NCBI GenBank assembly: GCA_020247545.1
Contig: JADCIX010000047.1
Span: forward strand, 1-49,198
From: Rhodocyclaceae bacterium
GTDB lineage: Bacteria > Pseudomonadota > Gammaproteobacteria > Burkholderiales > Usitatibacteraceae
Reading direction: 5' to 3'
DNA length: 49,198 nt
Shown: positions 1 through 49,198 of the stretch, one piece after another
How the letters are laid out: the number at the start of each line of letters is the position of its first letter
Numbering within the stretch: the first letter of the stretch is position 1
Notes under the pieces: generated by a model
Database searches by the model: none
What the model saw: only the letters and a program-made list of their open reading frames with translations
Told to the model about the DNA's origin: nothing
Position numbers and translations under genes: made by a program

Positions 1-34
1 ATCTTTCGTCTAGGGTAAGGTCCCAACGTTTCAT
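1..34 (-). CDS. N-terminal fragment of an unidentified protein (runs off window)
   Basis: An ATG at 34 on the minus strand opens a frame that stays open to the window edge and encodes MKRWDLTLDER. A Shine-Dalgarno-like AAAGGA lies about 8 nt upstream of the ATG, which is why I treat it as a real start. Eleven residues are too few to assign a family. It lies downstream of the deoxynucleoside kinase on the same strand but 200 nt away, with its own upstream direct repeats, so it probably starts a separate transcription unit. Confidence 0.5.
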   Translation of the reverse strand, partial: MKRWDLTLDER

Positions 35-86
35 GGCAGTGTCCTTTCGTCTTGAGAAACAAAAGGGTACCGCCGTTCGATACCTT

Positions 87-109
87 ACCCCCTAAATCAA
101 CCCCCTAAA
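87..109 (-). promoter_or_regulatory. Two direct repeats TTTAGGGGGT (period 13)
   Basis: The 10-mer ACCCCCTAAA occurs at 87-96 and again at 100-109 (TTTAGGGGGT on the minus strand), about 55-75 nt upstream of the ATG at 34. A pair of direct repeats at roughly one helical turn plus, upstream of a start codon, looks like a tandem activator site. No regulator is identified. Confidence 0.35.
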
Positions 110-235
110 GGTCGTCGACATTTGCTGTTGAATTCACGAAACAGCCTGAAGACGCCCGTGTTTTCTTGTGCCTTTAGAATTCACAGACACCATGCCGCAG
201 ACTGATGGAAGGGTCGATCATTAGGCAACGCGCGG

Positions 236-865
236 CTACGCTGCGTTCATGTATTCCTTGCCACCGCGCAGCGACTCCACTCGTTTGATCAACAAATCCA
301 AGTCTTCCTGCCTATCCACAAAGTTAAACCGGTCGCTGTTGACGATCAGCAACGGCGACTCGGTGTAATCGTAAAAAAAGCGTGTGTAGGCGTCGGATAA
401 TTTAACGAGATAGTCCTCTGAAATTGACCGCTCCATTGGTCTCCCGCGACGCCCAATGCGTTGCATAAGCTGATCCACCGACGCCTGTAGATAGATCACC
501 AAATCTGGTGTGGGTGCTTGCGGCCTTAGATGATTGTAGAGTTGCGAATACAAAGCGAACTCGTTGTCGTCGAGCGTGAGCTTGGCGAATAAAGTGTCCT
601 TTGCCAACATATAGTCAGCAATCGACTTACCTTCAAACAGGTCTGGTTGTTTTATTGCCGATAGCTGATTCACGCGTTGGAAAAGGAAGAACATCTGTGT
701 CGACAGCGCGTATCGCTTCATATCGCGATAAAAGTTTGGCAGGAAGGGGTTCGCGCTTGGATCTTCCAACAACAGCTCTGCGCCGAAACGTTCGGCCAGC
801 AATCTTGCTAGCGTCGATTTACCGCTGCCAATCGGGCCCTCAACGACAATGAAGCGATGTTTCAT
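236..865 (-). CDS. Deoxynucleoside kinase family protein
   Basis: 209 residues. Likely phosphorylates deoxynucleosides (deoxyadenosine/deoxyguanosine kinase type) with ATP in the cytoplasm, a salvage step. Visible are the P-loop GPIGSGKST (residues 10-18), a SIADYMLAKD segment (81-90) in the place of the DRS-type motif, and the arginine-rich lid RRGRPMER (139-146). Length matches the dNK family. Its ATG at 865 overlaps the folK stop by 4 nt, so it is the last gene of the hda-HAD-pcnB-folK-dNK operon; pcnB-folK-dNK is a common betaproteobacterial grouping. Substrate preference cannot be read from sequence. Confidence 0.85.
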   Translation of the reverse strand: MKHRFIVVEGPIGSGKSTLARLLAERFGAELLLEDPSANPFLPNFYRDMKRYALSTQMFFLFQRVNQLSAIKQPDLFEGKSIADYMLAKDTLFAKLTLDDNEFALYSQLYNHLRPQAPTPDLVIYLQASVDQLMQRIGRRGRPMERSISEDYLVKLSDAYTRFFYDYTESPLLIVNSDRFNFVDRQEDLDLLIKRVESLRGGKEYMNAA

Positions 866-1398
866 AGCAGCAGATGCCGTTCTTGCTCGGAATGACGCTC
901 GACCGACTGCTCACTCACGGTTGGCAAGAGCGCCTTCACCGAGCCGACACCGGGGATAAAAATGTCAGGCGCAATTTCGACCAGCGGCAACAACACAAAC
1001 GCACGTTCATGTGCGCGGGGATGCGGTACGACCAAGTCTGGCTCGTTTATCCGCCAATCGTTAAACAACAAGATATCTAGATCCAATGTCCGCGGGCCAT
1101 TGCGGCTAGATCGTACCCGGTCGTGCTGGCGTTCGATATCGAGCAGGCCGGCCATCAACTCGCGGGGCGTGAGCGTGGTCTCAACTTCGGCAACCGCGTT
1201 GATAAAGTTTGCCTGCTCAACACCGCCGACCGGGGCCGATTGGTACATCGCCGAAGTTTTAGTGAGCGAACAATTTGGCAAGACCGCAATTTTATTTAGT
1301 GCATCCTGAATCTGCCTCACTGGATGGCCCATGTTGCTACCGAGCCCGATCATGGCGCGTGACGATAACGCGGTCAGCGCTTTATTTGACTGCATCAA
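862..1398 (-). CDS. folK: 2-amino-4-hydroxy-6-hydroxymethyldihydropteridine diphosphokinase (HPPK)
   Basis: 178 residues. Transfers pyrophosphate from ATP to 6-hydroxymethyl-7,8-dihydropterin in folate synthesis. The N-terminal GLGSNMG (18-24) and the signature DRVRSSRNGPRTLDLDILLF (93-112), containing the catalytic Arg and the Asp pair that bind magnesium, identify it. The first 12-15 residues extend past the usual HPPK start, so translation may begin at the Met just before IGLGSN. It overlaps pcnB upstream and the kinase downstream by 4 nt each, implying translational coupling. Confidence 0.93.
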   Translation of the reverse strand: MMQSNKALTALSSRAMIGLGSNMGHPVRQIQDALNKIAVLPNCSLTKTSAMYQSAPVGGVEQANFINAVAEVETTLTPRELMAGLLDIERQHDRVRSSRNGPRTLDLDILLFNDWRINEPDLVVPHPRAHERAFVLLPLVEIAPDIFIPGVGSVKALLPTVSEQSVERHSEQERHLLL

Positions 1399-2777
1399 GA
1401 TTCTGACTCAGCGTCGGGCGCGGGAGGGACACCACCAGTCGGCGCTGCGGTTTTTTTCCGACCGCGGCGTCTTTTCTTTGGACCGCTATCTGGGAGCAGC
1501 ATCGCCTCGCGTACGCCGTCGTCCGCGAACTGGAACTTCTCCCACCACGCCGCGATCTCTGGCGACGCATCTCCCGCTTCTGCGCGCAGTGCGTAAAAAT
1601 CATAACAGGCACGAAAGCGGGGGTGGGTCAACAGTCGGAACGCCTTGGCACGCGACTGCTGCGCAAAACGTGATTGCGCGACCCAGAGCTCTTTAATGTT
1701 GCCGTCGAAGCGTCGGGGGATGGCAAGGGATTTGCGCTGCTCATCAAGCACTTCATCCATCGCCTGATGTAATGCCGCAAGTGGTCGCTCACCGCGCGCT
1801 TCGAGCGCCTTGGCGCGTGCACACATTGGAAACCAGAATAGCGCGGCGAACAAAAAAGCTGGCGAGACACCACGATCATCATTAATGCGTTCGTCGGTGC
1901 GTTGCAAGGCAAGCGTTGCAAACGCGCGGCTTTGCGGGGCGCTCAGTATTTCTTCGAGCGAAGGTAGTAACAACACATGTAAACCAAGTACCCGCAATTT
2001 GTCGATGCAGGCTAACGCATGACCGGAAAGCAGAAGCTTCAGCATTTCGTCGAACAAACGGGCTTCAGGCACATTGGCGAGGAGTGACTTCAGCGCCGGG
2101 ATCGGCTGCTCCGTTGCCGCATCAATGCTGAAGCCAAGTTTGCCGGCAAGTCTCGCTGCGCGAAGCATGCGCACAGGATCTTCCCGATACCGTGCCTCAG
2201 GGTCACCGATCATCACCACACGCTTCTTCTCGATATCTTTAAATCCGTTCGTAAAATCCCAGATCTCCTCGGCGCTGGGGTCGTAAAAAAGCGCGTTCAT
2301 CGTGAAATCACGTCGAATGGCATCGTCGGCCTGTGTGCCATACACGTTATCGCGCAGTAGCCGACCGTGTTCATCTGTGTTTGCGCTCTCTTCATCGCTA
2401 GAAGCGACGTGCCCCGACCGGAAGGTCGAGACTTCGATCGTTTCTTGACCAAACATGACGTGAACCAAACGGAAACGCCGTCCAATAATGCGCGATCGCC
2501 GAAATAGGCTCCGCACCTGTTCCGGCGTGGCGTCGGTGGCAACGTCAAAGTCTTTGGGATGGCGACCGAGCAACAAGTCTCGAACGGCACCACCGACAAT
2601 AAATGCCTTGTGCCCCGCCTTCTGTAGCTGCTCGCAGCATCGAATCGCCGCGTCGGAAAGTTCGCTTCGCTCGATGTGATGGTGAGCGCGTTGATAGCGC
2701 ATGGCAGCTACGCCAAGCCCAGCTGGTCGAAGCCTCGTTTTGCGAGCAAAAACTTTGTCGATTAAGTGCCGAATCAT
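1395..2777 (-). CDS. pcnB: Poly(A) polymerase I
   Basis: 460 residues. Adds 3' poly(A) tails that promote RNA decay. The nucleotidyltransferase core has GGAVRD (62-67) and the DxD pair at D76/D78 (KDFDVAT), followed by RRSRIIGRRFRLVHV, typical of PcnB rather than a CCA-adding enzyme. The C-terminus is strongly basic (KKRRRGRKK), as in E. coli PcnB. Overlaps of 4 nt with the HAD gene upstream and folK downstream place it mid-operon. Confidence 0.93.
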   Translation of the reverse strand: MIRHLIDKVFARKTRLRPAGLGVAAMRYQRAHHHIERSELSDAAIRCCEQLQKAGHKAFIVGGAVRDLLLGRHPKDFDVATDATPEQVRSLFRRSRIIGRRFRLVHVMFGQETIEVSTFRSGHVASSDEESANTDEHGRLLRDNVYGTQADDAIRRDFTMNALFYDPSAEEIWDFTNGFKDIEKKRVVMIGDPEARYREDPVRMLRAARLAGKLGFSIDAATEQPIPALKSLLANVPEARLFDEMLKLLLSGHALACIDKLRVLGLHVLLLPSLEEILSAPQSRAFATLALQRTDERINDDRGVSPAFLFAALFWFPMCARAKALEARGERPLAALHQAMDEVLDEQRKSLAIPRRFDGNIKELWVAQSRFAQQSRAKAFRLLTHPRFRACYDFYALRAEAGDASPEIAAWWEKFQFADDGVREAMLLPDSGPKKRRRGRKKTAAPTGGVPPAPDAESES

Positions 2778-3445
2778 GATTCTTCAGACGTCAAATCGAG
2801 CACCGGCCAGCCTTGCTCCACCGCAAACCGATGCAGTGTTGGGTCAGGATTGACCGCAACGGGGTGATTCACGCGCTGTAGCAGTGGCAAATCGTTTAAT
2901 GAGTCACTATAGAACCAGCTGGTCTCAAAGTCTTCAATACATAACTCCATCGACGCCAACCAAGCGTCCACGCGCGCAACTTTACCCTCTCTGAACGAAG
3001 GCACACCGACCGGATTGCCGGTATAACGTCCGGCCACCATCTCAACTTCGCAGGCAATCAGGTGATCCACGCCGAATCTCTGGGCGATTGGTTTTGTCAC
3101 AAACGCATTTGTCGCCGTCACAATCGCACACAACTCTCCAGCGTGCTTTTCAAGCAGCCGCAACGCCGCCGCACTGATCATTGGCTCTATCTTGTCCTGC
3201 ATGAATGTCGCTTGCAGGCCCGCAAGCTCAGTATCAGACTTACCGGCGATGGGTGCCAGCGCAAACCGCAGATACGCATTGATATCCAGCGTCCCGTCTT
3301 TGTACTGCTGCCAGAATGCCTCGTTTCGCTGACGGTGTTCGTCGCCTTGAACGATGCCCTTCTCGACAAGAAAATGTCCCCAAGCATGATCACTGTCGCC
3401 ACTCAATAGCGTGTGGTCAAGGTCAAACAACGCGAGTGACTTCAA
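2774..3445 (-). CDS. HAD-IB family hydrolase (phosphoserine phosphatase-like)
   Basis: 223 residues. A haloacid-dehalogenase-fold phosphatase: motif I is DLDHT (D8 nucleophile, D10), motif II the threonine in VTATNAF, and motif III/IV the acidic YSDSLNDLPLL near residue 186. The long insert between motif I and II fits the IB subfamily (SerB-like, TIGR01490 type). Substrate is unknown; relatives are histidinol-phosphate or phosphoserine phosphatases, and lysophospholipid phosphate is another possibility. It sits between hda and pcnB with 4-nt overlaps on both sides. Confidence 0.8.
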   Translation of the reverse strand: MKSLALFDLDHTLLSGDSDHAWGHFLVEKGIVQGDEHRQRNEAFWQQYKDGTLDINAYLRFALAPIAGKSDTELAGLQATFMQDKIEPMISAAALRLLEKHAGELCAIVTATNAFVTKPIAQRFGVDHLIACEVEMVAGRYTGNPVGVPSFREGKVARVDAWLASMELCIEDFETSWFYSDSLNDLPLLQRVNHPVAVNPDPTLHRFAVEQGWPVLDLTSEES

Positions 3446-4131
3446 TCCCCATCCCCTTCAAGGAGTTCTGGTTGTGCCATTTGTTTGAGTAGCGGCAGCG
3501 TAATTTCCCGCCCCGTCTCAAGAGAGTACTGGTCAAGTGCGTCGAGTATGCCGATGAGAGACGTCATGTCCCGTCGCGCATGTCGCAGCAGGTAAGACAC
3601 CACATCGTCGCGCAGGCAAAAGCCGCGCGAGGACGCGTGTGCGTCGAGTGCGCGCATCTTTTCGGTGTCACTCAGTGGGTGCAACGCAAATACAAGTCCA
3701 CTGCCAAGGCGGCTAGAGAGTTCGGGGCGCACTGCGAGATCGCGCGGCGCAACATTGCCTGTGACGACAACCGTCGCCGCAGGATCAAGCGCCCGCTGAT
3801 TGATGGCATCGAATAAGCTAATCTGTTGGGCATCATCGAGGGACTGTACATTGTCCACAAGAACGTGGGTGGTCTGCTGCCCGAGGACGGGGACGCAACA
3901 GAGCCGAGACGCCCGTTCCAGCGATGCAGAACCAGCGGCCGAAGCAAAGGCCCGCAGTAAATGGGTCTTGCCGCAACCCGGAAGGCCCCAAAGATAGATC
4001 ACTTTGGCGCTGGTGGCGGTGGACTGCGCCGATTTGGCGAGTGCATCAACCGCTTCACGATTCTGTCCGGTTACAAAATTGGCGAAGGTGGGATCGGCTG
4101 GAGGAGAAATTTCGAGAACGAGTTGTTTCAC
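3442..4131 (-). CDS. hda: DnaA regulatory inactivator Hda
   Basis: 229 residues. AAA+ protein that, bound to the DNA-loaded sliding clamp, stimulates hydrolysis of DnaA-bound ATP and prevents re-initiation. Seen: an N-terminal clamp-binding-like QLVLEI (3-8), Walker A GLPGCGKTH (49-57), Walker B VLVDNVQ, sensor 1 region VVVTGN and an arginine-finger region SSRLGSG. The start is GTG at 4131; no Shine-Dalgarno site precedes it and a perfect TATAAT ends only 6 nt upstream. First gene of the five-gene operon. Confidence 0.9.
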   Translation of the reverse strand: MKQLVLEISPPADPTFANFVTGQNREAVDALAKSAQSTATSAKVIYLWGLPGCGKTHLLRAFASAAGSASLERASRLCCVPVLGQQTTHVLVDNVQSLDDAQQISLFDAINQRALDPAATVVVTGNVAPRDLAVRPELSSRLGSGLVFALHPLSDTEKMRALDAHASSRGFCLRDDVVSYLLRHARRDMTSLIGILDALDQYSLETGREITLPLLKQMAQPELLEGDGD

Positions 4132-4137
4132 AACGCA

Positions 4138-4143
4138 ATTATA
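4138..4143 (-). promoter_or_regulatory. -10 hexamer TATAAT directly before the hda start
   Basis: Minus-strand TATAAT at 4143-4138, followed by six bases and then the GTG start of hda. No good -35 hexamer lies 16-18 nt upstream. If used, transcription would start at or next to the first codon, giving a leaderless hda operon mRNA. Confidence 0.5.
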
Positions 4144-4189
4144 CGTTCCACTCCGCGACTGGCCCTAAGGAGTAGCGGGATTGAAAGGC

Positions 4190-4222
4190 AAAAAAAAACG
4201 GCCGGTAAACCGACCGTTTTTG
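4190..4222 (-). terminator. Rho-independent terminator of the TonB-dependent receptor gene
   Basis: On the minus strand, 13 nt past the receptor stop codon, an 8-bp stem ACGGTCGG/CCGGCCGT (one G-T pair) with a TTTA loop (4198-4217) is followed by a run of eight T. Confidence 0.9.
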
Positions 4223-4235
4223 GTTTGAAGCAAGA

Positions 4236-7200
4236 TTAGAACTCGTAACGGAAAGTGACTTGCATCTGCCACTGCGATTCGAGACGCACTTGACGCGTGG
4301 TGAAATCGGCAACACCGGCACTACGCAATGCGTAGATATAGCGGCCTTGGGCGTCGATACCAACATAGTTGACAAGCGCGCGGGTTGACGGGAAAGCGAT
4401 CTCGTCGATACGGCCCCACTTTTTGTTCAACAAATTACCCACGTTGAAAATATCGAGGCTGACTACAGACTTATGGTCCTTTACGAATCCTGGAAGCTCT
4501 TGGGTGACACGCATGTCGACGGTATTAGTCCAAGGGTTGAACGTGTCGTTGCGGGCAACCACACCACCGCGGGTCTTGATGCCATTGGCACTGACCAGCT
4601 CCCAGAACTTGTTCTCGTTGGTCTTATCGGTTGCGGTATCACCAAGGAATACCACTTCCCCCGAGCCCGGGCCTTTAGGGATGTAAAGCAAGTCATTCGT
4701 CACGCCGTCGCCATTGATGTCATTACCGTAGATCCAACTATAAGGTTTACCGCGACGACCTTCAGCAAAGAACCCAACCCGCGTCTTGTACTTGCCAATG
4801 AATGCGCGTTCCCAAATCAGCGAGCCGTTGAAGCGATCTTTGATCAGGTAGTTGGAGTTCGATGCAACGTTTTCGTTGGGGTTGAACACCGAGCGACCAT
4901 TCCAGTTGGAGTTTGCTACCGACGAGGTGAGCGGGCTCACTTCTTTGGCAGCGGTGTAGGTGTAGGCCAACGCCCATGACCAACCCTGCATCATCGGACG
5001 CGAAATAGAAACGGTCGCTTGATTGCCGCCGCCGTCCTTAGTTTTTGAAGTCAAGGTGACGTTGTTGAAGTTGGGGTTGTTCAATGCGCGCGTACGCTGA
5101 TCGTTACAGATGCCCGTGCCACCAACCGTCGAACCACCCGATGTCCAGCAAGCAGGGTTATAGCCCGCCGCTGTCCAGAACATTTGACGACCGTCCGGGC
5201 CGATACGGGTCGGCACACCCAAATTCAAATGCTGGTAGTAGAGGCCGACATTGGTCTTGGTGTAGATGTACTCAGCACTAGCAACCATGCCCCACCACGG
5301 CAGCTGATGTTCAAAGGCCAGGTTGGCTTTCCAAACCGAAGGCTGGCCGAGCCCCTTCTCGATGAAGTCAACGTTCGATGCCGGAATGGCACCAGAAAAT
5401 GACGTCGGCTGCTGGGAAGAGTCCGGGTTAAACAAGCCGCCAGCAGATGGACAAGCTGAGAATCCAGCAATGCCGCAACCAATGACAGCGGTTGCCGTTC
5501 CCGTGTTTGAATATGGATTAGACAGCCAAACGTTTGCCGCAGCCCCCTGGAAAAGACCAAATCCTCCACGCACTTGCATTGGGCGCTTGGAATCGAAGGT
5601 GTAGTTGAAACCAAACCGAGGCTGAAACAGGCTCTCGCCGTCGATGGTGACAGTGTTATCGAGGCCAAAACCGCCAGAAGCGCGAGTGGTGCCCGACCCG
5701 ACAACAGTCGGCGCAGCCGCAGCGGCGTTGTACGCTGGCTTATCGGCAATCTTCGGCACGTCAATTCGTGCCCCGATCATCAAGGTCAGGTTATTGTTAA
5801 CCGCCCAGGTATCCTGAAAGAAGGCACCCAAGTTTTGCAGCTTCCAAACGGCAACCCCATCGTCTAGCTTCTTACCCGCTCTTGGCACCTGAACCGAATA
5901 CGACGATGGACGCCCTAGGCGGAAGTTCTCAAGCACAGCCGCCTCTATGGCTGCCGCAGTGGCAGTGCCACAGTTGATGGTGCCAAACGAGTAGGTATAT
6001 GTCGCACTGCTGTTTTGGCAGCTAAAGGTGTAGTTACCTTTAGTATCCTGCAGGAACGCGTTGTACACCTTGTTGTCGCTCAAGTCGCCGCCAAACTTCA
6101 ATTCGTGCTCTTTGAGTATCCAAGTACCGCCGAAGTACGCGTCGGTTGTCTTGGTGCCGAGAACGTTGGTATGGCGGCTGCGTTCTGTACCCGCAAACAA
6201 AGTACGAGTGCCAGTCGCCGCGACCGCACCGGCAGGCAATGCACCCGTAAACGAGAACGCCATTTGCGGCAAAGTCGTTGGGCTAACGGGTACCGAATCA
6301 TAATTTCGCTTGGAAATCTTGAACTCGGTTGAGAAGTTGTCGGTCCAGTCAGAGAACACTTGCGCGACAGCCGTCTCGATCTCCTTGACCTGAGAGTAGT
6401 TGTTAGAACTGTACGCAAGTTGCGTGATTGAGTAGTTCTGGAAGATCGGCTCGCTCTGTTCTGTCTTGTTGTACCGAACATTTGCACGATGACGGTCGTT
6501 GATGTTCCAGTCAAGCTTTGCCGTTAAATCCTTGACTGTCAGCATGCCGCTAGGCGTATCCGCATTGCCCAAATCAACGCGATATGTGCTCAAAGCAATA
6601 GACTGAAGTCCGCTAATTGCGGTCGGCGTTATGCCAACGTTAGTCAAAGAGCTGCCGATGGGGCCAAATGCCGGGCTTGCCTTGGTGCTCGCGAGTTCTT
6701 CATATGATACGAAGAAAAACAGTTTGTCCTTGATAATCGGGCCACCAAGCGTGAAGCCCTTGGTATCTTCTGAAAATGGCAAGACCGGCGTGTAAGTATT
6801 GGTCGAGCGATTGTAACGGTCACCCACCATCTTTTGATCGCGGTAAACCTTGTACACACTACCCTTAAAGTCATTAGTTCCCGACTTCGTAATGGCATTT
6901 ATATTGACGCCGGTGTAGCCCTTCTGCGTGACGTCGTAGTTCGAGACATTGACCTGGACCGACTGTATTGCATCAATTGAGATCGGCTGCTTCTGGGTCG
7001 GGAGGTTGTTGGACTCAAGGCCAAATGTGTCGTTGGTCGTTACGCCGTCAATCGTAATTGAGTTGTAGCGGCTGTTTTGACCGCCAAGCGAAATCTCGCC
7101 GCGCTCTTTGTCGGTTTGCGATAAACGCGGATCATTGCGCGCGTAGTCTTGCAGGTTACGGTTGATTGAGCCAAAAGCGTCAAGTTCTGCGCGGCTGATA

Positions 7201-7631
7201 TTGCTCCCTGCGCCCATCGCTGTCTTGCTGAACGCGTCGGCAACGGCGCTCGCCGCAACTTCAATAGTTTCTACTTTTGGTTTTTGCTCGCCGAGTTTTG
7301 CATCGAGTACCGCCGTCTCGGCCAGCGTAAGGAACACATTGTTTCTGGTCTCCGTCTTACCGTCTTTGGTAATCGTTATGGTATATGGCCCCCCGGTACG
7401 AAGGCCGCGCGCCGAGTAACGACCCTCTGCATCAGTTACAACATTGGTCACCGAGCCGGAATCTACGTGAACAATCTTCACCGCAGCACCAGCGACTGAC
7501 TTACCGTCCACTGCCGTAATGCGCCCCGCCAGTGCAGAGGTAGTGTTTTGCGCATATACCGTAGCACTGCCCACCGCAATCGCCACACACAGCGCGATCT
7601 TTGAGAGCTGCAACCGATTTCGATTAGTCAT
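4236..7631 (-). CDS. Oar-like TonB-dependent outer-membrane receptor with carboxypeptidase-regulatory N-domain
   Basis: 1131 residues. Residues 1-28 form a signal peptide ending at VYAQ. Residues ~33-120 look like a carboxypeptidase regulatory-like beta domain (SALAGRITAVDGKSVAGAAV, then VVTDAEGRYSARGL). A plug domain follows (~150-260, with ITIDGVTTND), then a long beta barrel ending in RYEF, the aromatic C-terminus recognised by BAM. Architecture matches Oar-type receptors, thought to import peptides or polymers; the substrate here is unknown. A single-gene unit: it has its own terminator and no transport partner nearby. ATG at 7631 has an AGGA about 8 nt upstream. Confidence 0.88.
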   Translation of the reverse strand: MTNRNRLQLSKIALCVAIAVGSATVYAQNTTSALAGRITAVDGKSVAGAAVKIVHVDSGSVTNVVTDAEGRYSARGLRTGGPYTITITKDGKTETRNNVFLTLAETAVLDAKLGEQKPKVETIEVAASAVADAFSKTAMGAGSNISRAELDAFGSINRNLQDYARNDPRLSQTDKERGEISLGGQNSRYNSITIDGVTTNDTFGLESNNLPTQKQPISIDAIQSVQVNVSNYDVTQKGYTGVNINAITKSGTNDFKGSVYKVYRDQKMVGDRYNRSTNTYTPVLPFSEDTKGFTLGGPIIKDKLFFFVSYEELASTKASPAFGPIGSSLTNVGITPTAISGLQSIALSTYRVDLGNADTPSGMLTVKDLTAKLDWNINDRHRANVRYNKTEQSEPIFQNYSITQLAYSSNNYSQVKEIETAVAQVFSDWTDNFSTEFKISKRNYDSVPVSPTTLPQMAFSFTGALPAGAVAATGTRTLFAGTERSRHTNVLGTKTTDAYFGGTWILKEHELKFGGDLSDNKVYNAFLQDTKGNYTFSCQNSSATYTYSFGTINCGTATAAAIEAAVLENFRLGRPSSYSVQVPRAGKKLDDGVAVWKLQNLGAFFQDTWAVNNNLTLMIGARIDVPKIADKPAYNAAAAAPTVVGSGTTRASGGFGLDNTVTIDGESLFQPRFGFNYTFDSKRPMQVRGGFGLFQGAAANVWLSNPYSNTGTATAVIGCGIAGFSACPSAGGLFNPDSSQQPTSFSGAIPASNVDFIEKGLGQPSVWKANLAFEHQLPWWGMVASAEYIYTKTNVGLYYQHLNLGVPTRIGPDGRQMFWTAAGYNPACWTSGGSTVGGTGICNDQRTRALNNPNFNNVTLTSKTKDGGGNQATVSISRPMMQGWSWALAYTYTAAKEVSPLTSSVANSNWNGRSVFNPNENVASNSNYLIKDRFNGSLIWERAFIGKYKTRVGFFAEGRRGKPYSWIYGNDINGDGVTNDLLYIPKGPGSGEVVFLGDTATDKTNENKFWELVSANGIKTRGGVVARNDTFNPWTNTVDMRVTQELPGFVKDHKSVVSLDIFNVGNLLNKKWGRIDEIAFPSTRALVNYVGIDAQGRYIYALRSAGVADFTTRQVRLESQWQMQVTFRYEF

Positions 7632-8040
7632 TTATTGATCCTAGTAAGAAATGAAAACAGTGAATTCGTTAACCTTGCGTACGCAGCAGCGGCTGACATC
7701 GCCAGCCACGATGGCTCACTAAACATTCTTTATGCTCAGGCACAACGCAGTGGCCGGCTGATGCTGCCCCGCCGCAGTCCCCTTTTTGCAACTGCAACCA
7801 AGTCTCATCGAGACGAGTTATCCAACTCGATAGGCAGGCGTACGTTCCGCTCACAATTACAACGACGAATTATGACGGATTCATGACGTCCTTGGAATCA
7901 ATAGGTTACATGCGATAACATCCAAAATTACTTATGGTTTGCACACAACCACTTCTGCCCTGATATTGAGAATTTACATGAAGAACGCGCTGCTTCATCG
8001 CGGTCGCGAAGCCCGGCATTTGTTGTGCCCGCACAACACG
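7632..8040. other. 409-bp non-coding stretch upstream of the receptor gene
   Basis: No convincing gene on either strand. It should carry the receptor promoter and a long 5' leader. A CATAAT hexamer on the minus strand near 7870 is a weak -10 candidate without a matching -35. A perfect palindrome lies at 8021-8038 beside the inverted-repeat element. Short ORFs here lack ribosome-binding sites. Confidence 0.5.
8021..8038. promoter_or_regulatory. Perfect 18-bp palindrome
   Basis: TGTTGTGC-CC-GCACAACA: 8-bp arms around two bases. The centre is too short for a stable RNA hairpin loop and no T-run follows, so a protein-binding site is more likely than a terminator. It ends 2 bp before the repeat element at 8041. 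Confidence 0.4.
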
Positions 8041-8227
8041 CTAGCCTGAACATTTCATGCGGGCGCGTTCGACAGCGGGCGAGTAGGTGAACAGGCGAGC
8101 GATTTTTTGCCTGACCGACCACAGCATCGCGGGCTAGGCTTCGGCAGCAGGGCGGAACATTGCCGTCCAATCGCCCACAGGCAACGTCCTTCTAAGCAAC
8201 CGGCGACCCATAAAATATTCAGGCTAG
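8041..8227. mobile_element. MITE-like inverted-repeat element, copy 1 (187 bp)
   Basis: Begins CTAGCCTGAACATTTCATG and ends, inverted, CTAGCCTGAATATTTTATG. The terminal inverted repeats are about 25 bp and imperfect. CTAG at each end could be a 4-bp target duplication (IS5-group elements duplicate YTAR) or the tip of the repeat. No transposase fits inside. The right part and the internal segment GCCTGACCGANCACAGCA match copy 2 at 23527-23784. The right-hand CTAG contains the TAG stop codon of the 5'-nucleotidase gene. Confidence 0.75.
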
Positions 8228-10086
8228 TTCAATCGTACGATCCGCGACCCTAGAGCGCTTGGCTGGTAAGGAGAATTTGCCCCAAGATACTCTACGAGAG
8301 CGTCAAGATCCAAAACGCTCACTTGACGATCGCGGCCATCACGGAAAACGGTGAAGCCCTCGGCACCTGCCGCAACAAAGCTATTCGCCACCACCCGATA
8401 TTCAAGATCCAAACGAATCGGCGCGCCATTGAGTTTTATCGAGCCGGGTACCACGCGGCTGCCGATCGGTTTTGCAGCGTCCCACACATAACTGAATCCC
8501 TTCGACACGCCCATAATTCGGCTAAATCGACCCTCGGCCTCGGCAGTCCATTGCTGTTCGAGAACACTCTTGATTTCGGCCCCCGTCAGGTTCATCACCA
8601 CTAGGTCGTTTTGGAAGGGTTGCGTCTTAAACAGTGCGCCATACGAAACTCCGCCCCTTTCGTCGGGGATGATGGGGGCCCGCAAACTTCCACGATTGTT
8701 AAACGCAATCACTGCCCCGCCACGGTCCGGGCTCGCGGTTCCAGACAAGTGTGCATCAGCGATCAAATTTCCCAGCGTCGATTCACCAGCAGGCGTTGAG
8801 AGCGCACTCATCTCCCTGGCAACATTTGCGACGATGCGCTTTTCAAGCGGCTCGCTAAGCGCTTTGTACCGCTCGACCAAGACCGAAAGCTCCGCCGCCT
8901 TCGGGCCATCGGGCTTTACTACAACGTTTCGTGCCGATGTACGGCTCAGTTTGCCAGTCGCACGATCAAGATCAATATCAATTTCGGTCAGCAACGTGCC
9001 GTAGCTTCCCGCGCTCGTCACGAGCTTGCCAGCCACATCACAGATGTAATAACGATGCGTATGCCCAGTAATCACCACGCCGACCTCCGGTGCTAGGCGC
9101 GATGCGATGTCTTTGGCTGGCCCCTTGAAGTCGGTACAGTCGTTGATACCTCCAGACTGGTCGCCGCCCTCGTGTACCACAACGACGACGGCGTTAATGC
9201 CTTTTGCCCTCAGCGTCGGCAGAAGCTGGTTAACCGTTTCCACTTCATCAAAAAAGCGCAGCCCCGCTGTTCCACTAGGGCGCACAAGCTGAGGTGTATT
9301 GCGTAATGTCATGCCAATAAAGGCGACCTTAACTCCGTCAAACTCCTTGACGCCGTAAGACGGAAACAATGTCTTCTCATCAGACTCGGCTCTGACATTC
9401 GCCGCCAAGAAGGGGAACTTTGCCCCCATGTAGGCAGGCCTACCCTTGCAATCGGGCTGACCCGTCGCAGCGCTCTTCTCACACCCGCCCGCCTGGAGCC
9501 GCTTCAAATGCTCTACGCCGTAATCGAACTCGTGGTTTCCCACCGCATGAAAGTCAACCCCGATGAGATTCATCGCTTCAATGGTGGGCTCGTCTTTGAA
9601 CAACGCCGACATCAGCGGCGTCGCCCCGACCAGGTCTCCTGCGGACAAAACGGCGTTCAGTGGATTCTGCAGCTTAAGTTTATTAACCAAAGCGGCAAAT
9701 TGCTCTACCCCGCCGGCACTTTCGAAGCGAATCCCGGTCGGCTGCGATGCATCGGGCACCGGCACCCGCAAGTTCGGGATTTGCAAGTTGCCATGAAAGT
9801 CATTAAAGGCGATCAGCTTGACCGTAACGACCGGCGCGGCAACTGCCGCTGGCGGTGGAGGCGTGGTGGTGGTGCAACCTGAAAAAAACAGCACGCCGAG
9901 CGCAATCATCGCCGACGCGTAGCGCCTCTGAATCAGCCCGAAACCACCAGTTGCATGAACAACCAACGCGCAAGCGTGAATTCTGAATTGCATAAAGAAT
10001 TGCCAAATCATCTGAACGGAATCCAGCACTTTACTCCGAGTATTATCTACGTTGATGCGGGTAGCGGATCGTCTCTGCTCGCGCAT
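8224..10086 (-). CDS. 5'-nucleotidase / UshA-like metallophosphoesterase lipoprotein
   Basis: Longest frame 620 residues. Hydrolyses nucleotides (and possibly UDP-sugars) outside the inner membrane. Calcineurin-type motifs in order: NDFHGN, AGDLVG, GNHEFDYG, VVVVHEGGD and GHTHRYY; the C-terminal 5'-nucleotidase domain follows (NNRGSLRAPI, SYGALFKTQPFQNDL). A lipobox LFFSGC puts the lipidated Cys at residue 71 of this frame, far too deep for the outermost ATG. The real start is probably at 9993 or 9909, which also leaves room for the divergent nupC promoter; no start has a good ribosome-binding site. The stop codon TAG lies within the inverted-repeat element. Divergent from nupC, implying release and uptake of nucleosides. 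Confidence 0.88.
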   Translation of the reverse strand: MREQRRSATRINVDNTRSKVLDSVQMIWQFFMQFRIHACALVVHATGGFGLIQRRYASAMIALGVLFFSGCTTTTPPPPAAVAAPVVTVKLIAFNDFHGNLQIPNLRVPVPDASQPTGIRFESAGGVEQFAALVNKLKLQNPLNAVLSAGDLVGATPLMSALFKDEPTIEAMNLIGVDFHAVGNHEFDYGVEHLKRLQAGGCEKSAATGQPDCKGRPAYMGAKFPFLAANVRAESDEKTLFPSYGVKEFDGVKVAFIGMTLRNTPQLVRPSGTAGLRFFDEVETVNQLLPTLRAKGINAVVVVVHEGGDQSGGINDCTDFKGPAKDIASRLAPEVGVVITGHTHRYYICDVAGKLVTSAGSYGTLLTEIDIDLDRATGKLSRTSARNVVVKPDGPKAAELSVLVERYKALSEPLEKRIVANVAREMSALSTPAGESTLGNLIADAHLSGTASPDRGGAVIAFNNRGSLRAPIIPDERGGVSYGALFKTQPFQNDLVVMNLTGAEIKSVLEQQWTAEAEGRFSRIMGVSKGFSYVWDAAKPIGSRVVPGSIKLNGAPIRLDLEYRVVANSFVAAGAEGFTVFRDGRDRQVSVLDLDALVEYLGANSPYQPSALGSRIVRLN

Positions 10087-10109
10087 TATTCACATTAGGG
10101 GCACACACC

Positions 10110-11354
10110 ATGCTGATTCTGCAGAGCCTGATGGGCTTTTTCGTTCTCTACGCCTTTGCTTGGGCAATTTCGGAGAAACGGCACGCCGTGCAGTGGCGCA
10201 CGGTGATCGGCGCGATCATCTTACAGATCATTATGTTTGTGCTGCTGTTCAAGTTTCCCTACTTTAAGGAAGTGGCGGCGGTGCTGAATAACACCCTCAA
10301 TGGCATCGCTGATGCAACCCGCGAAGGCACCAAGTTTGTCTTCGGCCACATCGGCGGCGGAGATTTGCCCTACAAAGTTGAGGACGGCAAAAGTCCATTT
10401 ATCCTGGCAACGCAGGCATTACCGTTAGTAATTGTGGTGTCTGCGCTGTCATCGATACTCTTCTACTGGAAAATCTTGCCGTTGATCGTCAACATTTTTT
10501 CATGGGTACTGAAAAAAACTATCGGTGTGGGCGGCGCGATTGGCGTCTCCACCGCCGCGAACATTTTTCTCGGTACGGTAGAAGCACCACTATTTATCAA
10601 ACCCTACATCGCCAAGCTCACGCGCGGTGAGTTGTTCATCACCATGACGGCGGGCATGGCCGGTATCGCCGGCACTGTCATGGTGCTCTACGGCATTATT
10701 CTTAAAGCGTCAGTTCCCGACGCCATTGGCCACATTCTCATCGTCTCGTTTATCTCCGCACCGGCGGCCATCGCCTTCTCTGCCCTGATGGTGCCACACG
10801 AAGGCCAGGTCACCGACGGCATGATCGCCACCGGTGCGCCGGTGCAGTCGACGATGGACGCGGTGACACAAGGCACGGTAGAAGGTGTGTCGATTTTCAT
10901 AAACATTGTCGCCATGCTGCTGGTGCTGACCGCACTGATCGCAATCATCAATCAGTTGTTCGGACTTCTGCCTGGCATCAGTGGCAAACCAATCACGCTG
11001 CAAAGTCTGTTCGGCGCTGTCATGGCACCAATTGTGTGGCTTACCGGAGTGCCTTGGTCTGAGGCACAGACGGCCGGCGCGTTGATGGGCACCAAAACAG
11101 TCTTGAATGAATTCATCGCGTATCTCGATATGGTGAAGCTGTCACCAAGCGAGTTATCCGAGCGTAGCCGAGTCATCATGACGTACTCCCTATGTGGCTT
11201 TGCCAACTTTGCGTCACTCGGCATCATGATCGGCGGTATGGGCACCATGTGCCCGGAGCGCCGTCCCGAGATAATTAATCTCGGCTACAAGTGCCTCGTA
11301 TCAGGTACCCTTGCGACGCTGTCGTGTGGTGCCCTGGTAGGCATTTTTTACTAG
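10110..11354 (+). CDS. nupC: Concentrative nucleoside transporter (NupC family)
   Basis: 414 residues, highly hydrophobic, many membrane segments. Length and sequence match the CNT family, which imports nucleosides with H+ or Na+. Recognisable are the gate region (GVGGAIGVSTAANIFLGTVE) and the NEFIAYLDM segment of the C-terminal transport domain, plus the CGFANFASLGIM segment. ATG at 10110 has AGGGG about 8 nt upstream. Its divergent neighbour is a secreted 5'-nucleotidase that would supply its substrate; a co-directional M17 aminopeptidase starts 30 nt after its stop. Confidence 0.92.
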   Translation: MLILQSLMGFFVLYAFAWAISEKRHAVQWRTVIGAIILQIIMFVLLFKFPYFKEVAAVLNNTLNGIADATREGTKFVFGHIGGGDLPYKVEDGKSPFILATQALPLVIVVSALSSILFYWKILPLIVNIFSWVLKKTIGVGGAIGVSTAANIFLGTVEAPLFIKPYIAKLTRGELFITMTAGMAGIAGTVMVLYGIILKASVPDAIGHILIVSFISAPAAIAFSALMVPHEGQVTDGMIATGAPVQSTMDAVTQGTVEGVSIFINIVAMLLVLTALIAIINQLFGLLPGISGKPITLQSLFGAVMAPIVWLTGVPWSEAQTAGALMGTKTVLNEFIAYLDMVKLSPSELSERSRVIMTYSLCGFANFASLGIMIGGMGTMCPERRPEIINLGYKCLVSGTLATLSCGALVGIFY

Positions 11355-11384
11355 TCACTTTTATCGCCGACGGCGGGAATATCA

Positions 11385-12761
11385 ATGCTCTCAACTGCCT
11401 CTTCCACTTCAGACTACAGCAAGGCTATCCCGCTAACCATCGTCACAAGCGAGACACTAGCCGGGTTTCTGAAACAAACGGACGCGACGACGAAGAATTG
11501 GCTCAATGCGAACCACTTTACGGCTGCGCCGTATAGCTTCTCGCTGGTGCCGGATGCCGCCGGCAACATCGCCAGCCTCATCGTTGGTGCGAGGGCGCTC
11601 GATGATGTCTGGTTGCTTTCACACTTACCATTTGCGCTGCCAGCGGGAAATTACCGGCTTGCCGATCGTTCGATGGTCGACGACTTCTGCGCGTCACTGT
11701 CCTGGCTGTTGGGTAGCTATCAATTCTCTCGCTACAAATCATCGCCTGTCAAAACGGCAACGTTGTTCATGCCGTCGTCCCCCGCAACAACCCGCGCGCA
11801 GCAGATGTTTGCCGCCGTCGCCCTCACCAGAGATTTAGTCAACACGCCCACCGAAGACATGGGCCCACAACACTTGGCGGCAATCGCTGAACAGCTCGCG
11901 GCCGAGTTCGGCGGCACCTTCAACGAAATTGTTGGTGATGACCTGCTGCGCGAAAATTTTCCTGCGATCCATGCGGTGGGCCGGGCAAGCCATCGACCCC
12001 CGCGTCTGATCGAACTGCGCTGGGGTGACCCATCCCATCGCCGAATCGCCATCGTCGGCAAAGGCGTGTGTTTCGATACCGGCGGACTAAACATCAAAGG
12101 CGCAGAAGGCATGCGGCAGATGAAGAAAGACATGGGTGGCGCGGCGCATGCATTGGCCTTGGCTCGCCTCATCATGCAGATGAAGTTACCCGTGTCGTTG
12201 CAAATGCTTGTGCCTGCAGTTGAGAACGCGATTTCTGGTAACGCCTATCGCCCCGGCGAAATCGTTTCTACGCGTGCGGGATTGAAAATCGAAATTGGCA
12301 ATACCGATGCGGAAGGGCGCGTCGTTTTGTCGGACGCCCTCGCCTACGCGGCCGAATCCAAACCAGCATTGATCCTTGATTTCGCCACATTGACCGGCGC
12401 TGCGCGTGTTGCTTTGGGCCCAGAGTTACCGGCGACATTTGCCAACGACGATAAGTGGTTTGATGCCCTTGCCCAAGCCGCAGCGATAACGCACGATCCG
12501 ATTTGGCGGATGCCACTATGGCAACCCTACAACGAAATGATCAAGAGCAGCATCGGTGATATTGTGAACACGGGTGGCCCACAGGCAGGGGCAGTCACCG
12601 CAGCGCTGTTCCTCGAAAAGTTCATCCCAAGCGGGCAAGCTTGGATACATATCGATGTATTTTCATGGAACCTAAAGTCGCGCCCCGGCCGTCCTGAAGG
12701 CGGTGAGGCACAGAGCCTGCGCGCTTGCTTTCAGATGCTGCAAACCAAGTTTTCCGGTTGA
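11385..12761 (+). CDS. M17 (leucyl) aminopeptidase family protein
   Basis: 458 residues. Cytoplasmic dizinc aminopeptidase that removes N-terminal residues from peptides. The metal ligands are all visible by comparison with leucine aminopeptidase: K226 and D231 in GKGVCFDTGG, D249, and D308/E310 in the signature NTDAEGR (306-312). The N-terminal domain is shorter and more divergent than in PepA, as in the PepB-like subgroup. It follows nupC by 30 nt and is probably co-transcribed; a functional link to nucleoside uptake is not evident. Confidence 0.9.
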   Translation: MLSTASSTSDYSKAIPLTIVTSETLAGFLKQTDATTKNWLNANHFTAAPYSFSLVPDAAGNIASLIVGARALDDVWLLSHLPFALPAGNYRLADRSMVDDFCASLSWLLGSYQFSRYKSSPVKTATLFMPSSPATTRAQQMFAAVALTRDLVNTPTEDMGPQHLAAIAEQLAAEFGGTFNEIVGDDLLRENFPAIHAVGRASHRPPRLIELRWGDPSHRRIAIVGKGVCFDTGGLNIKGAEGMRQMKKDMGGAAHALALARLIMQMKLPVSLQMLVPAVENAISGNAYRPGEIVSTRAGLKIEIGNTDAEGRVVLSDALAYAAESKPALILDFATLTGAARVALGPELPATFANDDKWFDALAQAAAITHDPIWRMPLWQPYNEMIKSSIGDIVNTGGPQAGAVTAALFLEKFIPSGQAWIHIDVFSWNLKSRPGRPEGGEAQSLRACFQMLQTKFSG

Positions 12762-12768
12762 TGCGGGT

Positions 12769-12797
12769 TTGACCATGCTGCTGAATCCCGCTATAAT
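12769..12797 (+). promoter_or_regulatory. Sigma-70 promoter of tRNA-Lys
   Basis: TTGACC (12769-12774), a 17-bp spacer and TATAAT (12792-12797), ending 48 nt before the tRNA. This is the best promoter in the window. Its -35 begins 8 nt past the aminopeptidase stop codon. Confidence 0.9.
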
Positions 12798-12845
12798 CTT
12801 GGGCTTTCCTCGGTAACAAAACAAATACTGCCAAGGAAAAATGTT

Positions 12846-12921
12846 GGGGCGTTAGCTCAGCCGGTAGAGCAGCGGACTTTTAATCCGTTGGTCGGCAGTT
12901 CGAATCTGCCACGCCCTACCA
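12846..12921 (+). tRNA. tRNA-Lys (anticodon TTT)
   Basis: 76 nt cloverleaf: acceptor GGGGCGT pairs with ACGCCCT, D-arm GCTC...GAGC, anticodon loop CTTTTAA with anticodon TTT, T-arm with GTTCGAATC, and an encoded CCA end. Single-gene unit with its own promoter and terminator. Confidence 0.97.
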
Positions 12922-12929
12922 AAATTCAA

Positions 12930-12961
12930 ACGGCTCACGAGAAAATCGTGGGCCGTTTTTC
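12930..12961 (+). terminator. Rho-independent terminator of tRNA-Lys
   Basis: 11-bp stem ACGGCTCACGA/TCGTGGGCCGT (one wobble) with a GAAAA loop, followed by TTTTCTTTT. Confidence 0.92.
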
Positions 12962-12985
12962 TTTTGTAGCGCTTGTTCGCCAACT

Positions 12986-13234
12986 CTAGCCCCAGCACAG
13001 CTTCATCACGACGACTGATATTGCGAGCAGAAGTGTTACGCAGTTGGCGATGATGATTGGCATCGCCCCCAGCATGAGGCCGTACACCAGCCAAGTGGCA
13101 ACGCCGATGGTAAAGACCACATACATCGGCAGTGAAATGTCCTTGGCGCTGCGGCTACGCCATATCTTAACAACCTGCGGCACAAAAGCCACCGTTGTTA
13201 AAAACGCAGCGACGGCCCCGATAAGGTCGATCAT
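12986..13234 (-). CDS. SemiSWEET-type sugar transporter (PQ-loop, three TM helices)
   Basis: 82 residues with three hydrophobic segments (about 3-20, 37-55, 60-78). The PQ motif (P19, Q20) in AFVPQVVKIWRSRSAKDIS, including the conserved SAKDIS, is diagnostic of bacterial SemiSWEETs, which dimerise to pass sugars. Its ATG overlaps the yhhQ stop by 4 nt, so the two are probably co-translated. The substrate is not known. Confidence 0.87.
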   Translation of the reverse strand: MIDLIGAVAAFLTTVAFVPQVVKIWRSRSAKDISLPMYVVFTIGVATWLVYGLMLGAMPIIIANCVTLLLAISVVVMKLCWG

Positions 13235-13956
13235 GTTTTGAGTGAAAACGGCGTGAACTTGGTGTCACGATCGTAGTAGTCTTCACTCTCCGCTTTTTTG
13301 AGCGCGCGCACAATACGCAGCGTCAGCGGCAAAAACAGGATTTCGACTGCCACCTTAAGCCCCCATTGTGCGGCCATGACTTTGAGCAGCAAGTCGTTGC
13401 CCCAAATACCGTAAAACGCCACGGGGTAGAAGATCAACGAATCAATGCCCTCGCCGCAAACGGTAGAGACCACAAATCGCCATCCCATTCGTTTACCGTT
13501 GTCGGCAAGTTTCATCTTTGCGAGGACAAAAGAATTCACAAACTCGCCGCAGAAATAGGCGATCAGCGATGCCAGCACAATGCGCGGCGTTTGCCCGAAG
13601 ATGAGTTCATAGGCGGCCTGATTGGGCCAACTTGGCGAAGGCGGTAGTGCCACCACAACTGTTGCCATCAGCGCGGCAAAACACATCGCGCCAAATCCTG
13701 CCCAAATGACCTTGCGCGCACGCGCATAGCCGTACACCTCGGTCAATATGTCGCCGAACACATACGACAGCGGAAAAAACAACACGCCCGCACCGAACGT
13801 AAATGCGCCGATCAACGGCAGATCCACTTGGGCTGCTTTGGCAGGCCCAATCAAATTCGAGCACAGGTAGACAGTAACGAATCCGACCATCACGAGATCG
13901 AAATACCGATAATTTCGCTGGGGGGCGCGCGCGCCGCTCGGGGGGGGTGCTTCCAT
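13231..13956 (-). CDS. yhhQ: Queuosine precursor transporter YhhQ (VUT family)
   Basis: 241 residues, about six membrane helices. YhhQ imports preQ0/preQ1 for queuosine tRNA modification. Recognised from YLCSNLIGPAK, the FPLSYVFGDILTEVYGY segment and the VVSTVCGEGIDSLIFYPVAF segment, all typical of the VUT/ECF-like family. Codons 4-6 contain an uninterrupted run of eight C (proline codons), a potential slippage site. queF is 31 kb away in this window, so the organism can probably also reduce preQ0. Confidence 0.88.
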   Translation of the reverse strand: MEAPPPSGARAPQRNYRYFDLVMVGFVTVYLCSNLIGPAKAAQVDLPLIGAFTFGAGVLFFPLSYVFGDILTEVYGYARARKVIWAGFGAMCFAALMATVVVALPPSPSWPNQAAYELIFGQTPRIVLASLIAYFCGEFVNSFVLAKMKLADNGKRMGWRFVVSTVCGEGIDSLIFYPVAFYGIWGNDLLLKVMAAQWGLKVAVEILFLPLTLRIVRALKKAESEDYYDRDTKFTPFSLKT

Positions 13957-13993
13957 CGTCTATCGTTCCTGGTTGATTACGTCTGGGCAGTAA

Positions 13994-14812
13994 CTATTGT
14001 CCTAGATTGGCAGTATCGCGCTGACGACACAACTCATACATCGCAATCGCGCCACATGAGGCCGCGTTGAGTGACTCCACCGTACCACGCATTGGAATGG
14101 TCGCCCGCGTCGAGGCGGCGGCTAGCACTTCAGCCGATAACCCGGCACCTTCATTACCCACGAGTATTGCACTCATCTTGCATAAATCGACATTCGCCAA
14201 AGGCTGCGCAGCGTTAGCGTTCGGCACCAACGCCAGCGTCTGCCCTTGGTACACCGAAACAAAATCAATCACCGATGCACCCTCTACGATGTTCAATAAA
14301 AAGTGAGCGCCCTGTGCCGCACGCAACACCTTTGGCGACCATGCAAACGCAGTTCCCCCACCCAACAATACATGCTGAATACCAAAGGCCGCTGCACAAC
14401 GCAACATTGCGCCGACGTTGCCGGGGTCTTGTACGCCGTCCAGCACCAGCACCGCCGACGCATCGACCGGGATAGGGCTCGCGGTGGGTGTCGCCACGAT
14501 CGCCATCACCCTTGCCGGCGACTCCAACTGTGAGGCTTCGGCTACCAGTACGTCAGCGGCTAACGTGACGGTAAGTTGAGACCGCAAGAGCTGCTCCTGA
14601 ATTTGCCGAGCGTCCGGCGACTCTGCGGCTGACTCAGCCACAATGACCAAATGTGGCCGTTGTCCGGTTCGCAAAAAGGCATCGACAAGGTGCGCACCAT
14701 CAAGTACGGTCAGCCCGGTTTTTTTTCGCTCGCGTGACGAATGGACTAGCCCAGTTAACAACTTCACCGTGGCGTTGTCGCGAGAGCGGATAACAACCGG
14801 TGTTGACGGCAT
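13994..14812 (-). CDS. TrmH/SpoU family RNA 2'-O-methyltransferase
   Basis: 272 residues. Transfers a methyl from SAM to a ribose 2'-OH of rRNA or tRNA. An N-terminal L30e-like substrate-binding domain (1-~110) is followed by the SPOUT knot motifs: DPGNVGAMLR, LVGNEGAGLS and MRGTVESLNAASCGAIAMYE at the C-terminus. The exact target base is not predictable. It lies downstream of rnhB in the same direction with a 59-nt gap. Confidence 0.88.
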   Translation of the reverse strand: MPSTPVVIRSRDNATVKLLTGLVHSSRERKKTGLTVLDGAHLVDAFLRTGQRPHLVIVAESAAESPDARQIQEQLLRSQLTVTLAADVLVAEASQLESPARVMAIVATPTASPIPVDASAVLVLDGVQDPGNVGAMLRCAAAFGIQHVLLGGGTAFAWSPKVLRAAQGAHFLLNIVEGASVIDFVSVYQGQTLALVPNANAAQPLANVDLCKMSAILVGNEGAGLSAEVLAAASTRATIPMRGTVESLNAASCGAIAMYELCRQRDTANLGQ

Positions 14813-14871
14813 GTTTTATCAAACTCTAGGAAAGACGCGCGTCTTCAGACATTTTTGCGTCAAGACGCCCA

Positions 14872-15474
14872 TCAATTGGCGACTTTCCAAAACGCCTGCT
14901 GCGCCCCTGCCAACCGAACCGGCGCAAAACTCATCCGATGAATGGGACAGGGGCCATGTTGTCGCAACGCGAGCATGTGTGCCTTGGTGCCATAACCCTT
15001 GTGTTGCGCAAAACCGTACTCCGGATATTGCTCACTGAGTCTTACCATTTCACGATCTCGCGCATTCTTGGCAAGGATTGATGCGGCGGAAATTTCTTCG
15101 ACATGCTGGTCACCATCAACCATCGCCGTTGCGGGAATGCAGATATCCGGGACGTGCAGGCCGTCAATAATGACTTCATCCGGCACCGCTGAAAGCGCCT
15201 CAACCGCGCGTTTCATCGCCAACAACGATGCTTGGAGAATATTGATTTGATCGATTTCCTCAACCGTTGCCCACGCGACGGCATAACTTATCGCATCACG
15301 AACAATGTGTTCTTCGAGTAAGAAACGCTTCCGCTCCGAAAGCGTTTTCGAGTCCGCCAAACCGGCTACTTTTCTCACTGGATTGAGGATCACCGCCGCC
15401 GCATACACCGCCCCCGCTAACGGTCCTCTTCCCGCCTCGTCGACACCGCAGCGCAGCGCAGCGCATGCCGTCAC
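14872..15474 (-). CDS. rnhB: Ribonuclease HII
   Basis: Cleaves RNA from RNA/DNA hybrids and single ribonucleotides from DNA. The signature [15 protein letters not shown] carries the first catalytic Asp-Glu; KTLSERKR and [13 protein letters not shown] follow. The open frame extends back to 15570, overlapping lpxB by 77 nt. I prefer the GTG at 15474, 9 residues before CGVDEAG: it gives 200 residues, close to E. coli RNase HII, and lies 20 nt past the lpxB stop. No clear ribosome-binding site supports either start. The lpxB-rnhB order is conserved in proteobacteria. Confidence 0.9.
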
Positions 15475-15493
15475 ACTTGACCGCAACACGGCG

Positions 15494-16729
15494 CTACGCA
15501 GCAACACGGGTTGCCTCGGCAAACGCCGCGCCCTGCGCGGCTTGTTGCCCGACGGGATTGTTCCCGCCAACCAAGGGGGTCAGCAACGGGCGCAGCGCCT
15601 CGACTACGCGGACGGAATTGCAAACCGCCAGCGTTTGGTGGATTTCACCGAACCGGGTTCGCGCGCGATTGGCAAGGTCGCGGTGCCGGATCCAATTACC
15701 CATTGCTTGCGCGAGGTTGTCGGGTGTGGCGTCGTCTTGCAGCAACTCAGGCACCAGCCATTCGCCGGCCAGGATGTTGGGCAAGCCAACGTAGGGCAGA
15801 TAGGCTTTACGTTTCATCATACGAAATGTGGTCGGTGCCATGCGATATGCAATCACATGCGGGCAGCGCAGCATCGCCGCCTCTAATGTCGCGGTTCCGC
15901 TGGCGACCAACGCGACATCGGCTGCAGCGAGCGCCAGATTGGCATGACCGAACAGGATTTGTAGCGGTAAGTCTTGCGCGCCCATCTTCCATTTCATCGC
16001 ATCAAATTGCTCGCGCGTTTCACGCGTCGCGAGCGGCACGAGGAAAGTTGCGTCCGGGAACTGCTTTAGCAGAACACGCGCAGTGTCTATGAACAATGCC
16101 GCATGATAGTCTAATTCTGTTTGGCGACTGCCGGGCAATAACGACACGACCAGTTGTGTCGGCTTCAAGCGAAGCTGCGTCCGCGCGGCATCACGTGGGT
16201 TCGTCTTTGGAAACTCATCGGCAAATGGATGGCCCACATAAGTCGAGGCGATCCCCGCCTTGTCGTAAATTGCCTGCTCAAACGGGAAGATGGTCAACAT
16301 ATGCTCGACCGCGGCCTTGATTTTGTGAATGCGCTCCCCGCGCCATGCCCAGATCGATGGACTCACATAGTGCACGGTTTTGATGCCCGCTCGCTTCAAG
16401 TCTCGTTCCAGTCCAAGATTGAAGTCGGGAGCGTCCACACCGATGAACAGCCGCACTTTTTCCCGTTGCAGGCGGGAACGTAACTCGCGACGCATGGCGA
16501 ATATCTTGCGAAAGCGGCGCAACACCTCGACATATCCGCGTACCGACAACATCTCCATGTCGAACCAAGACATGGCACCGGCTGCCTGCATCTTGGGACC
16601 AGCAATACCGACAAATTCGAGCAGCGGAAACTCGGCTTTCAAGGCACGGATGAGTGATGCGGCAATCGCGTCGCCGGAAGGCTCACCTGCGACGATTCCA
16701 ACCTTGATCAGTGGCTGTGCGACGCTCAT
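15494..16729 (-). CDS. lpxB: Lipid-A-disaccharide synthase
   Basis: 411 residues, a GT-B glycosyltransferase (family 19). Joins UDP-2,3-diacylglucosamine and lipid X to form the lipid A disaccharide at the inner face of the inner membrane. Seen: [11 protein letters not shown] at the N-terminus, [22 protein letters not shown], and [13 protein letters not shown] in the C-terminal domain. It is about 30 residues longer than the E. coli protein, mostly in a C-terminal tail. Its ATG shares one base with the lpxA stop (TGATG), implying coupled translation. Confidence 0.94.
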
Positions 16730-17499
16730 CAGCGAACGATTCCGCGGGTGGATTCATTCAAGAAACTCGACAGCACCGCAACCTCTGGCGAAGGCTCAGC
16801 CAAAAGCGCCGCTTTCGCCTCGGCAAAGGTAAGGCCGCTACGGTAGAGCGTCTTGTAGGCGCGCTTGATATTGCTGATCTGATCCGGTGTATAGCCGCGC
16901 CGTTTGAGTCCCTCTGAATTGACGCCGACAGCAGCCAGCGGATTGCCGCCACAGGTCACATAAGGGGGAATATCCATCAGTACCACGCTGGAAACACCAC
17001 ACATGACATGCGCGCCGATTTTCACAAACTGATGAACGCCGGTGAACCCGCCAAGCGTCGCCCAATCCCCGACCCGCACGTGGCCCGCGAGTTGTGTGCA
17101 ATTGGCAATCGTAGTGTGGTTGCCAACAATACAATCGTGGGCAACGTGTACATAGGCCATCAGCCAATTATCATTGCCGACCGTGGTCACGCCGTGATCC
17201 TGCACCGTCCCACGGTTCAACGAACAAAATTCGCGAATGGTATTCCCGTCGCCAATCACCAGGCGGGTCGGCTCGCCCCGATACTTCTTGTCTTGGTTGG
17301 CTTCACCAATCGAAACAAAATGGTAAATACGATTATCAGAACCAACCTTTGTGTGCCCCGTCACAACACAGTGATGGCCAATGCTGGTGTTGTCACCGAT
17401 TTCAACATCACCATCAACAATCGTGTACGCACCGATCGATACGCCGGCACCGATTCTGGCACGTGAATCAACGATGGCGGTAGGGTGTATTTGCGACAT
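16729..17499 (-). CDS. lpxA: UDP-N-acetylglucosamine acyltransferase
   Basis: 256 residues. Catalyses the first step of lipid A synthesis, moving a 3-hydroxyacyl chain from ACP to UDP-GlcNAc. The left-handed beta-helix is visible as hexapeptide repeats from residue 3 to about 190 (IHPTAIVDSRARIGAGVSIG), with the catalytic His region AYVHVAHDCIVGNH and a C-terminal helical domain. Gene order lpxD-fabZ-lpxA-lpxB is standard. Confidence 0.95.
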   Translation of the reverse strand: MSQIHPTAIVDSRARIGAGVSIGAYTIVDGDVEIGDNTSIGHHCVVTGHTKVGSDNRIYHFVSIGEANQDKKYRGEPTRLVIGDGNTIREFCSLNRGTVQDHGVTTVGNDNWLMAYVHVAHDCIVGNHTTIANCTQLAGHVRVGDWATLGGFTGVHQFVKIGAHVMCGVSSVVLMDIPPYVTCGGNPLAAVGVNSEGLKRRGYTPDQISNIKRAYKTLYRSGLTFAEAKAALLAEPSPEVAVLSSFLNESTRGIVR

Positions 17500-17509
17500 A
17501 CTCGTGCCG

Positions 17510-17980
17510 TTATTGGGGGTTTTGTGGAACGCTGCGCATGGTACAAAGCAGATCGGCTTCGCAGGCGAGTTGATCGCCCACCAGCGCCCTTACCGCAAAC
17601 TTATAGATGCCGCGCTTCTCGCCCGTTACTTGCGATTCAAGCATAAGCGTATCTCCAGGGGTGATTGGCCGCTTGAAGCGTGCACCATCAATGCCTGCAA
17701 AGTAATAGACGGTTTTGTCATCGGGCTTGATACCCATCAGTTTGAATGACAAGATCGCAGAAGCCTGCGCGAGCGCCTCAATGATCAGCACACCGGGCAT
17801 CACATGGTAATAGGAAAAATGTCCGGGGAAGTGCGGCTCATTGACGCTGACATTCTTAAGCGCCCGAATTTTTTTGTGTTCAAGATCGAGCTCCAATACA
17901 CGGTCGACCAGCAAGAATGGATAACGGTGCGGTAGATACGTCTTGATTTCTTCGACATCCATAACAGCCTGCAGGCTCAT
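17510..17980 (-). CDS. fabZ: (3R)-hydroxyacyl-ACP dehydratase
   Basis: 156 residues, hotdog fold. Dehydrates 3-hydroxyacyl-ACP in fatty acid synthesis, competing with LpxA/LpxD for 3-hydroxyacyl-ACP. [13 protein letters not shown] and [20 protein letters not shown] contain the catalytic His (H54) and Glu (E68). The outer ATG overlaps the lpxD stop by 4 nt; an inner ATG six codons on (MDVEEIK) is equally possible. Confidence 0.94.
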
Positions 17981-19002
17981 GACGCGTCTCCCTTGTGGTT
18001 CGTTTTTCGCGCAACATTTTTAACCTTATCGACCAGTTCGTCGAGATGACGCAGCTGCGCCGCATTTTTCAGCCAGTCTCGATGGGCCATTAGCGGCAAC
18101 CCCGAACTGTACATACCTGGCTTGCTGATTGACTTTGTCACGAACGCGTTTGCCGATAGCACCGCGTCGTCACAAATCGACAGATGTCCGGTGATCGACA
18201 CAGCCCCGCCAATCATCACCCGTTTACCAATCAATGTACTGCCGGCGACTCCCGTGCACCCGGCGATGATGGTGTGGTCACCGATTACGCAGTTGTGGCC
18301 GATCTGGATTTGGTTGTCGAGCTTTACGTCGTCGCCAAGAACCGTATCCTCTATTGCGCCACGGTCGATCGTGGTGTTGGCGCCGATCTCACAATCATTG
18401 CCGATCACGACACGTCCGGTCTGCGGAATTTTGACCCAAGCCCCGTTATCGTTGGCAAAGCCGAATCCGTCTGCGCCAATGACGACACCAGCGTGGATCA
18501 TGGCCCGCTCGCCGATTTGACAATCCGAATACACCACCACCCGAGCCGTTAACTCGCTGGACGCGCCAATCCGAACGTTGTTACCAATGACTGTGCCCGA
18601 ACCCAGTCTGACATGCTCACCGATGACGCTGTTGTCACCAATCGAGACAAATTCGGCAATCGACGCCGAGTCAGAAACAACGGCGCTGGACGCAACCACG
18701 GCACTGGGATGAACGCCCGCCCGATGGGTATGGCGCGCAGCAAACAACTGGGCCACCCTGGCAAAGTACGCGTAAGGATTGTCTACTACGATGCGCGGTT
18801 TATCACTCGCGTCGCGCTCGCTCGGCGCAACAATGACCGCCGCAGCATTCGTCTTGGTCAAGGCGCTACGATACTTTGGGTTAGCAAGGAACGATATCTC
18901 GCGAGCGTCTGCTTTTTCGAGCGTACCGACACCCGTCAACGCTACACTGACCTCCCCCACCGCTTCGCCGCCCAACTTTGAGATTAAGTCACGCAAATAC
19001 AT
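17977..19002 (-). CDS. lpxD: UDP-3-O-(3-hydroxyacyl)glucosamine N-acyltransferase
   Basis: 341 residues from the ATG at 19002, exactly the E. coli length; a frame opening at a TTG at 19026 is less likely. Adds the second, N-linked 3-hydroxyacyl chain in lipid A synthesis. N-terminal uridine-binding domain (1-~100), then hexapeptide repeats ([19 protein letters not shown]) forming a beta helix with [12 protein letters not shown] carrying the catalytic His, and a short C-terminal helix. A terminator lies between skp and this gene, so lpxD should have its own promoter within 19003-19077, which I could not pick out. Confidence 0.94.
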
Positions 19003-19076
19003 AACAACATTTTCGCATGCCGGCAAACTTATCGCGAATCATGCTGCGGCTCACCCTGCACCATGCAGCCTATGCT

Positions 19077-19102
19077 AAAAACAAAACCCGCCATTCGGCG
19101 GG
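19077..19102 (-). terminator. Rho-independent terminator between skp and lpxD
   Basis: Minus-strand stem CCCGCC/GGCGGG (19087-19102) with a GAAT loop, followed by TTTTGTTTTT. It lies 65 nt past the skp stop and 75 nt before lpxD, separating bamA-skp from the lipid A genes. Confidence 0.85.
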
Positions 19103-19131
19103 CTACGTAAGGCAAAAAACGCTGAAAATCC

Positions 19132-19151
19132 CCGTCAATTAAGGACTTTTA
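19132..19151 (+). repeat. 20-nt intergenic motif, copy 1
   Basis: CCGTCAATTAAGGACTTTTA, identical to the sequence at 36226-36245 (opposite strand). Located just after the skp stop codon and before the terminator, antisense to skp transcription. Confidence 0.6.
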
Positions 19152-19167
19152 GCCCGTCAGACATCTA

Positions 19168-19707
19168 TCACTTATCGCCAAGCGCCTTGATCACACGATC
19201 AGTAAGATCGATACGCTGGCTGGCAAACACCGCCTCTTGGACAATCAAGTCAAACTTTTCCTTTTCCGCTATTTCGCTGATGACCTTATTGGCGCGCTCT
19301 TGCAACGACACCAGTTCTTCGTTGCTGCGCAAGGTTTGATCTTCACGCAGCTCACGCTGCATACGCTTGAAATCGCGTTCCAACTGGGCGAGCTGACGCT
19401 CTTTTGCGCTCCGCTCCGCCTCTGGCAATGTCATCGCCTCGCGTTGCAGCGTCGCTTGCAAATCACGACCCTGCCTTTCCATTTTCTCAAGTTCCGTCTC
19501 TCGAATCGCAAACTCTTTTTTTAGTTTGGCTTGCGCGCGTTTTGCCGCACCCGATTCACGCAGTATTCGCTCGCGGTCAACAAATCCGACCTTAAGCTCG
19601 GCAGCGCTGGCCAGAGCCGAACTCATGATTGCGGACACAACAAACACAAGCGCAAAAATCTGCGTCGGCAAACAAACGCGGCGAGTTTCGGGAAACATAG
19701 CAAACAT
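19168..19707 (-). CDS. skp: OmpH/Skp family periplasmic chaperone
   Basis: 179 residues. Holds unfolded outer-membrane proteins in the periplasm for the BAM complex. A signal peptide with a hydrophobic stretch FALVFVVSAIMSSALASA ends near residue 35, followed by ELKVGFVDRERILRESGAAK, typical of the Skp beta strand, and a long charged helical region (55-150) that would form the coiled-coil tentacles. A second ATG three codons in is possible. It follows bamA by 36 nt, the conserved order. Confidence 0.92.
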   Translation of the reverse strand: MFAMFPETRRVCLPTQIFALVFVVSAIMSSALASAAELKVGFVDRERILRESGAAKRAQAKLKKEFAIRETELEKMERQGRDLQATLQREAMTLPEAERSAKERQLAQLERDFKRMQRELREDQTLRSNEELVSLQERANKVISEIAEKEKFDLIVQEAVFASQRIDLTDRVIKALGDK

Positions 19708-19743
19708 GGCGGGGCGACCTACACGGAGTCAGTGACAGGCCAA

Positions 19744-22071
19744 TTAAAACACTTTTCCGAGAAGGAACTGAAAGCGTTCAATCTTGTCATTCGGTTTAAC
19801 GCCAAAAGGCTTGGCAAGACTGAATTTCAGCGGGCCGACCGGTGAGAACCAACTGACTGCAAAACCCGTCGAGTAGCGAAGATCACCGAGCAACAGCCTT
19901 TGATCGGCACCCCAAACGTAGCCAAAATCACCGAACACGGATAGACGAACCGATTTTTCCGACTTCACTCCCGGCATGGGGAATAGCACTTCAACGTTTC
20001 CGACCAGACGTTTGTTACCGCCCGTGTATTCACCCGTATCAAAGTCCCGCGGACCGATAGTGGCCGTTTGATAACCGCGAATAGAGTCGACACCACCCGC
20101 ATAAAAATTCTTGAAGAACGGTAATGGTTTCCCGCCATAACCGTTGGCGAGTCCAAGCTCAGCGTTCAGAGACAGGGTAAATGGCCCCCAAATTGGCCGC
20201 AGATACTGCGCTTTGGCTTGCGCACGGTAGTACTTCAGATCGCCGCCTGGCAATCCTGCCTCAAGCCCGAACTCGAGCAGATAACCGCGTTTCGGGAAGT
20301 AGATGCTGTCTCGAGTATCTCTTGAGTATCCGGTGGTACCACGGATGGTGTCGCTCTTCGCACCAAATTTATCGACATAGTCGAAATAACGCTGCGGACT
20401 AAAACTATCTAGCCCGATACGAGTACGTTCAAAACCTACACCAAAGTTCACAGAATCGTATTCGGTAACCGGCACACCAAAGCGTACGCCGATACCCGAG
20501 GCGCTTGAACGGAAATCGCCCGTATTCAGGCTCGCGGTGTCAAGCTCGCGCTGATAAACGTCAAAACCGCGGGCAATACCGTCCGCAGTCCAGTAGGGAT
20601 TCAGATACGAAACCTCATACGCCTGGCTAATCCGGCTGCTGTTGATACGGAACGAGAGTTGATTGCCCGTACCAAAAATATTGGCCTGTGACACTGACGC
20701 CGAGACCGTCAACCTATCTGGGCCGCTGCCGTAACCGACGCCGAACTGCAGGCTGCCAGTGTTGCGCTCTTTAACAGTGACGTTCAGGTCAACCTGATCA
20801 TTGCTGCCGGGTACGGTCGGTGTGTCAACCGTTACTTCTTCGAAAAATCCGGTACGCTCGAGACGTTCCTTTGAGCGATTGATTTTGTCGACCGAATACC
20901 AGCCCGCCTCTAGCTGCCGTAACTCGCGACGCACGACGGCATCGCGGGTGCGACTGTTACCCTGAACGTTGATGCGGCGCACATAAACGCGCCGACCCGG
21001 ATCAACAAACATGGTAAACGAAGCAGTTTTAGCCGCCGGATCACGCTCCGGCACCGGATTGATGCTGGCAAAAGAGTAACCGTCATTTCCTAGCCGGTCG
21101 TTGATCGCTTTGACCGAATCCACAATTTTCTGACGTGAGAAAGTTTCTCCTGCCTTGAACAACAGAAGCGAACGCATTTCAGCTTCAGTTATCTTTAGCT
21201 CACCGGAAAACTTGATGTCGGAAATCTTGTAGACCTCACCCTCGTTGATCACGATGGTGATAAATATCTTGTCTTTTTCAGGAGTGATAGACACCTGCGT
21301 CGACTCAATATTGAAATCCAAATAGCCGCGATTAAGATAGTAAGAGCGTAGCTTCTCGAGGTCGCCGCCGAGCTTTTGCTTGGAGTACTGATCATCCTTT
21401 GTAAAGAACGTGAACCAGCCGGACGTTGTTTGCTCGAATTCTTTCAGCAGAGTCGACTCAGAAACCGCCTTCGCACCGATGATATTGATGTCCACGATCT
21501 TTGACGGGTCGCCCTCGTCAATCGTGAAGGTGAGGGATACACGATTACGTTCCTGCGGATTCACCGTGGTTGTCACCTTTGACGAGTAAAAGCCACGACT
21601 GGTGTACTGGCGCTTGATCTCTTTCTCGGCGCGATCAAGCAATGAACGGTCAAAAATCTTGGCTTCGGAAATACCGGCGGTTTTAAGGCCATCCTTCAAA
21701 TTGTCCTTCGAAAACTCCTTCGCTCCGGTGATCTCAATGGCCGCAATGGCCGGACGCTCGACCACGAAAACGACCAGCACGTCGTTTTCGACCTCAAGCC
21801 GGACATCCGTATAGAAACCGGTTGCATACAAAGCCTTGATCGACTTTGCCGCCTTATCGTCGTCCATCCGTTCGCCGACCCTGATCGGCAGATAACTAAA
21901 TACCGTACCTGCCTCGGTGCGCTGCACGCCTTCAACGCGAATATCACGCACGACAAAAGGCTCAATGGCCAGCGCGGCGAACGACACCAAGCTGCCAAAC
22001 AGCGCGATCAACAAGCGTGAAACAGAGGGGAGACGAACAATAGTGGGAGTGTGGCAGGAAGATCGAGGCAT
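19744..22071 (-). CDS. bamA: Outer membrane protein assembly factor BamA
   Basis: 775 residues from the ATG at 22071. A frame open further upstream (to 22134) would overlap rseP by 56 nt; the inner ATG gives a normal signal peptide ending SFAALA and starts 7 nt past the rseP stop. Five POTRA domains span about 23-420 (IRVEGVQRTEAGTVFSYLPI begins the first), then a 16-stranded barrel with the conserved loop motif DSIRGYQ and a terminal Phe. Essential core of the beta-barrel assembly machine. Confidence 0.95.
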   Translation of the reverse strand: MPRSSCHTPTIVRLPSVSRLLIALFGSLVSFAALAIEPFVVRDIRVEGVQRTEAGTVFSYLPIRVGERMDDDKAAKSIKALYATGFYTDVRLEVENDVLVVFVVERPAIAAIEITGAKEFSKDNLKDGLKTAGISEAKIFDRSLLDRAEKEIKRQYTSRGFYSSKVTTTVNPQERNRVSLTFTIDEGDPSKIVDINIIGAKAVSESTLLKEFEQTTSGWFTFFTKDDQYSKQKLGGDLEKLRSYYLNRGYLDFNIESTQVSITPEKDKIFITIVINEGEVYKISDIKFSGELKITEAEMRSLLLFKAGETFSRQKIVDSVKAINDRLGNDGYSFASINPVPERDPAAKTASFTMFVDPGRRVYVRRINVQGNSRTRDAVVRRELRQLEAGWYSVDKINRSKERLERTGFFEEVTVDTPTVPGSNDQVDLNVTVKERNTGSLQFGVGYGSGPDRLTVSASVSQANIFGTGNQLSFRINSSRISQAYEVSYLNPYWTADGIARGFDVYQRELDTASLNTGDFRSSASGIGVRFGVPVTEYDSVNFGVGFERTRIGLDSFSPQRYFDYVDKFGAKSDTIRGTTGYSRDTRDSIYFPKRGYLLEFGLEAGLPGGDLKYYRAQAKAQYLRPIWGPFTLSLNAELGLANGYGGKPLPFFKNFYAGGVDSIRGYQTATIGPRDFDTGEYTGGNKRLVGNVEVLFPMPGVKSEKSVRLSVFGDFGYVWGADQRLLLGDLRYSTGFAVSWFSPVGPLKFSLAKPFGVKPNDKIERFQFLLGKVF

Positions 22072-22078
22072 CAAAAAG

Positions 22079-23443
22079 TCAACCAGAAACAAGGCGATAA
22101 ATGTCGTTATAGAAGGCAAAAGCCGAAAGCCCAATCAGCAGCGCAAAGCCGACGCGCTGGCCAATTTCCATGGCTTGTTCCGAGAGCGGACTGCCCTTGA
22201 TTAGCTCCGCGATATGATACAGCAACTGACCCCCGTCCAAGACGGGGATGGGGAGCAAATTGAGCACCCCGATACTGACGCTGATGAGCGCCAAAAACGT
22301 CACAAACTGCACCCAGCCAAGTTTCGCCGACTGGCCGGCATAGTCTGCAATGGTGATCGGTCCGGAAAGATTTTTCCATGAAACCTCGCCGGTGATCATG
22401 CGCCCGAGCATCGTTAGGCTAAAGACAGACATATCCCACACATTTCCGACCGCTTTGGGAACGGATTCGACAGGGCCATAACGAACAGTGGTTACGAGGG
22501 CTTCATTGGCCGCGCGATCGATTTTTGGGGCGACACCGATGCGCCCAATCGAGCGGTTACCGTCGGTAACGAGTTTCGGCACGACTTCGGCGTCAAAAAT
22601 CTCACCAGAACTCTCAACCACCAGCTTGATCACTTTCCCAGGGCTGGCAGAGACGATGCCGACCAATTGATTCCAATCGGCAATTGGCGAGCCGGCTGCC
22701 GCAACGATACGGTCGCCCGGTTGTAGTCCCGCTTGTGCGGCGGGTCCATCAGGTGTCACGGTCTCCACCACCGGAGCGATCGGTGGACGGTAGGGGCGAA
22801 TCCCAAGCTTGGCCGCAAAATCGCGATCAAGGTCGGCTTTTTCGAGGCTGGCCATCGACACCTTGCGCTTGCCCATGCGTCCGTCACGTGTTTGCACCTC
22901 GATGACTGCGGTACCGCGCACCGCCGCGCGATCGAGCAACAGCAAACGCACCTCGCCCCACGTCTTGACGTCTTTGCCATCAATTGCCGTCACTTTGTCG
23001 TATGCGAGAAATCCTGCGGCTGCCGCCGGGCTGCCGGCCGGGGGAGCGGCGACAAATGGCAATGCCCCGGGCGCGCCGACGACGAACACCATCCAATATA
23101 GAAGCGCGGCAAGGACAAAATTGGCCGCCGGACCCGCAGTAATTATGATCATGCGCTGCCAGACCGGTTTGTTGTTGAACGCGCGGCCACGATCAAGTTC
23201 ATCCACCACGTCGTCGCGCTCGTCAGCCATTTTGACGAAGCCCCCAAGCGGCAAAGCCGCGACAACCCATTCGGTCTGGTCAGCGCCGAACTTGCGTATC
23301 CATAACGGGCGACCAAAGCCAATTGAGAAACGAATAATCTTCACGCCACACAAACGTGCGGCCCAATAGTGTCCAAGCTCGTGGATGGTCACCAAGATGC
23401 CTATCGCGACAAGGAACGCGACGATACTTTTCAGGATTTCCAC
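22079..23443 (-). CDS. rseP: Site-2 zinc metalloprotease RseP
   Basis: 454 residues. Intramembrane protease that cuts anti-sigma factors (RseA-type) and signal-peptide remnants. The zinc site HELGH (H21, E22, H25) lies in the first membrane helix; a PDZ region contains PDGPAAQAGLQPGDRIV; the third zinc ligand is the Asp in VLDGGQLLYH near the C-terminus. Next upstream gene, dxr, is normally adjacent; here an inverted-repeat element of about 258 bp separates them. Confidence 0.94.
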   Translation of the reverse strand: MEILKSIVAFLVAIGILVTIHELGHYWAARLCGVKIIRFSIGFGRPLWIRKFGADQTEWVVAALPLGGFVKMADERDDVVDELDRGRAFNNKPVWQRMIIITAGPAANFVLAALLYWMVFVVGAPGALPFVAAPPAGSPAAAAGFLAYDKVTAIDGKDVKTWGEVRLLLLDRAAVRGTAVIEVQTRDGRMGKRKVSMASLEKADLDRDFAAKLGIRPYRPPIAPVVETVTPDGPAAQAGLQPGDRIVAAAGSPIADWNQLVGIVSASPGKVIKLVVESSGEIFDAEVVPKLVTDGNRSIGRIGVAPKIDRAANEALVTTVRYGPVESVPKAVGNVWDMSVFSLTMLGRMITGEVSWKNLSGPITIADYAGQSAKLGWVQFVTFLALISVSIGVLNLLPIPVLDGGQLLYHIAELIKGSPLSEQAMEIGQRVGFALLIGLSAFAFYNDIYRLVSG

Positions 23444-23526
23444 GTAGCCAAGGCCCTATCTCTGTCGATCAAACAAACCACTAAACCTTACCGCCACGCA
23501 TTCTACAAAACCACCCGTTTTGGCAA

Positions 23527-23784
23527 CTAGCCTGAACCTTTCTTGGCGATCGCTCGAAAGGCGCGGGAGTGGGCGAAAAATTCTTCGCCTGACCGAGCAC
23601 AGCACAGCTGACTACTCTACGGAAGTCAGGCGCGTAATTGTCAAATACGCCAACTTCTACTTGCCAGAGAGCGGGCGTACGGCCCGCATCCACGGCAGAT
23701 GAGCAACGATCCAAATTGGTTTGCCAATCGCTCAGGTGCAAAGTTCTTCGAAACAGCGAGCGACCCATGAACGATTCAGGCTAG
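23527..23784. mobile_element. MITE-like inverted-repeat element, copy 2 (258 bp)
   Basis: Starts CTAGCCTGAACCTTTCTTGG and ends, inverted, CTAGCCTGAATCGTTCATGG. The termini, the internal GCCTGACCGAGCACAGCA and the right-hand ~60 bp (CAATCGC...GCGACCCAT) resemble copy 1 at 8041-8227. No transposase; the minus-strand reading frames inside have no family and no upstream ribosome-binding site. It separates dxr from rseP, and its right-hand CTAG contains the TAG stop codon of dxr. Confidence 0.75.
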
Positions 23785-24986
23785 ACACGCGCTGCCCGTG
23801 TTGCCAGCATGTCTCTGGTCGCGGTACGAGCAAATTGATCCGCCGCAAGGATGCACTCAAGCGAGGTGGCGTCATCGGCCGATATCTTCGACAACACGTC
23901 CTCAATGAGTTGCGGAATATCGATGAAGCGCAGGCGATTGGCGAGAAAAGCTTCGACAGCGACTTCATTGGCCGCGTTCAGTACCGCTGGCGCTGTGCCT
24001 CCACGCCGCATCGCTTCATAGGCAAGTCCCACGCAGGGGAATCGCGCTAAATCAAGTTTTTCAAAATCCAGCCGCCCCACTTTTGCCAAATCGAGCGCAC
24101 CAACCCCGGCGGCAATTCGATCAGGAAATCCAAGTCCATACGCAATCGGTGTCCGCATATCGGGGTTGCCAAGCTGCGCGATCACCGAGCCATCGCGATA
24201 GGTGACCATGGAATGGACGACACTCTGCGGATGGATTACGACATCGATCATCTCGGCTTCGGCATCAAACAACCAGCGCGCCTCGATGACTTCAAGTCCC
24301 TTGTTCATCATCGTGGCTGAGTCGACCGAAATCTTGCGCCCCATTGCCCAATTTGGGTGCGCGCAGGCTTCGTCCGGCGTCACCTCGGCAAGTGAATCTA
24401 TCGGGCGCGTTCGGAACGGGCCGCCAGAGGCGGTAAGAACAATTTTTTCCACTCCAACGTTGGCAAGCCCACGAGCGTAGTTTCTTGGCAGCGACTGAAA
24501 AACAGCATTGTGTTCACTATCGATGGGCAATAGTGTTGCGCCCGAGTTTGCAATCGCGTTCATAAAGAGCCTGCCCGCCATGACCAACGCCTCTTTATTG
24601 GCGAGCAGCACCCGCTTACCTGCGTACGCGGCCGCGAGCGAAGACTTGAGCCCTGCTGCACCTACAATGGCCGCCATGACAACATCGACTTCGGAATGCG
24701 CCGCGACGAATTCGAGTCCCTCGCGACCGGCCAGCACTTCGGTCGACGGACTACGCACCCTTAACGTAGCGCGCAACTGGGTAGCGGCGTCGTTGTCGGT
24801 CATGACCGCAAATCGCGGCACGAAGCGCTCGCACAATGCGGCCAGCTCGCCCACCTTGGTGGCGGCCGATAGGGCAAAAACACGAAAGCGGTTCGGGTGA
24901 CACCTGATAACGTCAAGCGTACTCAGCCCAATCGAGCCTGTCGCCCCGAGTACCGTGACGTTTCTCACCTTCAATTGATCACTCAT
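23781..24986 (-). CDS. dxr: 1-deoxy-D-xylulose 5-phosphate reductoisomerase
   Basis: 401 residues. Converts DXP to MEP with NADPH in isoprenoid synthesis, which feeds UppS downstream in the same operon. NADPH-binding [18 protein letters not shown] at the N-terminus; [10 protein letters not shown] and the SASGGPFR-type segment [12 protein letters not shown], and [22 protein letters not shown], are the metal- and substrate-binding segments. The TAG stop codon lies in the CTAG tip of the inverted-repeat element. The ATG overlaps the cdsA stop by 4 nt. Confidence 0.95.
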
Positions 24987-25843
24987 AGCTTCTGCATTAC
25001 CAACAAGTAAAGCCCGGCCAAGGGCAGTGTGGAAGTGAGCGCATCGATTCGATCAAGTATGCCGCCGTGGCCGGGCAGGAGACTGGACGAGTCCTTCATA
25101 CCCACGCCGCGCTTCATCCATGACTCGAACAGGTCGCCGACAATCGAGACTACGCCGAGCAACATGAACATGCCAAACAATAACCAGCCATGCGAGCTTA
25201 ACTCTCGCGCCCAGTCCTCGCCGCGGGCTGCTGCGCTTCCCACCAATTGCTGCCATACAAAAAAGTACACGCCAACTCCGATTAGCCCCCCTGCCGCACC
25301 CTCGATCGTTTTACCAGGGCTAATTGACGGTGCCAGCTTGCGTTTGCCCACACTCTTGCCAACAAAATATGCGGCAATGTCGGCAACCCAAACAATCAGC
25401 GCAAAACTCAGCAACATCCACGGGCCAAGGTCGTGCAGCATCAAAAATGCAAACCAGGTCGGGAAAATGACCACCCAGCCGGTAAACGCCACCACCCACG
25501 TCCCTATCGAGCCTTCAGGACGCCATGTTTTGGCAAGCCACACTGGCGCAACCATCAGCCAGAACAATGCGGATGCGATAAAGCCCACCAAGGCAACCGT
25601 CGCGAACGTTAACGGCGTCATGCCAAGATAGGCAAAAAACACGACAGCCGAGCCCGCTAACGACACTATAAAAAATACACTTGCGCTGCTCCTCGACAAT
25701 CGGCAAAAGCGGCTCCACTCCCAGCAGGCCACCAGCGTGATCGCCAGCGTGAAAAGATCCCACGCCCAATTGGGAAACGAGAATAACGCAATGAAAACAA
25801 CCGGCAGGATGACCAGCGCGGTGATGATACGGGTTTTGAGCAT
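24983..25843 (-). CDS. cdsA: Phosphatidate cytidylyltransferase
   Basis: 286 residues, about eight membrane helices. Makes CDP-diacylglycerol from phosphatidate and CTP at the inner membrane. The C-terminal signature [20 protein letters not shown], followed by GILDRID, is diagnostic. Overlaps dxr by 4 nt; uppS lies 33 nt upstream. Confidence 0.94.
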
Positions 25844-25876
25844 TTAGTCTTTAGCGCGCGGCGCGGCCTATCTTGC

Positions 25877-26671
25877 CTAGGCAGCGTCAGACGTGCAGTC
25901 TGAGGAGATACCCAAGGAAGCCGCCAACTGATCACTGGTGCGACCAAAACGGCGCTCGCGCTTGCCATAGGAATCAACAGCACGAATCAGGCTGGAGCGG
26001 CCAAAATCAGGCCAAAGTTCAGGCGTGAAATAGAACTCGGTATAGGCAAGCTGCCATATCAGGAAATTGCTGAGCCTTTGTTCTCCACCGGTACGGATAA
26101 ACAAATCAGGCTCCGGTGCGTAGGCCATCGATAAGTATGGCGTGAGCAAGTCTTCCGAAAACTCGCTAACCTCGCGATTCGCTGAAACGCGCTCCTGCTG
26201 CGCTTTGTTCATCGCCTGAAGAATATCCCAGCGCCCCCCATAGTTAGCGGCAACCGTGAGTGTCAATGCAGTGTTGCTCTCAGTGAGCGCTTCGCTGGCC
26301 GCGATCTTGTCGCGAAGCCGTGCATCAAATCGCGTCAAATCACCGATGACTTTGAAGCGAATACCATTAGCGTGTAACTTGGCGACCTCATTGTCCAACG
26401 CCACCAAAAACAACTGCATCAGCACCGAGACCTCCTCGGCAGGCCGCCGCCAATTTTCAGAAGAAAAAGCAAACAACGTAAGGTATTCGATACCGAGTTC
26501 ACCACAAGTCTTGACGGTCTCTCGCACTGCCTCCACGCCACGTTTATGTCCGGCTACCCGCGGCATGAAGCGGTTTTTTGCCCAGCGTCCGTTGCCATCC
26601 ATCACGATTGCCACGTGCCGCGGCACACTCGTAAATGCCGGTATCACCTGAGTTGGACTCTCATAGTTCAT
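25877..26671 (-). CDS. uppS: Undecaprenyl diphosphate synthase (cis-prenyltransferase)
   Basis: 264 residues. Elongates farnesyl diphosphate with eight IPP units to the C55 lipid carrier for peptidoglycan. [15 protein letters not shown] contains the catalytic Asp (D in MDGNGRW), followed by GHKRGVEAV, and the C-terminal [20 protein letters not shown] is the substrate-binding region. Residues 1-16 precede the conserved core. Confidence 0.95.
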
Positions 26672-26731
26672 AGTGGGATTTCGTTCATTTGAGTGATTTA
26701 CGCGAACATAGTGGGGCGCTTTACGACCGCA

Positions 26732-27292
26732 TCAGACCGACATCAACTCTTTTTCTTTATCGTGGACGAGTTTGTCGATTTCCAACACAAACTTATCTGT
26801 CATTTTTTGAACGTCATCCTGCGCCTTCTTCTCGGCATCCTCGGGTAGGGTCTTTGCCTTCAGCGCGTCCTTTAGCTGGTTGTTTGCATCGCGGCGTATG
26901 TTCCGCACCGCGACTTTCGCATCTTCACCTTCACCCTTGACCAATTTGGCCATTTCGCGGCGGCGCTCTTCTGTCAGGGATGGCATCGGCACACGTACCA
27001 CGTCACCGGTCGTTGAAGGATTCAGCCCTAGATCGGAATCTCGAATCGCCTTTTCGATTACGGAAGTCATCTTTCTTTCGAATGGCTGGACGATGATGGT
27101 TCGCGCATCCGCCACATTCATGCTGGCGACAGCGGTCAATGCAGTTGGCGAACCATAGTAGTCAACATGAATTTGGTCAAGCATGCCGGCGTGGGCACGC
27201 CCGGTGCGAATCTTTGCCAAGTTATTCTTGAGTGAATCGATGCTTTTCTGCATCTTTTGCTCACACGTTTTCTTTAAATCAGCAACATTCAT
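26732..27292 (-). CDS. frr: Ribosome recycling factor
   Basis: 186 residues, the normal length. With EF-G it splits post-termination ribosomes. Recognised from [31 protein letters not shown]-like [13 protein letters not shown], and [14 protein letters not shown] in the long three-helix domain. Gap to pyrH 35 nt, to uppS 60 nt. Confidence 0.96.
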
Positions 27293-27327
27293 GATTTACT
27301 CCACTGACGATGTTTTAGTAACCACAG

Positions 27328-28083
27328 CTATGCGTGAACAAGCGTACCCTCGTCTTCACCGAGCACGACGCGCTTCAACCCGCCCTGCTTGAAGATCGAG
27401 AAGACGTTTATCGGCAGCTTCTGATCACGACACAAGGCAATTGCCGTGGCGTCCATCACCTTTAGATTTTTGATAATGGCCTCATCAAAGGTGATCGAAT
27501 GATAACGCGTGGCACTTTTATCCGTCTTGGGATCGGCGGTGTAGACGCCGTCCACCTTGGTTGCCTTCAACACAATCTGCGCCTCCATTTCACGGCCCCG
27601 AAGTGCAGCGGCGGTGTCGGTGGTGAAAAACGGATTTCCCGTGCCGGCGGCGAACACCACGACTTTACCTTCGTCAAGATAGCGCATGGTCTTGCCACGG
27701 ATGTACGGCTCGACGACGGGTTCGATATTGATGGCGGACTGTATGCGCGGGGTCAAGCCCACCTTCGACAAGGCATCTTGCAACGCAAGGGAGTTAATCA
27801 CAGTCGCCAGCATACCCATGTAATCGGCGGTCGCACGATCCATTCCGGCGGCACTCGTCGATACCCCGCGAAAAATGTTGCCGCCACCAATGACGATACC
27901 AATAGCAACACCGAGATCAGCAATTTCTTTGATCTCTGCTGCGATGCGTTCGATGGTCTGACGGTTGATACCAAACGCATCATCACCCATCAGCGCTTCG
28001 CCGGATAACTTCAGCAGGATACGCGTGTACTTGGGAGGAAGAGACGCGTTCGGAGATGCAGGGGACAAAACAGCGGGCGACAT
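27328..28083 (-). CDS. pyrH: UMP kinase
   Basis: 251 residues from the ATG at 28083, which has a full GGAGG site 10 nt upstream; the open frame continues to 28197 but those extra 38 residues are not conserved. Phosphorylates UMP to [15 protein letters not shown] (phosphate-binding), [11 protein letters not shown] and the uridine-binding segments near [18 protein letters not shown] identify it. The gap to tsf holds two small hairpins without T-runs (28124-28148 and 28177-28193). Confidence 0.94.
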
Positions 28084-28221
28084 TGCGAGAGGTCCTCCTT
28101 GACCGTGTTTGACAACATCCTCACCACAATCATCGCAGACAATTGTGGCGAAATTCCGTTCACTGTTCGCCAGCACCGCCGAATAACACGGCGACACTAG
28201 CGAAACTTACATCCGGCGATG

Positions 28222-29148
28222 CTAAGCCGCAACGGCCTCAGACGCGGAGCCGTCATCTTGTCTCTTCTTGGCCGCCGCCGCTTGTTCAGCAACTTCCGCC
28301 GCGAAGTCGGTGACTTTCTTCTCGATTCCTTCGCCAACAACATATAGCGTAAAGCTATTCACTTTTGCGCCTTTTGACTTCATCAGTTGTTCGATAGTTT
28401 GTTTGTCATCCTTCACAAACGGCTGAGACAGGAGGGAAACCTCCTTCAAGAACTTGGCAATCGAGCCGTCAACCATCTTGGCGACGATTTCAGCAGGCTT
28501 GCCCGATTCTGCTGCCTTCGCCTCGGCCACGGAGCGCTCTTTAGCGATGTCTTCAGCGGGCACGCTCGATGAATCAAGCGCCTTCGGTTTCGTCGCGGCT
28601 ATATGCATCGCCACGTCTTTAGCCAGCATTGTGTCTCCGCCGGTTGTATCTACCAATGTGGCAACTTTGGCACCGCCATGAATATATGAGGTCAACAAAC
28701 CAACTGCCTCGACGCGCTTAAAACGACGTAAGGACAGATTTTCCCCAACCTTGCCGATTAGCGCCTTGCGAGCTTCGTCGACGGTAGTGCCGTTCATCGG
28801 CATTGCCGACAACGCTTCAACGTCTTGCGGGTTTGCCTCAGCAACCATTTTTGCAAGAGCCGCCGACATCGCGAGAAAATCATCGTTCTTCGCAACAAAA
28901 TCCGTTTCGCAATTTACTTCGAGGATCGCGCCTAGCTTTTGGTCCGCAGAAATATAAATCGCGCACACACCCTCGGCCGCAATACGGGAGGCAGCCTTGG
29001 TCGCTTTATTACCCAACTTAACCCGCAGAATCTCTTCGGCCTTGGCCATATCACCAGCGGCTTCCGACAGCGCCTTTTTACATTCCATCATCGGCGCATC
29101 TGTCTTCTCACGCAACTCTTTGACCATCCCTGCTGTTACTTCTGCCAT
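28222..29148 (-). CDS. tsf: Elongation factor Ts
   Basis: 308 residues from the ATG at 29148 (MAEVTAGMV), preceded by GGAACGGAA; a frame open to 29181 adds 11 non-conserved residues. Exchanges GDP on EF-Tu. Signature [18 protein letters not shown] at the N-terminus and [13 protein letters not shown] in the core. Lies after rpsB, separated by a hairpin that probably tunes the S2:EF-Ts ratio. Confidence 0.96.
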
Positions 29149-29264
29149 TTCCGTTCCAATCCTAATCACTTTGATCGTCAACCTCTGTTGAGTAACCAGC
29201 CGGCCAATCCAGCGCTGATTGCGATCGTTTGGTTAATCGAATTTCTCAACTGCTTACAGTTCAA

Positions 29265-29290
29265 AAAAAAGGGGCCGGAGCCCCTTTTTT
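29265..29290. terminator. Hairpin between rpsB and tsf (bidirectional terminator shape)
   Basis: Stem GGGGC/GCCCC (29271-29284) flanked by an A-run of eight and a T-run of six, so it reads as a terminator on both strands. On the minus strand it follows the rpsB stop by 15 nt; because tsf must be expressed, it is likely a partial terminator. Confidence 0.8.
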
Positions 29291-29304
29291 CCGTATTTTG
29301 CCGA

Positions 29305-30048
29305 TTACTTGGCTTCTTCTTCGGTCACTTCGACGAGTTCATCGGTCGCCTTAACCATCTCGTTGATGACCAAGCTCTTGCCTTCAAGAATTGCGTCGGC
29401 AACGCCACGGGCATAGAGGCGAATCGCCCGAGTGGAGTCGTCGTTACCTGGAATAATGTAGTCCACACCATCCATCGAATTGTTTGTGTCAACCACCCCT
29501 ATTACCGGCACGCCAAGCTTCTTGGCTTCCGTCACGGCGATCTTGTGGTAGCCGACGTCGATTACAAACACGGCGTCTGGAACACCGCCCATATCCTTGA
29601 TGCCGCCCATTGCCCGCTGTAGCTTTTCCAACTCACGCGAATAGGTCAGCGCTTCTTTTTTCGATAGTTTCGCAAGGGAACCATCTTCTACCATCTGCTC
29701 AAGATCTTTCAGGCGCTTCAACGAACCTTTGACAGTCTTGTAGTTGGTCATCATGCCGCCGAGCCAGCGGAAATCCACAAAAGGCATGCCCGCGCGCGTG
29801 GCCTCTTCCATGACGATTTCCCGGGCTTGGCGCTTGGTGCCGACAAAAAGAATGGTGCCTTTGTTTGCGGCAAGTGTGCGGACGAATTTCAATGCCTCTT
29901 GATACATCGGCAGTGATTTTTCGAGGTTGATGATATGAATTTTGTTGCGGGCACCGAAAATGTACGGGGCCATCTTTGGGTTCCAGAAGCGCGTTTGGTG
30001 GCCAAAGTGGACACCAGCTTCGAGCATTTGACGCATGGTTATAGACAT
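29305..30048 (-). CDS. rpsB: 30S ribosomal protein S2
   Basis: 247 residues. [20 protein letters not shown] at the N-terminus is the S2 signature, with [13 protein letters not shown] and [14 protein letters not shown] following. The ATG at 30048 is preceded by AGAAAGAA. First gene of the long minus-strand housekeeping run. A structured leader and a promoter lie upstream, consistent with autoregulation by S2 as known in E. coli. Confidence 0.97.
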
Positions 30049-30063
30049 CAGTAGTTCTTTCTG

Positions 30064-30130
30064 GTTAAGGTTATGTCTTCCACCCGGCGTACTAGGCGAC
30101 GTTCAAACGAACATTGCGCCAGACCTTAAC
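30064..30130 (-). promoter_or_regulatory. Structured rpsB leader, likely S2 autoregulatory RNA
   Basis: In the minus-strand RNA an 8-bp closing helix GTTAAGGT/ACCTTAAC (30130-30123 with 30071-30064) ends about 16 nt before the rpsB start. Inside is a hairpin (30120-30095): GGCG/CGCC, a two-base bulge, then ATGTTC/GAACGT around a GTTT loop. The intervening strand contains GGGTGGAAGAC. S2 represses its own mRNA through a leader of similar length in E. coli; equivalence here is inferred from position and structure only. Confidence 0.5.
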
Positions 30131-30211
30131 GGTGCGGGCGGGACGATTTACGACGAAATTGCGAAGCGAAACGTGATCTGAGGGCTCTCAGAAACTTTCG
30201 TAAAGCTTTCA

Positions 30212-30241
30212 ATTTTAAGCACAAAATTACCGAAAATGCAA
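30212..30241 (-). promoter_or_regulatory. Promoter of the rpsB operon
   Basis: Minus strand TTGCAT (30241-30236) and TTAAAA or TAAAAT (30218-30212) with 17 or 18 bp between. Predicted start near 30205, giving a leader of about 155 nt. Confidence 0.65.
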
Positions 30242-30259
30242 CTCTGGGGCGTGCAATAA

Positions 30260-30832
30260 GTGGAGTCATTCAAGCCGATACTCAATGTCACGCTACGCAT
30301 AGGCTTGGCGGCTGCGTTCTCCAGTTTCGCTTACTGGAAAATGGGAGGAGCCATTCCGGCAGTATTGACGATACCCATTTGGGGCATACTGCTGGCAAAA
30401 CCCATCCTTGAAGGAGTGGCAGGCTACTACAGCTGGGCCAAAAAGCAGCCTTATGTCCCTTGGCAAGGTCGCTACTACGAGTTTGGAAACATCCACATTC
30501 GTGTCTTTGAGGATGATTTTGGGCACTTGTGGTTTTGTGACAAAGACGTATTGCAGGTATTGGGGCAAACTGTTTCCAAAACATACCAATTCGCCTATGG
30601 CGAATCCGATTACCGCGTGATACCCGGCGAGCGGCTGCAGGGCTTCTCGGAAAACGCCGTGATTCTCGTCGTTTCCCGTATCCGCCATCCGTCCGCCGGG
30701 AAATTCAAGTTCTGGCTTGAGCGCGAGGTGTTGGCACCGCACCATAATAAGCGCGAGAAAGCAGGGTTACCATCAAGCGCCAGACATCAAGAGAAAGACC
30801 CGTTCAGACCGATCAGCGGAAGCAAAGACTGA
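30260..30832 (+). CDS. Membrane-anchored protein with a BRO-N-like domain
   Basis: 190 residues from GTG at 30260, preceded by GGGGCG. Two hydrophobic segments (about 10-26 and 30-50) would anchor it in the inner membrane. Residues ~75-165 resemble the BRO-N/KilA-associated antirepressor fold: IRVFEDDFGHLWFCDKDVLQ, then VILVVSRIRHPSAGKFKFWL. The domain is usually found in phage antirepressors, not fused to membrane helices. The C-terminal 25 residues are polar. It sits alone between rpsB and map. Function unknown; the domain assignment is by eye. Confidence 0.65.
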   Translation: MESFKPILNVTLRIGLAAAFSSFAYWKMGGAIPAVLTIPIWGILLAKPILEGVAGYYSWAKKQPYVPWQGRYYEFGNIHIRVFEDDFGHLWFCDKDVLQVLGQTVSKTYQFAYGESDYRVIPGERLQGFSENAVILVVSRIRHPSAGKFKFWLEREVLAPHHNKREKAGLPSSARHQEKDPFRPISGSKD

Positions 30833-30873
30833 CGGCCGGACAAGCGGGCGCAGGAGAGGGCGACTCCCTTGGC

Positions 30874-30882
30874 TGGTATAAT
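30874..30882 (+). promoter_or_regulatory. Extended -10 promoter upstream of map
   Basis: TGGTATAAT: TATAAT at 30877-30882 preceded by TG one base away. No -35 match is needed for an extended -10. Expected start near 30889, about 15 nt before a small upstream ORF and 107 nt before map. Confidence 0.65.
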
Positions 30883-30903
30883 TCGGCGGTTTTGATAGGT
30901 CCT

Positions 30904-30999
30904 ATGCGCCATTTTTTTGTCAGGAGCCGCATTGGCAAATGCGTGGGTGGTACCCCGCCACTAGCGACACGGTTGCCCTCCTGTAGAAGTCGAATATGA
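30904..30999 (+). CDS. Possible 31-codon leader ORF overlapping the map start
   Basis: ATG at 30904 with an ATAGG-like site 5 nt upstream; the frame ends in a TGA at 30997-30999, overlapping the map start as ATGA. The peptide is basic (several Arg) with no recognised family. The layout suggests translational coupling to map, but it could also be a chance frame. Confidence 0.3.
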   Translation: MRHFFVRSRIGKCVGGTPPLATRLPSCRSRI

Positions 31000-31811
31000 A
31001 CGTCGTTCTGAAATCCGAATCCGACATCGAAAAAATGCGTGCCGCAGGGAGACTTGCATCGGAAGTTCTCGACTACATCGCGCCGTACATTAAACCCGGT
31101 GTGACGACCGGCAAGCTGGACAGGCTTTGTCATGATTACATGGTCGACGTTCAGGGGACCGTGCCTGCGACGCTCGGTTACGCGCCACCGGGGCACCGCC
31201 CCTACCCGGCTTCCTGTTGCACTTCGGTCAATCATCAGGTCTGCCATGGTATTCCTGGAGATAAGGTGCTGAAAAACGGCGATGTCATCAATATCGACGT
31301 AACCGTTATCCATCAGACTTACCATGGTGACACCAGCCGAATGTTTTACGTCGGTGAGCCATCTATCCAAGCCAAGCGTCTATGTGAAACCACTTACGAA
31401 GCGATGTGGCGTGGCATACGCAAAGTGAAGCCCGGTGCGACAATCGGCGATATCGGTCATGCCATCCAAACCCTCGCGGAAGGCAATGGGTTTTCAGTCG
31501 TCCGTGAGTTCTGTGGTCACGGCATCGGGCAAAAGTTTCATGAAGATCCGCAGATTCTGCATTACGGCAGGCCCGGACAGGGGATGAAACTTCAGGCGGG
31601 CATGATATTTACCGTCGAGCCCATGATCAATGCCGGAAAGAGGGATATCCGCATGTTAGGGGATGGCTGGACGGTTGTAACAGCCGATCACAGCCTGTCG
31701 GCGCAATGGGAGCACACGGTGTTAGTCACGCCGACGGGTTATGAAGTACTGACGTTGTCGGCCGGCTCCCCACCACCGCCCGTGGCTACCGCGACTGCGG
31801 CACACGCGTAG
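30996..31811 (+). CDS. map: Methionine aminopeptidase type I
   Basis: 271 residues. Removes the initiator Met from nascent proteins. All five metal ligands are visible: D101 (VINIDVTV), D112 (HGDTSRMF), H175 (CGHGIGQKFHEDP), E208 (FTVEPMIN) and E239 (QWEHTV). Divergent from rpsB and followed by glnD after 2 nt, a conserved betaproteobacterial arrangement. Confidence 0.96.
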   Translation: MNVVLKSESDIEKMRAAGRLASEVLDYIAPYIKPGVTTGKLDRLCHDYMVDVQGTVPATLGYAPPGHRPYPASCCTSVNHQVCHGIPGDKVLKNGDVINIDVTVIHQTYHGDTSRMFYVGEPSIQAKRLCETTYEAMWRGIRKVKPGATIGDIGHAIQTLAEGNGFSVVREFCGHGIGQKFHEDPQILHYGRPGQGMKLQAGMIFTVEPMINAGKRDIRMLGDGWTVVTADHSLSAQWEHTVLVTPTGYEVLTLSAGSPPPPVATATAAHA

Positions 31812-31813
31812 AT

Positions 31814-34417
31814 TTGAGTGAGTCGGCGGTGAACACCGACCCGCTTACACGTTTAGCCTACCTGAAACCTCTGCGAGATTGGCTTGCCGGGGAGCGCGCG
31901 TTAATCAAGGCAAGTTACCTCAAGCGTCCACAACCAGATCGAAATCTGCGCCAGCACGCCGCAGTGGTTGATGCATTGATCTCACGTATCGCCACGGACA
32001 TCGGCTTACCGGTCGACATTGCCCTAATCGCAGTTGGCGGATATGGCCGCGGTTTTCTGTTTCCAGCCTCGGACGTGGATATATTGGTATTGCTACCGGA
32101 GGAAGCACAACCCATCAATCACACAGCCAAGATCGAGGCGTTTGTTGGCTTTTTGTGGGATGTTGGTCTGGAACCCGGCATTTCTGTGCGCACCATCAAT
32201 GAATGTGTCGAGGAAGCTTCCAAGGACATCACCGTTGACACCAGCATGTTAGAGGCGCGATGGTTATGGGGGAACAAACAACTCGCGTCCAAACTTACGG
32301 CGCAGCTCAACCGCGCGCGCGCTCTGCCCGCCTTTCTTCAAGCCAAGTTGGACGAGCAGCGGCGGCGCCATGCGAGGCACCATGATATTGCGCTCAATCT
32401 CGAACCGAACATCAAAGAAAGTCCGGGCGGTCTGCGTGATTTGCAAACCGTGCTCTGGATTGCACGCGCTGCAAATATCGGTGGCGAAGCCTTGGCTGAC
32501 TGGTCCGCGCTTGCAACGGCAGGACTGCTAACCGGGGCCGAGGCCAAGCTCATCGCCCAACACCGACGAATATTGATCGACTTGCGCATTCGCCTGCATT
32601 ACCTTGCTGGACGACGCGAAGATCGCCTCGTGTTTGACCATCAAACAACACTTGCCCAGCAACTCAAGCTGAAACCCACACGCGCCAAGTTGGCCTCGGA
32701 AGTTTTGATGCGTCGTTACTACCTTTCCGCTAAAGTCATCTGGCAGCTCAACTCAATTCTTCTCGCCAATCTGAGCGAGAAAATCTTGCGCAAGGAACGC
32801 GATCTTGTCCGCAAGATAGACGAAGATTTTGAGCTGGTGAACGGCAATCTTGCAGCCGTTGATCTGGGCATTTTTCGACGCGATCCGCGGGCAATATTTC
32901 GCGCATTCTTGGCGCTCCAGCGAACGCGTGAAGCGGAATTTTTTTCGGCTGAAACGTTAAGGGCAATTTGGCGGGAAGCGCCAAATATCGGCCCAGCATT
33001 TCGTGAAGATCGCGACGTGAACGATACGTTTCTCAACATCCTGCAAAGCGAGCGTCTGACTTTTACCATGAGGCGGCTCAGTCGTTATGGCATTCTCGGT
33101 CGCTATTTGCCGGCGTTTGGGCGAATTGTCGGACAAATGCAACACGACCTGTTTCATGTCTACACAGTGGACGAGCACATCCTGATGGTGCTGAGAAATA
33201 TGCGCCGTTTGGTGCTACCGCGCTTTTCGCATGAGTTTCCTTTTTGTCATGAGTTGGCAAGTGCATTCGAAGAGAAACACGTCTTGTACCTTGCCTGCCT
33301 GTTTCACGATATCGCGAAGGGGCGTGGTGGAGACCACTCAAAACTCGGCACCCGTGATGCGCATCGCTTTTGCCGCCGGTTGGGGTTGCCAAAGCCGCAA
33401 ATCGAGCTGGTTGAATGGCTAGTCGAGACGCATCTGCTGATGTCAGCAACGGCCCAAAAGCAAGACCTTTCCGACCCCGAAGTAATTTCCCAATTTGCGT
33501 CGCTTGTTGGTGATGAATATCGTCTCACCGCGTTGTATCTGCTGACTGTGGCCGATATACGCGGAACCAGCCCCCACGTCTGGAATGGTTGGAAAGCAAA
33601 ACTGTTGGAGGAACTTTTCAGAGCGACGCGGCGCTTGTTGCGCGGTGATAGCGCGATCAACCCGCACTTCATTGAATTCAAACGGCGCGACGCACTAAGC
33701 CGAATGAACGCGGAAACAGAGCCGCCGATTTGGCGGCAGGTAAATGAGCGTTACTTCCAGCGTTTCGATGTTGACGATTTAGTCTGGCACGCCGAAGCAA
33801 TCAAGGACGATGTCGCACCCGTCGCGCCGCGCATCTTTGTCCGCGAGGACGATCACGGCGCGCTTCTTGAAGTCCTGGTCATGACGCAAGACGAGGTAGG
33901 CGTATTTTCTCGAATTACCAATGCCTTCGAACGCATGCAGTTCGATATTGTCTCCGCGCGAATCTACACAACGACCAACGGATACGCTCTCGACAGCTTT
34001 CGCGTGCTGCCAAAATCACGCCAGGCCGCGCGCAATGCCCATCAGCCACCACCACAGTCGTCAGGGCCGATCATCCAGAAGGAACTAACCAATGCGCTGC
34101 TGGCCGCCGACATCCCGGAACCCTCGCGCGCGCGCTCTGCACGGCAGGCAAAACACTTCCCGCTATTGCCCGAGGTGTCTCTGCGAAAATCACGCGTCGC
34201 CCCATTTTTTGAAATCAGCATTACCTGCGCCGACAAACCGGGCCTGCTGTCGGCGATCGCCCGCGCGCTGATTCAATCGAACATCAACCTCCACGACGCC
34301 CGGATCACCACGCTCGGCAGCCGCGCCGAGGACGTTTTCATTGTCGAACACGCCAGACTGGCAGAGCCGACATTCGCCGATTCGCTCAAACGCTCTTTGC
34401 AGGATGCGGTCGCTTAG
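31814..34417 (+). CDS. glnD: PII uridylyltransferase / uridylyl-removing enzyme
   Basis: 867 residues. Uridylylates and deuridylylates PII proteins in response to glutamine, controlling nitrogen metabolism. N-terminal nucleotidyltransferase with GGYGRG and D87/D89 (FPASDVDILVL); HD domain with LFHDIAKGRGGDHS around residue 495-510; two C-terminal ACT domains (from LEVLVMTQDEVGVFSRITNA and FEISITCADKPGLLSAIARA) that sense glutamine. The start is TTG at 31814, only 2 nt after map; a GTG at 31826 is an alternative. Its last 4 nt overlap the convergent DUF4870 gene. Confidence 0.94.
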   Translation: MSESAVNTDPLTRLAYLKPLRDWLAGERALIKASYLKRPQPDRNLRQHAAVVDALISRIATDIGLPVDIALIAVGGYGRGFLFPASDVDILVLLPEEAQPINHTAKIEAFVGFLWDVGLEPGISVRTINECVEEASKDITVDTSMLEARWLWGNKQLASKLTAQLNRARALPAFLQAKLDEQRRRHARHHDIALNLEPNIKESPGGLRDLQTVLWIARAANIGGEALADWSALATAGLLTGAEAKLIAQHRRILIDLRIRLHYLAGRREDRLVFDHQTTLAQQLKLKPTRAKLASEVLMRRYYLSAKVIWQLNSILLANLSEKILRKERDLVRKIDEDFELVNGNLAAVDLGIFRRDPRAIFRAFLALQRTREAEFFSAETLRAIWREAPNIGPAFREDRDVNDTFLNILQSERLTFTMRRLSRYGILGRYLPAFGRIVGQMQHDLFHVYTVDEHILMVLRNMRRLVLPRFSHEFPFCHELASAFEEKHVLYLACLFHDIAKGRGGDHSKLGTRDAHRFCRRLGLPKPQIELVEWLVETHLLMSATAQKQDLSDPEVISQFASLVGDEYRLTALYLLTVADIRGTSPHVWNGWKAKLLEELFRATRRLLRGDSAINPHFIEFKRRDALSRMNAETEPPIWRQVNERYFQRFDVDDLVWHAEAIKDDVAPVAPRIFVREDDHGALLEVLVMTQDEVGVFSRITNAFERMQFDIVSARIYTTTNGYALDSFRVLPKSRQAARNAHQPPPQSSGPIIQKELTNALLAADIPEPSRARSARQAKHFPLLPEVSLRKSRVAPFFEISITCADKPGLLSAIARALIQSNINLHDARITTLGSRAEDVFIVEHARLAEPTFADSLKRSLQDAVA

Positions 34418-34815
34418 CCGATCGACCTACCGTCATTGAGCTTTAACCAACCGTAGATCACCCTGTATAGGTACCAAATCAGCACGGCGACGGGCAGCAC
34501 CCATAACACAATCATGCCGATACCAAGCGTCAGCAAGCCGAGTATCCAGAACGCGCCCCACGCAAGGATGGCCCACAAAATCCCGAACCAAAACGTCCGC
34601 GAGAGCCACCCGTAGTGTGTATCGAGGTAAGTTCCACGCACATCGCCCTGTTTGGCGGCACCGACAATCATGGCAACAATAGCCAGCGTCCAGAAAGTAA
34701 AGGGTGCCAGACCATGCAGCACATACAGAATGTGCAGGGTGTTTTTTTCCGACGATAGGTCGCGCTCAATGGCCGCTGCCGTCGCGGTCGGGGCGGAGGC
34801 GGTGGGATCACTCAT
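34414..34815 (-). CDS. DUF4870-like membrane protein
   Basis: 133 residues. An N-terminal polar, Ala/Thr-rich tail (1-25) is followed by three or four membrane helices: LHILYVLHGLAPFTFWTLAI, a middle segment WFGILWAILAWGAFWILGLL and a C-terminal GMIVLWVLPVAVLIWYLYRV. The pattern including HYGWLSRTFWF fits the DUF4870/Tic20-like family of unknown function. Overlaps glnD tail-to-tail by 4 nt. Confidence 0.7.
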   Translation of the reverse strand: MSDPTASAPTATAAAIERDLSSEKNTLHILYVLHGLAPFTFWTLAIVAMIVGAAKQGDVRGTYLDTHYGWLSRTFWFGILWAILAWGAFWILGLLTLGIGMIVLWVLPVAVLIWYLYRVIYGWLKLNDGRSIG

Positions 34816-34846
34816 GGCTTAGCCTTTCCGGTTGGTTGTTATCCAC

Positions 34847-35386
34847 TTAGTCATCGTCATAAGGTGCCAAGTTAGGAAACAGGATCTCGGTGAATCCAAA
34901 CTTTGACATATCTTTCATACGCATCGGGTAGAGCACACCATCGAGGTGGTCGCACTCGTGTTGAACAACACGCGCATGAAAGCCCTGCACAGTGCGATCT
35001 ATAGGATTTCCTTCTGCATCAAACCCGGTGTAGCGGATGTGATCATACCGCTGCACAGCCCCGCGAAGTCCTGGCACCGAGAGACAACCCTCCCACCCCT
35101 CTTCGAGTTGATCGGATAGCGGCGTAATCACCGGGTTGATCAACGCCGTAAACGGCACCAGAACGCCCGGGTAACGCGGGTTCTCGCGCACTTCGAAAAT
35201 CACAACACGGACGTTCTCGCCAATCTGCGGCGCGGCAAGCCCGGCACCATGTGCGTGGATCATGGTTTCTTTCATATCCTGAAGAAGCGACATGAGTTCA
35301 GCACTTCCGAACTTGTCGGTTGACAACTCCCGCGAGCGCTCCATTAACGATGGTGTGCCCATTCTTAGTATTGGCCGCGTCGCCAT
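34847..35386 (-). CDS. def: Peptide deformylase
   Basis: 179 residues from the ATG at 35386, which has AGGGG about 6 nt upstream; the frame is open to 35479 but that part overlaps the phosphorylase gene. Removes the formyl group from N-terminal Met. The three motifs GAGLAAPQIG, EGCLSVPG and QHECDHLDG hold the metal ligands Cys, His, His and the catalytic Glu/Asp region; note HECDH where HExxH is required (H-E-C-D-H satisfies it). It is not next to fmt, so the genome may have a second deformylase elsewhere. Confidence 0.92.
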   Translation of the reverse strand: MATRPILRMGTPSLMERSRELSTDKFGSAELMSLLQDMKETMIHAHGAGLAAPQIGENVRVVIFEVRENPRYPGVLVPFTALINPVITPLSDQLEEGWEGCLSVPGLRGAVQRYDHIRYTGFDAEGNPIDRTVQGFHARVVQHECDHLDGVLYPMRMKDMSKFGFTEILFPNLAPYDDD

Positions 35387-35432
35387 GGTTGCCCCTGCAA
35401 ATTGTGGTGAGACTGCTCGCTCGGCGAGCGAA

Positions 35433-36203
35433 CTAATTGTAGCCGCGCACGTCGGCGGGCATCGCCGCGTGCATCTCAACTGCTCGCGCCAAGATCAGCT
35501 TCACCTTCTCCATACCAACCTTCAACACCGCGTCGGCGTCAGCAAGTTTGATGCCTTCAGCCGAACTACCCAGTCCCGCTGCATGATTCATGGATAACGC
35601 CAGGGTTGCATAGGAAAGACCCTGCTCTCTTGCAAGAGAGGCCTCGGGCATCGTCGTCATGCCGATCATGGTACATCCGTCGCGCGCTAGGCGGCCCACT
35701 TCGGCGCGCGTCTCCAGCCGCGGGCCCTGAGTGACACCTAATGTGCCGTTCTCGGTCACATCAATGCTGGCTGCTTTTGCCGCAGCCAGATAGAGAGCTC
35801 TTGCGCGGGCGCAGTATGGGTCTGTTAAGTCGATATGGGTGACGGGCGCATCACCCTCAAAGAACGTATGTTTTCGGCCATAAGTGTAGTCAATCACCTG
35901 ATCTGGCACGGCAAGCATGCCAGGCCCGAGATTTGCAGCGACCCCACCCACCGCGTTGACCGCTAACACTCGCACCACGCCGGCTGATTTCAACGCCCAA
36001 ATATTGGCGCGATAGTTCACCTCGTGGGGCGGCAGTGTGTGGCCGTACCCATGCCGCGCCAAAAATACTACCGTCGCCGCGCCAATGCGTCCATAAGTCA
36101 GGTATCCGGAAGGGTCACCGTAGGGCGTTCGTACTACCTCTTTGTTGGTGATTTCTAAATTGGGCAAGTTGGTCAGCCCGGTTCCGCCAATAATTGCAAG
36201 CAC
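35433..36203 (-). CDS. 5'-methylthioinosine phosphorylase-type purine nucleoside phosphorylase
   Basis: 256 residues from GTG at 36203 with GGAG 6 nt upstream. Belongs to the MTAP/PNP family (IIGGTGL; RHGYGHTLPPHEVNYRAN from residue 50; TQGPRLETRAE). The purine pocket reads MNHAAG (N206) where adenosine-type MTAPs have an Asp (TDYD); a similar Asn is seen in the Pseudomonas aeruginosa methylthioinosine phosphorylase as I recall it. A 6-oxopurine substrate is therefore more likely than methylthioadenosine. The next gene upstream in the run is hpt, which would reuse the hypoxanthine released. Confidence 0.82.
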   Translation of the reverse strand: MLAIIGGTGLTNLPNLEITNKEVVRTPYGDPSGYLTYGRIGAATVVFLARHGYGHTLPPHEVNYRANIWALKSAGVVRVLAVNAVGGVAANLGPGMLAVPDQVIDYTYGRKHTFFEGDAPVTHIDLTDPYCARARALYLAAAKAASIDVTENGTLGVTQGPRLETRAEVGRLARDGCTMIGMTTMPEASLAREQGLSYATLALSMNHAAGLGSSAEGIKLADADAVLKVGMEKVKLILARAVEMHAAMPADVRGYN

Positions 36204-36225
36204 AGCGATCTCCGATAAAAAATCT

Positions 36226-36245
36226 TAAAAGTCCTTAATTGACGG
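36226..36245 (-). repeat. 20-nt intergenic motif, copy 2
   Basis: Minus-strand CCGTCAATTAAGGACTTTTA, identical to 19132-19151. It lies 23-42 nt upstream of the phosphorylase GTG start, where promoter or leader elements would be. Confidence 0.6.
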
Positions 36246-36324
36246 ACGCTTCCAAGCATAAATGCCTCAAACTGCCCGCTGAATGCCGAGTTGGCGGCGT
36301 AGCACCGCGAATTGGCGTGCCGCA

Positions 36325-36960
36325 CTATTTTCCCCGGATTGCGCGAATTTCGCCGAGATTGCGCCACGCCCCGGAGACGTCCATACCGTAGCCGAACACA
36401 AAGCGGTTAGGCACGGTTAGCCCAACATATTCTGCTTGCAATGGCTTTGCGGCGTTGCGCTCGACACCATAGTCCTTCATGCAAAAAACCGCACACGAAA
36501 CGCTCAACGCGCCCTGGCTTTTCAGCAATGCGACGATCGCCGCCAGAGTAACGCCCTCATCAAGAATATCGTCGAGTAGCAAAACGTGTCGCCCGGCTAC
36601 ATTGTCACGAGGCGCGACGCGCCAAGTCAGCTCCGCTCCTACTTTTGCGTTGCCGTAGCGCGACGCCTGAACGATATCAAAATCGCAGGCAATCGTCAGC
36701 AACGGCAGCAGTTGCCCGGTAAAAACTACGGCACCCCCCATAACGGACAGGATCAACGGGTGTTTGGCTGCGTAATCACGGTTGATTTTCGCCGCCACAC
36801 TGGCAGTCGCCGCATCGACCTCCTGCTTGGTGAACAGCAGGTCAGAGTCGGTCATGATGGCGTTAGCTTCATCGAGAGTCATGGCGGGAATCGATTGTGA
36901 GTTAGACAACTGTTGTAAAACTGCGGCTGATGGCGGTCGCGGTGCTACTGCCCTAGCCAC
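36325..36960 (-). CDS. hpt: Hypoxanthine-guanine phosphoribosyltransferase
   Basis: 211 residues from GTG at 36960; an ATG at 36882 (MTLDEANAIM) would remove 26 poorly conserved residues and is a reasonable alternative. Makes IMP/GMP from the base and PRPP. PRPP-binding motif VLLLDDILDEGVTL and the later MKDYGVE and VPNRFVFGYGMD segments are typical of this family. Starts 6 nt after galU stop. Confidence 0.9.
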   Translation of the reverse strand: MARAVAPRPPSAAVLQQLSNSQSIPAMTLDEANAIMTDSDLLFTKQEVDAATASVAAKINRDYAAKHPLILSVMGGAVVFTGQLLPLLTIACDFDIVQASRYGNAKVGAELTWRVAPRDNVAGRHVLLLDDILDEGVTLAAIVALLKSQGALSVSCAVFCMKDYGVERNAAKPLQAEYVGLTVPNRFVFGYGMDVSGAWRNLGEIRAIRGK

Positions 36961-36966
36961 TCGGTC

Positions 36967-37860
36967 TTAACGCCCTGTGCTCATCGCCTTTACATGTTCG
37001 GCGAAAGCCTTGCCGACTTCGGCATGTTTCATTCCCAGCGCGACTGTTGCCTGAAGATAACCGAGTTTTGACCCGCAATCATAGCGAGTCCCCTCGAATT
37101 CATAGGCAAATACCTTTTCCTTCTTCAACAGCGCCGCAATTGCATCTGTAAGCTGGATCTCTTTGCCTACACCCTGCTGAATTTTTTCCAGATGCGAGAA
37201 CACCGCCGGAGTAAGGATGTAGCGCCCCACCACGCTCAACGTCGACGGCGCGTCTTCGGGTTTCGGCTTTTCCACGATGCCAGACATGCGCGAAACACGT
37301 TCGCCGCGCTTCTTCGATACCGGTTTTGAATCAACGATACCGTAGGAAGACACTTCGCTCTTGGGAACTTCGACACAACCCAGTACGGAGGCCGCATACT
37401 GTTCATAGTGTTGCACCATTTGACGCATGACCGGTACCTTGGCGTCGATCAAGTCATCGGCCAGAATCACCGCAAATGCCTCGTCACCGACGAGGTGCTT
37501 CGCACATAACACCGCATGCCCAAGGCCCAACGCCTCCGGTTGGCGCACATAAACATACTGCACGTTTATTGGCAGCATGTTGCGGACTTCGTGAAGGAGC
37601 TTTTGTTTACCCTTGGCGTGCAACTCCGCCTCGAGTTCGTACGCTTTATCGAAATGATCTTCAATCGTACGCTTGCCGCGACCGGTCACAAAGATCATTT
37701 CTGTGATACCTGCGGCGGCGGCCTCCTCCACCGCGTATTGGATCAGCGGCTTATCCACCACCGGCAGCATTTCCTTGGGACTGGCTTTGGTGGCGGGCAA
37801 AAATCGCGTGCCAAGACCCGCAACGGGAAACACTGCCTTGGTGACTTTTTTTACTTTCAT
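36967..37860 (-). CDS. galU: UTP-glucose-1-phosphate uridylyltransferase
   Basis: 297 residues. Forms UDP-glucose from UTP and glucose 1-phosphate for envelope polysaccharides. Nucleotide-binding [20 protein letters not shown], then [19 protein letters not shown], and the active-site Asp in [10 protein letters not shown]. Ends with ligA upstream 6 nt away; the run ligA-galU-hpt-phosphorylase is likely one transcript. Confidence 0.95.
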
Positions 37861-37866
37861 CAGTCG

Positions 37867-41081
<3,215 letters not shown>

Positions 41082-41173
41082 GTCAATGGTAAAGTCTAAT
41101 ATTGGCGGGGTGTTTCAGCCAATTTCAACCGGAAACGCCCTACTATCGAGCACTTTTATTCGAACCAACTGCG

Positions 41174-44100
41174 TCATGCCGCAACTGCTTCGGCAGGGCT
41201 GGTCGCAAACTTTTTCGCCGCATGAATATCCACCTCAACGATTCGCGAGCATCCCGGCTCATTCATTGTGACACCGACTAGCTGCTCACCCATCTCCATC
41301 GTGACTTTGTTATGGGTGATGAACAAGAACTGCGTTGAAGCCGACATCTTCTTGACCAGTTCGCAGAAGCGGTCCGTATTGGCATCATCGAGCGGCGCGT
41401 CAACCTCGTCAAGCAAACAAAACGGTGCGGGATTCAAGCGGAAGAGCGAGAATACCAGCGACAAGGCCGTCAGCGCCTTTTCGCCGCCCGACAACAGTTG
41501 AATCGACGAGTTCTTCTTCCCCGGCGGCTGGGCGAATACCTGCAAGCCTGAATCCAGAATTTCTTCCCCAGTCAGGCGCAGATAAGCATTGCCACCACCG
41601 AAAAGTGAGGGGAACAGTTCCATGAAATTCTTATTGACCGTATCAAAGGTGGCCTGTAACAAATCACGTGTCTCGCGATCGATGCGCTTGATTGCGGCTT
41701 CGAGCGTGACAACCGCTTCTTTCAAATCGGTCGACTGGGCGTCGAGAAACTCCTTGCGCACACTGGCTTGTTCAAGCTCTTGCAGCGCCGCCAGGTTGAC
41801 AGCACCCAAGGCGGTGATTTCGCCAGTCAGGCGATTAATCTCGGCTTGGTAGGCGGTTGAACGCGTCTTCTTTTCGACCAACTCTGCAAGCTCTTCCAGA
41901 TTGCCGCCATTTTCCAGCAACTGCTGGGTAAACGTCTGTTCATTGATACGTGCTTCCTGCTCCTTCATACGCAGCTCAGTCATCTTGTCGCGTAGCGGCT
42001 GCAGGTTCTGTTCAATCGCATGCCGTTGGTCTTCCAGCTCCTTCAGCTTTCCGCCTGCGGCCTCCATGGCCTCGCGCGCCACAGCCAACGCGTTTTCTTT
42101 ATCGAGTCGCACCTCCAGCGCTTGTTGTAAACGCTCTCGCATGTTGCCATCCTGCAACGCATCAAGCTCGGTTACCAGCGAAGTTCTCGACGAAGTCACG
42201 GCATCCCAACGCTTCGCCAGTTGCCCGACCAGCTCACCCAGCGACTTGATCTTGTCGTGGCAGGAACGCTCAAAATAGTTTGCCTCCTGCGCACCACGCT
42301 CTGCGGCGTTCACCCGCTCGCGCACATCGGCCAGCGCGCGTTCCGCTTGGCGCTGTTTTTCTTCCAACGCCATCAGTTTGTCTGTGATCTCGGAGATGCG
42401 GTTACCTCCCTCCTCTAGCGCCGCCTGCGCCGCAGCCATCTCGCCGCGCTCCTGCTCAATTTCGGCGTCGATGATCGCCGTCTCTTCGCGGATCGCGCCT
42501 CGGCGACCTTCGGCTTGAGCAATCGCCTGGGAAAGTTTCAGCGCCTCCATCTGCAAACCATGTTGGCGATTCTTTATCGCCTGCTGCTCAAGACGGAGAC
42601 GCCGCAACGACTCTTGGGTGTCCTGCAGCGTCGCCTCGATCTCCTTGAGTTGAGCCTCGACAGCCCGCCGCGCTTCAATCTTGGCTGGCAGCTCCGCCTT
42701 TAGCGATTCGATCTCGCGCTGTCGTTGCATCACACCATGGAGCTCCGACTGCGGGCCGTGAAATGTCACGCCATGTTGCGAATACAGGTGCCCACTAGCG
42801 GTGACGAGTACCGCCCCAAGCGGCAAACTCGCCATCCTGGCGCGGGCTTGCGTTTCGTCTTCAAGCACAAAAACATTGGCGAGGCATTCACGCACAAACG
42901 GCAGCACGCCGGCACTTTCCGCAGTAACAAAACTCGACAGCGCGGTAAAGCCCGCAATGCTTGGTACATTCGCACTACCATTCTCCAGATAGAGTGAAAC
43001 CGGCCCGGGAGGGGCGTCACTGGCGATCTTGTCGATCACGCTGGCGTCGCCGACTTTCATCGAATTCAGACGTAATCCAAGTGCTGACTCGAGTGCATCT
43101 TCCCAGCCCTGTCTGATCTTGATCGCCTGCCACAATCGCGGCGCATTATCCAGTTGGTACTTGGCCAACCACATCGCAAGACGATTGTTGTTATCCATCC
43201 GCGCCTGCTGGTTCTGCAGCGCCAGCAGGGCGGCTTCGATGCGTGCAAGTTCGCGCGTGGCGTTACCGATTTGTTCAACGGCATCGCGCCGCTTGGCTTC
43301 AAATTCATGCACCCGCTTTTCCGCTTCGCCGAGCTGCTCATCCACCAGCGCGAGCGCCTCTTCGGCTTCACCGCGCTCGGCCTCTACGCGCTCCAACTCG
43401 CCATCCTCCGGCACCACCAGTGCCATGTTTTCGGTCGTGAGTCGGCTCTTGCGCTGCTCGAGCTGCGAGAGAATTTTCAGCGCGTTGTTCTCGCGGGATT
43501 CATTCAGCGCTTGGTCACTCTCGGCGGCGCGGACTTCATTGTCGGCGACCTTGACTGCGGCAAGGGCTTCACGAACCTTTTCTTCGTATTGCGGTACCTC
43601 TTCGCGCAGCGCCGCTGCGCGCTCGCGCGCCTCGGCCACCTTGTCGATTCCGCTTGCGAGCTCGCGATGCCAGCGATCCAGTTCGGTCGTGGTCGCGTCG
43701 CGGTTTGCTTCAATTTCCAATACCTGCTGCGCCAGCGCCTCCACCTGCGCACCTAATCGGCGCCGATTATCGGCAAGGTAGTTGATTTCTTGTTCGAGCT
43801 GCACCACTGTGGTATTCGCCTCGAACATCGCCGCCTGCGCATTTGTCAGCTGGTCGGTCTCGGCGTAGTGATCTTGGCGCAACTTATCCAGCGCGCTTTC
43901 CACTTCGCGAAGGCGCGCCATCTCACCTTCATAACCGGTCTCATGCTTGATAATCTCGTTGGCATAACGTTCTTTGGCGGCGCGGGCTTCGCGTTGTTTG
44001 GTGAAAGCCCAAAGATTCTCGTTGAGTTTCAGCTCGGTGTTGAGCTCGTGGTACTTCGCCGCGACCGCCGCCTGCTCGGTTAGCTTGTCAACGTTTTTTG

Positions 44101-44704
44101 TGAGTTCGCCGAGAATATCATCCACGCGGTTCAAATTCTCTTTGGAATCCTCAAGCCTAGCCTGCGTCTCCTTGCGGCGTTCGCGGTACTTTGAAACTCC
44201 GGCAACTTCTTCAAGGAACACGCGAAGTTCCTCCGGCTTAGACGTAATCACGCGCGAAATCATCCCCTGTTCAATGATCGCGTAGGCGCGGGGGCCCAAT
44301 CCAGTGCCGAGAAACACATCCGTGATATCGCGGCGGCGAACATGTTGACCGTTGATGAAGTAGTCGGAATTCCCATCGCGCGACAAAACACGCTTGACTG
44401 ACAACTCTGCGTACTGACTCCACTGACCACCGATGCGTCCCAGCGAGTTGTCAAACACCAGCTCAACACTGGCGCGTGCGGTTGGCTTGCGCAGCGTGGA
44501 GCCATTAAAGATCACGTCTTCCATTTTCTCGCCGCGCAGATTCTTGGCGCTCGATTCCCCCAACACCCAGCGCACCGCGTCGATCACATTGGACTTCCCG
44601 CACCCGTTCGGCCCGACAACACCTACCAGCTGACCGGGCACCAAAATTGTGGTGGGGTCTACAAAACTTTTAAATCCCGCTAACTTGATCTGTGTAAGAC
44701 GCAC
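41174..44704 (-). CDS. smc: Chromosome segregation ATPase SMC
   Basis: 1176 residues from GTG at 44704, preceded by AGAGGA; a frame open to 44890 adds 62 unconserved residues. Compacts and segregates the chromosome with ScpAB. Walker A GPNGCGKSN (31-39), N-terminal head, two long coiled coils flanking a hinge (about 500-650, with VGDASVIDKIASDAPPG), the C-motif LLSGGEKALTALSLV and Walker B FCLLDEVDAPLDDANTDRF. No scpA/scpB in this window. Confidence 0.96.
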   Translation of the reverse strand: MRLTQIKLAGFKSFVDPTTILVPGQLVGVVGPNGCGKSNVIDAVRWVLGESSAKNLRGEKMEDVIFNGSTLRKPTARASVELVFDNSLGRIGGQWSQYAELSVKRVLSRDGNSDYFINGQHVRRRDITDVFLGTGLGPRAYAIIEQGMISRVITSKPEELRVFLEEVAGVSKYRERRKETQARLEDSKENLNRVDDILGELTKNVDKLTEQAAVAAKYHELNTELKLNENLWAFTKQREARAAKERYANEIIKHETGYEGEMARLREVESALDKLRQDHYAETDQLTNAQAAMFEANTTVVQLEQEINYLADNRRRLGAQVEALAQQVLEIEANRDATTTELDRWHRELASGIDKVAEARERAAALREEVPQYEEKVREALAAVKVADNEVRAAESDQALNESRENNALKILSQLEQRKSRLTTENMALVVPEDGELERVEAERGEAEEALALVDEQLGEAEKRVHEFEAKRRDAVEQIGNATRELARIEAALLALQNQQARMDNNNRLAMWLAKYQLDNAPRLWQAIKIRQGWEDALESALGLRLNSMKVGDASVIDKIASDAPPGPVSLYLENGSANVPSIAGFTALSSFVTAESAGVLPFVRECLANVFVLEDETQARARMASLPLGAVLVTASGHLYSQHGVTFHGPQSELHGVMQRQREIESLKAELPAKIEARRAVEAQLKEIEATLQDTQESLRRLRLEQQAIKNRQHGLQMEALKLSQAIAQAEGRRGAIREETAIIDAEIEQERGEMAAAQAALEEGGNRISEITDKLMALEEKQRQAERALADVRERVNAAERGAQEANYFERSCHDKIKSLGELVGQLAKRWDAVTSSRTSLVTELDALQDGNMRERLQQALEVRLDKENALAVAREAMEAAGGKLKELEDQRHAIEQNLQPLRDKMTELRMKEQEARINEQTFTQQLLENGGNLEELAELVEKKTRSTAYQAEINRLTGEITALGAVNLAALQELEQASVRKEFLDAQSTDLKEAVVTLEAAIKRIDRETRDLLQATFDTVNKNFMELFPSLFGGGNAYLRLTGEEILDSGLQVFAQPPGKKNSSIQLLSGGEKALTALSLVFSLFRLNPAPFCLLDEVDAPLDDANTDRFCELVKKMSASTQFLFITHNKVTMEMGEQLVGVTMNEPGCSRIVEVDIHAAKKFATSPAEAVAA

Positions 44705-44794
44705 AACCCATCCTCTGCGAAAAGCCAAGCGCTTCTGCGAATGTGCCCAACAACCGGGCACCAAGTGATCGCAACACGCCTCTTCTACATAGCA

Positions 44795-44840
44795 AACCCG
44801 CCGACGCAAGTTACGTGGGCGGGTTGGCATCCCGTACAAT
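44795..44840 (+). promoter_or_regulatory. queF promoter with overlapping inverted repeat
   Basis: Candidate -35 TTACGT (44811-44816), 18-bp spacer, -10 TACAAT (44835-44840). An inverted repeat AACCCGCC/GGCGGGTT (44795-44802 and 44818-44825), extended inward by ACG/CGT, straddles the -35. There is no T-run, so a repressor site or leader hairpin of the smc side is more likely than a terminator. Confidence 0.45.
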
Positions 44841-44898
44841 CCTGAGATTGTAACGTAACGATTCTCGCAATCCCATTGCGCTAACCACACAGGCCACT

Positions 44899-45435
44899 AT
44901 GTCCCGCCCATCGAAGACGAAATCCGCCTCACGCGCCACTTCAACATCCGCACTTAAGTCATTGGTTCCTAAAGAGGCAATCGCAAAACTAACCACCCTC
45001 GGCGACAAGCCAACGGCAGTCCCCAGCAAACGCTTGGAGGTTTTTCCAAACCCCGCGCCGGGCCGCGACTTTGTGATTCACATGCAGATACCGGAATTCA
45101 CCTGCTTATGCCCAAAGACTGGTCAGCCTGACTTCGCAACGCTGTACCTCGATTACATTCCGAACAAGCGCTGCGTAGAACTCAAAAGTCTCAAACTCTA
45201 TATTTGGTCGTTCCGTGACGAGGGCAAGTTCCACGAAGCGGTGACAAACGAAATTCTCGACGACATCGTAGCTGCGACTGCGCCCCGCTTCGCCAGACTC
45301 ACCGCAAAATTTTGGGTGCGGGGCGGCGTCTTTACTAGCGTGATTGCAGAACATCGGGCCAAGCGATGGAAGCCAGCGCCGACAGTCGTTCTCCAGTCGT
45401 TCGCCGATGAATCGAGTTTGACAACTGGCGGGTAA
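44899..45435 (+). CDS. queF: NADPH-dependent 7-cyano-7-deazaguanine (preQ0) reductase
   Basis: 178 residues. Reduces preQ0 to preQ1 for queuosine. Catalytic Cys71 in [11 protein letters not shown] and Asp78, the [21 protein letters not shown]/substrate signature and HEAVTN confirm a short, single-domain YkvM-type QueF. The first 40 residues are a basic, Ser/Thr-rich extension. Divergent from smc. With YhhQ at 13231-13956 the organism can both import and reduce queuosine precursors. Confidence 0.94.
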
Positions 45436-45470
45436 CAAGCCACTCGCCGCGTCAGCGAGAAAGCGCTTGA

Positions 45471-45484
45471 CTGATCCAGATCAA
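45471..45484 (+). promoter_or_regulatory. FNR/ANR-like site
   Basis: CTGATCCAGATCAA matches the FNR consensus TTGAT-N4-ATCAA with one mismatch. It lies 47 nt upstream of the GTG of the TPR/HD-GYP gene and next to an inverted repeat. Confidence 0.45.
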
Positions 45485-45485
45485 G

Positions 45486-45514
45486 ATTTAACAAAAATCC
45501 ATGTTTTGTTAAAT
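45486..45514. promoter_or_regulatory. Perfect 11-bp inverted repeat upstream of the TPR/HD-GYP gene
   Basis: ATTTAACAAAA (45486-45496), seven bases, TTTTGTTAAAT (45504-45514). It ends 2 nt before the AGAGGA ribosome-binding site (45517-45522). As DNA it is a good operator; as RNA it could form a hairpin next to the ribosome-binding site. Confidence 0.6.
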
Positions 45515-45530
45515 TCAGAGGAATACAATT

Positions 45531-47342
45531 GTGCTTCTTGAAAAACTAAGAAGCGAACTGAGTGAACCTTGTGGCATGGCGACACTGACTGAAGATTTAA
45601 CCAAGCTTGACCGGGAAATGGCTGTGGAGGCTGCGGATAATGTCACCCGTCCGGCGTCTGTACGGGATGCCGTCTTGGCTGTTGCCACACGCCTGCGCGA
45701 ACATCGCGAGGCGGACGATCTGAACGCAATCGGTGCCCTCGTGTTAGGCATTTGCCCGAAGCTTTTCGCCCAGGGCAAATCCATCGAAGCGCTGCCACTA
45801 GCCTTGGCGCTTCACGAACGCACCAAGACCATGGAGGAAAGCGCACTCGCAGCACGCGCGGCGGGGACATGCGGGATTTTGTTTGCCGATAGCGGCGATT
45901 TTTCCTCAAGCCTCGACTACCAATCATTTGCACTCAAGCTTGGCGAGAGGGCCGGTGACCCGGTTGCGCTGAGCCGAGCCTGGGGCAATATCGGTCTTGC
46001 GTTCTATGCGTCCGGTAACACCCGGCAGGCGATGTCTTCCTTCCACCGCAGCATTGATCACATTGACCACATCCCTGGGCCTCAGTACGCACGCTTCCTG
46101 TCGCACATGAATCTCGCCATCTCCCACCAGACATTGCGCGAGGCCGATCTGGGGCTCTACCACGCCCATCTTGCGCTGGAGGAACTCAAGCCCGGCGCAA
46201 TTGCGGTTGAAGCCCTTTCCAAGGCGGTGCTTTTTCGGGTGCTCGCCAGGCTGTGTTTGGAAACTGGTCGAGAGGCCGATGCAAAGGCTCACTTACGAGC
46301 CATCGCCGATATCGCCGAACAGCATCCCAGCATACGCATGCAGGTCGTGTTGGAAACGTCGATTGCGGCCTTTGAATTAGCCACTGGCAATACCGATATC
46401 GCGCTGACCCGACTCGAGAAAGCGTTATCCGCGTCCCGCGTCGCGCAGATGCCTCTCAAGGACACACTCGCCAACGTGGTGCGAGCAGAAGCCCAGGCAG
46501 GGGCGGCTGGCCGGGCGATGATTCGCCTTCGCGAATTGTCCGAATTGGCTCACAGCAACAATGTGACCAACGCAAAGAACCATCGCCAGCTTCGCCTCTG
46601 GCGTCCGACAGATGAAACGCACCTTCCAAGCTTTGATGGCTTTGTTGCCGCACAGCTACACTGCCAATTGAAGTCCCCATCCGCGCCCGAAGACTGGAAT
46701 GTGTTGTCCAGACTGGCAATTGGAACATCGCTACAGATTGACGGCAATGGTGCACACGGCCTGCGTGTGGCCGCACTCACCGAGATGCTGGCACAGGCAA
46801 TGGGATTTACCCCGATCGATGCGATTGAGATGGGCTGTGCTGCACAGTTGCACGATATCGGCACGGCTTATGATCACCAAAACCTGCTCCCCGCGCACGC
46901 GGCGGCACACACCACCGAAATGCCGAGCACCCGCGACCATTGTGAATCTGGCTGGCAAGTGCTGGCCGACGACGTGCACCCCAGGCTGTTGATGGCGCGG
47001 GAGATTGCGCGCTATCACCACAGCCATTGGGACGGCAGCGGTTACCCCTCTGGCGTGGCCAGTCAAGCAATCCCAGTCCACGCGCGAATTTGTGCCGTGG
47101 CAGATGCATTTGATGCGCTGCTGTGCGAAGCCAAGCCCGGTTCGGCGTATTCCATGCTCGAGGCGTTGGAGGATTTGCGCAGCATGTCAGGAAGCCGGCT
47201 TGAGCCGCGTTTGGTGGATAGTTTTGTCACCGCCCTCCAAGATGAAGCACGCATCGAAGGCATCGACGTTGCCGCAACCAATGGCCTGGCAAATCTACAG
47301 CAATTCGTCGAATCTTTTTCACACAGCAGGAACTACACATGA
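45531..47342 (+). CDS. TPR-like helical repeat protein with C-terminal HD-GYP domain
   Basis: 603 residues from GTG at 45531 with AGAGGA 8 nt upstream. Residues ~60-345 are tandem helical pairs that look like TPRs (for example SRAWGNIGLAFYASGNTRQA at 148-167). Residues ~405-570 are HD-GYP, a c-di-GMP phosphodiesterase fold: H409, H441-D442 (HDIGT), H470, H496-H497, GYP motif DGSGYPSG (501-508) and D525. The usual HDIGK lysine is Thr445 and HHE is HHS. No receiver or membrane segment, so a cytoplasmic sensor. First gene of an operon; its stop overlaps the next ATG by 4 nt. Ligand and activity unknown. Confidence 0.8.
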   Translation: MLLEKLRSELSEPCGMATLTEDLTKLDREMAVEAADNVTRPASVRDAVLAVATRLREHREADDLNAIGALVLGICPKLFAQGKSIEALPLALALHERTKTMEESALAARAAGTCGILFADSGDFSSSLDYQSFALKLGERAGDPVALSRAWGNIGLAFYASGNTRQAMSSFHRSIDHIDHIPGPQYARFLSHMNLAISHQTLREADLGLYHAHLALEELKPGAIAVEALSKAVLFRVLARLCLETGREADAKAHLRAIADIAEQHPSIRMQVVLETSIAAFELATGNTDIALTRLEKALSASRVAQMPLKDTLANVVRAEAQAGAAGRAMIRLRELSELAHSNNVTNAKNHRQLRLWRPTDETHLPSFDGFVAAQLHCQLKSPSAPEDWNVLSRLAIGTSLQIDGNGAHGLRVAALTEMLAQAMGFTPIDAIEMGCAAQLHDIGTAYDHQNLLPAHAAAHTTEMPSTRDHCESGWQVLADDVHPRLLMAREIARYHHSHWDGSGYPSGVASQAIPVHARICAVADAFDALLCEAKPGSAYSMLEALEDLRSMSGSRLEPRLVDSFVTALQDEARIEGIDVAATNGLANLQQFVESFSHSRNYT

Positions 47343-48310
47343 ACACACCGGAGAACAAAACCATACCGCCACTTTCCGATACCGACAGGAAGATGCTGGA
47401 GCTGTTGCTCAAAGGGGCATCGGGCCGCACCATCGCCCAACGTCTCGGCTACAAGGAGGGCACCACGCGGGTGTATTTGCACTCGCTCTACAAACGGATT
47501 GGTGTGAACAACAAAACCAGCGCGGTCACTTGGTATTTGGATACCCTCACCACCGACGAGACCCACACCGAGCGCGAGGCCGCCAGCCAAGCACAACGTA
47601 TCAAGTCATTTGGCGAGATGGCCGCGCGTCGCGGGTTACTCGAGAGCCTCGGCTTTATGGGTATTTTTCTAGGGCCGTACGGGCGCATGTGGGAAGTCAG
47701 CCAAAAACTCAAAGGCGGCCGTGCGCCGCAACTGAGCTCTTCCGATCTGCAACTCCGCGCCACTGCCCGCAGCCTGTGGGAATCGTTCCTCGCCGGGGAT
47801 TTCAGCCAGGGTAAACGACAATTTGACGCGGGGTTGCTGCCCAAGTTGTTTGTCGCATCACCGTCTGATGCGGTCACGTTGAGCATGATGCTGATATTGG
47901 GTGGCTATACATCAAGCGCCCGCAAAGCGATGTCCTCACTGCCGGCGCGAAAAGCCGGCAGCTTGGGCGTGACGGTCGACGAACTGCGCGCCCTGACCGC
48001 AGCGTCCGACGCAGTGGAAAAATCGAACGACAGCGCCATCCATGCCATTCACGACATGATTGACTCCGGCGCGGCAAGGCCAGTGTATCGCCACCTGCTC
48101 TTGGCGACACTGTTTCATCTGTATCGGATGCGCGGCGATACCGCACGTGCCTCGGCGGTTGCGGATGCAATTTGGGCGGAGGCCGAGAGCGCACGGGCGC
48201 ACCTCGAAGCTGCGGGTGATCGGGCGCTACCGCCGGATGTTTCACTGCCTGCACCGCCGACGGTAGCGCCTTATAAGCTGAGTGGTTATTTGGAGAGGCT
48301 GACCGCATAA
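47339..48310 (+). CDS. LuxR-type HTH regulator with N-terminal HTH and helical C-terminal domain
   Basis: 323 residues. Residues 12-68 form a LuxR/GerE-type HTH (LSDTDRKMLELLLKGASGRT, then IAQRLGYKEGTTRVYLHSLY, then KRIGVNNKTSA). In most LuxR proteins this domain is C-terminal; here it is first. Residues ~140-300 are helical and probably TPR-like (YRHLLLATLFHLYRMRGDTA), suitable for binding a peptide or protein. Overlaps the TPR/HD-GYP gene by 4 nt, so the two are co-translated. Probably a transcription factor for the operon and neighbours. Convergent with the small peptide gene. Confidence 0.75.
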   Translation: MNTPENKTIPPLSDTDRKMLELLLKGASGRTIAQRLGYKEGTTRVYLHSLYKRIGVNNKTSAVTWYLDTLTTDETHTEREAASQAQRIKSFGEMAARRGLLESLGFMGIFLGPYGRMWEVSQKLKGGRAPQLSSSDLQLRATARSLWESFLAGDFSQGKRQFDAGLLPKLFVASPSDAVTLSMMLILGGYTSSARKAMSSLPARKAGSLGVTVDELRALTAASDAVEKSNDSAIHAIHDMIDSGAARPVYRHLLLATLFHLYRMRGDTARASAVADAIWAEAESARAHLEAAGDRALPPDVSLPAPPTVAPYKLSGYLERLTA

Positions 48311-48335
48311 TCAAATGATGCGCCACCCCTTATGT

Positions 48336-48488
48336 TCACCAATATGGGCCGATCTCACCGCCGCCAATACCCTGCAGCTCCGCTTCGATGAGCACGACAA
48401 GCTGCTGCCGATCAACCGCTTCCTCTCCTGCCAGTTTGTTGTTGAGTTCTGAGCCAACAATAAAATCACGCGCGCCTTGAGTATTCAT
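48336..48488 (-). CDS. 50-residue peptide with double-glycine-type leader
   Basis: ATG at 48488, stop TGA at 48336. A GAGGA sits 6 nt upstream of the ATG. The product starts MNTQGARDF, is acidic and ends LIEAELQGIGGG-EIGPYW. LIEAELQGIGGG fits the double-glycine leader consensus LSxxELxxIxGG at every position but the Ser. Cleavage would release EIGPYW (or GEIGPYW). Such leaders are removed by C39-peptidase ABC exporters, none of which is in this window. Its 3' end is 25 nt from the end of the LuxR-type gene. Too short for most gene finders, so probably unannotated in relatives. The signal-peptide role is inference. Confidence 0.6.
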   Translation of the reverse strand: MNTQGARDFIVGSELNNKLAGEEAVDRQQLVVLIEAELQGIGGGEIGPYW

Positions 48489-48510
48489 TTTTTCCTCGCA
48501 ATAGATTGAG

Positions 48511-48542
48511 ATCAGTGTGGTGTGCCCGAAATGGACACTGAT
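48511..48542. promoter_or_regulatory. Inverted repeat upstream of the peptide gene
   Basis: ATCAGTGT (48511-48518) and ACACTGAT (48535-48542), perfect 8-bp arms 24 bp centre to centre, 23-54 nt upstream of the peptide ATG. Fits a dimeric regulator site or a leader hairpin. Confidence 0.45.
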
Positions 48543-48610
48543 ATTGTTTCAAATGTTATTGGTTTGATCACTCCACATATCTTTTGCATACTGATAGGTT
48601 TATCTTTTTC

Positions 48611-48625
48611 GGGTGGCTGATGGGG
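48611..48625. repeat. 15-nt fragment identical to the 3' end of tRNA-His
   Basis: GGGTGGCTGATGGGG matches 49062-49076, the 3' acceptor/T-arm end of tRNA-His. Shorter forms (GCTGATGGGG) recur at 48884 and 49168, each at the head of a repeat unit. Confidence 0.6.
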
Positions 48626-48651
48626 CCGCTCACGGTGCCTTTACATTCCGC

Positions 48652-48801
48652 ACCCCGCACCATTCGGCCTTCGGCTCGCGCTCACTTAATTCGCGCGACC
48701 TGCGCAAGTCCACCGGACTTGCTGGTCGAACCCACGCGGCTTCTCACCTCCATCAAACCACCCAAACAAAAAACCCGCACAGGGCGGGTTTTGTGTTTTG
48801 G
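48652..48801. repeat. 150-bp repeat, unit A, with REP-like palindrome and terminator hairpin
   Basis: Identical to 48913-49062 except one base (GAACCC versus GACCCC). Contains a palindrome at 48696-48728 (GCAAGTCC-ACC-GGACTTGC inside CGACC/GGTCG) and, at 48770-48792, the same hairpin that terminates tRNA-His. No tRNA precedes this copy, so its terminator appears orphaned. Confidence 0.85.
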
Positions 48802-48912
48802 CGACGAGACCCGCGGCTCCGATCATGCCTGCGCATGATTGGACGGCGACGAGTCTGAGCGCGATACCGCGCGCGAAGTGGGGGCTGATGGGGCTGCTCA
48901 TGCTGCGGTTAC

Positions 48913-49062
48913 ACCCCGCACCATTCGGCCTTCGGCTCGCGCTCACTTAATTCGCGCGACCTGCGCAAGTCCACCGGACTTGCTGGTCGACCCCACGCGG
49001 CTTCTCACCTCCATCAAACCACCCAAACAAAAAACCCGCACAGGGCGGGTTTTGTGTTTTGG
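48913..49062. repeat. 150-bp repeat, unit B, adjoining tRNA-His
   Basis: Second copy, 261 bp from unit A; ends inside the 3' end of tRNA-His. REP-like palindrome at 48957-48989. Carries the functional terminator of the tRNA. Confidence 0.85.
49024..49053 (-). terminator. Rho-independent terminator of tRNA-His
   Basis: Minus strand stem AAAACCCGC/GCGGGTTTT (arms 49045-49053 and 49031-49039), 5-base loop, then TTTTTTGTTTG, 6 nt past the CCA end. Confidence 0.9.
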
Positions 49063-49135
49063 GGTGGCTGATGGGGTTCGAACCCACGACAACTGGAATC
49101 ACAATCCAGGACTCTACCGCTGAGCTACAGCCACC
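49060..49135 (-). tRNA. tRNA-His (anticodon GTG)
   Basis: 76 nt on the minus strand starting with the extra 5' G typical of tRNA-His (GGTGGCTG), D-arm AGCTCAGCGGTAGAG, anticodon loop TTGTGAT with anticodon GTG, T-arm GTGGGTTCGAACCC and an encoded CCA. No clear promoter upstream before the window ends. Confidence 0.97.
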
Positions 49136-49167
49136 AAAGACTTCAAACAACAACATTCCACACGCAA

Positions 49168-49198
49168 GCTGATGGGGCTGCTCATGGTGCGGTTACAC
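49168..49198. repeat. Start of a third repeat unit, cut by the window edge
   Basis: GCTGATGGGGCTGCTCATGG and the following GTGCGGTTACAC match the head of unit B (48884-48914) with one difference. The tandem array or a further tRNA probably continues beyond the window. Confidence 0.6.

Follow-up and report, generated by a model that had tools for sequence, protein, structure and literature searches.

The window, i.e. the whole 49-kb stretch of DNA that we analysed, carries two overlapping genes and a short open reading frame that faces them (Table 1). The layout given in the original prediction was confirmed: a TPR-HD-GYP gene is followed by a LuxR-type HTH gene, with an overlap of ATGA between the two, and by a convergent ORF of 50 codons (mini-ORF) which has an ATG start and whose product ends in GIGGG|EIGPYW. 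The inverted repeat in front of the TPR-HD-GYP gene has one match in the window and none in 100 shuffles, and may be a binding site of the HTH protein. The complete genomes UKL13-2 and GR16-43 both carry the operon as well.

Table 1 Features of the locus and their positions in the window.
Feature	Position	Strand	Description
TPR-HD-GYP gene	45531..47342	+	603 aa, GTG start; candidate peptide receptor, altered HD-GYP motif (HDIGT, HHS)
GerE/LuxR-type HTH gene	47339..48310	+	323 aa; N-terminal HTH and C-terminal region without assigned fold
Peptide precursor gene (mini-ORF)	48336..48488	-	50 codons and a stop; faces the HTH gene, whose stop is 25 bp away
Predicted leader	48357..48488	-	codons 1-44, ends GGG; from sequence and PCAT leader rule
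Predicted mature peptide EIGPYW	48339..48356	-	codons 45-50; from sequence, cut predicted
Ribosome-binding site GCGAGGAAAAA	48489..48499	-	directly 5' of mini-ORF ATG; from sequence
Promoter/operator element ACCAATAACATTTGAAACAATA	48542..48563	-	common to other HTH-linked peptide genes; from motif score
Perfect inverted repeat ATTTAACAAAA-N7-TTTTGTTAAAT	45486..45514	.	candidate operator, 16 bp 5' of GTG start

The TPR-HD-GYP and HTH proteins

In the TPR-HD-GYP protein, Pfam detected HD_5 at 1.8e-23 and, just below the curated cut-off, TPR_12 at 2.3e-6. Profile comparison of the TPR part of the receptor family gave a match to RapF at 4.8e-12, which speaks for a peptide-signalling module, and better matches than RapF to LGN, kinesin light chain and designed TPRs, which speak against it. 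Active HD-GYP c-di-GMP phosphodiesterases carry the full motif HDxxK ... HHE ... GYP. According to the alignment, the window receptor lacks this full motif, with GYP kept and HDIGT and HHS altered, and in the tree the window-type receptors form a single clade of 15 with a support of 100/100. Since none of the 15 aligned HTH-linked HD-GYP domains of this clade has the HDIGK Lys or the HHE Glu, the predicted c-di-GMP turnover by the window copy is unsupported; both residues are kept in 19/19 aligned domains linked to a peptidase-containing ABC exporter (PCAT). Changes of receptor clade across the loci go along with changes of catalytic motif, tail type and gene partner, again in favour of a module.

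The N-terminal LuxR-type HTH expected for the second protein was borne out by a Pfam match to GerE at residues 11-65 (1.5e-9), and in a comparison with the PDB the HTH of the family matched VpsT best. The region C-terminal of the HTH has no curated match in Pfam. A TPR fold had been proposed for this part and found no support, as hhalign returned a probability of only 7% when the HTH family was compared with the TPR-HD-GYP family. Full-length HTH proteins were found in 17 of 28 genomes of the same family, 18 copies in all.

Evidence that the mini-ORF is a gene

We searched for a strict pattern consisting of a hydrophobic leader, [GAS]GG and a tail of 3-14 residues. This pattern has one match in the 49-kb window; Markov sequences of 4.24 Mb in total gave 10, on which basis about two would be expected by chance in 0.85 Mb. 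In the 849 kb searched, 65 of the 68 strict matches are in HTH-, receptor- or PCAT-linked places, which argues for a module. When the window peptide was removed from the peptide profile, the window mini-ORF ranked first of 1372 frames (E 4.6e-4), and it still ranked first, though only at E 0.02, after removal of its nearest relative, L033, as well. A chance ORF was rejected on these pattern counts and leave-out rankings. Because 16 of the 17 operon-type HTH copies in the 28 same-family genomes have a mini-ORF nearby, with a common promoter element, and because its leader agrees with the PCAT leader rule, the mini-ORF is, judged from sequence, a gene. Codon-level conservation gave a mixed picture, in that the reading frame and the leader motif are kept and dN/dS of the peptide is 1.51 in one close pair. 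Assignment to the ComC family was rejected (NCBIfam E 0.0036, 16.9 bits versus a cut-off of 50, and 1/18 members at E up to 0.1), as was a defence system, for which PADLOC gave weak matches only (best E 0.0032).

The promoter element of the window peptide gene scores 24.5, with the next best site in the window at 11.1, and no other site in the own genome matches its core perfectly. The motif of the HTH-linked peptide promoters, from the search for which L038 and L042 were left out because they are near-copies, has an information content of 16.7 versus 10.1-10.4 in six shuffled sets. It does not recur in front of the PCAT-linked peptides (best score 10.6 of 22), and the idea that these share the operator was rejected accordingly. 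A single operator for both genes was rejected as well, as the motif scores only -4.8 to 8.3 before 12 TPR-HD-GYP genes.

Recurrence of the peptide/receptor pairing

A search of the homologous operons for a small ORF upheld the expectation that one lies beside them, with only one of the 17 operon-type copies, L032, lacking a strict mini-ORF. Weaker relatives of the peptide (1-5 copies), mostly with tails of 6-7 residues, are neighbours of HlyD, PCAT and homologous TPR-HD-GYP genes. Retrieval solely by receptor homology gave eight full-length TPR-HD-GYP copies from two further families of the order, and 8/8 have a mini-ORF; peptide and TPR-HD-GYP gene are linked in three families with different neighbours. 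The strict mini-ORF is missing at the three loci of divergent family receptors, L196-L198; this and its absence at L032 count against a module. The suggestion of a short processed peptide with a TPR receptor in a Gram-negative is considerably strengthened by the recurrent pairing in three families; the TPRs of the HTH protein and c-di-GMP turnover by the window copy found no support.

The loci were chosen in different ways. L188-L195 and L196-L200 were selected by receptor homology alone, with L199 and L200 beginning inside the gene. The PCAT loci L138-L153 were fetched for a weak peptide-profile match, and thus their peptides are selected and their TPR-HD-GYP genes are not; the peptide of L149 has GG instead of GGG and is matched by the relaxed pattern only. 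The PCAT loci L154-L157, L201-L207 and L052 are without a strict peptide, and the partial receptor matches G220:C14 and G011:C88 lie outside the locus set. Within the order, one search was limited to five scored candidates per genome and another to three. Outside the order, the class was searched at 1e-85 with up to three scored candidates per genome, and 0 of 369 genomes gave a hit; this threshold misses window-type copies, including that of the own genome.

Leader, tail and exporter

Leaders recognised by PCATs end in GG and are hydrophobic at -4, -7, -12 and -15, according to the available part of PMC7018657. The window leader is of this type, with I41, L38, L33 and L30 at these positions relative to a cut after G44. 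Hydrophobic residues occupy the four positions in 100/100/100/81% of 37 of the 47 PCAT/HD-GYP-linked peptides, but in only 83/72/72/72% of 18 HTH-linked peptides, the latter being a point against a module. The own genome encodes a C39-ABC exporter (G000:C37; C39, ABC membrane and ABC ATPase domains) together with HlyD, and this gene would serve for export. Against a module speak its location away from the peptide gene, the presence of PCATs in 27/28 genomes of the family irrespective of the operon, and G008, which keeps a near-identical PCAT without any profile-matching peptide. Import appears possible because the own genome encodes 12 SBP_bac_5 binding proteins, a point in favour.

Comparison with known systems

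The RRNPP(A) systems of Bacillota (Rap-Phr, PlcR-PapR, NprR, Rgg-SHP) are similar in that a short propeptide gene adjoins the gene of a cytosolic TPR protein, as found here except at L032 and L196-L198, and in that the TPR family has an invariant Asn which, from the aligned ranges, lies at about residue 227 of RapF, the RNPP anchor. In contrast to these systems, the present one is proteobacterial, its predicted export is by a PCAT, its HTH resides in a separate GerE-type protein, and its receptor, instead of an HTH or Rap 3-helix bundle, has the TPR part fused to HD-GYP and measures about 600 aa versus the 250-500 stated for RRNPP_detector in the available part of its description. RaxX is a GG peptide, and class II microcins have a long antimicrobial core and an immunity gene; assignment to the latter was rejected on account of the predicted core of only about six residues. 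Gram-negative GG systems, i.e. the cyanobacterial GG-motif biofilm proteins with HetC, RaxX/RaxABC and class II microcins, share the GG motif or a PCAT and partly serve signalling, but no TPR-HD-GYP protein is named in the excerpts available (PMC4997328, PMC4216712, PMC10233263, PMC10986499). The pneumococcal rtg locus (RtgR/S, RtgAB PCAT) resembles the present loci in combining a PCAT with several GG peptides, controlled by a peptide-responsive regulator (PMC7018657, excerpt), but is Gram-positive, with an Rgg regulator and without HD-GYP. RcbAB of Vibrio vulnificus is likewise encoded by an operon of two genes, and an enzyme of c-di-GMP metabolism is controlled there by TPR domains; however, this enzyme is a diguanylate cyclase, its partner is a TPR protein, and the excerpt mentions no peptide signal (PMC12282931).

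Discussion

We consider it rather probable that the locus is a peptide-signalling module in which a short peptide is secreted through a PCAT, taken up again and perceived by the TPR-HD-GYP protein. The 50-aa precursor would be cut after GGG, and the product of about six residues (EIGPYW) would leave the cell through the PCAT and HlyD partner encoded elsewhere in the genome, re-enter through oligopeptide permeases and bind to the TPR domain of the TPR-HD-GYP protein. Peptide binding may switch the c-di-GMP phosphodiesterase in the wider family; in the window branch, with its altered HD-GYP motif, the LuxR-type regulator encoded alongside is the more likely partner or target of the receptor, and this regulator might drive the peptide gene via the conserved promoter element and thereby create a feedback.

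The exported peptides could instead act outside the cell, in a microcin- or bacteriocin-like manner or on another organism, with the TPR-HD-GYP and HTH proteins only controlling production. GG leaders and PCATs are the usual setting of bacteriocins (PMC7018657, excerpt) and the receptors are linked to peptides as regulators often are, but tails of 6-7 residues in 35/37 PCAT/HD-GYP-linked and of 6-8 in 15/18 HTH-linked peptides make this unlikely. We give even less weight to the explanation that the TPR domain binds the precursor or leader in the producing cell, where the TPR-HD-GYP protein would gauge unexported peptide and tune export or expression, the exported tail having another role or none. 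Conservation across loci is indeed higher in the leader than in the tail, and peptide, receptor and often PCAT are linked; tandem peptide copies, however, have differing leaders and a nearly constant tail, as suits a signalling module, and tail type follows receptor clade. Hitchhiking or chance occurrence of a small ORF beside a conserved operon is very improbable and already largely refuted by the linkage in three families and the strict-pattern counts, even if short ORFs are cheap and L032 and L196-L198 have none.

Beyond the single locus, the case for a Burkholderiales-wide class of Gram-negative quorum sensing is evenly poised. In this class, a dedicated PCAT would mature and export ribosomally made pheromones, mostly six to eight residues long, and a cytosolic TPR-HD-GYP protein would sense them and turn them directly into a change of c-di-GMP; in the window branch, the receptor would have lost the full phosphodiesterase motif, and a LuxR-type partner and a self-driven promoter of the peptide gene would have been added.

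Since the pairing repeats so often in related bacteria, it gives the impression of a peptide signalling system hitherto undescribed in Gram-negatives. Among the matches listed for openly licensed PubMed Central texts, no paper joins HD-GYP, TPR and double-glycine peptides, a search of these texts for all three together giving 0 matches; Gram-negative genomes have reportedly been screened for GG-motif peptides before. Quorum sensing in proteobacteria is usually portrayed as relying on enzyme-made small molecules, and peptide signals as a trait of Bacillota (PMC10075063, in the part available). If true, the recurrent combination of very short GG peptides with TPR-HD-GYP proteins would mean that Gram-negatives possess a peptide code directly coupled to c-di-GMP.

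Gene arrangement and occurrence of the operon

At the end of the window, a gene for a TPR–HD-GYP protein (a candidate receptor, hereafter receptor) is overlapped by one for an HTH protein, and a small ORF with a double-glycine motif (mini-ORF) lies beyond them, as described in the original prediction. The second part of the HTH protein, which had been taken for a TPR domain as well, contains no recognisable TPR. GCGAGGAAAAA precedes the ATG of the mini-ORF, and the product ends in ...LVVLIEAELQGIGGG followed by the tail EIGPYW.

Coordinates of features in the window and in loci fetched from the compared genomes (G, genome; C, contig or group; L, locus)
Feature	Sequence	Position	Strand	Remark
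smc-like gene	window		minus	identity from its own sequence
QueF-II gene	window		plus	before the receptor gene
TPR–HD-GYP (receptor) gene	window	45531-47342		603 aa
GerE/LuxR-type HTH gene	window	47339-48310		323 aa; overlaps the receptor gene
50-codon mini-ORF	window	48336-48488	opposite to receptor and HTH genes
Peptide-promoter motif	window	48542-48563		score 24.5; runner-up in window 11.1
Imperfect direct repeats	window	48616-49198		two copies of 151 bp, 261 bp apart and with 99% identity; three of 31 bp
tRNA-His	window	49060-49134	minus	beside the direct repeats
Receptor gene in two frames	L033 (G003)	6648-7712 + 7511-8407		HTH gene and mini-ORF intact
GGG mini-ORF	L048 (G008:C60)	13065-13181		nearest to distant HTH copy, 2.7 kb past it
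Radical SAM protein; stand-alone C39 peptidase protein	L053 (own genome, C4)	6090-6665 + 9658-10122		C39 protein 154 aa
Tandem mini-ORFs	L188 (G064)	9590-10401

The HTH protein was found in 18 full-length copies in 17 of the 28 genomes sampled from the window's family. In a sample of 399 genomes of the order (13 of those listed being from the family), with up to five candidates scored per genome, none of the 386 other genomes had a full-length match, and 31 matched in the HTH alone. Going by their titles, most contigs with a match to the HTH protein were betaproteobacterial (UKL13-2, GR16-43, and MAGs of Burkholderiales and Rhodocyclaceae); one was labelled Lysobacter and another just Pseudomonadota. 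Seventeen of the 18 copies were of the operon type, counting G018, whose contig starts inside the HTH gene, and G003, whose split receptor gene is either a pseudogene or a sequencing error. The expectation that a short ORF would always accompany the operon held for 16 of these 17 copies, with the mini-ORF 25-250 bp downstream of the HTH gene (or HTH match), convergent in 15 cases and on the same strand in one; L043 and L045 have two mini-ORFs each. It failed for the G008 operon, the sole operon-type copy lacking one, where the sequence diverges at the HTH 3' end. G008 has two extra HTH copies, one broken by a contig end and one distant (the eighteenth); the GGG mini-ORF nearest to the latter is possibly another subtype.

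At E < 1e-10, the peptide profile gave 18 matches in the 28 genomes, every one inside these operons. The operon-linked peptides have LxxWELxLxGGG-like leader features in common and mostly [DE]xxPxW tails, those of the window and of L033 being the most divergent.

Pairing of mini-ORFs and receptors outside the operon

Sixteen loci encoding a peptidase-containing ABC exporter (PCAT) were fetched through weaker peptide-profile matches. In 15 of them, one to five strict mini-ORFs (hydrophobic leader, [GAS]GG, tail of 3-14 residues) were present; in the sixteenth, L149, one was detected by a relaxed pattern only. Within a locus, leaders vary and tails are similar (CGDVIWG, GGDIHWG and GGDIVWG in L138; IGDTII and IGNTII in L150). 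A whole or partial receptor gene was present in 14 of the 16 loci, and in the other two (L143, L153) the peptide sits at a contig end. Full-length receptors of these loci measure 582-648 aa, one being 27% identical to that of the window across 568 aa.

A receptor profile search outside the family, with up to three candidates scored per genome, yielded at least eight full-length copies in at least five genomes of two families. A strict GGG mini-ORF lay within about 0.7 kb of all eight, with a PCAT too at four; in L188, PCAT and receptor gene are separated by a tandem array of six GGG mini-ORFs of 38 codons, nearly identical to one another. Three divergent family receptor copies (L196-L198) had no strict mini-ORF. 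Overall, 65 of the 68 strict matches in 849 kb fell in such loci, compared to 10 matches in 4.24 Mb of Markov sequence, and none was found in the 130 kb that cover 14 other HD-GYP loci, 8 binding-protein loci and 15 further GerE loci, where chance would give fewer than one. No relative appeared at 1e-85 in a class-wide sample of 369 genomes, with up to three candidates scored per genome and at a threshold that also misses window-type copies. We conclude that the pairing of mini-ORF and receptor is real; it was not reported in the openly licensed papers searched.

Leader peptides and proposed export

At positions -4, -7, -12 and -15 relative to the cleavage site, substrates of PCATs have hydrophobic residues (PMC7018657, section 4). 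If cleavage follows its third Gly, the peptide of the window has I, L, L and L there. These positions were hydrophobic in 100, 100, 100 and 81% of 37 PCAT/HD-GYP-linked peptides (from 47 strict ones, copies excluded) and in 83, 72, 72 and 72% of the 18 HTH-linked peptides. Tails comprised 6-7 residues in 35 of the 37, and 6-8 residues in 15 and 12 residues in three of the 18.

C39 domains occur in 27 of the 28 family genomes, operon present or not. In the own genome (G000), an HlyD–PCAT pair is followed by tpiA-secG-nuoA. G001 and G006 have a mini-ORF and a receptor gene between PCAT and tpiA; G000, G003 and G008 have neither at this site and retain the transporter (92-96% identity to the own-genome one). 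The operon peptide is the sole strong profile match in G000 and in G003, an argument for its export that is only suggestive, since G008 keeps the transporter without any strong profile-matching peptide. The own genome also encodes a radical SAM protein and a C39 peptidase in one locus (L053), perhaps another peptide-modifying cluster, and 12 SBP_bac_5 oligopeptide-binding proteins, three each in C49 and C1 (six in these groups).

Receptor features

In the tree, a long branch leads to a single clade (100/100) made up of the 15 HTH-linked receptors. All 15 lack both the Lys of HDIGK and the Glu of HHE, which are retained in 19/19 aligned PCAT-linked receptors, so that catalytic motif, tail type and gene partner jointly set this branch apart. 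The aligned His residues are retained, L047 having HE instead of HD. LGN, kinesin light chain and designed TPRs outscored RapF, which the TPR profile matched at 4.8e-12. When the profile was limited to the TPRs (RapF 7.6e-4), positions 86-176 aligned on RapF 198-287, and the invariant second Asn of WNNIG falls, as read from the aligned ranges, at about RapF residue 227, the conserved RNPP anchor (PMC3601957). Designed TPRs likewise have Asn at the matching position.

Promoter elements and peptide divergence

Gibbs sampling of 150 bp upstream of 14 HTH-linked ORFs (two near-copies excluded) yielded the motif.caAtTAACAt.TGtAATAcTa, located 45-63 bp from the ATG in 13 of the 14 and 87 bp in L047, with an information of 16.7 bits compared to 10.1-10.4 for six shuffled sets run with fewer sampling rounds. 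The window copy is the only perfect match to the core in the 3.54-Mb own genome; at one mismatch, there was one more place, versus two for a reversed control pattern. The motif was absent upstream of PCAT-linked peptides. A perfect 11-bp inverted repeat upstream of the operon start has barely more than TAACA in common with the peptide element. The HTH protein may bind these elements. Upstream of the first PCAT-linked mini-ORF in L146, L148, L151, L152 and L139, we observed palindromes TGTGA-N6-TCACA, e.g. TGTGAACTAATTCACA, which resemble CRP-type operators, and a link to a CRP-like regulator is possible.

Between G024 and G022, dN/dS was 1.51 for the peptide, 0.08 for the HTH gene and 0.23 for the HD-GYP gene (dS 0.07-0.11), the peptide differing by 16 base changes and in 4 of 6 core tail residues. 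For the G018 and G027 peptides, it was 0.38 with identical tails. These few values, from two pairs, are compatible with changing specificity and also with weak constraint.

In output domain and size the module departs from the RRNPP family, so we did not file it there. Apart from the leader's match to PCAT export, we infer how the module would work; in this manner of working it would resemble the RRNPP systems.
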